DNA from: Pseudohongiella sp.
GTDB lineage: Bacteria; Pseudomonadota; Gammaproteobacteria; Pseudomonadales; Pseudohongiellaceae
Assembly: GCA_030696315.1 (NCBI GenBank)
Contig: JAUYSM010000105.1
Span: 1-64,000, forward strand
Direction of reading: 5' to 3'
Length of the DNA stretch: 64,000 nt
The notes under the pieces are model-generated. The model did no database searches. It saw only the letters and a program-made list of their open reading frames with translations, and was not told where the DNA came from. Made by a program: the position numbers and the translations under genes. Each line of letters starts with the position of its first letter. The first letter of the stretch is position 1. Shown piece after piece: positions 1 through 64,000 of the stretch.

Positions 1-3
1 TCG

Positions 4-960
4 GTGCCGCCTCTCTATCTGATTGATGCGTCCATCTACATTTTTCAGGCGCATTTTTCTCCGCATACGCAGGATTGGTCAACACGGTCTGAGGATCGCA
101 GCGCATTTGTGGGTTTTGCCCGCTTTTTGTTGAGATTCCTGCGCACAACCCAGTTACGCCAATCTGCCTCCGTGGCGGTCGCGTTTGATGAAAGTCTGCA
201 GTCCGGTTTCCGACACAGACTGTATGCGGCCTACAAATCCAATCGTGTGTTACCCGACGATAATCTTGCCCGCCAGTTAAAGGCCTGTGTGGAGTTGTGC
301 ACTGCCTTGGGTGTACCGGCATTTGCAAGCCAGGAATTTGAAGCAGACGACATTATTGGCACATTGAGTGCACGCTGGCGCGCACTCGCAACACACGAAG
401 CGGCTGCCGTAACAATTGTCAGCAGAGATAAAGATTTGTCGCAACTTCTCAACGAACCCGGTGATCGTTTGTGGGATTTTTATGGCGGCATCCGCAAAAA
501 TCGCGAGGACATTTTTAATCACACGGGCATCTGGCCTGAACAGTTTCCTTGTTATATCGGTTTAACGGGCGACAGTATCGATTGCATTCCGGGTGTACCG
601 GGCATTGGACCGGTGGCTGCGCGTGCGCTGCTGCAACAATACAAGAACCTGGATACCGTACTTGCGCATATTGATCAAGTGCCAGCGCTCAAGATACGGG
701 GCGCGCAGCGCTGTGCTGATTTGTTGATGACGCATCAACAACAGGCCTTGTTAAGTCGCACATTAGCAACGATTATTCAGCAGGTCCCCATGGATGAGAG
801 TTTTGCGCAAGTGACCGCGCGTGATCTGCAGCCGCGGCCGCCCGTGATTGAGGCATTTGAGAGTTTGATGAGTACCATGGAAATTCCAACGCAAGAAGTG
901 CGACGACTGATGACTCAGCTTGAGTCAATTAATGTCGGGGGGGAAATGCCAGCCGTATGA
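4..960 (+). CDS. 5'-3' exonuclease / flap endonuclease (PolA N-terminal type)
   Basis: A 318-residue stand-alone 5'-nuclease resembling the N-terminal exonuclease domain of DNA polymerase I and E. coli Xni. Such enzymes cut flapped or 5'-ended DNA using two metal ions. Visible acidic metal-site motifs are LYLIDAS at the N-terminus, FEADDIIGTL near residue 114, VSRDKDLSQL near 140 and TGDSIDCIPGVPGIGP near 190; the last is also the helix-3-turn-helix DNA-binding loop. It is longer than E. coli Xni (about 251 residues). The start is the GTG at base 4, chosen because family members begin a few residues before the LYLIDAS strand; an upstream start outside the window cannot be excluded. The stop overlaps the pdxB start (ATGA), so the two are probably co-translated. 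Confidence 0.85.
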   Translation: MPPLYLIDASIYIFQAHFSPHTQDWSTRSEDRSAFVGFARFLLRFLRTTQLRQSASVAVAFDESLQSGFRHRLYAAYKSNRVLPDDNLARQLKACVELCTALGVPAFASQEFEADDIIGTLSARWRALATHEAAAVTIVSRDKDLSQLLNEPGDRLWDFYGGIRKNREDIFNHTGIWPEQFPCYIGLTGDSIDCIPGVPGIGPVAARALLQQYKNLDTVLAHIDQVPALKIRGAQRCADLLMTHQQQALLSRTLATIIQQVPMDESFAQVTARDLQPRPPVIEAFESLMSTMEIPTQEVRRLMTQLESINVGGEMPAV

Positions 961-2138
961 AAATTGTGGCAGACGAAAACATTATGGCACTGTCAACAAA
1001 GTTGCCCAAAGGCATTGATTGGGTGCTCAAGCCCGGTCGCAGCATTTGTGCAGATGATCTGTTGGATGCTGATGCGCTGCTGGTCAGGTCGATCACCCGG
1101 ATAGATGAGGCCTTACTCAAGGGCTCGTCTGTCAGCTTTGTTGCAACAGCAACCAGTGGCACCGATCATTTGGATTTAGCATGGCTGGCGGCGAATGGTA
1201 TTAAAGTCGCCGATGCTGCCGGCGCCAACGCCAATGCGGTAGCCGAATATGTCCTGGCGGCACTGGCGGAACTGATCCTGGAAGACAATATACCCTTGTG
1301 GGATATGAGGGTATCGGTCATTGGCGTGGGCCATGTGGGTTCAGCGTTGATCAAAAAGTTTGCTGGGCTGGGTATCAAATGCCTGGCGTGTGATCCTTTT
1401 CAGACCTTGCTGCCTGACCATACCTACGTGGCATTGGATGAGGCACTGCAAGCAGACATCATTTGTTTGCATACTCCACTGACCATGCATGGGGAGCATG
1501 CGACTCATCACATGATCGATGCAAGTTGCCTAAAGAGGATCAGTCGTTCAGCCATTCTTGTTAACGCAGGACGCGGCGAGGTCATCGATAATCAGGCCTT
1601 GCTTACTCACCTGCGAGAATATCCGGATCAGCGTGTCATTCTGGATGTCTGGGAGCATGAGCCGCGCCCATCTGCTGAGTTGTTACAGCGCGTTTTTATA
1701 GGTACGCCACATATTGCAGGTTACAGTGTCGAGGCCAAACTGGCTGCAACGCGCTTGGTGGTCAGTGCTTTGATACAACACTTCGACCTGGATAAATTGA
1801 AGTTACCCATGCATAGTTCAAGTGCCATGCGTGTTCATGATCAGCGCTATGAAAGTGAATCGGGTAGTTTGTTGGTGCGAAAAGGAACGGACGAACAAAT
1901 GTTTGCTGGCATCGTCAAGAAGGCATTTTCACCGGGCGCAGTCAGTCGGCGCTTTAAGGACATATATCAGGCGGCCTCTCTCAGTGATGACCCAAAAGCC
2001 TGTGTTGAAGTGTTTGACAGTATTCGCGCGGATATGATTTTGCGTCGTGAGTTTGGGGCAACACATGTTCATGCGGCCGGTTTCAGCCCGCAATTATCTG
2101 CGTGGTTACACGCTGCAGGATTTGTCTTGCAGGCTTGA
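957..2138 (+). CDS. pdxB: Erythronate-4-phosphate dehydrogenase PdxB
   Basis: NAD-dependent oxidation of 4-phospho-D-erythronate, the second step of the DXP-dependent pyridoxal 5'-phosphate pathway; cytosolic. The 393-residue protein is a D-2-hydroxyacid dehydrogenase with the Rossmann motif GVGHVG at 123-128 and the catalytic trio Arg206 (NAGRGEV), Glu235 (WEHEP) and His252 (GTPHIAG), which line up within two residues of E. coli Arg208, Glu237 and His254. The C-terminal third is the PdxB-specific dimerisation domain. The ATG overlaps the stop of the upstream nuclease gene by 4 bp, indicating translational coupling. Confidence 0.96.
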   Translation: MKIVADENIMALSTKLPKGIDWVLKPGRSICADDLLDADALLVRSITRIDEALLKGSSVSFVATATSGTDHLDLAWLAANGIKVADAAGANANAVAEYVLAALAELILEDNIPLWDMRVSVIGVGHVGSALIKKFAGLGIKCLACDPFQTLLPDHTYVALDEALQADIICLHTPLTMHGEHATHHMIDASCLKRISRSAILVNAGRGEVIDNQALLTHLREYPDQRVILDVWEHEPRPSAELLQRVFIGTPHIAGYSVEAKLAATRLVVSALIQHFDLDKLKLPMHSSSAMRVHDQRYESESGSLLVRKGTDEQMFAGIVKKAFSPGAVSRRFKDIYQAASLSDDPKACVEVFDSIRADMILRREFGATHVHAAGFSPQLSAWLHAAGFVLQA

Positions 2139-2154
2139 ACAAGTCAAACCTGCA
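2128..2154. terminator. Possible hairpin at the pdxB stop
   Basis: Six-base arms TGCAGG (2128-2133) and CCTGCA (2149-2154) flank a 15-nt loop and include the pdxB stop codon. No clear T-run follows, so it is only a weak candidate for ending transcription between the convergent pdxB and alaA genes. Confidence 0.25.
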
Positions 2155-2185
2155 GTCCTTGATTGCGCAAACGCATCTTTTATGC

Positions 2186-3406
2186 CTAATAGGTTTGTGC
2201 CCATTTACCAAGAAAGCGTTCAATTTTGCCAATGGCCTGTTGCAAGACATCAACCGTTGGCAGAAACACGACGCGCAAGTGCTGGGTGTCGCTGACGTTG
2301 AACGCACTGCCTTGCACCAGCAATATCTTTTCGCGCTCAAGCAGATCCTGAATAAAGCGTTGATCATCGGCAATGGGATACATTTGCGGATCCAGCTTTG
2401 GAAACATGTAAATAGCGCCTTTGGGTTTTACACAGCTGACACCCGGGATCTGGGTCAACATATTCCAGGCAATATCGCGCTGCTCTCGTAATCGTCCACC
2501 AGGCATGATCAATTCGTTAATGCTTTGATACCCGCCCAAGGCAGTTTGCACCGCAAACTGAGCTGGGACATTGGCACACAATCGCATGTTGGACAGAATT
2601 TCCAGTCCCTCAATGTAATTGCTGGCCTTTTCTTTGGCACCACTCAGAATCATCCAGCCCGAGCGGAAGCCGGCCAGTCGATAGGACTTGGACAGTCCGT
2701 TAAAAGTCACAATAAACAGGTCGTCACACAGCGATGCAATCGGGGTATGAACCGCATCTTCGTACAGAATTTTGCTGTAAATTTCATCAGAGAAGATGAT
2801 CAGACCATGTTTTCTGGCCAGCCGGATGATATCCAGCAACAGGTCCTGACTGTAAACGGCTCCCGTCGGATTGTTAGGGTTGATGATCACAATAGCGCGC
2901 GTTTTGGAGGTGATCTTCTTTTCGATATCTTTGATATCTGGAAACCAGTCTGCGGCTTCGTCGCACACATAATGCACGGGGGTGCCGCCGCCCAGGCTGA
3001 CAGCTGCCGTCCAAAGCGGGTAATCTGGCGCGGGCACCAGCACTTCGTCACCGTTATTCAGCAGCGCCTGCATCGCCATCACGATTAACTCGCTGACGCC
3101 GTTGCCGAGATAAATATCATCGATATCCACGCCATCAATGCCAAGTTGTTGGCATTCTTGCATAATCGCTTTGCGTGCCGAAAACAGACCTTTGGAATCG
3201 CTGTAACCTTGGGCATTGGACAGGTTGCGGATAACATCCTGGATAATCTCATCCGGTGCTTCAAACCCGAAAGCGGCCGGGTTGCCTATATTCAACTTGA
3301 GAATTCGGTTGCCTTCTTCCTCCAGCCGTTTGGCTTCTTCGAGGACAGGGCCGCGGATGTCGTAACAGACTTTTGCCAGTTTGTCCGACTGTCTGATCTT
3401 TTTCAT
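2186..3406 (-). CDS. alaA: Alanine aminotransferase AlaA (YfbQ family)
   Basis: PLP-dependent class I/II aminotransferase making alanine from pyruvate and glutamate. The 406 residues match E. coli AlaA (405) in length. Visible features are the N-terminal LKLNIGNPAAFGF segment, NPNNPTGAVYS at about 176-186, SDEIYSKILYED at about 207-217, and the Schiff-base Lys240 in LSKSYRLAGFRSGW. The protein keeps the AlaA-type N-terminus (KIRQSDKLAKVCYDIRGPV). It is transcribed away from msrB. The minus-strand ATG at 3406 is followed directly by the family-typical MKKIRQSDKL sequence, supporting the start. Confidence 0.94.
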   Translation of the reverse strand: MKKIRQSDKLAKVCYDIRGPVLEEAKRLEEEGNRILKLNIGNPAAFGFEAPDEIIQDVIRNLSNAQGYSDSKGLFSARKAIMQECQQLGIDGVDIDDIYLGNGVSELIVMAMQALLNNGDEVLVPAPDYPLWTAAVSLGGGTPVHYVCDEAADWFPDIKDIEKKITSKTRAIVIINPNNPTGAVYSQDLLLDIIRLARKHGLIIFSDEIYSKILYEDAVHTPIASLCDDLFIVTFNGLSKSYRLAGFRSGWMILSGAKEKASNYIEGLEILSNMRLCANVPAQFAVQTALGGYQSINELIMPGGRLREQRDIAWNMLTQIPGVSCVKPKGAIYMFPKLDPQMYPIADDQRFIQDLLEREKILLVQGSAFNVSDTQHLRVVFLPTVDVLQQAIGKIERFLGKWAQTY

Positions 3407-3441
3407 GGTGCTGATTCCGGGATGTGCGCTGAGGGCCGATA

Positions 3442-3494
3442 TTGTAAACTGCCGGTGGAAAAATGATAGTGGAGTGCCTGGCCCGAAAACGGGC
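3442..3494 (+). promoter_or_regulatory. Candidate msrB promoter and short leader hairpin
   Basis: TTGTAA (3442-3447), 17-bp spacer, GATAGT (3465-3470), followed by a hairpin with GCCCG/CGGGC arms and an AAAA loop at 3481-3494, about 40 nt before the msrB ATG. The -10 matches the consensus in four of six positions only. Confidence 0.3.
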
Positions 3495-3535
3495 TTGTTA
3501 CTGTATCCGAAACATCAGCGTGGAGTGTTGTAGCT

Positions 3536-3931
3536 ATGTCGAAGCAGGTCAATGATATTAAAGAAAGTTTGCGTGAAAAACTTGATCCTCAAACTTATCG
3601 GATTGTGTGCGAGTGTGGCACCGAGCCTGCGTTTACCGGCAAGTATTGGGATTGTAAAACACCGGGCATCTATCACTGCGTGGTGTGTGAAAGTGCCTTG
3701 TTTGATTCAGAAACCAAATATGACTCAGGTTCGGGCTGGCCCAGCTATTACACGCCGGTCTCAGACGGCGCTTTAAAGGAGCGTATTGATAATGCCCACG
3801 GCATGATCAGAACCGAGGTGGTCTGCGCGCAATGTGAAGCTCATTTGGGCCATGTTTTTAATGACGGTCCTCCGCCAACCGGACTGCGTTACTGCATAAA
3901 TTCTGCGGCATTGGAGTTGAAACCAAGCTGA
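3536..3931 (+). CDS. msrB: Peptide-methionine (R)-S-oxide reductase MsrB
   Basis: Reduces methionine R-sulfoxide in proteins, with thioredoxin as reductant. The 131-residue protein has the structural zinc site Cys48/Cys51 and Cys97/Cys100, and the catalytic Cys120 in RYCINSAAL; the [10 protein letters not shown] and [18 protein letters not shown] signatures are intact. Length is normal for the zinc-containing MsrB class. The stop codon overlaps the start of the next gene by one base (TGATG), so the outer-membrane-like protein downstream is probably translated from the same transcript. Confidence 0.96.
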
Positions 3932-4734
3932 TGAAATGTGTGGGCGGGTCTGTCAAGGCGCTGATCCTGGTGGCGGCAAGTGTGTCATACAGTGCCGCTC
4001 TGCAGGCCCAGAGTGCGGTGGATACGGCTGCTGGTATCACTCAGAGTTCTACCATCGGCATGTATTACAGTCGGGGTCTTTATGGCCAGGATGCTGCCAC
4101 CAGGGTGCGCTATTTGCCCTATACGCATGAACTCTCTTTCAGTGGCTGGCGTTTGAAAGGCAGTATCCCCGTACTGGAGATTGATGGACCTGGCAATGTG
4201 CTGATTGATGTTGGAAACGTAGGTGGGCGCAGTGCGGCCACCGTCTCTGAACGGGGTGTGGGTGACGCCACAATCAGTGCGACTTATGAATGGCCCGCAT
4301 TGTCAGCCGGTTTGCCTTTTTTTGATGTCACTGTAGATTTGAAGCTGCCACTGGCAGATGAGCGCAAGGGGCTGGGCACAGGTCGGCCCGATTTAGGTAT
4401 TCAAGTGGACGCCTATTATGTGCTGGGTCAGGTCAATGTATTTGCTTCTGTGGGTTACCGATACCGCCATCGCTCCCCGGTATACGAGCAACTGAATGAC
4501 TCGGTAAATATTTCAGTGGGCGCGAGTCGCTCATTGTCAGAAAATGTTCAGGCCGGGCTGATTTATGATTACCGTGAGGCTGCGTCAGCTTTCAGCGGCG
4601 ATACACATGAACTCATACCCTATATTTCCTGGACGATTCAGACTAACTGGAGCCTGATGATGTACATGGTAGAGGGCTCAACGCAAGATAGCGCCGACAA
4701 AGCAATCGGGGTGCAGTTGACGCGTCGATGGTGA
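3931..4734 (+). CDS. Predicted outer-membrane beta-barrel protein, function unknown
   Basis: A 267-residue exported protein. The first 25 or so residues form a signal peptide ending near LQAQSA. The remainder is rich in alternating aromatic and small residues, contains GVGDATISATYEW and a DVTVDLKLPLADERKGLGTGRPDLG stretch of the type found in the phenol-degradation/'transporter' outer-membrane family (Phenol_MetA_deg-like), and ends in a C-terminal Trp as barrels recognised by BAM usually do. Substrate cannot be inferred. The start overlaps the msrB stop by one base. An inverted repeat containing its TGA stop follows. Confidence 0.7.
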   Translation: MKCVGGSVKALILVAASVSYSAALQAQSAVDTAAGITQSSTIGMYYSRGLYGQDAATRVRYLPYTHELSFSGWRLKGSIPVLEIDGPGNVLIDVGNVGGRSAATVSERGVGDATISATYEWPALSAGLPFFDVTVDLKLPLADERKGLGTGRPDLGIQVDAYYVLGQVNVFASVGYRYRHRSPVYEQLNDSVNISVGASRSLSENVQAGLIYDYREAASAFSGDTHELIPYISWTIQTNWSLMMYMVEGSTQDSADKAIGVQLTRRW

Positions 4735-4756
4735 CACCAGATTTGATCTGGTGTCA
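4732..4756. terminator. Bidirectional hairpin formed from two convergent stop codons
   Basis: A perfect 11-bp inverted repeat: TGACACCAGAT (4732-4742), loop TTG, ATCTGGTGTCA (4746-4756). The outermost three bases of each arm are the TGA stops of the plus-strand barrel gene and the minus-strand Gly-rich membrane protein. The strong short-loop stem suggests bidirectional termination or mRNA 3'-end protection, but neither side has a long T-run. Confidence 0.6.
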
Positions 4757-5617
4757 GATTCTCATCGGTTGCGGCCGTGCTGGCGCGATGGATGCGCGGT
4801 CTACAGCGGGCCGCATGCGCTGAAATGGCGGAAGTTCCGGGCGCTGCACACGCTCGGTATTCTGGCGAGGATCTGGCTGATTCGTTTCCGTCACGATCTC
4901 GGGTAACTCTTCTGCATTGCTGGCTGCCAGCGAGGGTTGTTGTGTCAGCTCAGGCTGCTGAATCTCGGGCAGGGAGGCTGCAGGTTCTGGTGCCAGAATG
5001 ACAGGTATCTGCACACTTATCTCCAGCCGTGGCGACTCAATGGGCAATTCCGTGGACACCCCATTTGATACCCCACTCGACGCCCCATTCGACACATCAG
5101 GCGTATTCACAAGCTCCAATAACTGACGCATATACAATGAAGGTACCGAACTATCTTCATCCAATATGCGCAGTGCATCGGGTTCGCCAGGGAAAACCAG
5201 TGATTCGTCAAGAAAGGGGTCTTGCGGTGGATTACGCTGAATTTCGATCAATGGCGCAATCTCTGCAGGTATTGAGGCCATTTCCTGCTCGCGAGTTAAC
5301 CACGGGGCAGGCCAGCCATCTTGGGATTCAATCGTTGTTGGATTTTCTTCCAGGTCTCTATCATCCGTGTCTGCTTCGCTAAAGAAGGGGGAGGGGCCTC
5401 CGGTGCCACCAAAACCACTGTCTCCGGGGACGCCGCTCTTTCCTGTGCCCCCCATGCCACTGCCTTGGTCTTCGCCACCGCCGCCATTGAGTACGCCACC
5501 ATTGATAAGAATGGTGCCGATGCTGTTGGTCGCCATCAGCAAACTGCACAGAAATAGCACCAAGGCCATCAGGATGGCGATTGGGTAACGTCGCAGTGCC
5601 AAAATAGCTCTAGGCAT
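4754..5617 (-). CDS. Gly-rich single-pass membrane protein, partner of the DUF6502 gene
   Basis: 287 residues from the ATG at 5617, chosen because it overlaps the upstream DUF6502 stop by 8 bp; an in-frame start further upstream (to 5716) would lie deep inside that gene. A hydrophobic segment at about 11-30 is followed by a Gly-rich stretch (NGGGGEDQGSGMGGTGK, then GFGGTGG, about 44-74) and a long acidic, Pro-rich, low-complexity region with a three-copy VSNG-type repeat. The C-terminus is basic and Pro-rich (RPAVDRASIAPARPQPMRI). From general knowledge, DUF6502 genes are often followed by a DUF5666 protein with a similar GGTG stretch; no DUF5666 beta domain can be recognised here. Function unknown. 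Confidence 0.65.
   Translation of the reverse strand: MPRAILALRRYPIAILMALVLFLCSLLMATNSIGTILINGGVLNGGGGEDQGSGMGGTGKSGVPGDSGFGGTGGPSPFFSEADTDDRDLEENPTTIESQDGWPAPWLTREQEMASIPAEIAPLIEIQRNPPQDPFLDESLVFPGEPDALRILDEDSSVPSLYMRQLLELVNTPDVSNGASSGVSNGVSTELPIESPRLEISVQIPVILAPEPAASLPEIQQPELTQQPSLAASNAEELPEIVTETNQPDPRQNTERVQRPELPPFQRMRPAVDRASIAPARPQPMRI
5058..5093. repeat. Three-copy 12-bp tandem repeat inside the Gly-rich protein gene
   Basis: Three adjacent 12-bp units, ACCCCATTTGAT, ACCCCACTCGAC and GCCCCATTCGAC, encode on the minus strand the four-residue repeat VSNG/ASSG/VSNG. The units have diverged, mostly at third positions, so the repeat is coding and not recent. Confidence 0.7.
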
Positions 5618-6527
5618 GATCTGATTCCTGGTCTGCACCGGTCTGGGTTGACGCATGGTCTGGGATTGACCGGGCTGACGTTTTTTCCTGCCAGTTATTG
5701 TAGTGGAAAACACCAAAATTCATACGATAAATTGCCTGATCATTTCCGTCGTCTGCTTGTTGCAACTGCAATGCTCGACGATTCATTTCAACAAGCGCAG
5801 TCATACCCACTTGGGCCGCCAGATTATGTAGTTCCTGTAATGATTCCGGGCTCAATTTATCGTAGTAAACACTGCGATCAAAAAAAGCCGGCTGTTTACC
5901 CATGATGTTATGGGTGCCAGCATTGAGATGATCCTGAATATTTTTGCCGAAAAAAAACAATTTTTCGTCAACGCCTTTGTCCGGGGTAAAAGCACCTGTG
6001 TTGAGCACCACCCTGTCTTGTTCGTCCTGATGCGCGATGCCAAGTCGAATCCACTCGTCCAGCAGCACTCGTGGCCTGATATCCTGACGGCAGACACGCT
6101 CGACGAGATCATCAAAGCTGACCTGATCAGGATTGCTTGATGGACTTCTGAGTGGTAGTGGCAAGGGAAGCCCGTCTGATCCTCTGAATTGATCCAGCCC
6201 GAGCCAGTAGGCAATACATTGCGCACCTACAGAAATTGATCGGGGGGCGGCTGTTGTAGCCGATTCTTCCGAGCGTAAACGTTTGACGTCTTTGCGATGA
6301 ACACCCGTCAGCAGCGTGATACGACTATCGGACTGGCGCCTTTCATCCATTGCATTTTCGCTGTCCGCAACTTCTACGTACATGGCTTTGAGCAGATTGA
6401 TCAAATACGGATATGACACTTGAAAGTGCAACATCATGCGCACGATGGGGCGCAGGATTTTACGCAGCGCAATAATCAGTGCGTCAGGTGCCTGGCCGGG
6501 GACATCGTTGTGATCGTGAGAATTCAT
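5610..6527 (-). CDS. DUF6502 family protein, possible DNA-binding regulator
   Basis: 305 residues from the ATG at 6527. An in-frame GTG at 6563 would add 12 residues but lies inside a perfect-armed palindrome, so the ATG is preferred. The N-terminal part matches the DUF6502 pattern I recall: LRKILRPIVRMMLHFQVSYPYLINLLKAMYVEVA, followed by RQSDSRITLLTGVHRKDVKRLR at about 64-85. The latter reads like a helix-turn-helix (SRITLLTGVHRKDVKRL). The rest is helical and without recognised motifs. It overlaps the next gene by 8 bp. Two matching palindromes lie just upstream, between it and the divergent hydrolase gene, consistent with autoregulation, which is inference. No experimental function is known to me. 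Confidence 0.75.
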   Translation of the reverse strand: MNSHDHNDVPGQAPDALIIALRKILRPIVRMMLHFQVSYPYLINLLKAMYVEVADSENAMDERRQSDSRITLLTGVHRKDVKRLRSEESATTAAPRSISVGAQCIAYWLGLDQFRGSDGLPLPLPLRSPSSNPDQVSFDDLVERVCRQDIRPRVLLDEWIRLGIAHQDEQDRVVLNTGAFTPDKGVDEKLFFFGKNIQDHLNAGTHNIMGKQPAFFDRSVYYDKLSPESLQELHNLAAQVGMTALVEMNRRALQLQQADDGNDQAIYRMNFGVFHYNNWQEKTSARSIPDHASTQTGADQESDHA

Positions 6528-6546
6528 GCCAAGAGTATAGCCAGAG

Positions 6547-6563
6547 GTGGGAATTAATCCCAC
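6547..6563. promoter_or_regulatory. Operator-like palindrome, left copy
   Basis: GTGGGAATTAATCCCAC: 6-bp perfect arms GTGGGA/TCCCAC around an ATTAA centre. It lies 20 bp before the ATG of the DUF6502 gene, next to a minus-strand TATACT that could be its -10 box, so a bound protein would block that promoter. Confidence 0.7.
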
Positions 6564-6598
6564 ATATATTTATGGGTGAATACACGCCTGCTATTGAC

Positions 6599-6615
6599 GT
6601 GGGAATAATTCCCAC
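6599..6615. promoter_or_regulatory. Operator-like palindrome, right copy
   Basis: GTGGGAATAATTCCCAC, a perfect 17-bp palindrome (8-bp arms, central A). Its centre (6607) is 52 bp from that of the left copy (6555), almost exactly five helical turns, so both sites face the same side of the DNA. It lies 38 bp upstream of the divergent hydrolase start. Confidence 0.75.
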
Positions 6616-6653
6616 CTACTATCCAAGCGTAGCAAGATCAATAAGGTAGAGAA

Positions 6654-7664
6654 ATGTTTGCGCGATTTAGGGATGAGAATGCAACGATTTCCACGGGACA
6701 TTCATTTGCCCCGGGTTTTCTGCCGTCTGATCATGTGCATGATCAGCAATCACCAAATCCGTCATCTGAGCAACTAAACAGTTCGACGCTGGATCGTGTG
6801 GACATTCTGGCGCTGGACGATGGGCGACAGTTAGCGTGGAGTGAGTACGGGCATCGTCATGGCTATCCTCTCATTTACCTGCACCGCGAAGCTGGGTCGC
6901 GCATCGAAGCAAAACTCCTGCATGAGTCCGCATGTGCTGCAGGTTTCAGGCTCATTGCAGTTGACCGGCCAGGCATAGGTTACTCAGATTTCAAATCTCT
7001 CAATGCTATCGACGAGCTGGTTGTGGACTATGAGCAGCTGATCCGGCATTTGGGCTTGAAGCATGTTGGCTTGGTCAGTTGGGGCGCAGGCAGCTTATTG
7101 GCGATGGAACTTGCCAGACATCTGAAAAGCAGGATCAGCATTGTAAATCTGATTTCACCTCAGCGTTCACACATGCACTTGCCCGGCATAAAAATAGTAC
7201 GCGGGTCCTTCAAATTGGGCATTCGATTGCTGTTGTCCGTCAGGTCGCGAAAAATGAAGGCTGGGGAGATCGAGTACTTTTTACGGTGGCGCGAGCAGTT
7301 GTGTTACGCGGACAGAAAGCAGCTTGATAACCCTTGGGTCAGTTCTCTGTTAATCGACGTTGCCCGGCAATCACTTCGACAGGGTACCGCAGGCGCGGCT
7401 CAAGACCTGGCGCTCAGTTTGTATCAAAACTCCATGGCTGTGGAGGGGATATCTATCCCTGTGCATGACTGGTCTGATAATTCAGAAGCAAGTGCGAATC
7501 AGGGGGTTGATAAAAGGCAGGTGAACAACGGACTTTTATTTTATCGCCATTACATCAAGCGGCAGGGCAAATTGTTTATCAACCGCTCTGCCGCCGATAT
7601 TTTTAACGTTGCGAGACAATCGCTTGCGCTCAGCCCTGTTGTCTGCGACCCACAACACCGCTGA
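6654..7664 (+). CDS. Alpha/beta-hydrolase fold protein, probably degenerate
   Basis: 336 residues. After an unusual N-terminal extension of about 45 residues comes an alpha/beta-hydrolase core: DDGRQLAWSEYGHRHGYPLIYLH, then DRPGIGYSD (the common DRPGYGxSD element), then a nucleophile elbow LVSWGAG. The first Gly of the GxSxG elbow is replaced by Leu, the oxyanion loop reads HREAGSR in place of HGxPGSR, and no GGHF-like catalytic His segment can be found near the C-terminus, which instead reads KLFINRSAADIFNV. Catalysis is therefore doubtful. It is divergent from the DUF6502 operon and shares its double-palindrome promoter. A purine-rich AGGTAGAG precedes the ATG. Its 3' end overlaps the DUF6316 gene by 35 bp. 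Confidence 0.7.
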   Translation: MFARFRDENATISTGHSFAPGFLPSDHVHDQQSPNPSSEQLNSSTLDRVDILALDDGRQLAWSEYGHRHGYPLIYLHREAGSRIEAKLLHESACAAGFRLIAVDRPGIGYSDFKSLNAIDELVVDYEQLIRHLGLKHVGLVSWGAGSLLAMELARHLKSRISIVNLISPQRSHMHLPGIKIVRGSFKLGIRLLLSVRSRKMKAGEIEYFLRWREQLCYADRKQLDNPWVSSLLIDVARQSLRQGTAGAAQDLALSLYQNSMAVEGISIPVHDWSDNSEASANQGVDKRQVNNGLLFYRHYIKRQGKLFINRSAADIFNVARQSLALSPVVCDPQHR

Positions 7665-7899
7665 TACGAAAGTGTGGTTTCACGCTGACCAGCGACTCTT
7701 GTTGAATCTGATGTAATTCTTGTACAAATTTGGTCAGCATCAGTTCCGCTTCGTCGCGGTATCTGAAAGGCCCTACATCTTTGCCTTCTCTGGTTTTGAA
7801 GTACCAGAGTCCTGTTCGACTGAACACCCTCTCGGAACGTTTGTAATCAGCATTTTTGTTATCTGTCAGGCGGTGCTGCTGCGAGTTGTAATCGAACAT
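7630..7899 (-). CDS. DUF6316 family protein
   Basis: A small cytosolic protein of 89 residues from the ATG at 7899, chosen for the GGAG eight bases before it; an in-frame ATG at 7938 would add 13 residues. The core RTGLWYFKTREGKDVGPFRYRDEAELMLTKFV matches the pattern of the DUF6316 family (WYF-TREG--GPF--EA). The family is found in Pseudomonas-like bacteria and has no known function. Its 3' end is antisense to the end of the hydrolase gene. Confidence 0.7.
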   Translation of the reverse strand: MFDYNSQQHRLTDNKNADYKRSERVFSRTGLWYFKTREGKDVGPFRYRDEAELMLTKFVQELHQIQQESLVSVKPHFRISGVVGRRQQG

Positions 7900-8199
7900 G
7901 GCAGACTCTCCGGTTTCAGGTGGACTTTTTGTTGTCATTTCTCATGTAGTAGACCATGCTTTTTGACATTAGTATCCCCCCAATTAATAAAAAACTGAGC
8001 TGGCGCAAACAGGCCTCAAATTGTGTGTCTGTAAATATTATTGAATAAAGGCGGTTGATATGGGACAATCGCGCTCTTCAAAATACCCCAATTTCCACTT
8101 AACTCATTGATATAGTTGGTAGAAATTATTTTAGCTGGCCTATAACAACCGTTGATACTGACCGTGCGCCAAGGGCATGACGGTCTGCGAGGAATTTTC

Positions 8200-9615
8200 A
8201 TGCAAGTTTCGATTGAAACCACCACTGGATTAGAGCGTCGTATGACCATCGGCGTACCTGCCGCAGAGATTGAGAATGCTGTTGCAGCGCGATTGGCTGA
8301 AGCGGCCAAATCAGTCCGCATCAATGGCTTTCGCAAGGGCAAAATTCCTCCCAGTGTCATCAAGAACCGGTTTGGCAAAGGCGTGCGCCAGGAAGTGTTG
8401 GGTGATGTCATGAGCCGAGCGTACTACGCTGCCGTCACTGAACAGAAAATCAAGCCCGCTGGTCAGCCGCGGATTGAACCAAAATCACTTGATGAAGGTC
8501 GCGACCTGGAGTTTGTTGCAACATTTGAAGTGTATCCGGAAGTGCACCTTGCCGATTTCTCAGCCATAAAGGCTGAAAAACTGATTGCGGATATTACAGA
8601 CAAAGATATCGATACCATGATCGAAAATCTGCGTCAGCAGCGACAGACTTGGGAAGAAGTAAAACGACAAGCCAAGAATGGTGATCTGGTCACTCTGGAT
8701 TTTACTGGCACCATCGATGGTGAGGAATTCCAAGGCGGTTCAGGCAAGGGCACCAATCTGGTGTTGGGATCAGATCGTATGATCCCCGGGTTTGAAAAAG
8801 GATTGCTGAAGAGCAAGGCTGGCGATGTTGTAACTCTTGAGCTGACTTTCCCTGAGGATTATCGCAGCAAAGATGTTGCAGGCAAGCCTGTTGTATTCAC
8901 TGTCACCGTGAACAAAGTCTCAGCAACGGTGCTGCCAGAACTGAATGATGACTTCTTCGCAGCTTTTGGCGTGTCAGAGGGCGGTCTTGAGGGTTTCCGT
9001 AAAGAAGTCGCCAGCAATATGGAGCGCGAACTGCGTAAAGCCAGCAAAAATCGTCTCAAAACTGCAGTTATGGATGTGTTGCTGCAGCAGAATGAGCTGG
9101 ATGTGCCTAAGGCGCTGGTAGCTGCCGAGGTTGATGTGCTGCGTCAGCAGGCGCTTCAACAATTCGGCGCTGGCGCAAAAAATATCGATCCATCAATGTT
9201 ACCTGATGAGTTGTTCCGTGAGCAGGCAGAAAAACGAGTCAAGCTCGGTCTCATTCTGGGCGAAGTCATAAAACAGCGTGGAATGCGCGCTGAAGCGTCA
9301 AAAGTGCGCGAAGCGATTGAAGATATTGCAGCTACCTACGAGTCACCCGAAGAAGTAGTGAATTGGTACTACAGCAACAAAGATCAACTGGATGCTGTTG
9401 AGTCTGCAGTGCTTGAAGATCAGGTATTTGAGGTTATTTTTGAACAGGCCGAGCTGACAGAGCGCAGTGTAAGTTACGAAGAATTGACGCGTCCTAAAGC
9501 CCCTGGTGCTGATGGCGAAGAAGAGACAGGTAAAGACAAGAAGGCTTCCAAGAAAAAGTCTTCTAAAAAAGCAGCAGAGTCGGCCGATGACACATCTGAA
9601 GGCGCTGCAGAATAA
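8200..9615 (+). CDS. tig: Trigger factor
   Basis: Ribosome-associated chaperone and peptidyl-prolyl isomerase. Start at the ATG 8200 with GAGGAA six bases upstream; an in-frame upstream ATG at 8152 would add 16 non-conserved residues. The protein has 471 residues. The ribosome-binding loop reads [18 protein letters not shown] near residue 44 (family GFRxGKxP). The FKBP domain follows at about 150-245 ([20 protein letters not shown]), then the helical chaperone domain. The tail is extended by about 30 Lys- and Glu-rich residues not present in E. coli Tig. First gene of a tig-clpP-clpX run, the usual order. Confidence 0.97.
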
Positions 9616-9638
9616 ACACGCGAGAGATACGTTTGCCA

Positions 9639-10277
9639 ATGAGAAGATCTGAAGCCGTTAGCAGTGATGCGATGTTGTCACTGATTGAGTCCAATCTCGT
9701 CCCTATGGTCGTTGAGCAAACGGCCAGAGGGGAGCGGGCGTACGACATCTATTCGCGATTGCTCAAAGAGCGGGTCATTTTTCTGGTAGGCCCGGTCGAA
9801 GATCACATGGCTAATCTGGTAGTGGCTCAGCTATTGTTTCTTGAGTCAGAAAACCCTGACAAAGATATCCACCTGTACATCAATTCGCCAGGCGGCGCGG
9901 TGACAGCGGGGCTGTCGATTTACGATACCATGCAGTTCATCAAGCCGGATGTCAGTACCATGTGTATCGGACAAGCCGCCAGCATGGGGGCCTTTTTATT
10001 GACCGGAGGCGCCAAAGGAAAACGATTTGCGCTGCCGAATTCTCGTATGATGATTCACCAGCCAAGTGGCGGCGCACAGGGACAGGCATCAGATATCGAA
10101 ATTCAGGCCAATGAAATTCTCAAGATGCGTCAGCAACTTAATGAAATCATGGCCTTTCACACAGGAAAGACATTGGCAGACGTCGCCCGTGATACCGAGC
10201 GTGATAACTTTATGAACGCGGAGCAGGCAGTCTCATACGGCTTGATCGACAAGGTAATTACGCGCAGAGCCGTGTAG
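9639..10277 (+). CDS. clpP: ATP-dependent Clp protease proteolytic subunit
   Basis: Serine peptidase forming the double-heptamer chamber of ClpXP. Start at ATG 9639 (a TTG six bases upstream is in frame but unlikely). The 212-residue protein has the triad Ser115 ([11 protein letters not shown]), His140 ([10 protein letters not shown]) and Asp189 (DTERDNFM), with the same spacing as E. coli Ser111/His136/Asp185 in precursor numbering. The N-terminal [22 protein letters not shown] processing region is intact. It lies 23 bp after tig and 17 bp before clpX. Confidence 0.97.
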
Positions 10278-10294
10278 CATCCGGGAGTTAGTGC

Positions 10295-11578
10295 ATGTCA
10301 GATGATCGTTTTAGCAAGAGTGACGACAACGGAAAGCTGTTGTATTGCTCATTCTGTGGCAAAAGCCAGCATGAAGTACGCAAGCTGATTGCCGGGCCAT
10401 CCGTATTTGTCTGCGATGAATGTGTCGATCTGTGCAACGATATTATTCGCGAAGAAATTCAGGAAAAAGAAACCGAGTCAGGCCGCAAAAAACTGCCTGT
10501 GCCTGAAGAAATCAAAAAGACGCTGGACGAGTATGTGATTGGCCAGGACAAGGCTAAAAAGGTACTCGCGGTTGCTGTCTACAATCACTATAAGCGTCTT
10601 GGATACGACAGACGCAGCGGTGACGTTGAGCTTGGTAAAAGCAACATTCTGATGATAGGCCCAACCGGTACGGGGAAAACCTTGCTTGCCGAGACCCTGG
10701 CGCGCTTACTGGATGTGCCGTTTACCATAGCCGATGCGACCACATTGACCGAAGCGGGTTATGTGGGTGAGGACGTAGAAAACATCATTCAGAAGCTGTT
10801 GCAGAAATGCGACTACGATGTTGAAAAAGCGCAGATTGGTATTGTATACATCGATGAAATCGACAAAATTTCCCGAAAATCGGATAACCCCTCGATTACA
10901 CGTGACGTTTCTGGCGAAGGTGTTCAACAAGCTTTGCTGAAACTGATCGAAGGTACAATTGCGTCTGTACCGCCGCAGGGCGGTCGCAAGCATCCACAAC
11001 AAGAGTTTCTGCAGGTAGATACCTCCAATATCCTGTTCATTTGTGGTGGTGCATTTGCGGGTCTGGACAAAGTCATCCGTGATCGCTCTGAAAAAAGCGG
11101 CATTGGATTCAGTGCTGAAGTGCGAAGCAAAGACACCGATAAGCTGGCGGGCGACACCTTCAAAAATGTGGAGCCAGAGGATCTGGTTAAATTTGGCTTG
11201 ATTCCTGAGTTTGTAGGACGTCTGCCTATGATAGCGACATTGGATGAGCTGGATCTTGATGCGCTGATGCGAATCTTGAAAGAGCCCAGGAATTCACTGG
11301 TGAAGCAGTACGCAAAATTGTTTGAAATGGAAGATGTTGAAATCCAGTTCCGTGATGATGCCTTGCAAGCCATTGCCAAAAAAGCCAAGGAGCGCAAAAC
11401 CGGTGCCCGTGGCCTGCGCTCTATCATGGAAAGCGTTTTGCTGGAGACCATGTTCAAGATCCCTTCGATGAACAATGTCAGTAAAGTCGTCATTGACGCT
11501 GCAGTGATAAATGGCGATTCCGAACCTCTGTTGATGTATGAAGCTGAGCCGGTTGCAAGTACCCGGGCAGCTGATTGA
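10295..11578 (+). CDS. clpX: ATP-dependent Clp protease ATPase subunit ClpX
   Basis: Hexameric AAA+ unfoldase that feeds substrates to ClpP. The N-terminal C4 zinc-binding domain uses Cys18, Cys21, Cys40 and Cys43. Walker A is GPTGTGKT at 122-129, Walker B is [10 protein letters not shown], the pore loop is [10 protein letters not shown], and the [14 protein letters not shown] and sensor-2 GARGLRS segments are present. The IGF-type loop that docks on ClpP is read as IGF at SGIGFSAE. The 427 residues are normal length. Same operon as clpP; lon follows after 111 bp with its own promoter signal. Confidence 0.97.
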
Positions 11579-11633
11579 TCCCCGCCTGAAAAAGTCCGCT
11601 ACTGATCATCACCCGTAATAAAACGTCACGGCT

Positions 11634-11662
11634 CTTGAAATCCGGGAGCCGAGGCCTCAAAT
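11634..11662 (+). promoter_or_regulatory. Sigma32-like heat-shock promoter before lon
   Basis: CTTGAA (11634-11639), 15-bp spacer, CCTCAAAT (11655-11662). Compared with the sigma32 consensus CTTGAA-N(13-15)-CCCCATNT the -35 is perfect and the -10 matches at five of seven defined positions. It lies 28 bp upstream of the lon ATG; lon is a classical sigma32 target. A hairpin with arms CGGCTC/GAGCCG (11629-11651) overlaps it. Confidence 0.5.
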
Positions 11663-11689
11663 TAGTCATCAACTGTCACAACGATACTG

Positions 11690-14152
11690 ATGAGTATGAT
11701 TATGGGTGATGTTACTGAGAACCCCGCCAGCTTGAATGCTGGTTTGCCACTGTTGCCTCTTCGCGATGTGGTGGTGTATCCACAAATTGTTCAGCCCTTG
11801 TTTGTCGGGCGGCCGCGCTCCATTCGCTCACTGGAAGTGGCGATGCACAGCCATAAGCAGGTTTTACTGGTGGCGCAGAAGAATGCCTCCGACGATGATC
11901 CGGGCATCAAAGACATCTACGCTGTTGGAACAATTGCCACCATTTTGCAACTGATTCGTCTGCCAGATGGCACCGTCAAGGTGCTGGTCGAGGGTGTGAC
12001 ACGTGCCCGAATTCGCAGTGCCGAGCTGGTAGATGATTATTTCCAGAGCCAAGTGGTTCCGTTGCATTCGGATGCTTTGCCTGAAAAACAAGGGCAACTG
12101 TTACTGAAGTCGCTGTTGTCCCAGTTTGATCAGTATGTGCAGCTCAGCCGAAAAATCCCGCCAGAGGTGATGAGTTCAATTTCTGGTATCGACGAACCGG
12201 GCCGCATGGTCGATACCATTGCGTCACACATGTCGTTGCAGTTGCAAGAGAAACAAAACCTGCTTGAACTGGTCAGCCTGGAAGCCCGTATTGAGCATCT
12301 CATGGGGCTGATCGAGGCAGAAATCGACTTGTTCCAGGTTGAAAAGCGCATCCGTGGCCGTGTCAAAAAGCAGATGGAAAAAAGCCAGCGCGAGTATTAT
12401 CTGAATGAACAGATGAAAGCGATTCAGAAAGAAATGGGTGAATTGGACGATGCACCCAATGAAGCTGAAGAACTTAAAGGTCGTATTGAAGGCGCAGGCA
12501 TGCCCAAAGAGGCGCTTGATAAAGCCCTGGCCGAGTGGAATAAGTTAAAAATGATGTCTCCGATGTCGTCCGAGGCCTCAGTTGTGCGCACCTATCTTGA
12601 TTGGATGGTGAATATTCCCTGGAAAAAGCGCAGCAAAATCAGCCTGGAGCTCGACCGTGCCGAAAAAATTCTGAACGCTGATCATTATGGGCTTGAAGAG
12701 GTCAAGGAGCGCATCCTTGAATATTTGGCCGTTCAGCAGCGCGTCAAAAAACTCAAAGGACCTATTCTGTGTCTGGTTGGACCGCCGGGTGTAGGTAAAA
12801 CCTCGTTGGGCGAGTCCATTGCTAAAGCGACCAACCGTAAATTTGTGCGCATGGCACTCGGTGGAGTGCGTGATGAGGCAGAAATACGTGGTCATCGCCG
12901 CACTTATATTGGCTCGTTGCCGGGCAAACTCTTGCAGAAATTGTCTAAAGCTGGCGTAAAAAACCCGCTGTTCCTGTTAGACGAAATTGACAAAATGGGT
13001 ATGGATCATCGTGGTGATCCAGCATCAGCTTTGCTGGAAGTGCTTGATCCTGAGCAAAATAAAAGCTTTAACGATCATTATCTTGAAGTTGACTATGACC
13101 TGTCTGAGGTTATGTTTGTGTGCACATCAAACACCATGAACATACCAGGTCCTTTGCTGGATCGGATGGAGGTGATTCGTTTGCCGGGATATACGGAAGC
13201 CGAGAAAATCAATATTGCATCTAGGTACCTGCTGCCTAAACAATTGGCGGCCAACGGTTTGCGCGACAAAGAACTGACCGTGCCTGAGGAGACCATAAAA
13301 GATTTGATCCGTTACTACTCACGTGAAGCCGGTGTGCGCGGGCTTGAGCGGGAGATTGCCAAGTTGTGTCGCAAAGTGGTCAAAGAGGCGGCTTTGCGAG
13401 AGGTTAAGGCGGGCGGCAAAAAAGATTCCATGACCATGGTGTTGACGCCGGAATTGCTGGAACAGTACTCCGGGGTCCGCAAGTTTGATTACGGTAGAGC
13501 GGAGGAGAGCAACCGGGTTGGGCAGGTAAATGGCCTGGCCTGGACGCAGGTGGGTGGAGAGCTGCTGACCATTGAGGCGGTTGCTGTAGAAGGCAAAGGC
13601 AAGACGGTCAAGACCGGTTCGCTGGGTGATGTCATGCAAGAGTCTATTCAGGCCGCTATCACAGTTGTAAGAAGCCGTGCAGCGTCTTTAGGGCTGAAAC
13701 CAGGCTTCCATGAAACCGTTGATTTGCATATCCACGTGCCCGAGGGGGCTACCCCTAAAGATGGTCCAAGTGCCGGTGTGGGTATGTGTACGGCGATTGT
13801 GTCGGTGCTGACAGGTATCCCGGTGCGAGCCGATGTTGCCATGACCGGTGAAATTACGCTGAGAGGACAAGTGCTCAGAATCGGAGGGCTTAAGGAAAAA
13901 TTGCTGGCGGCTCATCGAGGCAATATCAAGACGGTTATCATTCCAGAGGAAAATGAGCGTGATCTGAAAGAAATTCCAGATAACATCAAAGCCGATCTCT
14001 CTATTCATGCTGTTAAGTGGATAGATCAGGTTCTGGAACTTGCGCTTGAGCGTATGCCATTGCCGTTGGCTGATGTTGCCGTTGAAGCCAGCGCTGCCGG
14101 CAAAGAAGCAAGAGATTCAGTTAAAGACGAAAATGCCGTCAGCACCCACTGA
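11690..14152 (+). CDS. lon: ATP-dependent protease Lon
   Basis: Homo-oligomeric AAA+ serine protease degrading misfolded and regulatory proteins. The 820 residues comprise the substrate-binding LON domain ([23 protein letters not shown] at about 20-42), coiled-coil region, AAA+ module with Walker [10 protein letters not shown] and LLDEIDKMG, and the protease domain with the Ser694-Lys737 dyad (PKDGPSAG and GGLKEKLLA), the same 43-residue spacing as E. coli Ser679/Lys722. The C-terminus adds about 25 variable residues. The first ATG (11690) is used; ATGs at codons 3 and 5 are alternatives. Confidence 0.97.
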
Positions 14153-14156
14153 CGGC
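14135..14156 (+). terminator. Hairpin overlapping the lon stop codon
   Basis: An 8-bp perfect stem, GCCGTCAG and CTGACGGC, with a CACCCA loop; the lon TGA is in the right arm. Only a weak T-rich stretch follows (GGTTTCTGTT), so termination may be partial. Confidence 0.4.
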
Positions 14157-14167
14157 GGCGGTTTCTG

Positions 14168-14197
14168 TTGACACGACTTTCGGCCGCTTGGTATAAA
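14168..14197 (+). promoter_or_regulatory. Sigma70 promoter for hupB
   Basis: Perfect -35 TTGACA (14168-14173), 18-bp spacer, TATAAA (14192-14197). It sits about 150 bp before hupB, giving a leader of roughly 140 nt that contains a small ACTTCC/GGAAGT hairpin at 14262-14278. Confidence 0.7.
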
Positions 14198-14343
14198 GTG
14201 GCCGTTGTACGCAGCCGGAACGCCGCGCGCCGCCTGATAGTTGGCCTTCGCCACAATTTTTACTTCCAGATTGGAAGTCAGCAGGGCCGCCAGCAAACCA
14301 CTAAGACAAATTATCAACAGGTATACAAAAACAAGGGGATATC

Positions 14344-14619
14344 GTGAATAAATCAGAATTGATCGAAGCCGTTGCGGCAAGTGCAGATTTACCAAAGGCT
14401 GCAGCAGCACGAGTGATCGATGCAATGATCGACACTATCACTGAATCGCTGCAAAAGAGCGAGCCAGTGGTATTGGTAGGGTTCGGAACGTTTGCCACTA
14501 AGGAGCGCGCTGCACGCACTGGTCGTAACCCACAAACGGGCGCGACTATCGAAATCAAAGCGGCTAAAGTGCCAGGATTTAAGCCAGGTAAAGCGTTGAA
14601 AGACGCCGTAAACGCCTGA
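14344..14619 (+). CDS. hupB: DNA-binding protein HU-beta
   Basis: Nucleoid protein that bends and wraps DNA as a dimer. 91 residues beginning with [12 protein letters not shown] is the canonical N-terminus, so the GTG is right. The DNA-binding arm reads [30 protein letters not shown], with the intercalating Pro in RNPQTG. Location between lon and ppiD is the same as in E. coli. It has its own strong promoter and is followed by a good intrinsic terminator, so it is likely a single-gene transcript. Confidence 0.97.
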
Positions 14620-14705
14620 GTTGATTGATCGTCCGGGTGGCAGATTTCACGTCTACCTGGCAAGGATCTGATCGGTCGAAGGTTATACCCTCAGGTTCCA
14701 GTAAA

Positions 14706-14730
14706 GGGCGCATCCTGGATGCGCCCTTTT
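14706..14730 (+). terminator. Intrinsic terminator after hupB
   Basis: GGGCGCATC (14706-14714), loop CTG, GATGCGCCC (14718-14726), followed by TTTT. A strong GC stem with a T-run. Confidence 0.85.
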
Positions 14731-14760
14731 AGTTTAGATTGATACCGTTCAGGAAATAGT

Positions 14761-16629
14761 ATGCTGCAGTCGATACGTGATAACTCTCAAGGTGTAATTG
14801 CCAAAATCATCATCGGTTTTATTATCGGATTGATGGCATTGTTTGGCGCGGAATCTATTGTGGGTGGTTTTCTGGGTGGAAATGATGCTGCCTCAGTAAA
14901 CGGTGAGGAAATTACCGAACAGGAATTGGCTGTCAGCCTTCAAAGTCTGATGGCGTCACTGGGTGCCGGTGTGGCTGACTTTGATGAGCAGTTGCTCAGA
15001 GACGTTGCACTCGGACAATTGATTGATGACAAGCTGCTGCTTCAAGCCGCTAATGATGCTCGCATGGTGATATCGCCAGCGTCCATTGATCGCGAAATTA
15101 TCAATACAGCCCAGTTTCAGATCGGTGGTCGATTCGATCAGGATCTGGCGCGGCGCACCATGGCCGCTCAGGGGTTCAGTGCCCAAACATATAGAGCGGC
15201 TGTTGCGGAGCGTATGCTGATGGGGCAGCTGGTGAATGCCTATTCAAGTACGGCATTTGTGACTCAGGATGATATAGCCAGGCTTGCTGCGCTAGAGATG
15301 CAATCACGTGATTTCCGTTTTGTGTCAGTCCCACTTGGGACTCGCACCCTGGGTGAAGCAATTCCCGAGCAGGAAATTCAAACCTATTACGATGCCAACC
15401 CGGAGCGCTTTACCTCAGAAGAGCAGGTATCTCTGCAATACGTGGTTTTGGACAAAAACGATATTTTTAACGAAGTAGAAATTGCTGAAGAACTCGTTCG
15501 GGCTAACTACGAAGAACAGCGCTCTGCCGCAGTCGCCGATATTGAGCGGCGTGCGTCACACATATTGCTGGAAGTTGGCTCAGGCCAAACAGAAGAGCAG
15601 GTGGTTGCGATTGCTGCGGGTATAAAACAACGTCTGGACAGCGGCGAAGATTTTGGTGCGCTGGCACGCGAATTCTCAGTGGATACTTTCTCTGCTGAAT
15701 CCGATGGTGACATTGGATATACCAACGGCTCGGTTTTTCCAGCCGCCGTGGAAGAGGCTTTGTTGGCCATGGAAGTGGGGCAGGTGTCAGAGCCTGTTGT
15801 GTCAGAGTTTGGCGTGCATGTGCTCAAACTCACTGAGTATGCTGCTCAGTCTTTTCCTGAGTATGAGGAAATCGCAGAGCGGATCAGTCGCGATCTGAAA
15901 ACAGTAGAGGTTGATCAATTGTTTTTCAGCCGTATGGAAACACTCGCCAATCTGGCTTTCGAAACTTTCGATCTTCAGGCTATCAGCGAAGATCTTGGGT
16001 TGGAGATTCAAGAGAGTGAGTTTTTTGGACGGATTGGTGGCTCGGGGCCTGTGACTTCGAATCCTGCTGTCATAGAGCAGGCTTTTTCAACCGACATCTT
16101 GAGTGACGAATTAAACAGCGATGTCATTGAGCTGACTGAAAGTATGGCGACAGTGGTGCGCTTGCGTGAGCACAGACCTGCGTCAATTCAAGCATTCGAT
16201 GAAGTGCGCGCTGAGATCGCTGTTTTGCTTCGCACACAGAAGGAGCAGGAGAAGGCTCAAGATGTGGGGCAACAAGTTATTGCTGCACTGGAAAGTGGCT
16301 CCGATGCAGCCGATATCCTTGCCGCAGAGTCGTTGAGCTGGAATGAGCGTACCGGTGTCAGACGTAACCAGTTCGACCTGAATACCGAAATTATTCAGAA
16401 TGTATTCTCGCTGCCTGCGCCCGAGGAAAATCAGGTAGTGCGCAGGGGGTTCAGCTTGACCAACGGCGCATACGTTGTGATTGAACTGCAATCTGTGAAT
16501 GCCGGCAGCCCCGATGACATGCCTGAAGACCAGCGAACACAGTTGGCTGCAGCGATGCTGGACAGTCAGGGTAGACTGACCTTTGATGCGCTGTTGGGTA
16601 CCTTGCGAGATAGCGCAACCATTCGTTAA
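14761..16629 (+). CDS. ppiD: Periplasmic folding chaperone / parvulin PpiD
   Basis: Inner-membrane-anchored periplasmic chaperone associated with the Sec translocon. 622 residues, as in E. coli (623). MLQSIRDNSQGVIAKIIIGFIIGLMALFG is the family N-terminus with a single membrane anchor at about 12-34. A SurA-N-like region is followed by one parvulin domain at about 255-360 (RRASHILLEVG, SAESDGDIGYTNGSVFP, VSEFGVHVLKL) and a second, degenerate parvulin-like region. Gene order lon-hupB-ppiD is conserved. Confidence 0.95.
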   Translation: MLQSIRDNSQGVIAKIIIGFIIGLMALFGAESIVGGFLGGNDAASVNGEEITEQELAVSLQSLMASLGAGVADFDEQLLRDVALGQLIDDKLLLQAANDARMVISPASIDREIINTAQFQIGGRFDQDLARRTMAAQGFSAQTYRAAVAERMLMGQLVNAYSSTAFVTQDDIARLAALEMQSRDFRFVSVPLGTRTLGEAIPEQEIQTYYDANPERFTSEEQVSLQYVVLDKNDIFNEVEIAEELVRANYEEQRSAAVADIERRASHILLEVGSGQTEEQVVAIAAGIKQRLDSGEDFGALAREFSVDTFSAESDGDIGYTNGSVFPAAVEEALLAMEVGQVSEPVVSEFGVHVLKLTEYAAQSFPEYEEIAERISRDLKTVEVDQLFFSRMETLANLAFETFDLQAISEDLGLEIQESEFFGRIGGSGPVTSNPAVIEQAFSTDILSDELNSDVIELTESMATVVRLREHRPASIQAFDEVRAEIAVLLRTQKEQEKAQDVGQQVIAALESGSDAADILAAESLSWNERTGVRRNQFDLNTEIIQNVFSLPAPEENQVVRRGFSLTNGAYVVIELQSVNAGSPDDMPEDQRTQLAAAMLDSQGRLTFDALLGTLRDSATIR

Positions 16630-16672
16630 TTCGTTCACGCTGATCTTTTGTAGTAAACCTGCTTCTTTCTTG

Positions 16673-16702
16673 GACCGTACAGTTGAAACTTACTGTGCGG
16701 TC
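16673..16702 (+). terminator. Hairpin after ppiD
   Basis: Eleven-bp stem with one G-T pair: GACCGTACAGT (16673-16683) and ACTGTGCGGTC (16692-16702), 8-nt loop. The following bases are not T-rich, so it may stabilise a 3' end instead of terminating transcription alone. Confidence 0.45.
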
Positions 16703-16844
16703 TGAGGCTGTCTTGAATTCTTAGCACTCAATCTGTGCCTTCTGACACAAATATTTACAATAGCGCACAATTAGGTTTTTCAGGCTAAAATCGTCTGCAC
16801 GACATTTGTCGGTTGTTTAACTGATAAAAGAGGTGCGGGCTACA

Positions 16845-18029
16845 ATGTTAGATAAACCATATTCTGCAATCAGCCAGTTTCTAAAACTGGAATCTGCCGG
16901 CGGCATCCTCTTGATGGCGTCCGCTTTGCTGGCAATATTGATTGCAAACTCCGCACTTGCGCCGCTGTATGACCTGTTTGTTGACTTACCCCTTCAGCTT
17001 CGCATTGGCGCTTTGGATGTATCAAAGCCACTTTTGTTATGGATTAATGATGGCTTGATGGCGATTTTCTTTTTCCTTGTAGGCATGGAGTTAAAACGCG
17101 AAGTTTTGGAAGGAGAGTTGTCAGACCGCAGGAAAGTTATTCTTCCATGTCTCGGCGCGGTTGGTGGCATGGCAGCGCCTGCTATTGTTTATTTATTGAT
17201 CAATGATGGCGATTCAGCAGCCACATCCGGATGGGCCATTCCCGCAGCAACAGATATCGCCTTTGCGCTGGGTATACTGGCTTTGCTTGGTAGCCGAGTT
17301 CCTATCACGTTAAAGGTGTTTCTGACGTCGTTGGCGATTTTCGACGATTTAGGGGCCATCGTGATTATTGCGATTTTTTACACGGAACAAGTGTCGGCCA
17401 CCGCGCTGCTTGTTGCTTCGGCCTGTGTGGTAGCGCTTGCACTATTGAATCGGGGAGGTGTTACCGCTCGAAGTATTTACCGGTTTGTTGGAATTATTAT
17501 GTGGGTATCGATGCTCAAGTCAGGCGTGCATGCCACTTTGACGGGTGTTGTGCTTGCTTTTTTTGTCCCTATGCGCGATGCAAAAGATCCAGAGAATTCC
17601 CCGTTAAAAGACTGGGAGCATGACCTTCATCTGTTGGTTGCATTTATGATTTTACCTCTATTTGCTTTTGCGAATGCAGGCCTGGATTTGCGAGGCGTCG
17701 GGTTGCAGCAATTGACCCATGGCGTGCCCTTAGGTATCGCCGCGGGACTATTTTTTGGTAAACAAATTGGCATTTTTGGCATTTGCTGGGTAGCCATCAA
17801 ATGCAAATGGGCCGATATGCCGCAAGGTATGTCGTGGTTATCGCTTTATGGTGCGAGCATCTTGTGTGGTGTCGGATTCACCATGAGTCTGTTTATTGGA
17901 TCATTGGCATTTGAGCAAACGGGAATTGACCGACTGTTTGATGAGCGTCTTGGTATCTTGCTGGGTTCCCTGTTGTCTGGAATTGTTGGTTATGTGATTT
18001 TGCGCAAGTCGCTGCCGATTAAATCCTGA
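16845..18029 (+). CDS. nhaA: Na+/H+ antiporter NhaA
   Basis: Electrogenic inner-membrane antiporter exchanging one Na+ or Li+ for two H+. 394 residues from the ATG at 16845, chosen over a GTG 12 bases upstream because AAGAGG lies about ten bases before it. About twelve hydrophobic segments are visible. The transport-site pair is Asp167-Asp168 (SLAIFDDLGAIV), matching E. coli Asp163-Asp164, and the TDIAFALGIL unwound-helix segment is intact. Followed by nhaB and uspE on the same strand but with a 250-bp gap that may hold nhaB's own control region. Confidence 0.96.
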   Translation: MLDKPYSAISQFLKLESAGGILLMASALLAILIANSALAPLYDLFVDLPLQLRIGALDVSKPLLLWINDGLMAIFFFLVGMELKREVLEGELSDRRKVILPCLGAVGGMAAPAIVYLLINDGDSAATSGWAIPAATDIAFALGILALLGSRVPITLKVFLTSLAIFDDLGAIVIIAIFYTEQVSATALLVASACVVALALLNRGGVTARSIYRFVGIIMWVSMLKSGVHATLTGVVLAFFVPMRDAKDPENSPLKDWEHDLHLLVAFMILPLFAFANAGLDLRGVGLQQLTHGVPLGIAAGLFFGKQIGIFGICWVAIKCKWADMPQGMSWLSLYGASILCGVGFTMSLFIGSLAFEQTGIDRLFDERLGILLGSLLSGIVGYVILRKSLPIKS

Positions 18030-18040
18030 CCGTCACGGTT

Positions 18041-18077
18041 AAGGCGGGAGTTCGTCACAAGAAGATTCCGCCTTGTG
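18041..18077 (+). promoter_or_regulatory. Two mutually exclusive hairpins after nhaA
   Basis: AAGGCGG (18041-18047) can pair with CCGCCTT (18068-18074), or CACAAG (18056-18061) with CTTGTG (18072-18077); the right arms overlap so only one can form. Seen in sequence; a switching role between nhaA and nhaB is inference. A further small hairpin, TGTAG/CTACA, lies at 18172-18186. Confidence 0.35.
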
Positions 18078-18280
18078 AAAATATGTATGGCAAATGTGTT
18101 TAAGTGTAGCGCAAGAGTGGAAAACATTGGCAATTCACAGCCTGTTTCTACTATTATTCGTGCGAACTTTATGTAGTCCAGCTACACATAAAACGTTCCA
18201 AATCCGCCCTGAGTTGCGCGCGCCGCTTTGGGCTTGTTCTGGTACTCGCCAAAAGAATAAGAGCTTTAGAGGAAACATAT

Positions 18281-19786
18281 ATGACGTTAACCTATAGTCA
18301 GGCATTTTTGAAAAGCTTTCTGGGGAAATCCCCCGACTGGTACAAACTGACAATCGTCGGATTCTTGATCCTCAACCCGATTCTGTTTTTCTTTGTTGAC
18401 CCATTCGTAGCTGGATGGGTATTAATTCTCGAATTCATTTTTACCCTGGCCATGGCGCTAAAGTGCTATCCGTTGCAGCCCGGCGGGCTATTGGCGATTG
18501 AGGCGATTGTTATTGGTATGGCCTCGCCTGAGACGGTTTACCATGAGGCTGAAGTCAACTTCCCCGTTATTTTGTTGCTGATTTTTATGGTCGCAGGTAT
18601 CTCGTTCTTGAAAGAGATGCTGTTGTTTGTGTTTACCAAAATCCTGTTGCGCGTGCGCTCAAAAGTATTACTTTCGCTGACGTTTGTGTTTTTGGCTGCG
18701 CTTTTATCAGCATTTCTGGATGCATTGACAGTAACAGCCGTCGTGATCGCTGTTGCGTCCGGGTTTTATGGGGTATATCACCGTGTGGCGTCAGGTTTTC
18801 ATCATGATGCCAGCTCAGATATTGCCGACGACAATTCTGTGCATGAGCACAGCAGAGCAGACCTTGAGCAATTCAGGGCTTTTTTGCGTAACATCATGAT
18901 GCACGCTGCTATTGGTACTGCCTTGGGTGGCGTATCAACGCTGGTTGGTGAACCACAGAACTTGCTGATTGGTCATATCATGGAGTGGGACTTTATTGAG
19001 TTCTACAAACAAGTTGCACCGGTGTCCATGCCGGTATTGGCGGTGGGCCTGTTGACAACAATCATGTTGGAGAAGTTCAAGTTGGGAGGTTATGGCGTGC
19101 AACTTCCCGAGCACGTGCGAACTATCCTTGAGAAATTTGATGACGAACAGTCCAAGAAGATGACTCGTCAAGATGTATTGAAACTGTGGATTCAGGCCTT
19201 GGTGGCTCTGTTTCTGGTGTTTGCCTTGGCTTTACACATCGCAGAAGTAGGTATTATCGGTCTGGCAGTCATCGTGTTGGCAACGGCTTTTACCGGTATT
19301 ACCGATGAGCACTCCATAGGTCACGCGTTTCAAGAAGCCTTGCCATTCACCGCGTTATTGGTAGTATTTTTTGCAATTGTTGGTGTTATTCATGAGTTGC
19401 ACCTGTTTACGCCAGTGGTGAACTTTGTGTTGGAGCTTCAAGGTCAGGCACAGTTGGTAGGTTTCTATATCGCCAACGGTGTGTTATCCATGGTTTCCGA
19501 CAACGTGTTTGTGGCGACAGTTTATATTTCTGAGGTGCAGCAGGCGTTTGAGGCGGGTCGTATTACCCGTGAGCAATTCGAATTACTGGCTGTCGCGATT
19601 AACACAGGCACCAATATTCCATCGGTAGCAACACCTAATGGTCAGGCTGCGTTCCTGTTCCTGTTGACCTCCGGTATCGCGCCCTTGATCCGTTTGTCAT
19701 ATGGGCGAATGGTGCTGCTGGCATTGCCATATACCATTACGATGTCTGTAACCGGATTATTGGCAACCATCTATCTGCTTGGTTAA
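18281..19786 (+). CDS. nhaB: Na+/H+ antiporter NhaB
   Basis: Inner-membrane antiporter of the NhaB/ArsB superfamily, most active at neutral pH and high Na+. 501 residues (E. coli 513). The N-terminus [22 protein letters not shown] is characteristic, as are [43 protein letters not shown] and [14 protein letters not shown]. Roughly a dozen hydrophobic segments. GAGGAAA precedes the ATG. Stop lies 16 bp before uspE, so the two are likely co-transcribed. Confidence 0.96.
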
Positions 19787-19802
19787 GACGAGGGATGTTG
19801 TG

Positions 19803-20663
19803 ATGAGTATTTACAAAAATCTTTTTGTGGTCATCGATCCAACCAGCGACAAGCAGCCTGCGCTTGATCGGGCAGCCAATCTGGCCAGGATAGGCAAAAG
19901 CAAAGTAACGGCGTTTTCAGCTGTTTACAAAGCAGTCGATGAAATGACCGATGCTGATTCCCGACGATCCGGCAAACGGGAATTCTTGAAGGACTGGGAG
20001 TCGAAGGTCAAAAATCTGCTTGCCCCTTACAAAGAAGGTGGCGTGAAGATCAGCTCTGATACCTATTGGACTGCTGATTGGTATGCTGCAGTCAGTCGTG
20101 CCGCGATGCGCGCGGACGCAGATCTTGTGATCAAGTCAACTTTCCGTCATGGTAAATTGCATCGACTATTGCATAGCACCTCGGACTTTACCATCATGCG
20201 TCACAGTCCATCGCCAGTGCTGTTAGTGCGAGAAGGGAAACCAATCAACGGAAAGTTGATATTGGCTGCGCTCGACCTTGAATCTACCGACGAAGGACAC
20301 ATCGGACTTAATAACTCGGTAATGAAACACGCTCACGAATTGGCTGATTTTACGGGCTTGCCTTTACATGTGATTGCTGCAACATCGCGCAAACCTGATT
20401 TCAGTCATGTTTTGGCGGGAGTCGAGGAGCAAGAAGGTGGTGTGCAGGCAACACTTGCACATGCATTTGGGGTTCAAACCGCCAATTTCCACCTTGTAAA
20501 GGGCACTGCGCAAAACGTAATTCCTGCGCAGGCTTCGGAGCTCAACGCAGATATACTTGTGCTGGGAGTTTCTGCCAGAAGCGGAATTAAAGGTGTGATG
20601 GTTGGCACAACCGCTAAAAAAGTTCTCGATAAACTGGACTGTGATGTGCTCGCCGTCAATTGA
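19803..20663 (+). CDS. uspE: Tandem-domain universal stress protein (UspE type)
   Basis: 286 residues from the ATG at 19803 (GAGGGA upstream; an in-frame TTG at 19779 lies inside nhaB). Two USP domains are visible: the first starts IYKNLFVVIDPTSDKQPALDRAANLARI and ends with LLHSTSDFTIMRHSPSPVLLVR; the second starts KLILAALDLESTD and ends GVMVGTTAKKVLDKLDCDVLAVN. Length and layout fit UspE. The second domain's GTTAKKVL stands where ATP-binding USPs have a G-rich nucleotide loop. Lies directly behind nhaB, which suggests a link to salt or energy stress. Confidence 0.85.
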   Translation: MSIYKNLFVVIDPTSDKQPALDRAANLARIGKSKVTAFSAVYKAVDEMTDADSRRSGKREFLKDWESKVKNLLAPYKEGGVKISSDTYWTADWYAAVSRAAMRADADLVIKSTFRHGKLHRLLHSTSDFTIMRHSPSPVLLVREGKPINGKLILAALDLESTDEGHIGLNNSVMKHAHELADFTGLPLHVIAATSRKPDFSHVLAGVEEQEGGVQATLAHAFGVQTANFHLVKGTAQNVIPAQASELNADILVLGVSARSGIKGVMVGTTAKKVLDKLDCDVLAVN

Positions 20664-20680
20664 TGGCAGCTTGTAAAAAA

Positions 20681-20711
20681 GGCCGGTTACCTTGGGTAAC
20701 CGGCCTTTTTT
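20681..20711. terminator. Bidirectional intrinsic terminator between uspE and mltD
   Basis: GGCCGGTTACC (20681-20691), loop TTG, GGTAACCGGCC (20695-20705), flanked by six A on the left and at least six T on the right. It can end transcripts from both directions. Confidence 0.93.
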
Positions 20712-20769
20712 ATTTGCGCCTTAATTTTTTTGCTCTTTGAAACAGGATAAGTTTGCTGAAACGGAGCAA

Positions 20770-22464
20770 CTATTCTTTGCGGATGATCAATTCTTGGCCA
20801 GGACGTATGATGCTGGTGGTTTCTATCTGATTCCATTCAGTAAGATCGCGCACGCTGACATTGTGTTCGCGTGCGATTCTTGCCAATGTGTCACCACGTC
20901 TGACTCGATACTGGGTGACGATGTCGGCGAAGGGATCTGCAGAGCCTGTATCAGCATCGTTCGATGCCAGTGTCACTTCAGATTGAAGTCGTAATTTTTG
21001 GCCAACTTTTAATACACCTTCGGTACTCAAGTTGTTCAGTGCCGCCAACTCATCGATATCAAGTTTGTATCGATTGGCGATGCGCCAGAGACTGTCTCCA
21101 CTTTGCACCTGATACTCGCCACTGGGGACTGGGTGCGTGTTAGAGGCGGCCAGTAAAGTGGTAGGCGCGCTGATCTGATCACCTTCGCGATAGGCTCTTG
21201 GTATTAATAATGTTTGCCCGGCAACAATTCTTGAATTTGTCAGGTTATTGATTTGCTGAAGTGCTGAAACCTGAGTGCCGTGATTGCGTGCAATAGTGCT
21301 CAAGGTATCGCCCGCGCGAATTACATAGCGATCCCAAGTAATTGGGCTGCTGGCCATGTTTTCAAAATTCGATTCAAACGTTGCCACAGCGTCGGCAGGT
21401 ATCATGACGGTGTGGGGGCCATCCGGATGAGTACCCCATTGCAGGAAGCCGGGATTCAAGCGAAACACCGCTTCAGGTTCCAAGCCCGCCAGGCTTGCAA
21501 TCAGATTCAGATCCATTTGTGTGCCGATATCCACCTGCGCCAGATAAGGCTGGTTTGGTACTGGGCTGAGAACGATACCGTATTTATCGGGGTGGCTCAT
21601 GACATGCGCAAGGCCAATGAGTCGCGGAATATGGTTGTGAGTTTCTCTTGGTAAGGGCAGCGACCAGAAATCAGTGGCGCGATCTCTGCGCTTATTTCTG
21701 TCGATTGCGCGCAACACCGTGCCTTCTCCGGCGTTATAAGCTGCCAATGCCAGCAGCCAATCACCGTCAAACTGGGTATGTAAACGTTCGAGGTAATCGA
21801 GTGCCGCCTTGGTCGAGGCAATAGGATCCTGACGACCGTCGTACCAAAAATCGCGTTTTAGACCGAAATTTGTTGCTGTCCTTGCCATAAACTGCCATAG
21901 ACCTGCAGCATTTGCCCCAGAACGCGCTTTGGGGTTGTACGAACTTTCAATCATCGGAAGCAGCGCAAGTTCAGGAGGCAGGCCGCGGTGCTCTATTTCA
22001 GTCACAATTTCGTAAATGAAGGGTGATGCCCGTTCAGTGACTTGCAACAGGTAACCGGGATTGTTGGTGAACCACTCAATCTGTTCTTGGATTTCGGCAT
22101 TGTGATACTTGTCAACAAACTGCATGCCCAGGCTAAGTCGCTGCCAGACTGTTTGGTTGGCCTCTGCAATCGATAAATCGTCGGCAGATAAACCCTGCTC
22201 AAGCGCGGGAGAGGCAGTACTTCTCGCAGACCTTGAGGAGCTGCTGTAGGCATAGGGTGTCATACCCGACATATCGTGGCTGGCGCTTTGTGTTTCGTCA
22301 GATATTTGATCTGGCAGATTGCTACAAGCATGCAAAAACATAGTACTGGCAATTAGCGCCGCCAGATGTCGACGCCTGAATCGAGGCGCAGCTTTGCTAT
22401 ATGAACGATTTCCGCTCGCAGATACTGACGGTTCGACCTGCAAATTAGAATCAGAAAAAGTCAT
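20770..22464 (-). CDS. mltD: Membrane-bound lytic murein transglycosylase D with three LysM domains
   Basis: Lipoprotein that cleaves glycan strands of peptidoglycan. 564 residues. A lipobox LHAC with Cys47 follows a basic stretch and hydrophobic segment; the 30-residue hydrophilic N-terminus ahead of it is unusually long. The SLT domain has the catalytic Glu173 in ALLPMIESSYNPKARSGANAAGLWQFM and ALAAYNAGEGTV downstream. Three LysM peptidoglycan-binding repeats are visible (about 380-422, 451-493 and 519-562, each starting YxVxxGDTL or YxVxxGDSL); E. coli MltD has two. mltD next to gloB is a conserved arrangement. Confidence 0.94.
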   Translation of the reverse strand: MTFSDSNLQVEPSVSASGNRSYSKAAPRFRRRHLAALIASTMFLHACSNLPDQISDETQSASHDMSGMTPYAYSSSSRSARSTASPALEQGLSADDLSIAEANQTVWQRLSLGMQFVDKYHNAEIQEQIEWFTNNPGYLLQVTERASPFIYEIVTEIEHRGLPPELALLPMIESSYNPKARSGANAAGLWQFMARTATNFGLKRDFWYDGRQDPIASTKAALDYLERLHTQFDGDWLLALAAYNAGEGTVLRAIDRNKRRDRATDFWSLPLPRETHNHIPRLIGLAHVMSHPDKYGIVLSPVPNQPYLAQVDIGTQMDLNLIASLAGLEPEAVFRLNPGFLQWGTHPDGPHTVMIPADAVATFESNFENMASSPITWDRYVIRAGDTLSTIARNHGTQVSALQQINNLTNSRIVAGQTLLIPRAYREGDQISAPTTLLAASNTHPVPSGEYQVQSGDSLWRIANRYKLDIDELAALNNLSTEGVLKVGQKLRLQSEVTLASNDADTGSADPFADIVTQYRVRRGDTLARIAREHNVSVRDLTEWNQIETTSIIRPGQELIIRKE

Positions 22465-22551
22465 TGTTGTTAAACATCCACAATCCGTAGTGCGTTATTT
22501 GTAATTGGAGTTTATAGCTCCAAGGTGACTTTACAAGTCAGGTCATGCTTT

Positions 22552-23364
22552 TTAAGCCTGATCTTTCCAACGACGCAAGTACATAAAAGTTTCAAGGTCT
22601 GAATGCAATTCTTGAGCCATATGCATTGTTACCTGTTTTTTCAGACTGACACTGTGACAACGAAGAAACGGATTGGTTCGCAACTCGTCAAAAATTGTCG
22701 AAGGCAGTGTTGGTATAGCCTGTTCTCGTTTGCGTAACTCCAATGCGTATCTGAGTTCGACAGCTTTGTTGTCTGGTTCTGCTTTCGTTGCAAATCCCAG
22801 ATTACTCACTGTGTACTCATGCGCACAATAAATGCGCGTCTGCTCAGGAAGTGCCCCAATTCGAAGCAGCGAAGTGTACATCATCTCTGCCGTACCCTCA
22901 AACAGTCTGCCACATCCTCCTGCAAACAAGGTGTCGCCGCAGAACAATGCGGGTGCAGTTGTGACGTGATGATCAGCAGCTATGGTCAAAAAATAGGCAA
23001 GATGGTCGAGAGTATGACCAGGCACAGCCAGTACCTCAAATTGCGCGCCGAGCAATGTCACAATATCCGCTTCTTTAACAGGATGAGTGATGCCCTTAAT
23101 GTGATTGCCCACCGGCCCATACACCGGAATCTTGCGGTCTTTGCAGAGTTGAGTAATACCACCGGTGTGGTCAGCGTGATGATGTGTGATCAAAATTGCT
23201 TGCAAGCTGCGGTTGGAATCTGCCAGGAAATTTTCTACCGGGGCTGCATCACCCGGATCAACAAGCACAACTTCACCATCGGAATTTTCTATGGCCCAGA
23301 TATAGTTATCCCTGAATGCAGGGATTGGGCTGATTCTCAGGCTGCTATCAGTATGATTAATCAT
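22552..23364 (-). CDS. gloB: Hydroxyacylglutathione hydrolase (glyoxalase II)
   Basis: Metallo-beta-lactamase-fold thioesterase converting S-D-lactoylglutathione to glutathione and D-lactate, the second step of methylglyoxal detoxification. 270 residues. The metal-binding motif THHHADHTGG supplies His61, His63, Asp65 and His66; further ligands are in VPGHTLDHL and FCGDTLFAGGCGR. The glutathione-binding C-terminal domain has HEYTVSNLGFA. Divergent from the methyltransferase gene that follows, as in the E. coli mltD-gloB-yafS-rnhA-dnaQ cluster. Confidence 0.95.
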   Translation of the reverse strand: MINHTDSSLRISPIPAFRDNYIWAIENSDGEVVLVDPGDAAPVENFLADSNRSLQAILITHHHADHTGGITQLCKDRKIPVYGPVGNHIKGITHPVKEADIVTLLGAQFEVLAVPGHTLDHLAYFLTIAADHHVTTAPALFCGDTLFAGGCGRLFEGTAEMMYTSLLRIGALPEQTRIYCAHEYTVSNLGFATKAEPDNKAVELRYALELRKREQAIPTLPSTIFDELRTNPFLRCHSVSLKKQVTMHMAQELHSDLETFMYLRRWKDQA

Positions 23365-23477
23365 TTTGGATAGAGATAACTCAATGAGGGTGAATTCAGG
23401 TTTACGGCGTTATCATAACAGAACAGGTTTGTTGGCGTTCCTTGCCAGGTGCTAGAATCAAAACAGAGGAAACTGTC

Positions 23478-24287
23478 ATGAAAAACATTTTTGGGGGAGC
23501 ATCATCCCCAATCGATCCCGGCAAACTGGAACCCGCACTGACTGAATGGTTACGGTCACCCCTTGGGCAGGCTTTATTAACGGCAGAGCGGGAGCGTCTG
23601 GCGCCAGTTGTCAGTCGTGTGTTTGGTTATCATGTGCTGCAATTGTCCTGCGCGCCTGAAATCGACATGCTGGCTGATTGTCCTGTATGTCACCAGATTC
23701 GATTTGCGCCAGGCTGGTATGCAGGCAGAACACTTCCGATCGCTGACATTGAAAATCTGCCCCTTGCCACAGACAGTATAGATGCTGTGTTGTTACACCA
23801 CACATTGGATTTTACGCCGGACAGTCATCGCTTGTTGCGCGAAGCGACACGGGTCTTGCGGCCAGGTGGCAGGCTGATCATTGTCGGTTTTAATCCATTA
23901 AGTTTGTGGGGGCTTTCCAAGTCACTGCACTGGCGCAATGCTACGCCCTGGAATGCACGCTTTATTTCAAGACGGCGATTGACGGATTGGCTAAGCCTTC
24001 TGGACTTCCATGTAGAATCTGTTGGATATGGCGGGTATCTGGCTCCAGTAAAACATCCGGGTATCCTGGGGCTTGCACCAGATTTTGAGCGATGGTTTGA
24101 TCGTTTGGGCAATCCTGCGGGTGCCTTCTATATGATCGTTGCAGGTAAACAACGTATACCATTAATTCCCGTCACGCCGCGTTGGAAAATGGTAAGAGCG
24201 CCCAGCATGGGTTCTCCCTTAGCTGAAACCGGTAGAGTTGCCAGTGGCAGAGGGACTATTATCCCATTCCGGCCTCGACAGAAATGA
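23478..24287 (+). CDS. SAM-dependent methyltransferase, YafS-like
   Basis: 269 residues from the ATG at 23478, which has AGAGGA eight bases upstream. It is a class I methyltransferase-like protein: LPLATDSIDAVLLHHTLDFTPDSHRLLREATRVLRPGGRLIIVGFNP corresponds to motifs II-III. The Gly-rich SAM-binding motif I is degenerate (HVLQLSCAP). Position between gloB and rnhA matches E. coli yafS. Substrate unknown. Confidence 0.8.
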   Translation: MKNIFGGASSPIDPGKLEPALTEWLRSPLGQALLTAERERLAPVVSRVFGYHVLQLSCAPEIDMLADCPVCHQIRFAPGWYAGRTLPIADIENLPLATDSIDAVLLHHTLDFTPDSHRLLREATRVLRPGGRLIIVGFNPLSLWGLSKSLHWRNATPWNARFISRRRLTDWLSLLDFHVESVGYGGYLAPVKHPGILGLAPDFERWFDRLGNPAGAFYMIVAGKQRIPLIPVTPRWKMVRAPSMGSPLAETGRVASGRGTIIPFRPRQK

Positions 24288-24329
24288 AGGGGTTTGGCCC
24301 AATGCCATTCTCTTATTTAAAGGATTAAG

Positions 24330-24800
24330 TTGTTGTCAGAACATGTTGAAATATATACGGATGGTGCCTGCAAAGGTAACCCTGGAAAAGGCGGCTGGGG
24401 TGCAATGCTCACGTACAAAGGTGTGGTCAAGGAACTTTATGGTGGCGAGATGCAAACAACCAACAATCGCATGGAGTTGACCGCCGTCATCCGCGCACTT
24501 GAAGCATTAAAACGCCCAGGCCTGCAGATACACGTGTACAGTGATTCACGTTATGTATTGAGCGGAATAGAGGAATGGTTACCTGCGTGGAAGGCGAGGT
24601 CCTGGAAAACATCCAGTCGCAAACCTGTGTTGAATCAGGATTTGTGGCAGCAACTCGACCAATTAAATCAACAACACCAGGTTGTATGGCATTGGGTCAA
24701 AGGGCATAGCGGTAATGCTGGTAATGAAAAAGCGGATGAATTGGCCAACAGGGGCATCGAAGAGTTGCCCGGTAATTCGCCTGGTGTCATGCCAAATTGA
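24330..24800 (+). CDS. rnhA: Ribonuclease HI
   Basis: Degrades RNA in RNA-DNA hybrids. 156 residues. The four catalytic carboxylates are Asp11 ([11 protein letters not shown]), Glu49 (NNRMEL), Asp72 (YSDSRYV) and Asp136 (NEKADELAN). The basic handle ([13 protein letters not shown]) is present. There is no in-frame ATG; translation must begin at the TTG at 24330 or the adjacent TTG at 24333, both following AAAGGA. It reads in the same direction as dnaQ, unlike the divergent pair in E. coli. Confidence 0.95.
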
Positions 24801-24831
24801 CCTGCCTGTTAACAAGATTGGATAACTTTTT

Positions 24832-25563
24832 ATGCGTCAGATAGTGTTGGATACGGAGACGACAGGTCTTGAACCCTCGCAAGGGCACAGAATTATAGAA
24901 GTCGGCTGTGTTGAGCTTGATCAGAGACGACTGACGGGACGGCATTTTCATCAATACATCAAACCAGAGCGCGACATTGATGTTGCCGCACAAGAAGTGC
25001 ATGGCATCAGCGCTGCGTTTTTGGCAGATAAACCTGTTTTTTCCCTCATTGCGGATGAATTTCTGGAATTCGTGCGTGGGGCAGAATTGTTAATTCACAA
25101 TGCCGGATTTGATATCGGGTTTCTGGATGCCGAATTGGCCCGCCTGGGGCCTGCCTACGGGCAGATGGCAGATTATTGTCAGATAACAGATACCTTGCAG
25201 ATGGCCCGCCGCAAGCATCCGGGCCAGCGAAACAGTCTGGATGCCTTATGCAAGCGTTATGAGGTCGATAACTCACAACGAGAGCTCCACGGCGCTTTGC
25301 TTGATGCTGAGATTCTGGCCGACGTCTACTTGCTGATGACAGGTGGCCAGACCGATCTGTCATTAGGATCTGACGAGGTGGAGAATGAAACTGATCAGGA
25401 ACAACACATCGTCAGGATCAACAGAGAGGGTGTCCGTTTGAAGGTTTATAACCCAGGCGCCCATGAGCTCGAAGCACACAAGCAGCTTCTGGCCCGCATT
25501 CACAAATCGAGTGGCCAGCGTTGTCTTTGGCTTAGCCAGGAAAACCAGGAAAATTTGGCGTGA
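24832..25563 (+). CDS. dnaQ: DNA polymerase III epsilon subunit
   Basis: 3'-5' proofreading exonuclease of the replicative polymerase. 243 residues (E. coli 243). DEDDh motifs: Exo I LDTETTGLEP with Asp7 and Glu9, Exo II HNAGFDIGFLDAEL, Exo III HGALLDAEILADVYL. The C-terminal tail ending KVYNPGAHELEAHKQLLARIHKSSG is the alpha-binding segment. The clamp-binding motif typical of epsilon (Q-x-x-S/L-x-F) reads QTDLSL. The stop overlaps the nudC start. Confidence 0.95.
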   Translation: MRQIVLDTETTGLEPSQGHRIIEVGCVELDQRRLTGRHFHQYIKPERDIDVAAQEVHGISAAFLADKPVFSLIADEFLEFVRGAELLIHNAGFDIGFLDAELARLGPAYGQMADYCQITDTLQMARRKHPGQRNSLDALCKRYEVDNSQRELHGALLDAEILADVYLLMTGGQTDLSLGSDEVENETDQEQHIVRINREGVRLKVYNPGAHELEAHKQLLARIHKSSGQRCLWLSQENQENLA

Positions 25564-26474
25564 CAACATCGCAGGAGCAACTTAGAAGTCTGGCGCTGTC
25601 CCGGTTTTCAGTCGATTATGATCCGAATGCGGTTTTGATTGTGTTCTATGAAAACGCCGTGGTTTTAAAAGCCGGCCCTGATGTTGCCGGTGCGGGTATT
25701 GCAGCAGAGACACGATCTCCCGAAGCGTTGTTGTGGAACTTCCCGGAATTGGAAGACGTTGCGTCTTGTGTTTCGGCGCTGATACCGATTGATGCCGGCC
25801 TGGGCAGCGACAATGCCTTGTATGCAGCGTTGTTGGAGTCTTGGCCAAGTGCATTGCCAAAGACACAGGCCATTCCAACGCGACAGTTCCTGTTTGAAAG
25901 GGGATTTGAAGCATTCAGTATCGTGGGCAGAGCTAGTCAATGGATTAACTGGTACCGGTCACACCGCTATTGTGGCACGTGCGGTTCGCAAAATATGGTG
26001 CAGGGCAGTGGTGCGCTTTTACGTTGCCAGGCCTGCGAAATTGATTATTATCCTCGCATCAATCCCTGCATCATCGTCCTGGTGACAGATAAGGACAAAG
26101 TACTATTGGCGCGCAGTTCGCGCCGTGGTGCGACGTTTTTCAGTTGTCTTGCGGGATTTATCGAGCCAGGTGAAACAGCGGAAGAGGCGGTGGCTCGTGA
26201 GGTGTACGAGGAGGCAGGCATACAGGTTACCAATATTCGATACGTCAAAAGCCAGCCCTGGCCCTTCCCGTCACAATTGATGCTGGGGTACTACGCAGAC
26301 TACGCTGGTGGGGATTTAAATCCCTGCCCTGAAGAGTTGGCCGAAGCAGGGTGGTTTGATGTTGGCGCGCTTCCTTCAATACCGGCACCGTCAATCAGTG
26401 TGGCGGGGCAATTGATTGAAGACTATTGTCGTTGGGCAATTAACAAAAATTTGAATGCAACCAGGGAGTCATAA
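25560..26474 (+). CDS. nudC: NAD+ / NADH pyrophosphatase NudC
   Basis: Nudix hydrolase that splits NADH and removes NAD caps from RNA. 304 residues starting with a GTG that overlaps the dnaQ stop by 4 bp. A four-Cys zinc ribbon (CGTCG ... CQACEIDYYPR) precedes the Nudix box GFIEPGETAEEAVAREVYEEAG, followed by SQPWPFPSQLMLGYYA, which is the NudC-specific SQPWPFPxS signature. The N-terminal domain (NUDIX-like) is divergent. Confidence 0.94.
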   Translation: MTTSQEQLRSLALSRFSVDYDPNAVLIVFYENAVVLKAGPDVAGAGIAAETRSPEALLWNFPELEDVASCVSALIPIDAGLGSDNALYAALLESWPSALPKTQAIPTRQFLFERGFEAFSIVGRASQWINWYRSHRYCGTCGSQNMVQGSGALLRCQACEIDYYPRINPCIIVLVTDKDKVLLARSSRRGATFFSCLAGFIEPGETAEEAVAREVYEEAGIQVTNIRYVKSQPWPFPSQLMLGYYADYAGGDLNPCPEELAEAGWFDVGALPSIPAPSISVAGQLIEDYCRWAINKNLNATRES

Positions 26475-26476
26475 TT

Positions 26477-27559
26477 TTGGAGTACTTGTTTGAGTATGGG
26501 ATGTTTCTGGCAAAAACACTGACAATCGTGCTTGCCTTTATGGCAATCGTAACCATCATGGTGGCTGCCGGTCAGCGCCGACGCCATATGCCGCGCGGCA
26601 ATATTTCAGTAACGCACCTGAACCGTGAACTGGATTCGCTCAAAGATAGCCTGCAACGCGTGGTCTTGGATAAGTTCGCGTTCAAGAAGTACCTTAAGGC
26701 AGAAAAGAAGCGCGAAAAGGCCGAAGCAAAGCAACTCAAATTGAGTGCGGAGCAAAGTGGCGTCCAGGGTGCAGATGGGGCAGTTGAAGAGGACGATTCA
26801 CGCAGACGCCGCGTATTCGTGCTGGATTTTGACGGTGATATGGAAGCATCCGGTCTGGAATCCTTAAGACAGGAAATCACGGCTGTGTTGACCATGGCCG
26901 AGCCCAAGGATGAGGTCATGTTACGACTGGAAAGCCCTGGTGGTCTTGTTCATGCCTATGGTCTGGCTTCGTCGCAACTATTGCGCTTCAAGCAAAAAGA
27001 AATCCCGCTCACCATTTGTGTAGACAAAGTGGCTGCCAGTGGCGGTTACATGATGGCCTGTGTGGCAGACCGCTTGATTGCTGCACCTTTTGCGATCCTG
27101 GGGTCTATTGGTGTGTTGGTGCAAATGCCTAATATCCATCGTTTGTTGAAAAAGAACGATGTTGATTTTGAGCTGATCACAGCGGGTGAATACAAGCGTA
27201 CGATGACCCCCTTTACTGAAGTAACCGAAAAGGGCCGTGACAAGTTAAAACAAGATGTTGAAGAGATGCACGTGTTGTTCAAGCAATGGGTAAAGCAATA
27301 CCGACCCATCGTAGATATCGACCAGATTGCGACCGGCGAAACGTGGGTTGGTTTGCAAGCTCAGGAGCGACAGATGGTAGACATGATCAGCACCAGCGAT
27401 GATTACATTATCCAGGCTTGTGAGCAGGCAGATGTGTATGAAGTGGCCTACGAGATTCGCATCCCCTTAGGCGAAAAAATTGGTGGGGCTTTGCAAAAGG
27501 CTATGGACAAGACCTTGATGGTTTGGTGGCAGCGGCTAAGATCCAGTCGTTATCTTTAA
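26477..27559 (+). CDS. sohB: Inner-membrane peptidase SohB (S49 family)
   Basis: Membrane-anchored serine peptidase related to SppA. 360 residues. The start is a TTG (MEYLFEYGMF) with GGGAG eight bases before it. One membrane segment at about 10-30; then a charged coiled-coil-like linker (about 45-90). The catalytic dyad is Ser188 (DKVAASGGYMMA) and Lys240 (GEYKRTMTPF), with the same 52-residue spacing as E. coli SohB Ser178/Lys230. Third consecutive gene (after rnhA and nudC) lacking an ATG start or sharing a stop overlap. Confidence 0.92.
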   Translation: MEYLFEYGMFLAKTLTIVLAFMAIVTIMVAAGQRRRHMPRGNISVTHLNRELDSLKDSLQRVVLDKFAFKKYLKAEKKREKAEAKQLKLSAEQSGVQGADGAVEEDDSRRRRVFVLDFDGDMEASGLESLRQEITAVLTMAEPKDEVMLRLESPGGLVHAYGLASSQLLRFKQKEIPLTICVDKVAASGGYMMACVADRLIAAPFAILGSIGVLVQMPNIHRLLKKNDVDFELITAGEYKRTMTPFTEVTEKGRDKLKQDVEEMHVLFKQWVKQYRPIVDIDQIATGETWVGLQAQERQMVDMISTSDDYIIQACEQADVYEVAYEIRIPLGEKIGGALQKAMDKTLMVWWQRLRSSRYL

Positions 27560-27603
27560 TTTGAAACAATAATTTAGAGTCATTTTTGAGGGGCATCAGG
27601 CAT

Positions 27604-28623
27604 ATGGAACTGGATAGTCAAACGTATCAGGCCTACGAAGTATCTGAGCAAACCCAGGAGGGGCGAAGCGCGTTTTCTGGCAACGTGGTCACCAAACAAG
27701 TTGCCAGTCTGCCAGCGGGTGACGTGCTGATCAGAGTCGCTTACTCTTCCCTCAACTTCAAGGATGCGCTTTCCGCCTCTGGCAACAAGGGTGTTACCCG
27801 ACAGTATCCTCACACTCCGGGTATTGATGCTGCCGGTGTGGTGGCAGAATCTTCCAATCCACTGTTTGAGGCCGGTGACGAAGTCATTGTGATTGGTTAT
27901 GACCTTGGGATGAACACTGCGGGTGGGTTCGGAGAGTTTATCCGCGTGCCAGCAACCTGGGTGGTAAAACGTCCTTCTGGTCTGAGTCTGAACGAGGCCA
28001 TGATTATTGGGACAGCAGGTTTTACTGCAGCACTATGCGTGGAAAAATTGCTGAATAACGGACTGGAGTCCACCCAAGGGCCGGTGTTGGTCACCGGTGC
28101 CAGCGGTGGGGTTGGCAGTTTTGCCATCGCCTTGTTGTCACAGCTGGGTTTTGAGGTGGTTGCAATGACGGGCAGCGAATCGGCGCACGGTTTTCTGCGT
28201 GAATTGGGTGCCAGTCAGATCATTGGTCGCGAAGAATACAGCCAGCCAGGGCCAAAGCCACTTTCCAAGGAACTCTGGGCGGGTGCGGTAGACGCAGTGG
28301 GCGGCGACATCCTGTTTAATATTGTCAAATCGCTGAAGTACGGTGGTAGCGTTGCATGTTGTGGTCTGGTGGCATCACCACAATTTCAGGCGAGCGTGTT
28401 CCCCTTTATTCTCAGGGGTGTGAACCTGCTGGGCGTCGATTCAGTGAATCTTCCCTTGTCCCATAAGCGTCAACTCTGGAACAAATTGGCCACCAACTGG
28501 AAGCCTGCAGGTTTGGCCAAGCTCGAGACACAAGTGGGTATGGCGGGTTTGGACGCAGCACTCAAAACGGTACTGGCGGGTAAAAGTACCGGCCGTCTGG
28601 TGTTGTCACATCATAGAAGCTGA
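27604..28623 (+). CDS. acuI: Acrylyl-CoA reductase (NADPH), AcuI/YhdH family
   Basis: Medium-chain dehydrogenase/reductase. AcuI enzymes reduce toxic acryloyl-CoA to propionyl-CoA, which matters in DMSP catabolism and as a general detoxification step. 339 residues from ATG 27604 (an in-frame TTG at 27586 is an alternative). Family motifs: YSSLNFKDALSASGNKGVTRQYPHTPGIDAAGVV, the nucleotide-binding VTGASGGVGSFAIALL, and GVNLLGVDSVNLP. No structural zinc Cys cluster, as expected for this branch. Confidence 0.88.
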   Translation: MELDSQTYQAYEVSEQTQEGRSAFSGNVVTKQVASLPAGDVLIRVAYSSLNFKDALSASGNKGVTRQYPHTPGIDAAGVVAESSNPLFEAGDEVIVIGYDLGMNTAGGFGEFIRVPATWVVKRPSGLSLNEAMIIGTAGFTAALCVEKLLNNGLESTQGPVLVTGASGGVGSFAIALLSQLGFEVVAMTGSESAHGFLRELGASQIIGREEYSQPGPKPLSKELWAGAVDAVGGDILFNIVKSLKYGGSVACCGLVASPQFQASVFPFILRGVNLLGVDSVNLPLSHKRQLWNKLATNWKPAGLAKLETQVGMAGLDAALKTVLAGKSTGRLVLSHHRS

Positions 28624-28629
28624 ACCAAG

Positions 28630-28647
28630 CGGCGCTGTTCAGCGCCG
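28630..28647. terminator. Convergent hairpin between acuI and the DUF934 gene
   Basis: CGGCGCTG (28630-28637), TT, CAGCGCCG (28640-28647): an 18-bp palindrome spanning the intergenic gap of 15 bp and reaching into the last bases of the DUF934 gene. No T-run on either side. Confidence 0.4.
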
Positions 28648-29157
28648 GCGGAACAGTGGTAGAGGCTGATCAATGGCTGGCTGATAGGCATCAGTGAAGT
28701 CGTTAAACGCGGAAAGGGCGATGTCAATGTCTTGGTCATCTCGTAAGGCAAAGGCATCGAAGCCACAGCGACGCATAAAAAACAGTTGATCGCGGAGCAC
28801 GTCACCAATGGCGCGGATTTCGCCAGAATAGGCAAACCGCTGCCTTAACTCGCGGGCACTGGAGTAAGGTCTTCCATCTTTAAACTCCGGAAAGTTCAAC
28901 GCCACAAGCGCCAGTTTATCCAGCGATCCAGCGATGGCATCCGGGGTTTCATTACTGTTTAACCAGACTGCTGTTCTTGAGGGTCTGGAACTGATCAAGT
29001 CTTGTTCTGATAACCAGAATGACAGCGGCACAATCACATCTCGATCATGCATCATTGCCACCGCATCACGGTCTGTTGCGGCGCCCAGCAGAACCCAAGT
29101 ATCAGAAACAAGCGTGCCGTTTTTAATCAGTCGTGTGGTCATCGCTTTTGTTTCCAT
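28639..29157 (-). CDS. DUF934 protein associated with sulfite reductase
   Basis: 172 residues from the ATG at 29157 (AGAAG six bases upstream); an ATG at 29142 is equally possible. It overlaps the sulfite reductase stop, so translation is coupled. Visible DUF934 features: an N-terminal LIKNGTLVSDTWVLL segment, DRDVIVPLSFWL, ALNFPEFKDGRPYSSARELRQRFAYSGEIRAIGDVLRDQLFFMRRCGFDAF. In Pseudomonas the same gene follows cysI. Its role in assimilatory sulfate reduction is inferred from context only. Confidence 0.88.
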   Translation of the reverse strand: METKAMTTRLIKNGTLVSDTWVLLGAATDRDAVAMMHDRDVIVPLSFWLSEQDLISSRPSRTAVWLNSNETPDAIAGSLDKLALVALNFPEFKDGRPYSSARELRQRFAYSGEIRAIGDVLRDQLFFMRRCGFDAFALRDDQDIDIALSAFNDFTDAYQPAIDQPLPLFRRR

Positions 29158-30796
29158 AAAGTGCTTCTTTAAAAGGTTCCATTCCCAAGCGGTTGTATGT
29201 ATTGATAAATTTTTCACCAGGGGCTTTGTGTTGCTGGTACACATTAACAATTTTGTCGATTACGTCCGGCACTTCATCCTGTGAAAACGAGGGGCCAACT
29301 ATCTTTCCTAGCGCGGCATTGTGATCTGCCGACCCGCCAAGAGAGATTTGGAAATACTCTTCACCCTTTTTATCCACACCTAAAATGCCGATATTGCCGA
29401 CATGATGATGGCCACAGGCATTCATGCAGCCCGAGATATTCAGTGATAACTGACCGATCTCACGCAAGTGTTGTGCAGAAAACCGGCGCTGTATGGCTTC
29501 CGCGACAGGGATAGACTTGGCATTTGCCAATGAGCAGAAGTCGCCACCAGGGCAGCAGATCATGTCGCTCAATAATCCCAGATTATCGGCTTCCAGATCG
29601 CGCGTTTTTAATGCTTGCCAGAGATTATATAGCTCGTTCTTTTCGACATCTGCCAACACCAGATTCTGGGTGTGTGTAATACGCATTTCACCAAAACTGT
29701 AGCGCTCTGCCAGGTCGGCAATAAATCGCATCTGATCAGAGTCAAGATCGCCAGGCGCAAAACCGGTCTTTTTGACGCAGATGGTAACAATGGCATAACC
29801 GGTTTTTTTGTGAGCGCTGGTGTTTTGTTCGTACCATGCGGCAAACAAAACATCGGTGTTTAATGCGGTCTCCAATGCGCTGCTCTGTGCAGGCAAGGCT
29901 TTATAGTCAGGATCGTGAAAAAACGCGCGGCATCGCTCAAGCTCTGCGCTTGTCAGCGTCAGTGGTCCATCTTTGAGTAACTGCCATTCTTTTTCAACTT
30001 TGTCTCTGAATGCCGACGTTCCGGTTTCCTTGACCAGAATCTTGATTCTTGCTTTGTATTTGTTGTCTCGTCGCCCCTCGCGGTTATAAACCCTGAGTAT
30101 GGCGTCGAGATACGACAACAGGTGCTCCTGCGGCAAAAATGCTTTGATTTCGCTGCCAATGACCGGTGTGCGCCCTAAACCCCCGCCCACCAGAACGCGG
30201 AAGCCTATTTCATTGTTTTCGTTTTTAAGCAGATATAAGCCAATGTCGTGCACTTGCGTCGCGGCCTGATCTTGTTGTGTGCCACACACCGCAATTTTGA
30301 ATTTTCGTGGCAGGAAAGCAAATTCCGGATGGAAAGTAGACCATTGACGGATGATTTCGCAGTAAGCCCGCGCATCCTCGACTTCGTCGACAGCTACTCC
30401 GGCAAATTGATCCGTTGTCGTATTACGAATGCAGTTGCCGCTTGTCTGAATGGCGTGCATCTCGACTTCCGCCAGATGTGCCAGTATTTCGGGCACGTCT
30501 GCCAGTGCGGGCCAGTTAAACTGGATGTTCTGGCGGGTAGTTAAATGGCCATATCCCTTATCAAAATGATCGGCGATAAAAGCCAGTTTGCGCATTTGGG
30601 TTGACGACAACATCCCGTACGGTATCGCCACGCGCAGCATGGGCGCCAGACGTTGAACATAAAGTCCATTCTGAAGTCTGAGCGGCAGAAACTCTGCATC
30701 ACTCAGCTGTCCGGCCAGAAAGCGTTGGGTTTGATCTCTGAACTGCGCTATTCGATCCGCGAGCATCTGATGATCATATTGGTCGTATCGGTACAT
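29123..30796 (-). CDS. cysI: Siroheme nitrite/sulfite reductase (CysI-like)
   Basis: Six-electron reduction of sulfite to sulfide in sulfate assimilation; nitrite is a possible alternative substrate. 557 residues from the ATG at 30796 (MYRYDQYDHQML); an upstream in-frame start to 30844 lacks conservation. The [4Fe-4S]-siroheme ligands are Cys415, Cys421, Cys457 and Cys461 (CPGGDFC and CMNAC). Anion-binding residues lie in HLTTRQNIQFNW, NCIRNTTTD and LPRKFKIAV. Pairing with DUF934 and no flavoprotein subunit fits the Pseudomonas-type ferredoxin-dependent enzyme. Confidence 0.9.
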   Translation of the reverse strand: MYRYDQYDHQMLADRIAQFRDQTQRFLAGQLSDAEFLPLRLQNGLYVQRLAPMLRVAIPYGMLSSTQMRKLAFIADHFDKGYGHLTTRQNIQFNWPALADVPEILAHLAEVEMHAIQTSGNCIRNTTTDQFAGVAVDEVEDARAYCEIIRQWSTFHPEFAFLPRKFKIAVCGTQQDQAATQVHDIGLYLLKNENNEIGFRVLVGGGLGRTPVIGSEIKAFLPQEHLLSYLDAILRVYNREGRRDNKYKARIKILVKETGTSAFRDKVEKEWQLLKDGPLTLTSAELERCRAFFHDPDYKALPAQSSALETALNTDVLFAAWYEQNTSAHKKTGYAIVTICVKKTGFAPGDLDSDQMRFIADLAERYSFGEMRITHTQNLVLADVEKNELYNLWQALKTRDLEADNLGLLSDMICCPGGDFCSLANAKSIPVAEAIQRRFSAQHLREIGQLSLNISGCMNACGHHHVGNIGILGVDKKGEEYFQISLGGSADHNAALGKIVGPSFSQDEVPDVIDKIVNVYQQHKAPGEKFINTYNRLGMEPFKEALYGNKSDDHTTD

Positions 30797-30969
30797 AGTT
30801 TTGGTTCGGCCCTGTGAGCGAATGCAAGCTAATGCGGGGGGCATAGTGTAATAAAACCTTCTTTTGAATTCTATGCATAAAAACTCGAATTCTTATGACG
30901 TTTTATGCTGGCTTTAGTACAAATTGGTGTAAGTGGCAGGAAGTATTTCCAATCCTGTACAGCTGTGGC

Positions 30970-30997
30970 TTGATTATCGGAAAGAATTCTTTAGAAT
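30970..30997 (+). promoter_or_regulatory. Sigma70 promoter for the 43-residue membrane protein
   Basis: TTGATT (30970-30975), 16-bp spacer, TAGAAT (30992-30997), GC-rich discriminator GCGGCGCC. Predicted transcript start is about 30 nt upstream of the ATG at 31033. Confidence 0.6.
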
Positions 30998-31032
30998 GCG
31001 GCGCCGTAGATGAACTTCCACGAGAGCCTATC

Positions 31033-31164
31033 ATGAGTCACAACAGCAACGAATCCGGATACACGCCCGAAGAGCAGGAAGAAAACAGTCGCGTAGATGC
31101 GATGGCAATATTTTCAATTGTTATAGTCGCTGTCGCGTTGCTTATTTTTTACGTTGCCAGCTGA
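31033..31164 (+). CDS. 43-residue single-pass membrane protein
   Basis: MSHNSNESGYTPEEQEEN then SRVDAMAIFSIVIVAVALLIFYVAS: an acidic cytosolic half and one C-terminal hydrophobic segment (about 24-42). The ATG at 31033 is preceded by GAGAG and by a good promoter, while the in-frame ORF upstream (from 30895) crosses that promoter and is rejected. Family not recognised. It is convergent with the DUF2970 gene (12 bp apart). Confidence 0.7.
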   Translation: MSHNSNESGYTPEEQEENSRVDAMAIFSIVIVAVALLIFYVAS

Positions 31165-31175
31165 GCCCCGACTCG

Positions 31176-31403
31176 TCAGGGCAATACCAGATTCACAACA
31201 ATTACCAGTGTCATGACAAATAGCACGGTAAACACAAGCGCGGCTGCGACAAAGCCCTTAACGGAGCCTTTTTCGAAGTCGCGCTCTTTGTTCTTCTTGT
31301 TTTGAACACCAAAACTTGCCTGAAAGACACTGAGGAACATTTTCCAAAACGGTAACTGTTCTTTGTCCAGACCTTGGTCATCGGGTTTGTTTTGTTCTGG
31401 CAT
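31176..31403 (-). CDS. DUF2970 small membrane protein
   Basis: 75 residues from the ATG at 31403. PFWKMFLSVFQASFGVQNKKNKERDFEKGSVKGFVAAALVFTVLFVMTLVIVVNLVL fits the DUF2970 family: an amphipathic first half with FGVQ-xxNxERDF, and one membrane segment. Function unknown. It lies 43 bp downstream of metH on the same strand and may be co-transcribed. Confidence 0.82.
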   Translation of the reverse strand: MPEQNKPDDQGLDKEQLPFWKMFLSVFQASFGVQNKKNKERDFEKGSVKGFVAAALVFTVLFVMTLVIVVNLVLP

Positions 31404-31446
31404 AATCACTCCTGCTTGCCTTTTATTGCGTTCAGTAATCCGGGTT

Positions 31447-34400
31447 CTAATCCAGAAGATTGGGTCGTAACAGACGTTTTGCTTCATCAATAGTGACGCC
31501 GCGTCGCGCCGCATAATCCGCTACCTGATCATCGTTTATTTTGCCAACCGCAAAATAGCGGGCATCCGGGTGAGCAAAGTAGAATCCGCTGACACTGGCT
31601 GCAGGCAACATGGCATAGCTTTCTGTCAATGACATGTCTATTTTCCCATTGACACCAAGTAGATCAAAAACGGCCGCCTTATCTGAATGTTCGGGGCAGG
31701 CTGGATAACCTGGCGCCGGGCGTATGCCACGATACTTCTCTTTGATAAGTGCTTCATTATCCAGTGATTCACCGGGTGCGTAGCCCCACCATTCGCGTCG
31801 AACTCGTTCATGCAGGTGTTCAGCAAAGGCCTCGGCCAGGCGATCAGCCAAGGCTTTGACCATCAGTGCATTATAGTCGTTATTCTCTCGCTCAAATTTT
31901 TCCGCCAGCGCCTGGGCACCAACACCCGTTGTGACTGCAAAACCGCCAATATAATCACAAGCTGCCTGCTGTTTGCTTGCGACAAAATCGGCCAGTGACA
32001 GATTGGGGATGCTGTCTGCCTTTGCAGCTTGCTGCCTCAGAAAATTGAATGTGTGCAGGGGCTGAGTGCATGTTTCGTCTGCATAGACCGTCACATCGTT
32101 TTGTGCCGAGCGAATGGCTGGCCAGAAACCAAAGACAGCTTGTGCCTTTAATAGCTTGTTGTTGATTATCTCGGTCAACATGGCCTGAGCATCACTGAAC
32201 AGGTCTCTTGCAGCCTGGCCTACCACGTGATCGTTAAGGATCTGTGGATATTTGCCAGCAAGACTCCAGGTAATAAAAAATGGAGTCCAGTCGATATACG
32301 GAACAAGTACTTCCAGCGGGTAATCTTCCAGGACCTGCGTGCCTGACTGAGCGGGGCGGGTTATAGTGTGTGTGTGCCATTGAAACTGACCGGCGTTTCG
32401 GTTGGCTTCCTCAAAGCTCAGCAGGTTTTTCGCCTGATCCCGGCCGCTGGTGCGTGCACGTACAACCTCGTACTCTTTGCGTACGCCCTCTACAAAGCTG
32501 TCGCGTGTTTCTGTGCTCAACAAATTGCTGACAACGGTGACACTGCGCGACGCATCAGGTACATAAACAGTGGTGTTGTTTTTGTAATGCTGCTCAATCT
32601 TCACGGCGGTATGTGCTTTGGATGTGGTGGCACCGCCAATCAAAAGCGGCACTTTGAAGTCCAGGCGCTGCATTTCTTTGGCAACATGCACCATTTCGTC
32701 AAGAGAAGGCGTGATAAGCCCGCTGAGGCCTATGATATCAACATTATGTTCACGGGCTGATTGCAGTATGCGTTCACAGGGCACCATGACACCCAGGTCA
32801 ATGATGTCGTAGTTGTTGCAGGCGAGCACAACACCCACAATGTTTTTACCAATATCGTGCACATCACCTTTTACCGTGGCTAGCAACACTTTGCCTTTGG
32901 CTTTGTTTGCATTCCCGGATCTGGCCTTTTCTGCTTCGATATAGGGCAACAGGTATGCCACCGCTTGTTTCATGACACGTGCACTTTTTACCACTTGTGG
33001 TAAAAACATTTTGCCACTGCCAAACAGATCACCCACCACGTTCATGCCGTCCATGAGCGGGCCTTCGATCACTTGAATCGGCAGATCGTAAAGTTGTCGG
33101 GCAGTCTCAGTGTCTTCTTCGATAAAACGCGTGATGCCTTTGACCAGCGCATGAGTGATTCTTTCCTGTACTGTTTGTGAGCGCCACTGCAGATCTTCCT
33201 GTACCTCGACCGTGCCGCTGCCGCTGTATCGGCTGGCGATTTCCATCAGACGATCAGTGCCATCACTGCGTCGGTTGAGCACGATATCTTCAACACGCTC
33301 GCGTAGCTCTGCGGGAATGCCGTCGTAGACAGCCAATTGACCGGCATTCACGATGCCCATGTTCAACCCAGCTTTGATGGCATGAAACAGAAAAACGGAG
33401 TGAATCGCTTCGCGCACCGGATCGTTACCACGGAAGGAGAACGAGACATTACTGACGCCGCCTGAAATCAAGGCATGTGGCAAGTGTTCTCGGATGTAGC
33501 GGCAGCTTTCAATGAAGTCCACCGCATAATTGTTGTGCTCTTCAATACCGGTTGCGATCGCAAAAATATTGGGATCAAAAATGATATCTTCAGGAGGGAA
33601 CCCGATTTCTTGTACCAAAAGATCGTAGCTGCGTTTGCAGATAGATTGTTTTTTGGCCAGCGTATCAGCTTGTCCTGATTCATCAAAAGCCATCACAACA
33701 ACGGCAGCACCGTATCGGCGACACAAACGCGCTTTCTCAAGAAACTCGGCTTCACCCTCCTTCAAGCTGATGGAGTTGACGATGCCTTTGCCCTGGATGT
33801 TCTTCAGACCGGTTTCGATGACTTCCCATTTAGATGAGTCAATCATCACGGGAACGCGGCTGATATCAGGTTCGGCTGCGATGAGGCGCAAGAATTTCTC
33901 CATCGCAGAGCGCGAATCGAGCATGCCTTCATCCATATTGATATCAATGACTTGAGCGCCGCTTTCTACTTGCTGCAACGCGACATCAAGCGCTTCATTG
34001 TATTGATTGTCGATGATGAGACGTGCAAATTTGCGCGAACCTGTCACGTTGGTTCGTTCGCCGATATTAACAAACAGGCTGCTGGTATCGATGTTGAATG
34101 CTTCAAGTCCGCTCAGTCGGCATTTAACGGGCACGTCCGGAATCTTGCGGGCAGGGTACTTGTTGACTGCATCAGCCACCGCTTTAATGTGCACAGGTGT
34201 TGTTCCGCAGCAGCCACCAATGATGTTGAGGAAGCCACTTGCAGCAAACTCCTCCACAATATCAGCCATCTCGCGGGCACTTTGGTCATATTCCCCAAAA
34301 GCATTAGGTAACCCGGCATTTGGATGCGCTGAAACATATGTGTTTGCCAGTTTTGAAATTTCTTCAATGTGGGGGCGCAGTTGTTCTGCGCCAAGCGCAC

Positions 34401-35145
34401 AGTTGAAGCCGATTGAAATTGGATTTGCGTGAGCAAGCGCATTCCAGAAGGCTTCGACGGTCTGGCCGGATAAGGTTCGTCCGCTTGCATCGGTGATGGT
34501 GCCAGAGATCATAATCGGCAGCTCTATCTCAAGCTGCTCGAAGACATTTTGTACTGCAAACACGGCCGCTTTGGCATTGAGCGTATCAAAAATGGTTTCA
34601 ATAAGTAGTATGTCCGCACCACCCTTGATCAGGGCCGTTGCGGCAACTTCATAATCAGCAACCAGTGCATCAAAATTGGTATTACGGAAACCTGGATCAT
34701 TTACATCAGGCGATAATGATGCAGTACGGCTGGTTGGTCCAATAACCCCGGCAACAAACCTCGGTTTATCAGGTTGTTGAGATGTCACTTGGTCACAGCA
34801 AGCGCGAGCCAGTTTTGCGCCTTCAAAATTAAGCTCGTAAACAAGCGCCTGCAATCCATAGTCAGATTGCGACACCGCTGTTGAATTGAATGTATTGGTT
34901 TCAATAATATCGGCACCGGCATTGAGATATGCCAGGTGAATGCTTGAAATGACATCCGGTCTGGTCAGCGTGAGCAAATCATTGTTACCGCCCAGGTCGG
35001 AAGGATGTGACATGAATCGCTGGCCACGAAAATCTGCTTCATTCAACTTTTCGCGTTGAATCATAGTGCCCATGGCGCCATCGAGAATTAGAATGCGTTC
35101 ACGAAGAGCATGCCTGAGCAGCTTGAAAGAAGAGTGTTGTTTCAT
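31447..35145 (-). CDS. metH: Cobalamin-dependent methionine synthase MetH
   Basis: Transfers a methyl group from 5-methyltetrahydrofolate through methylcobalamin to homocysteine. 1232 residues (E. coli 1227) from ATG 35145 ([14 protein letters not shown]). Four modules: homocysteine-binding with zinc ligands in [10 protein letters not shown]; pterin-binding ([15 protein letters not shown]); cobalamin domain with cap and the base-off His motif [14 protein letters not shown]; and C-terminal SAM-binding activation domain ([15 protein letters not shown]). An extended in-frame start to 35208 is not supported. B12 must be imported or made elsewhere. No cobalamin-riboswitch box was recognised upstream. 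Confidence 0.97.
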
Positions 35146-35218
35146 GTTGGGATCCGTTTGTCGTGCTGGCTCTATAATTTGAGCGAAGACGATCCTGAGC
35201 AGAGTCAAAAGAGGCGCA

Positions 35219-35257
35219 ATTCTAGCAGAGTCGATGAGTCTGGTGACAAATTTGTCA
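35219..35257 (-). promoter_or_regulatory. metH promoter overlapped by a 14-bp palindrome
   Basis: A perfect palindrome TGACAAATTTGTCA occupies 35244-35257. On the minus strand, TTGTCA (35249-35244) inside it and TAGAAT (35224-35219) followed by TGCGCC form a -35/-10 pair with a 19-bp spacer. A repressor on the palindrome would cover the -35. It lies between divergent metH and nfuA. Confidence 0.45.
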
Positions 35258-35347
35258 AATCCACACGCGTTGGACTGGAAAAAACATAATAACCGAGTAA
35301 AATGCTCGGCTATTCAAAGGCAACGCTGACGAGGCGCTTACCCAGTC

Positions 35348-35929
35348 ATGATTACGATAACTGAACCAGCACAGGATTACCTGGCCGAGCTATTAAAAAA
35401 GCAGGACAGCGATGGTATCGGCATTCGGGTATTTATACTCGATCCGGGCACACCCAAGGCGGAGACCTGCATTTCATTTTGCCGACCAGGTGAGGAAAAG
35501 GACGACGATCAGCGCAAGGAATATTCTCAATTTCATGCATGGATCGAAAACCGTAGCATTCCTTTTCTGGACGAAGCAGTAGTTGATTATGCAAAAGACA
35601 CTATGGGTGGGCAGCTCACAATCAAGGCGCCAAATTCCCGGCTTCCAAAAATAAAAGACGATAGCCCGATCGAAGACCGCATCAATTATGTGCTGTACAA
35701 CGAGATAAATCCTTCGTTGGCCTCTCATGGTGGTGTTGTTACATTAGAAGATCTGGTCGACGAAACCATTGCCATTCTTAAGTTTGGTGGCGGTTGTCAG
35801 GGATGCGGTATGGTTGATGTGACCCTGAAAGAGGGGGTTGAAAAGACTTTAATGGAGAAAGTGCCAGGTTTGACCGCAGTGCGAGATGTCACCGATCATA
35901 CCAATCGGGACAATGCATACTTTAAATAG
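35348..35929 (+). CDS. nfuA: Fe/S biogenesis protein NfuA
   Basis: Carrier that delivers [4Fe-4S] clusters to target enzymes, important under oxidative stress or iron limitation. 193 residues (E. coli 191). N-terminal degenerate A-type domain, and C-terminal Nfu domain with the cluster-binding Cys150-x-x-Cys153 in [20 protein letters not shown]. Start ATG 35348 ([16 protein letters not shown]) is the family start. Confidence 0.96.
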
Positions 35930-35974
35930 AAAGCAGCTAAAAACGATATCCGGGCAGAGTTTGGCATTGCCATG

Positions 35975-36634
35975 TCAGCCCGGGTAGCGACTGCGTAACG
36001 CGTCGTACAGCTTTTCAGGATACTGATCAGAATCCGTTTCCAACCCGGCCATTAGCTCCACAAGGTGTTCATTATCTTCCCGGTCGCCCCAGATTTTTTG
36101 ATAGGTGCCAGCTTTATATCCATGGTCCTGACGGAAAAAGTTAAGGACATTTTTGCCGACGTATTGGCGATACAATTCCTGCCAACTCATATGGCAGTCT
36201 GAGAGTATTGACGAGAATACTGACATCTCTATGCGCCTGACCGCGCTCAGTGCGATGAGAAGTTCAAGTTTCCCCAACAAGTCCAGAGCACCGAGGTCTA
36301 CTTCAAGTCCATCACAGAGCACTGGTTTATTGTCATGCATCACCTTGATCAGATGCTCAAGCGCCTGTTCTCGATTGCCGTTTTCTCTGAGCAGAATCTC
36401 CGATAGTAAGAAATGCCAGATGTCGACCAATTCCATTTGAAGTTGCGGTAAATCGAGAGTCTGTTTTTTCCACCACTTCCAGCCGTGATGTTCAATGGCC
36501 TCTGCCGCTTCTATGACAACCGCTCGCAGGTAAGGGTAGGCGGCTTGTACCCAGTTTGCATCAACCTTGGCGTTCATATCGCATTGCAAGCGCAACATGA
36601 CGTTTGCCTGCTGAGTGGACAAAGATATTGTCAT
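35975..36634 (-). CDS. Dimeric dUTP diphosphatase (all-alpha NTP-PPase)
   Basis: Likely hydrolyses dUTP to dUMP, keeping uracil out of DNA. 219 residues. The motifs of the all-alpha dUTPase_2 family are visible: an N-terminal Gln-rich helix, EAAEAIEHHGWKWWKK, and ELVDIWHFLLSEILLR (Mg2+-binding acidic residues), then ELYRQYVGKNVLNFFRQDHGYKAGTYQKIWGDREDNEHL, where GKN-LN-FRQ is typical. Unrelated in fold to trimeric Dut. Convergent with nfuA. Confidence 0.85.
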   Translation of the reverse strand: MTISLSTQQANVMLRLQCDMNAKVDANWVQAAYPYLRAVVIEAAEAIEHHGWKWWKKQTLDLPQLQMELVDIWHFLLSEILLRENGNREQALEHLIKVMHDNKPVLCDGLEVDLGALDLLGKLELLIALSAVRRIEMSVFSSILSDCHMSWQELYRQYVGKNVLNFFRQDHGYKAGTYQKIWGDREDNEHLVELMAGLETDSDQYPEKLYDALRSRYPG

Positions 36635-36677
36635 AAAAGGGATTCAACCTGTTCTATTGCGGAATAGCTGACACGGA

Positions 36678-36941
36678 CTAGGAACGGGAGGTTTCGTCGG
36701 GCTGGTCAGGTGCTGGTGTGAGGATCCGGGCGCGTTGTTGCTCAAGAGAAACAAGCATTTCGTGGCGGCTGCGCAGCATATCTTCATACGACCTGCGCGG
36801 CTCGGTTTCTCCAGCTTCAAGACTGGCAAGCCAATCGTTCAAAATCTGAATCTCAAGCCTGAGTTGAGCAATTCCCTGATCAAGTAGATCGGGCTCAATG
36901 TGAGGCGTCCGCGAGCGGGTGCGCTTTTCTACTAAAGTCAT
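36678..36941 (-). CDS. Small coiled-coil protein of unknown function
   Basis: 87 residues from the ATG at 36941, chosen for AGGGA about nine bases before it; an in-frame ATG at 37019 would give 113 residues. MTLVEKRTRSRTPHIEPDLLDQGI begins it; then a helical stretch with heptad-like LRLEIQILNDWLASLEAG and MLRSRHEMLVSLEQQRARIL. No family recognised. It lies 43 bp upstream of the dUTPase gene on the same strand, so may share its transcript. Confidence 0.5.
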   Translation of the reverse strand: MTLVEKRTRSRTPHIEPDLLDQGIAQLRLEIQILNDWLASLEAGETEPRRSYEDMLRSRHEMLVSLEQQRARILTPAPDQPDETSRS

Positions 36942-37172
36942 GCCGGTGATCCCTGATACACTCCACTTGTCTTCGCTACGGACTTCGTCGGAACTTCCAC
37001 TGAATTTTGCTTCCTGCATAACCTATCGGCAGTAAAATCAAAAGCCTTAGCCTTTAATTCCTGCCGATGGTGAATAGTGACGAGCTTAACATTAATTATG
37101 AACAGATTCGCATATCCTGTCTAAACTGGTCAAGTGCAGCAGGGATTTTAAAACAAACTCAGGAACTCAGTG

Positions 37173-37859
37173 TCAATGCTGATAGGTGTCTGCAAGTGAG
37201 CGAGCGCTCAGGTGGTGATCGGGTTCTCCCCATAACTTAATCATGTTTTTTACATCAGTTGCGGTTAACAATTTGAGCTCGCGATAACCCAATGACTGCC
37301 AGGCAAAGGAGAGTTTTTCGAGATCATGCTTGGTAGTTGTTTGTGCAATAGTTTGCCAGCGTGGTGTTGTCTGGCCTACAGCTCGGTCATAAAAAAAACT
37401 CGCCTCAGATGCCTTCCGATAAAGTGTATGCAGGAGTGTATCCATCTTTTCTTTTTCACTGCTTTCAAGCTCTTTGATCATTGAGCGCAGGGTAATAGCT
37501 GTTTGTTCATATGATTGCCATTGAGGCCAAGCCTCCTGGGCGGCTGCCAGTGCCTGCTGAAACTGTTTTTTATTCCTGAAAATCTTGCATCGCTCCTTCC
37601 AGTTCAGTTCATCGCAGTTCAGTTCATCCCGGTTCAGTTCATCTTGTTGTGCCGTGATGCTTTGCGCAATCGGCAATTCGACGATTTTGGATTGGACTGG
37701 ATCTGTTGCTTGCAGGCTCACCCGAGGCAAGATCTGTTCTTGTTCGGCCATTGCGATGTGCCTGCGTTGCTGGTCCTTTTTCAGCACATAAACCACCAGT
37801 CCAATCAGGACGGCGACCAATATCAAGATTAACAACAACATAATTGTGCAAATGCCCAC
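37173..37859 (-). CDS. Membrane-anchored protein of unknown function with a DELN repeat
   Basis: Up to 228 residues, starting at GTG 37859 or at ATG 37841 (MLLLILILVAVLIGLVVYVL). One N-terminal membrane segment, a linker with three DELN units (DELNRDELNCDELNW), then a mostly helical domain with a tetratricopeptide-like feel (FRNKKQFQQALAAAQEAWPQW) and a C-terminal LEKLSFAWQSLGYRELKLLTATDVKNMIKLWGEP. No family or function recognised. No strong ribosome-binding site is visible for either start. Confidence 0.6.
   Translation of the reverse strand: MGICTIMLLLILILVAVLIGLVVYVLKKDQQRRHIAMAEQEQILPRVSLQATDPVQSKIVELPIAQSITAQQDELNRDELNCDELNWKERCKIFRNKKQFQQALAAAQEAWPQWQSYEQTAITLRSMIKELESSEKEKMDTLLHTLYRKASEASFFYDRAVGQTTPRWQTIAQTTTKHDLEKLSFAWQSLGYRELKLLTATDVKNMIKLWGEPDHHLSARSLADTYQH
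37602..37643. repeat. Three 12-base repeats at 15-bp spacing
   Basis: GTTCAGTTCATC occurs exactly at 37602-37613, 37617-37628 and 37632-37643. On the minus strand it encodes the DELN units of the membrane-anchored protein. Near-perfect identity suggests recent slippage expansion. Confidence 0.85.
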
Positions 37860-37932
37860 GTGAGGATAATGGCTGTGATTTAATCTTTACCGCCATGCCC
37901 GTTCAAAGACAAGCATGGATAGGTTATTTTAG

Positions 37933-37981
37933 GCGACAAATTGTGGCTTGTAATTTATTTAAGTAAATTCAAATTTGTCGC
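37933..37981. promoter_or_regulatory. Nested inverted repeat upstream of the tRNA-Glu promoters
   Basis: Outer arms GCGACAAATT (37933-37942 with one-base uncertainty at the left end) and AATTTGTCGC (37972-37981); inner arms AATTTA/TAAATT (37952-37957, 37964-37969). The enclosed DNA is AT-rich and ends one base before the -35 of the distal promoter, the position of UP elements. Confidence 0.45.
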
Positions 37982-37982
37982 T

Positions 37983-38010
37983 TTGACAGTCAGATCATAT
38001 TTGTTATTAT
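37983..38010 (+). promoter_or_regulatory. Distal tRNA-Glu promoter
   Basis: Perfect -35 TTGACA (37983-37988), 16-bp spacer, TATTAT (38005-38010), discriminator GCGCGCC. The GC-rich discriminator is typical of stringently controlled stable-RNA promoters. Confidence 0.7.
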
Positions 38011-38065
38011 GCGCGCCTTGTCGAGTTGAGCGGAAAAAAATATCGCAAAGTTCTTCAAAAAGAAG

Positions 38066-38094
38066 TTGACGGCCATAATCAAGCTCACTAGAAT
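38066..38094 (+). promoter_or_regulatory. Proximal tRNA-Glu promoter
   Basis: TTGACG (38066-38071), 17-bp spacer, TAGAAT (38089-38094), then TCGCGCCG. Expected start about 33 nt before the mature tRNA. Confidence 0.75.
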
Positions 38095-38133
38095 TCGCGC
38101 CGTCTTCTGCAACAAAGCAGAAACCAAGTTTCT

Positions 38134-38209
38134 GTCCCCTTCGTCTAGAGGCCTAGGACACCGGGTTTTCATCCCGGCAACGGGGGTTCGAAACCCCCAG
38201 GGGACGCCA
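38134..38209 (+). tRNA. tRNA-Glu (anticodon UUC)
   Basis: 76-nt cloverleaf with encoded CCA. Acceptor GTCCCCT pairs AGGGGAC; anticodon stem CCGGG/CCCGG encloses a loop with TTC; T-arm GGGGG-TTCGAAA-CCCCC. Reads GAA and GAG. Confidence 0.97.
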
Positions 38210-38215
38210 TTTTAC

Positions 38216-38244
38216 AAGCCTGGCTTTTGCCAGGCTTTTTTTTT
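38216..38244 (+). terminator. Intrinsic terminator after tRNA-Glu
   Basis: AAGCCTGGC, TTTT loop, GCCAGGCTT (38216-38237) followed by a run of T. It separates the tRNA from the ABC transporter genes. Confidence 0.92.
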
Positions 38245-38263
38245 GGGGATTTGAATCGCAATC

Positions 38264-39196
38264 ATGCAGAGCATCAGCCCGAAAAACGCCATCTCCATAC
38301 GTGGACTGACAAAAACCTACGCCAATGGTTTTCAGGCGCTCAAGGGAATCGATCTTGATGTAAAAGAGAACGATTTTTTTGCGTTGCTCGGACCAAATGG
38401 GGCGGGCAAATCCACGATCATCGGCATTATTTCAACGCTGGTGCGTGCAAGCTCGGGTGCCATTCAGGTATTTGGCCAAGACGTTGCAACACATGTGTAT
38501 GAAACCAAGTTGTCACTTGGGATTGTGCCGCAGGAAATCAATTTTAGTCAGTTTGAAAAAGTGGGTGACATTGTTATTACCCAGGCGGGCTATTACGGCT
38601 TGCGCGGCGATCTGGCAAAGCAGCGTGCCGAAAAGTATCTCCGGAAATTGGACTTGTGGGAAAAACGGGATAATCGTTCCCGAATGTTGTCGGGTGGCAT
38701 GAAGCGCAGGCTGATGATTGCTCGGGCACTGGTTCACGAACCCAGATTATTGATACTGGATGAACCCACGGCTGGTGTTGACATCGAGTTGAGAAGGTCA
38801 ATGTGGGAGTTTCTGCAAGAGCTCAACCGCAACGGCACAACTATAATTCTCACCACACACTATCTCGAAGAAGCTGAGAGTTTGTGTCGTAATATCGCGA
38901 TTATCAACCAGGGACAAATTGTCGAAAATACCAGCATGCGCAAATTGCTGGACAAGTTGGCAAGGCAGACATTGGTATTTGATACATGTGATGAACTTGA
39001 ATCTGCACCAACTTTTAACGATCCAGATATTCTGTGCACGACCATCGATTCGCATAGTTTTGAGATCAGTTTGAGCACCAGTCGTGATATCAATGGCATT
39101 TATGCTGCATTGAGCGAGCAGGGCATTTTGATCAGAGGGATGCGAAACAAAACCAATCGACTGGAAGAGTTGTTTTTATCCAGTCTGAAAAACTGA
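38264..39196 (+). CDS. ABC transporter ATP-binding protein, YadG-like
   Basis: 310-residue ATPase of an ABC-2 type exporter. Walker A GPNGAGKST at 43-51, Q-loop VPQEINF, signature LSGGMKRRLMIARAL, Walker B LLILDEPTAGVD, switch His in LTTHYLEEAE. The C-terminal extension (about 225-310) resembles YadG. It is 23 bp upstream of its membrane partner. Substrate unknown for the family. Confidence 0.9.
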   Translation: MQSISPKNAISIRGLTKTYANGFQALKGIDLDVKENDFFALLGPNGAGKSTIIGIISTLVRASSGAIQVFGQDVATHVYETKLSLGIVPQEINFSQFEKVGDIVITQAGYYGLRGDLAKQRAEKYLRKLDLWEKRDNRSRMLSGGMKRRLMIARALVHEPRLLILDEPTAGVDIELRRSMWEFLQELNRNGTTIILTTHYLEEAESLCRNIAIINQGQIVENTSMRKLLDKLARQTLVFDTCDELESAPTFNDPDILCTTIDSHSFEISLSTSRDINGIYAALSEQGILIRGMRNKTNRLEELFLSSLKN

Positions 39197-39219
39197 CAGT
39201 CTTGATGCCGGGCAACTCC

Positions 39220-39993
39220 ATGCTGACTAATCACAAATACATCGCATTCGAAACGATATTGATCAAAGAGATTCGTCGATTCACGCGTATTTGGCTGCAG
39301 ACACTCGTGCCGCCTGCCATTACCATAGGGTTGTACTTCCTGATATTTGGAAATCTGATTGGTGGTCGTATTGGGCAAATGGGCGGGTTCGATTATGTGG
39401 ACTTTATTGTGCCTGGATTGATCATGATGGCGGTTATTCAAAATGCCTACGCCAACGTGTCTTCATCGTTCTTCAGTAACAAATTTCAGCGTTGTATTGA
39501 GGAGATATTGGTATCGCCTGTTCCCAACTATATTATTTTGCTGGGCTTTGTAGCAGGTGGAATGGCGCGCGGTGTTGCTGTTGGCTTGATTGTGACAGCC
39601 ATGTCTTTCTTTTTTACATCCCTGCACATTGAGCACGTTTTCCTGACGTTGTTGGTGGTACTTTTGACATCAATGGTGTTCTCGTTGGCTGGGTTTATCA
39701 ACGCACTTTATGCCAATACGTTTGATGACATTTCCATCATTCCCACCTTCGTGCTCACACCGCTGATCTACCTGGGTGGCGTGTTTTACTCGATCGAACT
39801 GTTGCCTACCTTCGGGCAGTGGATATCTGCGTTAAATCCGGTGCTCTACATGGTCAATACCTTCAGATATGGCATTCTGGGCACCAGCGATGTGAATATC
39901 CTCTGGGCGTTGTTTATGCTGGGGGTTTTCAGCGCAGGATTATTTGGGGTTGCATTGTACCTGCTGCGCAAAGGCACTGGTTTGCGCCAGTAA
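39220..39993 (+). CDS. ABC-2 type permease, YadH-like
   Basis: 257 residues from the ATG at 39220, aligned with the YadH N-terminus (ALKSIWAKEIHRF versus AFETILIKEIRRF); ATG 39205 is an alternative. Six hydrophobic segments; conserved RIWLQTLVPPAITIGLYFLIFGNLIGGRIG, FIVPGLIMMAVIQNAYANVSSSFF, FQRCIEEILVSPVP and VPTFVLTPLIYLGGVFYS stretch equivalents are present. Forms a transporter with the preceding ATPase. Confidence 0.9.
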   Translation: MLTNHKYIAFETILIKEIRRFTRIWLQTLVPPAITIGLYFLIFGNLIGGRIGQMGGFDYVDFIVPGLIMMAVIQNAYANVSSSFFSNKFQRCIEEILVSPVPNYIILLGFVAGGMARGVAVGLIVTAMSFFFTSLHIEHVFLTLLVVLLTSMVFSLAGFINALYANTFDDISIIPTFVLTPLIYLGGVFYSIELLPTFGQWISALNPVLYMVNTFRYGILGTSDVNILWALFMLGVFSAGLFGVALYLLRKGTGLRQ

Positions 39994-40030
39994 GTTAATC
40001 CACCTGAACTGCAAGAGGTGTCACTGGCAG

Positions 40031-40852
40031 ATGTCCGAAATTCCATTGGGTAAACAAACGGATTACCCCGAGCATTACAACGCTGAAGTGTTGTTTCCAG
40101 TCAGTCGATCAGTCAATCGACATGGATTGGGAATTGGCGAGGTTTTGCCTTTTGGAGGTTTTGATCACTGGCGTGCCTACGAGTTATCCTGGCTGAATTC
40201 GCGCGGCATGCCGGTTGCGAAAATGGCAGATATCCTGGTGCCGTGTGAATCGTTGTGTTTGATCGAATCAAAGTCGTTGAAGCTGTATTTTAATTCTTTG
40301 AATCAACATCAATTTGCCAGTGATGAGCAGGCACTGGATGTCATACAGCGCGATCTGAGCAAGGTCGCAGGTGCTAAGGTAATTGTCTCACTGCTGGACT
40401 GTTCATCTGTATCCGCAGCACAGGTGTCGAATCCCGAGTATACGGTGTTGCTGGATTCGCTACAGATCGACAAGCTTGTGTATGAACCGGCGGCGTCGCT
40501 GCTGAAAATTGATACTAGGACGCATTGTGAAGAAATTTTCCTGAGTAATCTGTTTCGTTCCAGGTGTCCCATAACAGCCCAGCCTGATTGGGGAACCATA
40601 CTGATTCGCTACAGCGGCCCCTCAATAGACCATCAGTCCCTTTTAAGGTACATCATTTCGTATCGCCAGCACTCGGGGTTTCACGAGAACTGCGTTGAGC
40701 AGATATTTGTTGATCTGAATGCGGTGTGCGCGCCTACCAGACTTGAAATCAGCATTAATTTTCTAAGGCGGGGAGGGCTGGAGATAAATCCATTCAGGAC
40801 GCTGACTATGGATGAAGGCATGAAGCCACTGCTTCGCTTGTGTCGTCAATAA
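40031..40852 (+). CDS. queF: NADPH-dependent 7-cyano-7-deazaguanine reductase QueF
   Basis: Reduces preQ0 to preQ1 in queuosine biosynthesis. 273 residues of the long, two-domain (E. coli YqcD) type. Start ATG 40031; an in-frame upstream extension into the permease gene is rejected. The QueF motif ESKSLK (79-84) binds substrate/NADPH; the catalytic Cys179 that forms the thioimide and Asp186 lie in RSRCPITAQPDWG. tRNAs with GUN anticodons elsewhere are the eventual targets. Confidence 0.95.
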   Translation: MSEIPLGKQTDYPEHYNAEVLFPVSRSVNRHGLGIGEVLPFGGFDHWRAYELSWLNSRGMPVAKMADILVPCESLCLIESKSLKLYFNSLNQHQFASDEQALDVIQRDLSKVAGAKVIVSLLDCSSVSAAQVSNPEYTVLLDSLQIDKLVYEPAASLLKIDTRTHCEEIFLSNLFRSRCPITAQPDWGTILIRYSGPSIDHQSLLRYIISYRQHSGFHENCVEQIFVDLNAVCAPTRLEISINFLRRGGLEINPFRTLTMDEGMKPLLRLCRQ

Positions 40853-40950
40853 ATACGATAGGCATTTAACCGCTATCCAAATCAGTATCAGCTTGTATTT
40901 ACCTTGGTCGTGTTATACAGTTACGCGCCCTAAAACGGCGGCCTAAAAAC

Positions 40951-41040
40951 GGTGAGGTGTCCGAGTGGCTGAAGGAGCACGCCTGGAAAGTGTGTAACGG
41001 GTTAAACCGTTCGAGGGTTCGAATCCCTCTCTCACCGCCA
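40951..41040 (+). tRNA. tRNA-Ser (anticodon GGA)
   Basis: 90 nt with a long variable arm and encoded CCA. Acceptor GGTGAGG/CTCACC-type pairing, anticodon stem CACGC/GTGTG around CTGGAAA (GGA), variable stem AACGGGTTAAACCGTT, T-arm GAGGG-TTCGAAT-CCCTC. Reads UCC/UCU. A candidate promoter TTGTAT-N15-TATACA lies at 40893-40919. Confidence 0.96.
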
Positions 41041-41121
41041 ATTTTAAGCCCATTCCTAAATCAATGTTCTTGTTGTAGTATCGGCTGGTCACCCAACCTA
41101 AAAATTACAAGAGAACAGACC

Positions 41122-43017
41122 ATGCACTTGCCAAAATCCCTCGTGCTTTCAATAGCCATGATTGGCTTGAACTTCAGTGCTGTGAGTGAAGCCAACGATT
41201 GGGTTCATTACGGATCCGATTTGGCTTCAAGCAAATATGCGCCTTTTGATCAAATCAACCACGCTAATGTGAGCGGTCTGCGACAAGCCTGGTCTTGGGA
41301 TTCACCTGACAATGCCACTGTTGCCGCAAATCATCTGGCTGAAAATTTCCGTGCAACCCCTGGTGCGTACAAATCGACACCTATTGCAGTGAATGGCGTT
41401 TTGTACGTCAGCACCTCGTTTGGTCGTGTAGCAGCGATAGATGGTGTCACGGGCCAGGAACTTTGGGTTTTTGATACCCGGTCATGGGAAGCAGGGCGGC
41501 CGGCCAATTTGGGCTACAATCATCGTGGCGTCGGCTATTGGGCTGATGGTGACAGAGAACGAATCATCATGCTGTCAAATGATGCCTTTATGTGGTCAAT
41601 TGATGCCAAAACTGGTCAGCTTGATCCAACGTTTGGTGATCAGGGTAAGGTCGATTTGGCGCAGGGTCTGGGTAAAGACATCAATCGTCAAGCCTATACA
41701 ATGATCGCCGCACCTCTTATTTATGAGGATCTGGTCATCGTAGGTTCCTCAATCCATGACGGCCCACAGTTTCAGGAAGCGCCCCCGGGGCACGTCAGAG
41801 CATTTAACGTTAGAACAGGAAAGCAGGAATGGATTTTCCATACCATCGCTCAGCTTGGTGAGGCGGGCAATGAGACCTGGGAGAACGACTCCTGGCAAAA
41901 AGTAGGCAATACCAATGTCTGGACTCAGATGAGTGCTGATCTCGAACTTGGATTGGTGTATCTGCCTGTGGGAACGCCAACCAATGACTGGTACGGTGGA
42001 CACCGACTTGGCGACAACCGGTATGCGGAGTCGTTGGTTGCAGTCAATGCAAACACGGGTATTCCGGTCTGGCATTTTCAAGCCGTGAAACACGGTCTGT
42101 GGGATTACGACATGCCCGCAGCGCCAAACTTGATTGATATCACAGTTGATGGTCGGCCGATTAAAGCCTTGGCTCAGATTTCCAAACAGGGTTTTGTTTA
42201 CGTGCTGGACAGGGCGACTGGGGAGCCAGTCTGGCCGATAGAAGACCGTCCAGTGCCGCCGTCCAATGTGCCGGGGGAGCGAGCCTCACCAACTCAGCCA
42301 CATCCAACAAAGCCTGCACCATTCGATCTGCAAGGTATCTCTGACGAAACCTTGATCAACTTTACACCTGAGCTCAGAGCGGAAGCCTTGGCCAATATCG
42401 AGCGCTTTGACTATGGCCCTTTGTTTACACCGCCCACATTGAGGGGAACAATCAATCTGCCCGGTTGGGCTGGCGGTGGCGGCTGGCAAGGATCAGCTGT
42501 TGACCCGGAAACAGGAATTCTGTACGTGCCATCGGCTACCTCGGAAATAGTTGTGCAGCTGGTTGAACCGGAAGCAGGTAGTTCGGATTTCAGCTATGTG
42601 CGCGGCGGGGTGACCTCAGTTAATGGGCCACAAGGCTTGCCATTAACCAAACCGCCTTATGGGCGTCTGACAGCGATTGATCTGAATACTGGCGATCATA
42701 TCTGGATGGTGCCGCACGGCGAAGGGATACGTCAGCGCATTATTGATCTTGGTATTCTTGATCCTGGCCCAGTAGGTTCAACTTCCCGAACCGGTCCAGT
42801 GCTGACCAAAACATTGTTGTTCATCGCGCAGCAAGATGGTCGACGCTCTGTGATGCGCGCATTTGACAAGGCAACAGGCGCCGTTGTGCACGAAATTGAT
42901 CTGCCATCTGTGCCAAGTGCGACGCCGATGACCTACATGGCTGGAGGCAAGCAATACATTGCTATTGCATTGGGTGGCGGTACTGAAGCCAGCCTTGTGA
43001 CCTACGCGTTGCCCTGA
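41122..43017 (+). CDS. PQQ-dependent dehydrogenase, paralogue 1
   Basis: Periplasmic quinoprotein; 631 residues from ATG 41122. An open frame continuing upstream runs through tRNA-Ser and is spurious. A signal peptide (about 1-25, ending VSEA) precedes an eight-bladed propeller of the glucose/quinate dehydrogenase class. The active-site segment HGLWDYDMPAAPNLIDI carries the expected Asp, and the PQQ-contacting Lys follows in LAQISKQGFVYVLDR, as in membrane GDH. GEPVWPIEDRPVPPSNVPGE is typical of the class. No CxxCH haem motif and no membrane domain, so the electron acceptor is a separate protein. Substrate unknown. One base separates it from the second paralogue. Confidence 0.9.
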   Translation: MHLPKSLVLSIAMIGLNFSAVSEANDWVHYGSDLASSKYAPFDQINHANVSGLRQAWSWDSPDNATVAANHLAENFRATPGAYKSTPIAVNGVLYVSTSFGRVAAIDGVTGQELWVFDTRSWEAGRPANLGYNHRGVGYWADGDRERIIMLSNDAFMWSIDAKTGQLDPTFGDQGKVDLAQGLGKDINRQAYTMIAAPLIYEDLVIVGSSIHDGPQFQEAPPGHVRAFNVRTGKQEWIFHTIAQLGEAGNETWENDSWQKVGNTNVWTQMSADLELGLVYLPVGTPTNDWYGGHRLGDNRYAESLVAVNANTGIPVWHFQAVKHGLWDYDMPAAPNLIDITVDGRPIKALAQISKQGFVYVLDRATGEPVWPIEDRPVPPSNVPGERASPTQPHPTKPAPFDLQGISDETLINFTPELRAEALANIERFDYGPLFTPPTLRGTINLPGWAGGGGWQGSAVDPETGILYVPSATSEIVVQLVEPEAGSSDFSYVRGGVTSVNGPQGLPLTKPPYGRLTAIDLNTGDHIWMVPHGEGIRQRIIDLGILDPGPVGSTSRTGPVLTKTLLFIAQQDGRRSVMRAFDKATGAVVHEIDLPSVPSATPMTYMAGGKQYIAIALGGGTEASLVTYALP

Positions 43018-43018
43018 C

Positions 43019-44938
43019 ATGAGAGGTTTCTATTCACAAAACGGGCTCTTGACGGTTGTGTTTGCTCTGGCCATGTTTTCCAGCGGTGTCGTCGCGCAAT
43101 TGTCTGCGGATGCCGCTGGTCAAGACGTGTCATGGAGCACGTACGGCAGCGATCTTGCTTCGAGCAAGTATGTGCCTTTAGATCAAATCAATGCGGAGAA
43201 TGTTCAACAGTTAAAGATCCTGTGGTCCTGGGATTCCCCGGACAATCAAGTATTCAGCACCAATGATCGAGCAAGTGCTGGCGAGTACAAGTCTACACCC
43301 ATCATGGTAAACGGTGTGCTATATGTCAGCACGTCGCTCGGGATGGTGGCAGCAATTGATGCCCAAAGCGGCGAACAGATCTGGGTGTTTGATACAGGCT
43401 CCTGGCAACGGGGCAGGCATCCCAATTTTGATAACAATCATCGTGGAGTGTCATGGTGGGATGACGGTGCTGATGGTCGCATCTTAATGGCTGCCAATGA
43501 TGGTTTATTGTGGTCGCTGAACGCCAGCACTGGCGTCCCTGATCCAAGCTTTGGCAACGAAGGCGTCGTTGACTTGAAACAGGGGCTGGGCCGTGAAACC
43601 CGAACCGGCCTGTATGGCTCGATATCTCCGCCCACAATCATCAACGATGTCATTGTGGTCGGTTCATCAATCAGCGACGGTCCACTTTTTCAAGACCAGC
43701 TGCCTCCAGGCCACGTTCGGGGTTATGACGCACGCACTGGTGCGGAAAAGTGGATATTTCATACCATACCGCAAGGGGAGCAACGCGGCACCGAGACATG
43801 GGAAAATCAGTCCTGGCGCACCGCGGGCGCGACCAATGTCTGGACGACCATGAGTGCCGATCCGGAAACCGGATATGTGTATCTTCCCACCAGTACACCC
43901 AACAATGATTGGTACGGCGCGCATCGCCTTGGCGACAACTTGTATGCTGAAAGCCTGGTATGTCTTGACGCTGCCACAGGCGAAGTCGTCTGGCATTTCC
44001 AGATGGTTCATCATGGACTGTGGGATTATGATCTGCCGGCAGCGCCCAATTTGATCGATATTGTAGTGAATGGTCGCCCGATCAAAGCGGTAGCTCAGAC
44101 CAGCAAGCAGGGGTTTGTATACGTCTTCGACAGAATTACAGGAGAACCAGTCTGGCCTATCGAAGAGCGCCCAGTGCCTCAATCTACCGTAGCGGGTGAG
44201 CGCAGTTCACCTACTCAGCCGTTTCCGACCAAGCCACCGCCCTTTGAACCACAAGGTATTTCAGATGCTACATTGATCGACTTCACTCCTGAGCTCCGCC
44301 AGCAAGCCTTGGCCTTAATCAGTGAAGTGGATTACGGGCCATTGTTTACACCGCCCAGTGAACGTGGGGTGATCATTTTTCCGGGTTATAGTGGCGGCGT
44401 TACCTGGACAGGCGCAGCGGTAGATCCTGAGACCGGTATTTTGTACGTGCCTTCATTTTCTGCACCTCGGTTTGTTCGTCTTCGCCGGCCTGATGAGGGT
44501 GAATCAGACTTCGGTTTTATCAGGGATCGCAGTTTCACCGTTTCCGGGCCTCAGGGGCTACCGCTGATCAAACCTCCGTATGCCAGAATCACAGCGATTG
44601 ATCTCAACAAAGGCGAGCATGTCTGGATGGTTCCGCATGGCCGAGGCATACAGCAAAAATTGATCGATATGGGCATACCTGATCCCGGACCTGTAGGAAG
44701 TTTTGGCCGGAATGGCCCTTTGTTAACAAAATCGCTGTTGTTTGTGGCGCAGCTTGATGAATCAAGACCGGTTATGCGCTCCTACGACAAACGCACCGGG
44801 CAAGTTCTCAGCGAACTTGATTTGCCATTACCACCGATGGGTACTCCGATGAGTTACATGCTAAATGGCAAACAATTTATTGTTGTTGCTGCTGGCGCAG
44901 GGCCGGATACGCGGCTATTAGCCTTAGGTATTGAATAA
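43019..44938 (+). CDS. PQQ-dependent dehydrogenase, paralogue 2
   Basis: 639 residues, clearly a tandem duplicate of the preceding gene, roughly 60-65% identical by eye. Signal peptide about 1-27 (FALAMFSSGVVAQ). Active-site HHGLWDYDLPAAPNLIDI and PQQ-binding Lys in VAQTSKQGFVYVFDR are intact. The main differences are in substrate-side loops: YSGGVTWTGAAVDPETG here against WAGGGGWQGSAVDPETG in paralogue 1, and FSAPRFVRLRRP against ATSEIVVQLVEP. The former is closer to the family norm. No haem motif. Start ATG lies one base after the previous stop, so translation is coupled. Confidence 0.9.
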   Translation: MRGFYSQNGLLTVVFALAMFSSGVVAQLSADAAGQDVSWSTYGSDLASSKYVPLDQINAENVQQLKILWSWDSPDNQVFSTNDRASAGEYKSTPIMVNGVLYVSTSLGMVAAIDAQSGEQIWVFDTGSWQRGRHPNFDNNHRGVSWWDDGADGRILMAANDGLLWSLNASTGVPDPSFGNEGVVDLKQGLGRETRTGLYGSISPPTIINDVIVVGSSISDGPLFQDQLPPGHVRGYDARTGAEKWIFHTIPQGEQRGTETWENQSWRTAGATNVWTTMSADPETGYVYLPTSTPNNDWYGAHRLGDNLYAESLVCLDAATGEVVWHFQMVHHGLWDYDLPAAPNLIDIVVNGRPIKAVAQTSKQGFVYVFDRITGEPVWPIEERPVPQSTVAGERSSPTQPFPTKPPPFEPQGISDATLIDFTPELRQQALALISEVDYGPLFTPPSERGVIIFPGYSGGVTWTGAAVDPETGILYVPSFSAPRFVRLRRPDEGESDFGFIRDRSFTVSGPQGLPLIKPPYARITAIDLNKGEHVWMVPHGRGIQQKLIDMGIPDPGPVGSFGRNGPLLTKSLLFVAQLDESRPVMRSYDKRTGQVLSELDLPLPPMGTPMSYMLNGKQFIVVAAGAGPDTRLLALGIE

Positions 44939-44964
44939 TCAGATTTGTTTGAGCTTGATTCAGC

Positions 44965-44988
44965 CCGGCAATTTAATGATAATGCCGG
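44965..44988 (+). terminator. Possible terminator after the PQQ dehydrogenase pair
   Basis: Arms CCGGCA (44965-44970) and TGCCGG (44983-44988) with an AT-rich 12-nt loop; no T-run. Weak. Confidence 0.3.
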
Positions 44989-45036
44989 CCCTGACACCAA
45001 TCAGCTGTTTTGATGAGCTGTAATGTCTGGCTTTAT

Positions 45037-45148
<112 letters not shown>

Positions 45149-45285
45149 ACCATCATTTTTCAGCATTCCCCCATTTGTCTCTAAATCACCAACATTCAAT
45201 GTGTTGAAGTGTTTTCCTGCCTGTCGCTTGCTTGCGTATTACAATACAATGGTGATCTTAACTTAAGCAGAGTCTAAACCGGCGC

Positions 45286-46965
45286 ATGGCATATCAGGTT
45301 CTGGCACGCAAATGGCGGCCTAAAAATTTTAGCGAAATGGCAGGGCAGACGCATGTTTTGCAAACCTTGATCCACGCGCTTGAAAATCAACGTCTACACC
45401 ATGCCTATTTGTTTACCGGTACACGTGGTGTCGGCAAAACGACTGTCGCCCGAATTCTTGCACGCTGTCTGAATTGTGAAAAGGGAATCACTGCGACTCC
45501 CTGTGGTACATGTGATGCCTGCCGGGAAATTTCGGAAGGTAGATTTATTGATCTGATCGAAGTTGATGCAGCATCTCGTACAAAAGTAGAAGACACGCGC
45601 GAGCTGTTGGAGAACGTGCAGTACGCGCCGGCTCGAGGGCGGTTCAAGGTTTACCTGATAGACGAAGTGCATATGTTGTCTTCGCACAGCTTCAATGCGC
45701 TTTTAAAAACCCTTGAAGAGCCTCCTGCGCATGTCAAATTTTTGCTGGCGACGACGGATCCTCAGAAATTGCCAGTCACCGTCCTGTCGCGATGTTTGCA
45801 GTTTCATCTGAAAAATCTTTCCCCCGCGCAGATTGTTGCCTATCTGCAGTCGGTACTCATTGCAGAACAAATAGAATTTGAAGAGGATGCCCTGTGGCAA
45901 CTAGCCCGCGCGGCTGCCGGTAGTATGCGGGATGCATTGACCTTACTGGACCAAAGTATTTCTTTTGGTGCAGGCAGGGTTGAATCGGTATCCGTCGCCA
46001 GTTTGTTGGGTACGCCTGATTTTACGCTGATTTTTCTGCTGATCGAGGCGCTGGCAGGTCGCGATGGGCATGAGATAGTCAGGCTGCTTGGTCTTGCGGC
46101 AGAGAATAACCCTGACTATCAACGATTGTTGGAGCATATGCTCAGCGTGTTCTATCGCATGACACTGGCGCAAATGTTGCCTGATGCGGTTGATAACAGC
46201 GAGGGCGATCGCGATCGCGTCATCGCGCTGGCCGGCCGCCTCAGTCCTGAGGATGTACAGCTTTATTACCAGATATGTCTGCAGGCTCTCCAGGAATTGA
46301 CCATAAGCCCTAACAGAAAAATCAGTTTCGACATGGGTCTATTGAGAATGCTTGCCTTCAGCCCTGATGTCTTTATGGCTGGGTCTACTTCGGGCGATCA
46401 AAAAAAAAAGCCTGAGCTGAGCGATTCTGATCGGTCATCTGATCAGATCGACGTGCCTGTCAGTGATGGTTCGCAAGCTTTGGTCAATTTGACTGTTGAA
46501 CTGACATCGACTTTAGAGACAACGGTTCCTGATCTGGTCGCCGAATCAGTTGAACTGATTGAGATTACTGAAAATAATGATCCGGAAGACATCGATTGGT
46601 ACACCTTGGTATCCCGTTGTAACTTGACGGGCATTAGCGGCAACATTTTATGGAATTGCATTCCGGTTGTTGCCACGGTTGATCATTACGCCCTTGTCCT
46701 TGATGAAAATCAGAGTGCCTTATTCAGTCCAGATCATCCGGCGATGATTGCCGCGGCACTTTCCGAATATTTTGGGCGAGACGTCAAGGTAGATATCAGT
46801 ATTGGTCAAATTTCGATGGAGACACCGGCAACACGGCGTTGGCGAGAAAAAGCTGAAGCGATGCAGGCATTGCACAAACGATTCTACGAGGATCACGGCG
46901 TCATGGCGCTGGTTGCAGGCTTTGATGCAACTATCGATCCGGAATCATTTACTGTGAAGAATTGA
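45286..46965 (+). CDS. dnaX: DNA polymerase III tau (and probably gamma) subunit
   Basis: Clamp-loader ATPase and replisome organiser. 559 residues. Walker A GTRGVGKT at 45-52, zinc ligands Cys64, Cys73, Cys76 and Cys79, DEVHMLS Walker B, sensor-1 LLATTDPQKLPVTVLSRC. The C-terminal part (about 430-559, DWYTLVSRCNLTGISGNILWNC onward) is the tau domain that binds the alpha subunit. The linker between domains III and V is shorter than in E. coli (643 residues). A slippery A10 run at codons 372-375 could give a 376-residue gamma-like product. Confidence 0.96.
   Translation: MAYQVLARKWRPKNFSEMAGQTHVLQTLIHALENQRLHHAYLFTGTRGVGKTTVARILARCLNCEKGITATPCGTCDACREISEGRFIDLIEVDAASRTKVEDTRELLENVQYAPARGRFKVYLIDEVHMLSSHSFNALLKTLEEPPAHVKFLLATTDPQKLPVTVLSRCLQFHLKNLSPAQIVAYLQSVLIAEQIEFEEDALWQLARAAAGSMRDALTLLDQSISFGAGRVESVSVASLLGTPDFTLIFLLIEALAGRDGHEIVRLLGLAAENNPDYQRLLEHMLSVFYRMTLAQMLPDAVDNSEGDRDRVIALAGRLSPEDVQLYYQICLQALQELTISPNRKISFDMGLLRMLAFSPDVFMAGSTSGDQKKKPELSDSDRSSDQIDVPVSDGSQALVNLTVELTSTLETTVPDLVAESVELIEITENNDPEDIDWYTLVSRCNLTGISGNILWNCIPVVATVDHYALVLDENQSALFSPDHPAMIAAALSEYFGRDVKVDISIGQISMETPATRRWREKAEAMQALHKRFYEDHGVMALVAGFDATIDPESFTVKN
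46399..46450 (+). other. Probable dnaX frameshift signal: A10 slippery run and stem-loop
   Basis: Bases 46400-46409 are ten A followed by G, read CAA AAA AAA AAG in frame. A -1 shift reaches TGA at 46413-46415, a +1 shift reaches TGA at 46418-46420. Eleven bases after the run begins a stem: CGAT (46422-46425), bulged T, CTGATC (46427-46432), 8-nt loop, GATCAG (46441-46446), ATCG (46447-46450). The truncation point is the end of clamp-loader domain III. E. coli dnaX uses A6G plus a stem for the same purpose. Confidence 0.7.
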
Positions 46966-46984
46966 TAAAAACAGGAGTGTAGCT

Positions 46985-47305
46985 ATGAATGACTTAAACG
47001 AGCTTCTGAGTCAGGCCAAAAAGATGCAGGAACAAATGCAGAAGGCTCAAGAGGAAGCTGCCAAACGAGTTGTAACGGGTGAGTCGGGCGCCGGCTTGGT
47101 CAAAGTTCAGTTGGGTGGGCGTTACGATGTGCGCCAGCTTGAGCTGAGTGATGAACTGATGCAAGAAGATAAAAGTATCATCGAAGATCTTATAGCGGCT
47201 GCATTTAATGATGCTGTTAAAAAACTGGATGAAGGCAGTCGTGATTCTTTCAGTCAAATGGCATCAGGTTTCAAGATGCCCGACGGGTTCAAATTTCCGT
47301 TCTGA
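46985..47305 (+). CDS. ybaB: Nucleoid-associated protein YbaB/EbfC
   Basis: 106-residue DNA-binding protein. MNDLNELLSQAKKMQEQMQKAQEEAAKRVVTGESGAGLVKVQLGG is the family N-terminal helix followed by the beta sheet. AGGAGTG lies six bases before the ATG. Conserved order dnaX-ybaB-recR. Confidence 0.95.
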   Translation: MNDLNELLSQAKKMQEQMQKAQEEAAKRVVTGESGAGLVKVQLGGRYDVRQLELSDELMQEDKSIIEDLIAAAFNDAVKKLDEGSRDSFSQMASGFKMPDGFKFPF

Positions 47306-47374
47306 CTTGCAGTGCCAATGGCAATAGATCTCTTTTGTGCCCGTTATTCTTTTGTGTAAATTACTTGAGGTGAC

Positions 47375-47971
47375 ATGAACAGCCCGATACTAGACGAGTT
47401 AATCCAGTCGCTGCGATGCTTGCCAGGGGTAGGACCAAAAACGGCACAGCGCATGGCATTGTATCTGCTCGAACGTAACAGAATCGGTGCTGCGCGCTTG
47501 AGTGAATCCATAGGTATGGCATTGCAACGTGTGGGGCATTGTGAGCAATGCCGAACTCTGAGCGAAGAAACCTTGTGTAGTTTGTGTAGCAACCCGTCAA
47601 GGGATGGCAGGCTGCTGTGTATCGTAGGATCACCTGCTGACCTTATGGCGATTGAGCAGACTGGCAGTTATCGGGGGCTGTACTTTGTGCTCGCTGGGCA
47701 CTTGTCTCCAATTGACGGTATGGGTCCGCGAGAAATCGGTATTGACGCGCTATTGTCCTTGCTTGATCGGCATCCAGTGCAAGAAATCATTCTCGCTAAC
47801 AACCCTACAGTTGAGGGTGAAGCAACGGCTTATTACATTGCGGGCTTGCTCAAAGACAGGCCTGTTTTGCTCTCCAGAATTGCCCACGGTGTCCCGGTAG
47901 GAGGGGAATTGGAATATGTCGATGGCGGCACGCTGAGCCATGCATTTAATGGGCGCCAACAACTGCGCTGA
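47375..47971 (+). CDS. recR: Recombination protein RecR
   Basis: Works with RecF and RecO to load RecA on gapped DNA. 198 residues. Helix-hairpin-helix [17 protein letters not shown] near 16-32; C4 zinc finger Cys56, Cys59, Cys68, Cys71; Toprim domain starting [18 protein letters not shown] and containing [17 protein letters not shown]-terminal Walker-B-like [23 protein letters not shown] is intact. Confidence 0.97.
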
Positions 47972-47996
47972 ATTTTTCAGCCGAATGGAATAATGA

Positions 47997-49148
47997 ATGA
48001 CTGAGGACTTGAATGCAGAGCTGGTTGTCGATAACGGCAGACTTAAAACACTCTGTGAGTCATGGCGTAAAAAAGCGCTGTTGGCGATAGATACCGAGTT
48101 TATGAGGGTAAGCACCTTCTACCCAAAGGCCGGCTTGATTCAGGTTGGGGACGAAGGCAATAACTTTTTGCTGGATCCTTTGGCGCTGACAGACTGGCAG
48201 CCCTTTGTTGATATCCTTGTTGACCCTGGAATTTGCAAAGTCATACATTCCTGTTCGGAGGACATGGTACTGTTTTATAGTGAATTCAAGTGTGCTCCCA
48301 GTCCTTTGTTTGATACCCAGCGTGCCGCTGCATTTCTTGGTTTTGGATTCAGTTTGAGCTACCTGAATCTGGTGTTGAAATTGATGGATACGGTGCTTGA
48401 AAAATCCGAAACCCGGTCAGATTGGCTGCAGCGGCCCTTGTCTGAGTTACAAGTTCGATACGCGGCGCTGGACGTTGCCCACCTGCCAGAACTGTTCAGA
48501 ATACTCAATCAACGCCTTCAGGAGCAGGGGTATCTCGAATACTTTAAGGCAGAATGTGAGCAGTTGAGCCAGGTTGCCCGGAATGCCGAGGATGAGGCAA
48601 GCTGGCAAGAAATCTATCTAGGAATGGGAGCATCTTGGCGTCTCGACCGTGCACAGCTTGGTGTTCTTAAAAATTTATGTGTGTGGCGGGAAAAAGTTGC
48701 CAGAGCCCGTGACAAACCCCGTACATGGATTGCACGCGATGCTGATTTGATCGAGTTGGCTGAAAAACGTCCTACAGATCGGGCATCACTTGGGCAAATC
48801 AAGGAATTGTCACGAAATTTGTATCAACAGGATGCCAATACGATCCTTGAAATGATTGCAGCGTCGCAACCCGTGTCAGTAGAAGATGCCGAAAGAGTTG
48901 ATGGTTTGCCACTGAGTCAGGAGCAACGGCAAATTTTGAAACGTTGTCAGCATCACATAGAGAAGATTTCCACGGCGACAGGTATTGCGGTAGAACTTTT
49001 AGCGCGCAAAAAGCAGTTGGTACAATTGATTCATCTGAATACAAATCTGGCAAAGGGCGCTGAGTTAGTTTGGCCCAAGGGGCTGGAATCGTCCTGGCAA
49101 AGGCAATTGGTAGAAAAAGGGCTAACCTTGGCGCTCTATCATGAATGA
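47997..49148 (+). CDS. rnd: Ribonuclease D
   Basis: 3'-5' exoribonuclease involved in tRNA 3' maturation. 383 residues. DEDDy exonuclease domain with Asp32 and Glu34 (AIDTEFMR), HSCSEDMVLF and QVRYAALDVAHL motifs; HRDC domains follow (about 210-290 and later), with LGVLKNLCVWREKVARARDKPRTWIARDADLIELAEKRPTD. The 3' end overlaps the ycgN start by 8 bp. Confidence 0.95.
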   Translation: MTEDLNAELVVDNGRLKTLCESWRKKALLAIDTEFMRVSTFYPKAGLIQVGDEGNNFLLDPLALTDWQPFVDILVDPGICKVIHSCSEDMVLFYSEFKCAPSPLFDTQRAAAFLGFGFSLSYLNLVLKLMDTVLEKSETRSDWLQRPLSELQVRYAALDVAHLPELFRILNQRLQEQGYLEYFKAECEQLSQVARNAEDEASWQEIYLGMGASWRLDRAQLGVLKNLCVWREKVARARDKPRTWIARDADLIELAEKRPTDRASLGQIKELSRNLYQQDANTILEMIAASQPVSVEDAERVDGLPLSQEQRQILKRCQHHIEKISTATGIAVELLARKKQLVQLIHLNTNLAKGAELVWPKGLESSWQRQLVEKGLTLALYHE

Positions 49149-49608
49149 GTCCGTGCAGAATCTGATAAGACCGCAGTTCTGGGAACTTCCTCTGGGCGAT
49201 CTCAATCGGCAGGAATGGGAGATGCTCTGTGATGGCTGTGCACGTTGTTGCCTTAAAAAGCTTGAAGATGAAGAAAGCTCAAAAATTCAATTTACAAGAG
49301 TGGCTTGCAGGTACCTCAAGCAAGACAGTTGCACCTGTAAAGCGTACAAGACCCGTCATGTCAAAGTACCAGACTGTCTTGTTCTCGATATGGCAAATCT
49401 GCCAACTGCCTTGCATTGGATTCCGGAAACCTGCGCGTATAAGCTCAGGTTTTTGAATAAACCCTTATTGCATTGGCATCCGCTGCTCGCTGGAGACCGT
49501 ACGACAATGATTGCCGAGGGGATTCCGGTAACGGGACGTATTCTATCTGAAGAGAATGTACATGAAAGTGGTCTCGAAGAGCATGTGATTCGCTGGGTCA
49601 AGGCATAG
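49141..49608 (+). CDS. ycgN: YcgN family cysteine-cluster protein
   Basis: 155 residues (E. coli YcgN about 153, UPF0260). The Cys-rich CDGCARCCLKKLEDEE, followed by VACRYLKQDSCTCKAY and HVKVPDCL, defines the family; it may bind a metal or cluster. The C-terminal motif ETCAYKLRF and HWHPLLAGDR are conserved. Overlap with rnd indicates an operon. No biochemical function established. Confidence 0.9.
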   Translation: MNESVQNLIRPQFWELPLGDLNRQEWEMLCDGCARCCLKKLEDEESSKIQFTRVACRYLKQDSCTCKAYKTRHVKVPDCLVLDMANLPTALHWIPETCAYKLRFLNKPLLHWHPLLAGDRTTMIAEGIPVTGRILSEENVHESGLEEHVIRWVKA

Positions 49609-49616
49609 GTAATAAT

Positions 49617-49967
49617 ATGGTTGGAATTTACGGTTATCTGACGAGTTGGGCGATCTATCTGATTGCAGGCACTGTGTGCTATGTCCTGTTTTACAAAGCG
49701 ACGGGCGTCATTGGTTTTAAACCCATAGCCAATACGCTTAGAGCAATTATGTTGGTGTTGATTTACACACCCTGGTATGTGGCTGCGGACAAGGATCTGA
49801 TGGCTCCGGCAGTAATGGTTATCATGCTGGATTTGATTACGGTTGGTGGTGATTCATTCATCCGGGCGATGGTGCCCTTGTTATTGGCATTGGCCGCTGC
49901 AGTTCTGTTGGTTTGGATCGTAGGCATAGCCTCTGCAATATTTCGAAAAAAGCAAAACGCTGAATAA
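49617..49967 (+). CDS. Conserved membrane protein of unknown function
   Basis: 116 residues with four hydrophobic segments (about 8-28, 38-55, 60-80, 83-107) and a basic tail RKKQNAE. ATG 49617 lies 8 bp after ycgN, with AGGT nearby, so it belongs to the rnd-ycgN operon. Similar small membrane proteins sit here in Pseudomonas-type genomes, but I do not recognise a named family. Confidence 0.65.
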   Translation: MVGIYGYLTSWAIYLIAGTVCYVLFYKATGVIGFKPIANTLRAIMLVLIYTPWYVAADKDLMAPAVMVIMLDLITVGGDSFIRAMVPLLLALAAAVLLVWIVGIASAIFRKKQNAE

Positions 49968-50000
49968 TTTTATAGATGCTGAATGGGAGAACGGGCAGGT

Positions 50001-50843
50001 ATGCGATTTACTGGAACAGATGATTATATTGCCACCGACGAGTTGCAGATGGCAGTCAATGCCGCAATCAGCCTTCAAAAGCCCCTGTTGATAAAGGGTG
50101 AGCCCGGTACCGGCAAAACCATGCTGGCAGAACAAATTTCAGAAGCCTTAGGCCTGGAGTTGATCCAATGGCATATCAAGTCAACAACCAGAGCGCAACA
50201 AGGTTTGTATGAATATGACGCAGTTTCCCGACTGCGTGATTCGCAGTTAGGTGACCCTAAGGTCCATGACATTGCAAACTACATATTAAAGGGCAAGCTC
50301 TGGCAGGCTTTTGAAGCTGACAAACAGGTAGTTTTATTGATTGACGAAATCGACAAAGCCGACATCGAGTTCCCGAACGATCTGTTGCTTGAACTCGACA
50401 AAATGGAGTTCTATGTCTACGAGACACGCTCTATTGTGAAGGCAAAAAACCGTCCTATTGTGATTATCACCAGTAATAATGAAAAGGAGTTGCCAGATGC
50501 ATTCCTGCGTCGATGCTTTTTCCATTTCATAAAGTTTCCGGACGCGGTCACCATGGAGAAGATTGTTGCCGTCCATTTTCCCACGATCAAAAAAGAGTTG
50601 CTTGCCCAGGCAATGGATATATTCTTTGACGTCCGCAAAGTGCCTGGTTTAAAAAAACGACCAACAACATCAGAACTGATTGATTGGCTCAAACTGCTGT
50701 TAGCCGACGACATTCCTGAAGAAGTATTAAAAAATCAGGATTTCAAAAGCGCCATCCCCCCATTGTATGGCGCCTTGCTTAAAAATGAGCAAGATGTCCA
50801 TTTGCTCGAAAAAATTGCTTTTATGCACAGAGCAAAAAGATAG
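50001..50843 (+). CDS. MoxR-family AAA+ ATPase
   Basis: 280 residues from ATG 50001 (MRFTGTDDYIATDEL); an in-frame ATG at 49983 would add six residues. Walker A GEPGTGKT at 33-40, Walker B VVLLIDEIDKAD, sensor-1 IVIITSNNEKELPDAFLRRC, then sensor-2/LID region. MoxR ATPases act as chaperones that insert metal or remodel VWA-linked targets. It is paired with the VWA gene 4 bp downstream, the usual MoxR-CoxE-like arrangement. Target unknown. Confidence 0.9.
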   Translation: MRFTGTDDYIATDELQMAVNAAISLQKPLLIKGEPGTGKTMLAEQISEALGLELIQWHIKSTTRAQQGLYEYDAVSRLRDSQLGDPKVHDIANYILKGKLWQAFEADKQVVLLIDEIDKADIEFPNDLLLELDKMEFYVYETRSIVKAKNRPIVIITSNNEKELPDAFLRRCFFHFIKFPDAVTMEKIVAVHFPTIKKELLAQAMDIFFDVRKVPGLKKRPTTSELIDWLKLLLADDIPEEVLKNQDFKSAIPPLYGALLKNEQDVHLLEKIAFMHRAKR

Positions 50844-50847
50844 TCAT

Positions 50848-52026
50848 ATGCTGATTCGATTTTTCAACAGCTTACGTCAAGAGCGTATTCCTGTCAGTTT
50901 GGGTGAGCTCTTTACCTTGATTGAATGCCTCAAACAGAATTTTGCTTTTGCCGACATGGAGCAATTTTATCTGCTGGCGCGTTTGTGCATGATCAAGGAT
51001 GAAAAATATTTTGACCGTTTTGATCGCGCGTTTTCGCGTTATTTTAAGGAGCTTTCTGTTCTTGATGATTTGCTCAAAGATGTCATTCCGGACGATTGGG
51101 TGAAAAAGCAGCTTGAAGCATCGCTGTCGGAAGAAGAGCGTGCCATGATCGAGGCGATGGGAGGGCTCGACAAACTCATGGAAGAGTTCAGAAAACGCCT
51201 GGCGGAGCAAAAAGAGCGCCATCAAGGCGGAAACAAATGGATTGGCACGGGTGGCACTTCTCCCTACGGTGCGTTTGGGTTTAACCCCGAAGGAATTCGT
51301 ATCGGGCAGGATGGGGGCAGGGAAGGTAAGGCAGTAAAAGTCTGGGATAAACGCGAATATCGAGATCTTGATGACAGCGTGGAGCTCGGTACTCGCAATA
51401 TTAAAATGGCCCTGCGTCGACTAAGAAAGTTTGCAAGAACAGGACTACAGGATGAGTTAGATATTGATGACACCATTTCATCAACCGCCCGCAACGCCGG
51501 ATTGCTGGACATAAAGATGGTGCCTGAGCGACACAACTCTGTAAAAGTCTTGATCTTTTTTGACGTTGGCGGCTCCATGGACCCCTACGTGCAGCTGTGT
51601 GAAGAACTGTTTTCCGCGGCACGGTCTGAATTCAAGCATTTAGAATATTTTTATTTCCATAACTTCATTTACGAATCCGTCTGGAAACAAAGTCGACGAC
51701 GTCAGGCAGAAACCACGTCGATTTTTGATGTGTTGAACAAGTTTGGTCGTGACTACAAGGTGCTGTTTGTCGGGGATGCAACTATGGCACCCTACGAGAT
51801 TACGCACACAGGCGGTAGTATCGAGCATTACAACGAAGAGGCCGGCGCAACCTGGATGCAGCGCGTGACCGAACACTACGAGCACGTGGCTTGGATAAAT
51901 CCAGTTCCAAAACAACACTGGGAGCATGGATATTCGATTGCAATTGTGCGTGAGTTGCTGGCAGATAGAATGTTTCCAATGTCCGTTAAAGGGCTAGAGC
52001 AGGCAATGAGCCTGCTGAGCAAATAA
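50848..52026 (+). CDS. VWA domain protein, CoxE-like, partner of the MoxR ATPase
   Basis: 392 residues from ATG 50848; the in-frame extension inside the ATPase gene is rejected. N-terminal helical part, a central Gly-rich linker (GGTSPYGAFGFNPEGIRIG near 135-150), and a VWA domain near 235-392 starting VKVLIFFDVGGSMDPYV. The MIDAS motif DxSxS reads DVGGSM, i.e. the first Ser is Gly, so metal binding may be altered. Acts with the upstream MoxR ATPase by analogy with CoxD/CoxE and RavA/ViaA. Confidence 0.88.
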   Translation: MLIRFFNSLRQERIPVSLGELFTLIECLKQNFAFADMEQFYLLARLCMIKDEKYFDRFDRAFSRYFKELSVLDDLLKDVIPDDWVKKQLEASLSEEERAMIEAMGGLDKLMEEFRKRLAEQKERHQGGNKWIGTGGTSPYGAFGFNPEGIRIGQDGGREGKAVKVWDKREYRDLDDSVELGTRNIKMALRRLRKFARTGLQDELDIDDTISSTARNAGLLDIKMVPERHNSVKVLIFFDVGGSMDPYVQLCEELFSAARSEFKHLEYFYFHNFIYESVWKQSRRRQAETTSIFDVLNKFGRDYKVLFVGDATMAPYEITHTGGSIEHYNEEAGATWMQRVTEHYEHVAWINPVPKQHWEHGYSIAIVRELLADRMFPMSVKGLEQAMSLLSK

Positions 52027-52070
52027 CAGCAACTAATGCTGGAAAAAAAACAAAAGATGGGAGAGTCACT

Positions 52071-53738
52071 ATGTTTGCAGCACAACACCTGTCGAATGCG
52101 GCAGATATTAATCCGGATCAATTTCAGACCATTGTGGATGTGTTCGAGCATTCATTTCATGCTCATCCGGCTAAACCTGCATTTAGCTGCCTCGGGCATA
52201 CACTGACATTTGCAGAGCTGGATACCCTCAGCGCGCGCATGGCAGCCTGGTTCATCAATCACAGTGGATTGCAGGCGGGGGATCGGATCGCGATACAGCT
52301 CCCGAACCTTTTACAATTTCCAGTCACGGTTATTGCTGCCGCTAGAGCAGGTCTGGTCATTGTTAATACAAACCCACTGTATACCGCGCGCGAAATGCAG
52401 CATCAGTTTATAGATTCAGGGGTAAAGGGAATTGTTATCCTCGAGAATTTTTGTGAAAAACTTGAAAAGGTGTTACCGAATACGGAAATAAGCTGCGTTG
52501 TGGTGACGCAATTAGCCGATATGCTGCCGCAACCAAAACGCATGCTGATGAATATGGCCGTCAAATACCTTAAGCGTATGGTCCCGGCATGGCGAATCCC
52601 CAGAGCGGTGCGCTGGTCACAGGTAATCAAAACTCCTGAGGTGCCAAAAATGTCTCGTAACAGCGGGACAGATGTAGCGATTGTGCTATATACCGGTGGT
52701 ACTACCGGCCTGGCCAAAGGTGCAATGCTCACTCATAAAAATCTTATTTTTAATATGATGCAATTGAGAGAAGTCAGTAAACCGCTTATCCGCGATGGTG
52801 CTGATACGATCATCGCGCCGTTGCCGCTTTATCACACCTACGCGTTTATGTTCCATTGTATGGCTGGTGTATATGCCGGAAACCTGAGTGTTTTGATTCC
52901 CAATCCCCGTGATCTGGATGGATTGATAAAGACCCTGAAGGCGCTGCCGGTCATTAACGGTTTTGTAGGTATCAATACTTTGTTCCTGGCTATGTGCCGC
53001 CACAAGGATATAGCGCAGGTAAACTTTAGTCAGATGAGATTTACAGGTGCGGGGGGCATGGCGCTGACTATCAGCGTTGCCGAGGAATGGCAACGGGTAA
53101 CAGGCTGTCAGGTGTACGAAGGTTATGGCCTGACCGAATGTTCACCAGTTGTCAGTGTTAATCCCCATGACAAAGTAAAGATAGGTACAGTGGGTAAACC
53201 GGTGCCATCAACTGACATTATGGTGGTTGATGAGCAAGGAAATGATCTTGGATTTGGTGAAAAAGGTGAGCTGTGGATTCGTGGCCCGCAAGTAATGAAA
53301 GGTTATTGGCGCAATGACGCGGCGACGCGCGATGCCATTACGCCTGATGGTTGGTTCAAAACTGGCGACTTTGCCATGATTGATGAAGAAGGCTTTATCA
53401 AGATTGTAGATCGTAAAAAAGATATGATCATTGTGTCGGGTTTTAATGTATTCCCGAGCGAAGTCGAAGAAGTTGTCAATTCTCACCCCGGCGTCGCAGA
53501 GTCAGCCGCGATCGGGGTTCCAAGTGAAAAAAGTGGAGAAGCGATCAAGTTGTTTGTAGTGCGAAGGGATAACGTACTGACTTTGGACGATATCAAAGCG
53601 CATTGCCGCGAGAATCTTACTGCGTATAAAGTGCCCAAAGAGATCGTTTTTGTTGATGATCTGCCCAAGTCTAATGTCGGAAAAATTCTCCGCCGTGAGA
53701 TTCGGGAGCAGGAGTCACAGCGCAGCCAAAAGCGGTAG
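52071..53738 (+). CDS. fadD: Long-chain fatty acid-CoA ligase FadD
   Basis: Activates fatty acids to acyl-CoA for beta-oxidation. 555 residues (E. coli 561). AMP-binding P-loop YTGGTTGLAKGAML, GYGLTECSPVVSVNP, GWFKTGDFAMIDEEGFIKIVDRKKDMIIVSGFNVFPSEVEEV (FACS signature), and the C-terminal Lys in PKSNVGKILRRE. GGGAGAG precedes the ATG. Confidence 0.94.
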   Translation: MFAAQHLSNAADINPDQFQTIVDVFEHSFHAHPAKPAFSCLGHTLTFAELDTLSARMAAWFINHSGLQAGDRIAIQLPNLLQFPVTVIAAARAGLVIVNTNPLYTAREMQHQFIDSGVKGIVILENFCEKLEKVLPNTEISCVVVTQLADMLPQPKRMLMNMAVKYLKRMVPAWRIPRAVRWSQVIKTPEVPKMSRNSGTDVAIVLYTGGTTGLAKGAMLTHKNLIFNMMQLREVSKPLIRDGADTIIAPLPLYHTYAFMFHCMAGVYAGNLSVLIPNPRDLDGLIKTLKALPVINGFVGINTLFLAMCRHKDIAQVNFSQMRFTGAGGMALTISVAEEWQRVTGCQVYEGYGLTECSPVVSVNPHDKVKIGTVGKPVPSTDIMVVDEQGNDLGFGEKGELWIRGPQVMKGYWRNDAATRDAITPDGWFKTGDFAMIDEEGFIKIVDRKKDMIIVSGFNVFPSEVEEVVNSHPGVAESAAIGVPSEKSGEAIKLFVVRRDNVLTLDDIKAHCRENLTAYKVPKEIVFVDDLPKSNVGKILRREIREQESQRSQKR

Positions 53739-53783
53739 TGCTGTCGCGGCTCTCGAGCAGAGCTCTTACCAGGTTTTAACTGC

Positions 53784-56700
53784 ATGTTTACGGAATTGGA
53801 ACAAAAGATATCGCTTTGTCTGTTGAAAGATCAATACCGCTTCTTTCGTGAGTTTGCTCGCCTGCGCACTTTGCCAATCGATCAAAGAGTATTAGAAGTT
53901 CAAAAATTGAACGCGAAGATTGAGCGCTCCCACGAAGCTGTTAAAAAGCGAGCCAGTTCCGTTCCCGCGATTTCTTACCCTGAATCTTTACCAATTTCAG
54001 AGAAGCGTTCAGAAATTGCTGAAGCCATCAGAGACAATCAAATAGTAGTGATTGCCGGTGAAACGGGTTCAGGTAAAACAACCCAGATTCCAAAAATTTG
54101 TCTGGAGCTTGGATTGGGGGTGCGTGGGCTGATAGGCCACACCCAGCCTCGCAGACTGGCAGCACGCGCGGTTGCATCTCGTATTGCTGATGAATTGGGT
54201 CAGACTTTAGGCCAGTCAGTTGGATATCAAGTACGGTTTGATGATGTCAGCACGGATCAAACCCTTGTCAAGTTGATGACTGACGGTATTTTGCTTGCGG
54301 AGATCCCACAGGACAAACTTCTGGCGAGGTACGAAGTCATTATTATTGACGAGGCGCATGAGCGCAGTCTGAATATTGATTTTCTACTGGGTTATCTCAA
54401 ACGCATCAGCGTACAACGACCTGATCTGAAAATTATTATTACCTCAGCAACAATCGATGTAGAGAAATTCTCCAGACATTTCTCTGATGCGCCGATTATC
54501 AGTGTCTCTGGTCGAACGTTCCCCGTCGATATTGTTTATCAAGATCCGGTTGAGCATGCCAGTGCGGACGCTGACGATGATCAATTGCTTGCCGGCGTTC
54601 TGCGGGCATTGCGAACGTTTGAGTCCTATGAGCGAGAGCATAGACAGCCGGCGGGCGATGTGCTGGTTTTTTTGAGTGGCGAGCGAGACATCAGAGAGCT
54701 TGCCATGGCTTTGCGCAAACAAGAATTGCGACATACCGAAGTGCTGCCTTTGTACGCCAGACTCACCCAAAATGAGCAGCAAAAGATTTTTGCATCGCAT
54801 ACCGGGCGGCGGATTGTATTGTCTACTAACGTTGCAGAAACCTCACTGACAGTGCCAGGTATTCGTTATGTAATCGATACTGGGCTGGCCAGAATCAGTC
54901 GTTACAGTATTCAGAGCAAAGTCCAACGTTTGCCAATTGAGCCTGTATCCCAGGCCAGCGCCAATCAACGCGCCGGGCGCTGTGGTCGTGTTGCTCGAGG
55001 TATCTGTATTCGCCTTTACAGCGAACACGATTTTTTGACGCGCCCGCTGTTCACTGATCCTGAAATTCAGCGCACCAGCCTCGCTGCAGTCATACTGCAG
55101 ATGTTGTCACTCAAGCTGGGTGAGATCAGCCGGTTTCCGTTTGTTGAACCACCAGAAATGCGTGCAATCAACGATGGGTTCAAGTTGCTGGATGAATTGG
55201 GCGCTATCACGCGCGACAGACAGTTAACCGCCGTTGGGCGGCAAATGGCAAAGCTGCCGGCTGATCCACGTCTCGCGCGCATGTTGATTGAAGCATCCTC
55301 AAACAACTGTTTGTATGCCATGTTGATTATCGTCAGCGCCTTGAGTGTCCAAGATCCACGGGATACGCCTGCCGATAAGAAACAACAGTCCAGAGAGCGG
55401 CATAAACAGTTCTCGCACCCCGAGTCAGATTTTTTATCATGGGTTCTGTTATGGGATGCGGTTGAAGCGCAACGGCAGGATCAGAGCAAAGGCGAATTCA
55501 AGCAGTATTGTAAAGACAACTTCCTGTCGGTGATGAGGTTGCGGGAGTGGCGTGAGACACATCGTCAACTGAGTATTGCATGTCAGGATATTGGGTTCAG
55601 TGTTCCACATGAAAATCTGGATGCGAAAGGTGTTATTAATGCTGGACTTTATCAGTCCATACATCGTGCCATTCTGAGCGGTTCGCTAAATCAGCTGGGA
55701 TTCAAGTCTTCTGAAGGCTTGTACACAGGAAGTCGAGGTCGCAAGTTTTCATTGTTCCCCACATCGGTGCTGTTCAAAAAACAACCCCGATGGATCGTGA
55801 GCGCTGAACTGATAGAAACCAGCAAACTCTTCGCTACACTTGCCGCCCGCATAGAGCCAGAATGGGCCGCCGAGGCGGCCGCGCATTTGATCAAAAAGGA
55901 ATACTTTGATGCGCATTGGGAGAAAAAGCGTGGCGAGGTTGTCGCCTATGAAAAATTATCTCTGTCAGGACTGACACTCATTGAAAAACGCCAGATCTCC
56001 TTCTCGGCCGTTGATCCGGATCTTTGTCGCAGTATATTCATCAGAGAGGCGCTGGTAGCTGAACAGTTGGAAAGTAATCTCGCGTTTTTCAAGCACAATC
56101 AGGCTCTGCTTGACGAGGTACGCAGACAAGAAGAGAAGGAGCGCAAACCTGACATTCTGGTAAGCGATGACGTGCTATTTTCTTTCTACAACCTGCGTTT
56201 ACCTGCTGAGATAAATAGTCTGGCAAGCCTGCAAGGCTGGCATCAGAAACAACCAAGCGCTATCAGAGACGCTCTTAAAATGTCTCTTCAAGATATTGCT
56301 GTACGGTCGATTGACGAGTCTGCTGCGCTCGCGTTTCCTGATCAAGCGGTGTTTATTCAAAATCCATTGCCAATCAGATACCGTTTTGAGCCCGGTTCTG
56401 ATCAAGACGGCGTGTTCATTGATGTGCCTGTTGATCTCTTGAGCAGCATGCTGGCGTCCGATATTGAATGGGCAGTGCCTGGTCTGGTGCAGGATCGCTG
56501 TATTGCGATGATCAAGAGCTTGCCGAAGTCTTTGCGCAAAAACTTTGTTCCTGTCCCGGAGTTTGTTGCTCAGGTATTCAGTGCCGGCATCGCAAAGGAT
56601 AGACCGGCGCTTGCTCAACTACTTGCGGAAGCGGCATGGAAACTCAAGCGTATACGCATAGAACCTGGGCAATGGGACTTTGGCAGCATACCGGATCATT

Positions 56701-57668
56701 TGTTGCCGAAATTGCGGATTCTGGATCAAAAAGGCAATGTCCTTGCTATTGATCATGACTTGGACAGGTTAAAAACAAATTTTGTAAATTCTGCTGCTCA
56801 AACACCCGTTGGGCGGCACGAGCTTGAGCGAAGCGGGTTTGTGGATTGGACGTTTGGCGATTTGCCCGCCATTATTGAAATACGTCAAGGACTGACTCTT
56901 TTGCGTTACCCAGCAATTCAGGACAATAAAGAGTCGGTATCTATCATCCTGTGTGAGTCGGCCAGCAGGGCCAAAGAGATCACTCAACATGGCATGGCGC
57001 GTCTACTGATACTCCGAACGGCCCAGCAGAAGGATTTAATCTTGAAGCAGCTGAGATCACTCAGGCAGACTCTGGGTTTAAAGCTGGTGGTACAGGAACA
57101 GAATTGGCAGGACTTTGCGCTATTGGCAATCTATCGCCTGGGTTTCCACCTTGATCAGAACATTCTGCTTACCAAACAAGCGTTTGAGAAGAATCTGGCT
57201 GAACATCGGTCAGATCTGGTAGCGACGGGCGAACGAGTATGCCGACTGTTAAAAGAGATCTATGAAGCGACGTATGACATACACAAATCCTTGGGGGCTG
57301 TGCCTGCGGCCATCAAACAAGATGTGCAAATGCAATTGCAGTTTCTGGTCGACGATAAATTTCCGTCTTCTGTGCCTGATACTTGGTTGTGGGAATACCC
57401 TCGTTACCTGAAAGCGTTAAGGCTTCGACTTGAAAAAGCGCCTTTTTCACGCCAGAAAGAAGACGAAAACATGAACATTATTAGTGAATTACACAGTGAG
57501 TATTCAGATTTGCTCAAAATCAAGCCTGGAAGCTTGCCCGAGTTCCATTGGCTCATTCAGGAGCTCAGGGTGTCACTTTTTGCCCAGGCTCTGGGCACCA
57601 AAAAGTCCATTTCCGCCAAAAAGCTGGCCAAACTTATCGAGCAGGCCAGATTGGGGGATATCCACTGA
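53784..57668 (+). CDS. hrpA: ATP-dependent RNA helicase HrpA
   Basis: DEAH-box helicase that rescues stalled ribosomes in E. coli. 1294 residues (E. coli about 1300). Motif I GETGSGKT at 92-99, motif II DEAH in IIIDEAHERSLN, motif III SATIDVEKFS, motif VI QRAGRCGRV. HA2 and OB-fold domains follow, then the large DUF3418 C-terminal region. Transcribed with fadD (45-bp gap). Confidence 0.96.
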   Translation: MFTELEQKISLCLLKDQYRFFREFARLRTLPIDQRVLEVQKLNAKIERSHEAVKKRASSVPAISYPESLPISEKRSEIAEAIRDNQIVVIAGETGSGKTTQIPKICLELGLGVRGLIGHTQPRRLAARAVASRIADELGQTLGQSVGYQVRFDDVSTDQTLVKLMTDGILLAEIPQDKLLARYEVIIIDEAHERSLNIDFLLGYLKRISVQRPDLKIIITSATIDVEKFSRHFSDAPIISVSGRTFPVDIVYQDPVEHASADADDDQLLAGVLRALRTFESYEREHRQPAGDVLVFLSGERDIRELAMALRKQELRHTEVLPLYARLTQNEQQKIFASHTGRRIVLSTNVAETSLTVPGIRYVIDTGLARISRYSIQSKVQRLPIEPVSQASANQRAGRCGRVARGICIRLYSEHDFLTRPLFTDPEIQRTSLAAVILQMLSLKLGEISRFPFVEPPEMRAINDGFKLLDELGAITRDRQLTAVGRQMAKLPADPRLARMLIEASSNNCLYAMLIIVSALSVQDPRDTPADKKQQSRERHKQFSHPESDFLSWVLLWDAVEAQRQDQSKGEFKQYCKDNFLSVMRLREWRETHRQLSIACQDIGFSVPHENLDAKGVINAGLYQSIHRAILSGSLNQLGFKSSEGLYTGSRGRKFSLFPTSVLFKKQPRWIVSAELIETSKLFATLAARIEPEWAAEAAAHLIKKEYFDAHWEKKRGEVVAYEKLSLSGLTLIEKRQISFSAVDPDLCRSIFIREALVAEQLESNLAFFKHNQALLDEVRRQEEKERKPDILVSDDVLFSFYNLRLPAEINSLASLQGWHQKQPSAIRDALKMSLQDIAVRSIDESAALAFPDQAVFIQNPLPIRYRFEPGSDQDGVFIDVPVDLLSSMLASDIEWAVPGLVQDRCIAMIKSLPKSLRKNFVPVPEFVAQVFSAGIAKDRPALAQLLAEAAWKLKRIRIEPGQWDFGSIPDHLLPKLRILDQKGNVLAIDHDLDRLKTNFVNSAAQTPVGRHELERSGFVDWTFGDLPAIIEIRQGLTLLRYPAIQDNKESVSIILCESASRAKEITQHGMARLLILRTAQQKDLILKQLRSLRQTLGLKLVVQEQNWQDFALLAIYRLGFHLDQNILLTKQAFEKNLAEHRSDLVATGERVCRLLKEIYEATYDIHKSLGAVPAAIKQDVQMQLQFLVDDKFPSSVPDTWLWEYPRYLKALRLRLEKAPFSRQKEDENMNIISELHSEYSDLLKIKPGSLPEFHWLIQELRVSLFAQALGTKKSISAKKLAKLIEQARLGDIH

Positions 57669-57770
57669 GTTCCGAATCTGTGATAATGCGCCCCCGCAGA
57701 TTGGCGAGAAAGTAGCGGGTGCCAAGGCACTGTTGTAATGCACTGCGCCGAATAGTCGCGGGAGGGTGAT

Positions 57771-58493
57771 GTGCTGGGAAAACTTGATTTACCAAAAGCT
57801 GGAAAACTTCTTGCTGGCATCAGCTTTTGTATGGCCAGCCAGTTTGGGCATACCTCTGAAAGCGACCCATGGGAATCATGGAATCTGCGTGTGCATGCGT
57901 TTAATGAACACCTTGATGCCGCAGTATTGCGCCCCGTGGCAACAACATATGTGCGTCTGGTCCCTCCCTTAGCACGTCGCGGTGTCAGCAATGTGTTTGG
58001 TAATATCCTTGACGTCACGGTGCTGCTTAATAATGTCTTGCAGTTAAAACTGGGAGATGCAGCGTCCGATGGTGGTCGCATTTTTTTGAATACAACCGTC
58101 GGGATTGGTGGTTTGATTGATGTGGCAACCGAGGCCGGTCTTGAACGAAATTATGAGGATTTCGGGCAGACACTTGGTAAATGGGGTGTAGGCCCTGGAC
58201 CTTATATGGTGCTGCCGTTGTTTGGCCCAAGTAATGTCCGTGACACGTTTGGTTTGTTTGCCGATACATTCACCAATCCGATGACCTATCACGACAATCC
58301 TGCGGTACGTAATGGTGCTTTTGTCTTGCAGCAGGTAGATAAGCGAGTCGCAGTGCTGGTGGTTGACTCCCTGATGATGGGTGACAAATATTTGTTTACC
58401 CGAGAGGCTTATATCCAGCAGCGACAATATCTTGTGCTGGATGGTGAGGTTGAGGATAGTTGGGACGATGATGAATGGGATTCCTGGGATTAG
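57771..58493 (+). CDS. mlaA: MlaA (VacJ) family phospholipid-transport protein
   Basis: Outer-membrane component that removes surface phospholipids and hands them to MlaC. 240 residues. The start must be GTG 57771 (GGAGG before it; an in-frame stop lies 18 bp upstream). Family core: ESDPWESWNLRVHAFNEHLD, RRGVSNVFGNI, GRIFLNTTVGIGGLIDVA, LERNYEDFGQTLGKWGVGPGPYMVLPLFGPSNVRDT, TREAYIQQRQYL. The N-terminal signal has a single Cys in GISFCMAS; Phe before Cys is a poor lipobox. The tail is strongly acidic (EDSWDDDEWDSWD). Confidence 0.88.
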   Translation: MLGKLDLPKAGKLLAGISFCMASQFGHTSESDPWESWNLRVHAFNEHLDAAVLRPVATTYVRLVPPLARRGVSNVFGNILDVTVLLNNVLQLKLGDAASDGGRIFLNTTVGIGGLIDVATEAGLERNYEDFGQTLGKWGVGPGPYMVLPLFGPSNVRDTFGLFADTFTNPMTYHDNPAVRNGAFVLQQVDKRVAVLVVDSLMMGDKYLFTREAYIQQRQYLVLDGEVEDSWDDDEWDSWD

Positions 58494-58966
58494 TGCAGGC
58501 TCTTTAACTCATCGCGCACTTTTAGTTTCGTTTTAATAAAGTCGCTATGGGAAACGTAAATCAGATCTGACGTCTTGCGTATGAGTTGCTCCTCATATTT
58601 GTCCAGATGCTCATCTGCCAGCGCAACCCGCCAAAGATTTTCAATTAATAGCAGTTTCTCTTCATAGCCGTATCCCTCATTGATCAGGCTTGTAAAATCA
58701 TAAAGAGAGACGGACTGTTCCGCCTCCTTCTCTGCAAGCAGTATGACGTCATCAAGCTCTTTATTGCTCAGAGCAAACGTGTTCATCAGTATCTTTTTGA
58801 ACACGGCCGTCTCGCGTTCATCGATATGTCTGTCGGTTTTCAGCAACTCAATCATCAGCGCCGCACTTGCCAGTTGTAAGCGATGATTTTTCGAGGCAGG
58901 CGTTTCGGCAAGTTGCACTTTGAGTTGGTTTTCAAAAAATCGCTTAATGCTTTCGATCATGTTCAT
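58490..58966 (-). CDS. TerB family protein
   Basis: 158 residues of the tellurite-resistance TerB-like fold (all-helical). The core LQLASAALMIELLKTDRHIDERETAVFKKIL and LIENLWRVALADEHLDKYEEQLIRKTSDLI is the family repeat with acidic residues at helix ends. Stand-alone TerB proteins of this kind are common and not tied to tellurite. It lies 9 bp downstream of dusA on the same strand; its stop overlaps the mlaA stop by 4 bp. Confidence 0.85.
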   Translation of the reverse strand: MNMIESIKRFFENQLKVQLAETPASKNHRLQLASAALMIELLKTDRHIDERETAVFKKILMNTFALSNKELDDVILLAEKEAEQSVSLYDFTSLINEGYGYEEKLLLIENLWRVALADEHLDKYEEQLIRKTSDLIYVSHSDFIKTKLKVRDELKSLH

Positions 58967-58975
58967 AACCCTGCT

Positions 58976-60031
58976 TCAATGTGATTCCGCAAGTGCACAG
59001 GCATCCTCAAGTACACTGATACCAGCCTGCTTTTTCCAGGCGTTTTCACTCAGATGACGTCTGAACAGTCTGCCACCTGGCTGCCCTTTGTAAAGACCCA
59101 GTATATGCCGCGTCATGTGTTGCAGGGCGGCGCCAGCCTGCAGTTGTTCCCGTACATACGGAATAAATTTTGTCATGATGTCAGAACGCGAAAAAGCTTC
59201 AGTTTCCGCGCCAAACAAACGCTGATCAACTTGTGAGAGCAAAAAGGGATTATGATAAATTTCCCTACCCAACATGACGCCATCAAATGTTTTTAACAAT
59301 TCCGATGCTTGTTCTAAGGAATTTATCCCACCGTTGAGCACAATTGTGCAGTCCGAGAACTGCTCTTTCATTCTGGCTACTCTATCGTAATTCAAAGGGG
59401 GAATATCTCGATTCTCCTTTGGGCTCAAGCCTGCCAGTAATGCAATTCTGGCGTGTACTATAAATATCCTGCAACCAGCCTCATATGAAGCCTGCATAAA
59501 TCGTCGCAGGAAATCATCGTTATCAAATTCATTGATGCCAATTCTTGATTTGATAGTGACCGGCATATCGGTGACATTTTTCATTGCACTGATACATTGC
59601 GCGACAAGTTCTGGTTCAGCCATCAAACAGGCCCCAAAACGTCCTGACTGGACTCTGTCACTCGGACAGCCGATATTCAGGTTTATCTCGTCATATGACC
59701 AACGCTCAGCCAACTCTGCGCACTTGCTCAATGCGTCAGGGTCACTGCCACCCAGTTGCAAGGCGAGGGGATGTTCCTCCGCATTAAAGTCCAGATGGCG
59801 TTTGGCGTCACCGAACAAAAGCGCTCCTGTGGTGATCATTTCGGTATACAAACGCGTGTGGCGGCTGAGCAGGCGCAGGAAATAGCGTTCATGGCGATCA
59901 GTCCAATCCAGCATGGGGGCAACACAAAATCTGTGTGATTGCGCTGGATTAGACGTCGCGCGTGACACTTGGTTTTGCTCACTGGGGAACGTTGACACGG
60001 TGGACTTCCTGGGATTTGAGTCGTATTTCAT
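58976..60031 (-). CDS. dusA: tRNA-dihydrouridine(20/20a) synthase DusA
   Basis: FMN enzyme that reduces U20/U20a in tRNA D-loops. 351 residues. CVAPMLDWTDRHERYFLRLL near 36-55, INLNIGCPSDRVQSGRFGACLMAEPEL with the catalytic Cys, HARIALLAGLSPKENRDIPPLNYDRV, LNGGINS and GVMLGREIYHNPFLL. The DusA-specific C-terminus HILGLYKGQPGGRLFRRHLSENAWK is present. The first ~30 residues are not conserved and the start may be later. Confidence 0.93.
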   Translation of the reverse strand: MKYDSNPRKSTVSTFPSEQNQVSRATSNPAQSHRFCVAPMLDWTDRHERYFLRLLSRHTRLYTEMITTGALLFGDAKRHLDFNAEEHPLALQLGGSDPDALSKCAELAERWSYDEINLNIGCPSDRVQSGRFGACLMAEPELVAQCISAMKNVTDMPVTIKSRIGINEFDNDDFLRRFMQASYEAGCRIFIVHARIALLAGLSPKENRDIPPLNYDRVARMKEQFSDCTIVLNGGINSLEQASELLKTFDGVMLGREIYHNPFLLSQVDQRLFGAETEAFSRSDIMTKFIPYVREQLQAGAALQHMTRHILGLYKGQPGGRLFRRHLSENAWKKQAGISVLEDACALAESH

Positions 60032-60105
60032 GCAGATAGTTGCATCAAAAGCCGCGCGATTATAACAAAGCAGTTTGTAACATGGAGCAATATCTGTGCA
60101 TCACG

Positions 60106-60111
60106 TATAAT
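60106..60111 (+). promoter_or_regulatory. Candidate -10 box for gltX
   Basis: A perfect TATAAT, 46 bp upstream of the gltX ATG, but without a recognisable -35 at the proper distance. Confidence 0.3.
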
Positions 60112-60157
60112 TCAGTCATTGATTGATTTGTTCAGAGATTTATTTTTCAGGAGACCT

Positions 60158-61666
60158 ATGGCCAAGGTTCGTACGCGTATTGCACCTTCTCCGACCGGAG
60201 ACCCTCATGTTGGCACGGCATACATCGCCTTGTTTAATCGATGTTTTGCCCGGCAGCATGAAGGGGAGTTTATTCTTCGTATAGAAGATACTGATCAAAC
60301 GCGGAGCACTGCTCGGTCTGAGCAGGATATTCTTAAGGCACTACGTTGGCTTGGATTGGATTGGCATGAAGGACCAGACATTGGCGGGCCACATGGTCCC
60401 TACAGGCAGAGCCAGCGTAGCGACATATATCGTCAGCATATCGACGTGCTGCTTGAGAATGGTCAGGCTTTTTGTTGTTTTTGTTCTGCAGAGCGACTGG
60501 ATGCGTTAAGGGCTACTCAGACTGAGAACCGCCAGACGCCCGGGTATGATGGCCACTGTCTGGCGTTAAGTGAGCAAGATATTCAGAAAAAACTTGCAGA
60601 AAAAGTGCCCTATGTTGTGCGCATGCGTGTTCCATCCGAGGGTGAGTGTGTTTTTCAGGATCGATTGCGAGGTGAAATTCGCATCGCCTGGGAGCAAATC
60701 GATATGCAGGTGTTAATGAAGTCAGATCATTTGCCAACGTATCACTTTGCAAATGTGGTTGATGATCACCTGATGGAAATAACACACGTGATTCGGGGTG
60801 AGGAGTGGATCAATTCCACGCCCAAACATATCTTGCTGTATCAGCATTTCGGGTGGCAGCCTCCCCAGTTTTGTCATATGCCACTCTTGCGCAACCCTGA
60901 CAAGAGCAAGCTTAGCAAGCGTAAAAACCCAACCAGTATTTCCTATTACAAGGATATGGGGTACCTGCCGGAAGCACTGATCAATTATTTAGGCATGATG
61001 GGATGGACCATGCCAGATGGGAGTGAGAAGTTCTCCATCGACGAAATGCAGGCTGCGTTTGATATTGATCGGGTCTCCTTGGGCGGACCGGTTTTTGATG
61101 TTGAGAAACTCGACTGGCTCAACGGCAAGTATATCCGCGAGAATCTGGACGCTGAGGCATTTGCCCAGGTTTTTGCTCAATGGGCTTTTGACTCCGCCAA
61201 AATAAGCAAAATTGTCCCGCTGTTAAAAGACAGGGTAGAGCGCCTGAGTGATGTAGTGCCCTTGGCAGGCTTTTTTCTGAGTGGCCTGCTGCCAATATCT
61301 GACGCTGATTTTGTACACAAGCAATTATCACCAGCGCAGTGCAAAACCATACTCCAGTTAACTGTCTGGCAACTTGAGCAATTGCCTGAATGGACCAGGG
61401 AATCTGTGGAGCAGCTCTGCCAGACTTTATCGCAGTTTATGGGGATAAAAATCAGGGAAACACTGTTCCCACTATTTATCGCGATAACAGGCAAAGCAGT
61501 CTCAACCTCTGTGATAGATGCTATCTATATTCTTGGTCTGGATATCAGCCGCGCAAGAATTCGCCACGCGGTGGAAGTATTGGGTGGTGTATCCAAGAAA
61601 GATGTCAAAGAGTTGGAAAAAACCTTGCGAGATTTACAGAAGTTTTTGTTACCTGCACAAGACTGA
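60158..61666 (+). CDS. gltX: Glutamate-tRNA ligase
   Basis: Charges tRNA-Glu. 502 residues from ATG 60158, which has CAGGAG seven bases upstream; an in-frame upstream start from 60119 is not conserved. Class I signatures: PSPTGDPHVG (10-19, HIGH-like) and KSKLSKRK (KMSKS-like). RIEDTDQTRS near 45 and the C-terminal anticodon-binding helices are intact. Its substrate tRNA gene lies at 38.1 kb in this window. Confidence 0.97.
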   Translation: MAKVRTRIAPSPTGDPHVGTAYIALFNRCFARQHEGEFILRIEDTDQTRSTARSEQDILKALRWLGLDWHEGPDIGGPHGPYRQSQRSDIYRQHIDVLLENGQAFCCFCSAERLDALRATQTENRQTPGYDGHCLALSEQDIQKKLAEKVPYVVRMRVPSEGECVFQDRLRGEIRIAWEQIDMQVLMKSDHLPTYHFANVVDDHLMEITHVIRGEEWINSTPKHILLYQHFGWQPPQFCHMPLLRNPDKSKLSKRKNPTSISYYKDMGYLPEALINYLGMMGWTMPDGSEKFSIDEMQAAFDIDRVSLGGPVFDVEKLDWLNGKYIRENLDAEAFAQVFAQWAFDSAKISKIVPLLKDRVERLSDVVPLAGFFLSGLLPISDADFVHKQLSPAQCKTILQLTVWQLEQLPEWTRESVEQLCQTLSQFMGIKIRETLFPLFIAITGKAVSTSVIDAIYILGLDISRARIRHAVEVLGGVSKKDVKELEKTLRDLQKFLLPAQD

Positions 61667-61687
61667 CTTGGTGATCAAATCAAGGCA

Positions 61688-61716
61688 TTGACATATCATA
61701 AATGCATGCCTAGAAT
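61688..61716 (+). promoter_or_regulatory. tRNA-Ala promoter
   Basis: Perfect -35 TTGACA (61688-61693), 17-bp spacer, TAGAAT (61711-61716), discriminator GCGCGG. Confidence 0.85.
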
Positions 61717-61781
61717 GCGCGGTCTCTGCAGCAGGGCCTACTCAGAAGGTCCAGCAATGATTGCAGAGATCCTGAAATTTC

Positions 61782-61857
61782 GGGGCTATAGCTCAGCTGG
61801 GAGAGCGCAACACTGGCAGTGTTGAGGTCAGCGGTTCGATCCCGCTTAGCTCCACCA
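61782..61857 (+). tRNA. tRNA-Ala (anticodon GGC)
   Basis: 76 nt with encoded CCA. Acceptor GGGGCTA/TAGCTCC, D-arm GCTC/GAGC, anticodon stem CAACA/TGTTG around CTGGCAG (GGC), T-loop TTCGATC. Reads GCC/GCU. Confidence 0.97.
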
Positions 61858-61887
61858 ATCAAGTATCATGCAGTGATACATAAAAAA

Positions 61888-61915
61888 GGCCGACTGTTTA
61901 AGTCGGCCTTTTTTT
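61888..61915. terminator. Bidirectional intrinsic terminator between tRNA-Ala and gltA
   Basis: GGCCGACT (61888-61895), GTTTA loop, AGTCGGCC (61901-61908), six A on the left and seven or more T on the right. Serves both the tRNA and the opposing gltA. Confidence 0.92.
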
Positions 61916-61939
61916 GCTCTTTTTTACCTGCCATTTGTA

Positions 61940-63217
61940 TCAGGCCGGGTAGTCTCGTTTCGGAGCGCCTTTGTAGAGCTGGCGAGGACGACCTATTTTG
62001 TAGGCTCCGCTCAACATCTCATTCCAGTGTGATATCCAGCCAGGCGTGCGTCCCAGCGCAAAAATCACGGTAAACATGCCGGTTGGGATTCCAACTGCTT
62101 TCAGAATGATGCCAGAGTAAAAGTCGACATTCGGGTAGAGCTTTCTATCAATAAAGTACTGGTCTTCAAGCGCAATTTTTTCAAGTCTGCGTGCGATACG
62201 GAACAATGGATCGTTCTCCACGCCTAAATCCGCCAATACTTCATCACAAATTTTGCGCATGACTTTTGAGCGGGGGTCAAAATTCTTGTAAACACGATGC
62301 CCAAACCCCATGAGCCTGAAAGGATCATCTTTGTCTTTGGCGCGCGCTATAAATTCTTCAATCCGTGATTCATCGCCAATTTCATTCAGCATCTTCAGTA
62401 CGGCCTCGTTCGCACCACCGTGTGCTGGTCCCCACAACGCTGCAATTCCAGAGGCGATACAAGCATATGGATTGGCGCCTGTGGAACCCGCCAGTCTTAC
62501 TGTTGAGGTGGAGGCATTTTGTTCGTGATCGGCGTGCAGCAAGAAGATGACGTCCATGGCTTTGGCCAGGACCGGGCTCACAGATGGGCCTTCAGCCGGT
62601 ACACCAAACATCATATGTAAGAAGTTTTCAGAGTAGCTCAGTGCATTGACTGGGCTCATGATTGGTTGGCCAATCGAGTGTTTGTAAATCATGGCTGCCA
62701 AGGTTGGCATTTTTGCGATCAGTCGGATTGCCGCCAAGCGACGCTGGGCAGCGTCATCAACGTCCAGGCCCTCGTGATAAAGAGCCGCCAAGGCACCGGT
62801 TAACGAAATCAACACGGCCATTGGGTGTGCATTTCTTTGAAAACCGTTCAACAAATGTGCGATTTGCGCATCAACCATCGTGTGGCGTTTTATTTCCGCT
62901 ATGAATGCTTTCTTTTCATCCGCGTTGGGTAGTTCACCGTTGAGCAGCAAGTAGCAGGTTTCCAGATAGTCAGAATGGTCTGCAAGTTGATCAATTGGAT
63001 AGCCTCTGTGCAGCAATACGCCTGCGTCACCATCTATATAGGTGATTGAGGATTCTGTGGATGCTGTCGACATGAATCCCGGGTCGTACGTAAATACGCC
63101 ATGGGAAACCAGACTGCGGACATCGATAACGTCCGGACCAATACTACCTTCCAATACTGGAAGCTCAATCACTTCCTGGCTACCGGCCAGGCTGATGCGG
63201 GCTTTTTTGTCACTCAT
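61940..63217 (-). CDS. gltA: Citrate synthase
   Basis: Condenses acetyl-CoA with oxaloacetate. 425 residues, type II (NADH-sensitive hexameric) gammaproteobacterial enzyme. Catalytic segments [18 protein letters not shown] (His), [18 protein letters not shown] (His and Asp region) and the N-terminal [19 protein letters not shown] are present. AGGAGT lies six bases before the ATG at 63217. Divergent from the sdh operon. Confidence 0.97.
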
Positions 63218-63442
63218 ATTCTACTCCTGACTGATAATCTTCCTGCTGCTGGCTTTCGAAGTTCGGTAACCGACACTTTGAGTTTTATGATGTTTTTGCT
63301 TGTAAGAGGTAGGTGCCAGCATTAAAGCCGGTACTGTACCACAATCCTGAGTTTGTTCACGCTCAGGAAAACATAAAATATTGCAGTTGACATTACATTG
63401 TCACTTAAGGCCGCAAACTCATGGTGCGAACCGTCTGATTTA
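63218..63442. other. gltA upstream region
   Basis: No coding sequence recognised. It holds an 11-bp palindrome GGTACTGTACC at 63330-63340. A gltA promoter must lie here on the minus strand but no convincing -35/-10 pair was found. Confidence 0.4.
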
Positions 63443-63471
63443 TTGTAATCCACTTGCTATGGGAATATACT
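63443..63471 (+). promoter_or_regulatory. Candidate sdh operon promoter
   Basis: TTGTAA (63443-63448), 17-bp spacer, TATACT (63466-63471); predicted start near 63478. Confidence 0.55.
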
Positions 63472-63477
63472 CTGCGC

Positions 63478-63667
63478 CCACACGCACGGCGCCTCGCGGC
63501 GCCTGATTCGTTGACGAAGCGCCTGAACCAACTCGGTGATTTCTACGTAGAAATAGCACGGATGGTTCAGACACTCCGGTGGTGAGCGGTGCCATGCTGA
63601 CTCTGTTTCGGCACCGATCGTAACACTAACTGCGCCCGTTAGCGGGCTCCACATAAATTGGCGAACT
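63478..63667 (+). promoter_or_regulatory. Structured 5' leader of the sdh operon
   Basis: About 190 nt without an ORF but with four inverted repeats: GGCGCC-TCGC-GGCGCC (63488-63503); the 16-bp palindrome ATTTCTACGTAGAAAT (63539-63554), extended by GTG/CAC; CGGTGCC (63587-63593) with GGCACCG (63610-63616); and GCCCG-TTAG-CGGGC (63634-63647), ending 20 nt before the sdhC start. Confidence 0.5.
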
Positions 63668-64000
63668 GTGAAAGACAACAGACCTATAAATCTCGATTTT
63701 AAAACCCTGCGTCTTCCCTTACCTGCAATCACATCAATTTTGCACCGAATTTCGGGCGTCATTATTTTTGGTGGCGTTTTTGTTCTGCTGTGGTTGCTGT
63801 CCTCGTCCTTGGAATCAGAGGCGGGATTCCAGGATGTTCAGGCGTGGCTGGCGATGCCGCTGGTCAAATTTGTCGTCTGGGCTATCCTTGCCGGCCTTCT
63901 GTATCACCTGATCGCTGGAGTCAAACATCTGGTGATGGATCTCGGGATTGGTGAAACTCTGGAGGGAGCCAATACAGGTGCGAAGCTTGTAGTTGTGGTT
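63668..64000 (+). CDS. sdhC: Succinate dehydrogenase cytochrome b556 subunit (partial)
   Basis: Membrane anchor and haem b-binding subunit of complex II. 111 codons are visible and the window ends inside the gene. Starts at GTG 63668 (KDNRPINLDF); no ATG is available nearby and the ribosome-binding site is weak (GGCGA). Conserved SILHRISGVIIFGG near 24-37 and YHLIAGVKHLVMDLG, which contains the haem-ligand His. Two hydrophobic segments are complete. Divergent from gltA, as is usual for gltA-sdhCDAB loci. Confidence 0.9.
   Translation, partial: MKDNRPINLDFKTLRLPLPAITSILHRISGVIIFGGVFVLLWLLSSSLESEAGFQDVQAWLAMPLVKFVVWAILAGLLYHLIAGVKHLVMDLGIGETLEGANTGAKLVVVV

What the first reader, a model, noticed from the sequence alone, without database searches (positions are those of the whole stretch)
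6547..6615. Paired 17-bp operators in phase at the DUF6502 divergent promoter
Two near-identical palindromes (GTGGGA...TCCCAC) have centres 52 bp apart, five helical turns, between a DUF6502 gene with an HTH-like segment and a divergent hydrolase-like gene. Same-face, paired operators suggest cooperative or looped binding of a dimeric regulator, most simply the DUF6502 protein itself. No function for DUF6502 is known to me, so this may be an undescribed autoregulated switch controlling a small membrane-protein/hydrolase module.
Basis: partly seen in the sequence, partly recalled or inferred. Interest (0 to 1): 0.75.

Follow-up and report, generated by a model that had tools for sequence, protein, structure and literature searches.

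The report
Self-controlling gene switch of DUF6502
Two matching DNA landing sites next to a bacterial gene of unknown function are very probably where that gene's own protein sits to control itself and its neighbours, and the same site-plus-gene pairing recurs in many distantly related bacteria, which gives this unstudied protein family a likely job.

Summary
The two palindromes are real, exact and the only two copies in the 3.96 Mb genome. They look like operators, and the evidence points to the DUF6502 protein as their binder. In 219 class-level genomes the 17-mer GTGGGAWWNWWTCCCAC occurs 8 times, each time 81-203 bp upstream of a DUF6502 match; two of the 8 are the window's. In the window's family the exact 17-mer is in 56 of 64 genomes with DUF6502 and 1 of 73 without. 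A form one base wider goes with more divergent DUF6502 genes.

Anatomy suggests repression. One operator fills the 17-bp spacer of a TTGACG/TACTAT promoter for the divergent gene; the other ends 7 bp before the -10 of an apparently leaderless DUF6502 promoter.

Helical phasing is weak in the family and absent outside it. The "hydrolase" lacks the nucleophile serine in 49 of 49 aligned homologues. The recurring core is DUF6502, a coupled exported protein with GxGGTG motifs and, often, a beta-barrel. A structural resemblance to HetR is suggestive only. No binding was measured.

The parts
6547..6563 (.). Proximal 17-bp operator, read on the - strand GTGGGATTAATTCCCAC, at about -36 to -20 of the inferred DUF6502 promoter
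   Evidence: exact match; ends 7 bp before -10 TATACT; same geometry in 55 of 64 family loci
6599..6615 (.). Distal 17-bp operator GTGGGAATAATTCCCAC, filling the -35/-10 spacer of the divergent promoter
   Evidence: exact match; TTGAC flush upstream and a -10-like hexamer 0-3 nt after in 44 of 64 family loci
6534..6539 (-). -10-like element TATACT of the DUF6502 promoter, 6 nt before the ATG, implying a leaderless mRNA
   Evidence: sequence; -10 to start gap is 6-8 nt in the 55 loci that fit the geometry; inferred, no transcript data
6594..6599 (+). -35-like element TTGACG of the divergent promoter
   Evidence: sequence
6617..6622 (+). -10-like element TACTAT of the divergent promoter, 17-bp spacer
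   Evidence: sequence
5610..6527 (-). DUF6502 gene, proposed regulator, 305 aa
   Evidence: PF20112 E 3.1e-31
6255..6329 (-). codons 67-91 of DUF6502: predicted helix-turn-helix, holding invariant G75 and R78 and near-invariant S68 R69 L73 T74 H77 K79 L84
   Evidence: AlphaFold2 helices 67-74 and 78-91; conservation in 46 sequences
4754..5617 (-). Coupled downstream gene (its ATG lies 8 nt before the end of DUF6502): N-terminal hydrophobic segment, then GxGGTG motifs
   Evidence: overlap; motif in 61 of 62 family homologues against 4 of 366 other predicted ORFs
6654..7664 (+). Divergent alpha/beta-hydrolase-fold protein without the nucleophile serine
   Evidence: Pfam PF00561; 0 of 49 aligned homologues have serine in that column: 43 G, 3 A, 3 D
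3931..4734 (+). Convergent gene for a beta-barrel-like (PF13557) protein, recurrent third member of the module; here its start overlaps msrB by one base and no operator was found for it
   Evidence: PF13557 E 4.3e-6; ORF coordinates; only two operator hits in the window; its similarity cluster is in 27 of 66 clustered loci, 23 of them among the 62 outside the family

Best explanation
The two palindromes are operators for the DUF6502 protein, a helix-turn-helix repressor that acts as a dimer. Bound at 6547-6563 it covers the -35 region of its own promoter and limits its own synthesis together with that of the coupled GxGGTG exported protein. Bound at 6599-6615 it sits between -35 and -10 of the divergent promoter and keeps RNA polymerase off the gene for a probably non-catalytic hydrolase-fold protein. 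An unknown signal releases it. Shown by sequence: the sites, the promoter-like geometry, their conservation and their link to DUF6502. Inferred: that DUF6502 binds, that it is a dimer, that it represses, and that a signal exists.
For: Class level: 8 of 8 exact 17-mers in 219 genomes lie 81-203 bp upstream of a DUF6502 match; two of the eight are the window's own. Family level: exact 17-mer in 56 of 64 DUF6502 genomes and 1 of 73 others; the exception, G170, has one of its three sites at base 41 of a contig just before the divergent gene, where a DUF6502 gene could be missing from the assembly. Outside the family 39 of 61 DUF6502 upstream regions score 14 bits or more against 0.45% of 2440 control windows. 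The wider form TGGGA-N6-TCCCA is in 25 of 64 DUF6502 genomes against 7 of 155 others. All three recurrent architectures overlap a core promoter: -35 region (55 loci), spacer (44 loci), just after the -10 (10 loci). In G164, where the hydrolase gene lies apart from DUF6502, a site in the third arrangement is at its 5' end. Predicted HTH.
Against: No binding, expression or transcript data. Two family loci (L104, L130) have no site, and 22 of 61 outside loci fall under 14 bits, among them all three titled Thiobacillus. Of 45 N6 sites in the class search only 10 are within 250 bp upstream of a DUF6502 match, 9 more within 2.6 kb, 26 elsewhere. Single exact sites near other genes could be a wider regulon or chance. 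The weight matrix was trained on the family sites themselves, so 62 of 64 is partly circular. The co-occurrence tests ignore shared ancestry.
Confidence: 0.75

Rival explanations
1. DUF6502 binds the operators but activates transcription, at least at its own promoter, which lacks a -35 consensus.
For: The proximal promoter has a good -10, but with a 17-bp spacer TGGGAT stands where the -35 would be, as is common in activated promoters (general knowledge).
Against: The distal operator fills the spacer of a near-consensus promoter in 44 loci and follows the -10 directly in 10; both suit steric repression. The proximal site at about -36 to -20 is further downstream than usual activator sites (general knowledge).
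Confidence: 0.15
2. A different regulator binds the palindromes and DUF6502 is merely one of its targets.
For: No direct binding evidence exists.
Against: The exact sites are rare away from DUF6502, the association holds for loci titled alpha-, beta- and gammaproteobacterial, and outside the family no gene cluster other than DUF6502, its partner and the barrel is in more than 7 of 66 loci. Not every neighbour was scanned for DNA-binding domains.
Confidence: 0.08
3. The two sites act as a phased pair: two dimers bind cooperatively or loop the intervening DNA.
For: Spacing here is 52 bp; in the family the spacings show weak 10.5-bp periodicity (Rayleigh p 0.015, 32 genus-spacing pairs). 49 of 64 family loci have two or more sites.
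Against: p is 0.21 on unique values below 130 bp and 0.56 for 31 spacings outside the family; spacings run to 242 bp; each site is tied to its own promoter. The tests ignore shared ancestry, which inflates significance.
Confidence: 0.2
4. The palindromes act as RNA hairpins rather than DNA sites.
For: Each palindrome could form a 6-bp stem.
Against: By promoter geometry both lie upstream of the inferred start points; the six outer letters of each half are nearly fixed (frequency 0.96-0.99) rather than covarying. No RNA fold or Rfam search was run.
Confidence: 0.03

Closest known systems
HetR, heterocyst regulator of cyanobacteria
   Same: Foldseek ranks three HetR chains first for the window model (E 3.0e-3, 3.8e-3, 8.6e-2). 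HetR binds a 17-bp inverted repeat GAGGGGTCTAACCCCTC (PMC4192349, passages), the same length and with the same G1, G3-5, C13-15, C17. HetR is controlled by peptides from small proteins, one of them exported (PatX, HRGTGR; PMC12756182, passages); DUF6502 is coupled to exported proteins with GxGGTG motifs.
   Different: No sequence similarity detected. For a second, divergent DUF6502 model HetR was rank 4 at E 0.32. HetR requires GGGn5CCC (PMC4192349); this operator is GGGn7CCC. RG[ST]GR occurs in 0 of 62 family partner proteins and 0 of 38 in the outside partner cluster.
MerR-type regulators (operator in the promoter spacer; recalled)
   Same: Operator lies between -35 and -10.
   Different: MerR promoters have overlong 19-20 bp spacers (recalled); here the spacer is 17 bp, which suits simple blocking.
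MarR/IclR winged-helix autorepressors of divergent promoters (general type, recalled)
   Same: Palindromic operators in a divergent promoter; chains of these families appear among weak structure matches.
   Different: For the window protein Pfam finds only DUF6502 and NCBIfam nothing.

Membership tests
DUF6502 (PF20112) | Score above Pfam gathering cut-off of 27 bits | tested here: met
   108.7 bits, E 3.1e-31
HetR family | Detectable sequence homology to HetR | tested here: not met
   hhalign probability under 1%; HetR scored below the best shuffled and unrelated sequences; the HetR side had only two near-identical sequences, so the test is weak
HetR family | DBD-flap-hood fold | tested here: inconclusive
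   window model: HetR ranks 1-3, best E 3.0e-3, TM-score 0.31; second model: rank 4, E 0.32; no match reached E 0.001 in either
HetR family | Binding site GGGn5CCC | tested here: not met
   consensus here is GGGn7CCC; HetR requirement from PMC4192349
HetR family | Partner protein with RG(S/T)GR | tested here: not met
   0 of 62 and 0 of 38 partner proteins
MerR-type promoter control | 19-20 bp spacer (recalled) | tested here: not met
   17-bp spacer
Autoregulated local repressor | Operator overlapping its own core promoter, conserved with the gene | tested here: met
   promoters are inferred from sequence
Autoregulated local repressor | Direct binding and repression by the protein | not testable with these tools
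   needs EMSA or footprint and a reporter assay
Active alpha/beta-hydrolase (divergent gene) | Nucleophile serine in the elbow motif | tested here: not met
   0 of 49 aligned homologues; 4 of 49 have a serine one residue later

The most novel reading that the evidence does not exclude
DUF6502 is a proteobacterial counterpart of HetR in a peptide-signalling circuit: the coupled exported protein is cut to release a GxGGTG-containing peptide that re-enters cells and loosens DUF6502 from its operators, so that the operon reports on its own secreted product, between cells or on the state of the envelope.
Probability: 0.12. Interest if true: 0.92.

Novelty: new variant of a known kind. Interest (0 to 1): 0.64.

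Why it matters
It gives a probable function, a recognition sequence and a testable regulon to a widespread protein family without a described role (64 of 219 class-level genomes carry it; no paper in the searched library names it). It ties that family to exported proteins with GxGGTG motifs, usually with DUF5666 domains outside this family, and to a beta-barrel; I found no described job for the first two. A single binding experiment would open the whole module to study.

Tried and rejected
Phasing as a conserved design: rejected as general. HetR homology by sequence: not found with hhalign, HMM search and shuffled controls; a PDB sequence search with the DUF6502 profile gave only a chance-level ParA match (E 0.11). 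Searches for more HetR relatives in plasmids, phages and viral contigs gave none, so the HetR profile stayed at two sequences. PADLOC and NCBIfam gave nothing for DUF6502 or its window partner. Literature: 0 papers for DUF6502; 4 incidental for DUF5666 (listing only); 1 unrelated for GIGGTG (listing only); HetR + GTGGG returned 7 unrelated papers (listing only). Papers seen in passages only: PMC7377430, PMC7761841, PMC7476756, PMC4649674, PMC4192349, PMC12756182. RNA-hairpin reading: rejected on geometry and lack of covariation; Rfam and RNA folding were not run. PHROGs was not searched.

Selections before counts: of 80 loci, 50 were used as outside loci; 30 (L184-L210, L212, L236, L259) were left out because I judged them, by identity and matching contig lengths, to be family genomes already held. 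With 12 loci this makes 62 outside loci; L136 was dropped as too short. Of 50 hydrolase-like ORFs in the family, 47 longer than 250 aa were aligned, plus L173 and L175. The background ORFs include spurious ORFs and may include partner genes. Listings were cut off, so places beyond the cut were not read; genome counts come from the full tables. In some searches part of the genomes without a match was not listed.

Full report
Observation. The sequence holds GTGGGAATTAATCCCAC at 6547-6563 and GTGGGAATAATTCCCAC at 6599-6615, both exact matches to GTGGGAN5TCCCAC. They are the only exact copies in the 3,961,991-base genome, with 0 matches to the reversed control, and the only weight-matrix hits of 14 bits or more in the window. 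The left gene is DUF6502 (PF20112, E 3.1e-31) and the right gene has an alpha/beta-hydrolase fold. The nearest named records place the group in or near Pseudohongiella (the best match over part of the protein is 98% identical, L190).

Conservation inside the family. DUF6502 was found in 64 of 137 family genomes. All 64 loci were examined (63 fetched plus the window). With a weight matrix made from 106 of their own sites, 62 of 64 have a site of 14 bits or more upstream; L104 and L130 have none. The exact 17-mer GTGGGAWWNWWTCCCAC is in 57 of 137 genomes: 56 of 64 with DUF6502 and 1 of 73 without. The exception, G170, has three such sites, one of them at base 41 of a contig directly before the divergent gene, so its DUF6502 gene may simply be unassembled. 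The 8 DUF6502 genomes without the exact form are six of one genus, with TCCCTC (five) or TCCCGC (one) in place of TCCCAC, plus G017 with variant sites and G035 with none.

Conservation outside the family. In 219 class-level genomes, 64 carry DUF6502 and 7 carry the exact 17-mer. All 7 are DUF6502 genomes, and all 8 sites lie 81-203 bp upstream of a DUF6502 match (two of the 8 are the window's). In a set of 61 DUF6502 loci outside the family (62 less one too short), 39 score 14 bits or more in the 220 bp upstream, against 0.45% of 2440 control windows from the same loci. Those that score include loci titled Rhodospirillaceae, Nitrosomonas, Variovorax, Rhodoferax and Thiotrichaceae; all three titled Thiobacillus (L228, L232, L263) do not. 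DUF6502 proteins only 23-30% identical to the window's (L133, L135, L137, L139, L141, L142) lack the 17-mer, and in three of these six (L139, L141, L142) the start region shows a form one base wider, TGGGA-N6-TCCCA. In the class search this N6 form is in 25 of 64 DUF6502 genomes and 7 of 155 others; of its 45 sites 10 lie within 250 bp upstream of a DUF6502 match, 9 more within 2.6 kb and 26 elsewhere. That the operator width seems to go with the protein subgroup is what one expects if DUF6502 is itself the binder.

Promoter anatomy. At the distal site the sequence reads TTGACG, 17-bp spacer, TACTAT, so the operator fills the spacer of a near-consensus promoter for the divergent gene. TTGAC lies flush against the operator in 44 of 64 loci, all 44 with a -10-like hexamer within 3 nt. 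At the proximal site the operator is followed by 7 nt, TATACT, 6 nt and the ATG; 55 of 64 loci fit site, 6-8 nt, TATACT or TATAAT, 6-8 nt, start codon. That spacing implies a leaderless or near-leaderless mRNA; this is inferred. In a third group of 10 loci the distal operator instead follows TATACT by two bases. All three positions would block a core promoter, which is the argument for repression.

Phase. Spacings between neighbouring sites run from 30 to 242 bp in the family. A Rayleigh test at 10.5 bp gives p 0.015 on 32 genus-spacing pairs but 0.21 on unique values below 130 bp; outside the family it is 0.56 for 31 spacings. None of these tests corrects for shared ancestry. The five-turn spacing of the window is therefore not a conserved design feature; cooperation between sites remains possible.

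Targets. The operator follows genes. In G164 the hydrolase-like gene lies apart from DUF6502, and a site in the third arrangement (TATAATGC, then the operator) is at its 5' end. In five of six genomes of one genus and in G055 and G039 a further site lies upstream of the beta-barrel gene, and in all 7 the flank reads TTGAC towards that gene. Single exact sites also lie upstream of genes for exported-looking proteins in G002 and G013 (the same locus in G011 has the site but no such ORF in my list) and in G039, G029 and G062, and at the 5' end of a 716-aa protein gene in G025; these may be lineage-specific regulon members.

The module. The gene after DUF6502 overlaps its end by 8 nt and encodes a protein with an N-terminal hydrophobic segment and GxGGTG motifs. 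The motif (GxGG[TS]G) is in 61 of 62 family homologues, in 40 of 49 first downstream ORFs outside the family (50 loci, one without such an ORF), and in 4 of 366 other predicted ORFs. At two of the nine misses (L221, L231) another choice of ORF does show it. Outside the family 6 of 7 partners scanned carry DUF5666. The barrel cluster is in 27 of 66 clustered loci: 4 family representatives and 23 of 62 outside loci. The divergent hydrolase-fold protein was seen in the family only, and none of 49 aligned homologues has serine at the nucleophile position (43 G, 3 A, 3 D; 4 have serine one residue later), so it is probably not a hydrolase.

The protein. AlphaFold2 gives mean pLDDT 84.7, with helices 67-74 and 78-91 as the helix-turn-helix, and a second winged-helix-like part around 138-175 (my reading of its helices and strands). 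G75 and R78 are invariant and S68, R69, L73, T74, H77, K79 and L84 nearly so in 46 sequences. Foldseek ranks three HetR chains first, E 3.0e-3, 3.8e-3 and 8.6e-2, TM-score about 0.3. A model of a divergent member gives HetR only at rank 4, E 0.32. Sequence comparison finds nothing. HetR recognises a 17-bp inverted repeat, GAGGGGTCTAACCCCTC, and requires GGGn5CCC (PMC4192349, passages); the operator here is GGGn7CCC. HetR is proposed to be released from DNA by peptides binding its hood domain (PMC4649674, passages), and PatX is exported and processed to HRGTGR (PMC12756182, passages). None of the partner proteins holds RG[ST]GR (0 of 62 and 0 of 38). The parallel with an exported GxGGTG partner is suggestive but untested, so HetR membership is not claimed.

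Verdict. Most likely DUF6502 is a local autorepressor with a conserved palindromic operator, controlling an exported-protein module and, in this family, a divergent hydrolase-fold gene. No paper in the library searched names DUF6502. Binding, direction of control and signal are all still to be shown.

Noticed in passing
window 6654-7664: The hydrolase-fold protein has G in place of the nucleophile serine (VSWGAGS); 49 of 49 aligned homologues lack the serine, pointing to a non-catalytic role.
   Followed up: partly
window 6527-6539: The DUF6502 ATG starts 6 nt after a TATACT -10-like element, so its mRNA is probably leaderless; a 6-8 nt spacing is kept in 55 of 64 family loci.
   Followed up: yes
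L160, L161 and L169 (position about 3000): A single exact operator at one locus in three genomes of the window's genus; in L160 and L161 it precedes a gene for a small exported-looking protein (no Pfam match for L161's), which my ORF list lacks in L169.
   Followed up: partly
L162, L163, L170 (position about 3000): A single exact operator lies about 25-40 bp before the likeliest start of another exported-protein gene; the L162 protein has no Pfam match.
   Followed up: partly
L243, L257, L260 upstream of DUF6502: Three operator-like sites in a row with spacings of 33-34 and 27-28 bp, a multi-site array unlike the window's pair.
   Followed up: no
L220 (1062), L222 (1037), L230 (952), L248 (966), relative to the DUF6502 match: Here the gene after DUF6502 lacks the GxGGTG motif in my ORF choice, and a strong operator lies between DUF6502 and that gene.
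   Followed up: no
L187: A contig titled Klebsiella pneumoniae MAG has the same length as the family contig G050:C12 (49331) and is probably mislabelled.
   Followed up: no
window 3536-4734: msrB and the beta-barrel gene overlap by one base, so in this genome the barrel is probably expressed with msrB rather than from an operator-bearing promoter.
   Followed up: no
window 7630-7938: A DUF6316 gene convergent with the hydrolase-fold gene; a similar ORF cluster was seen in 21 loci.
   Followed up: no
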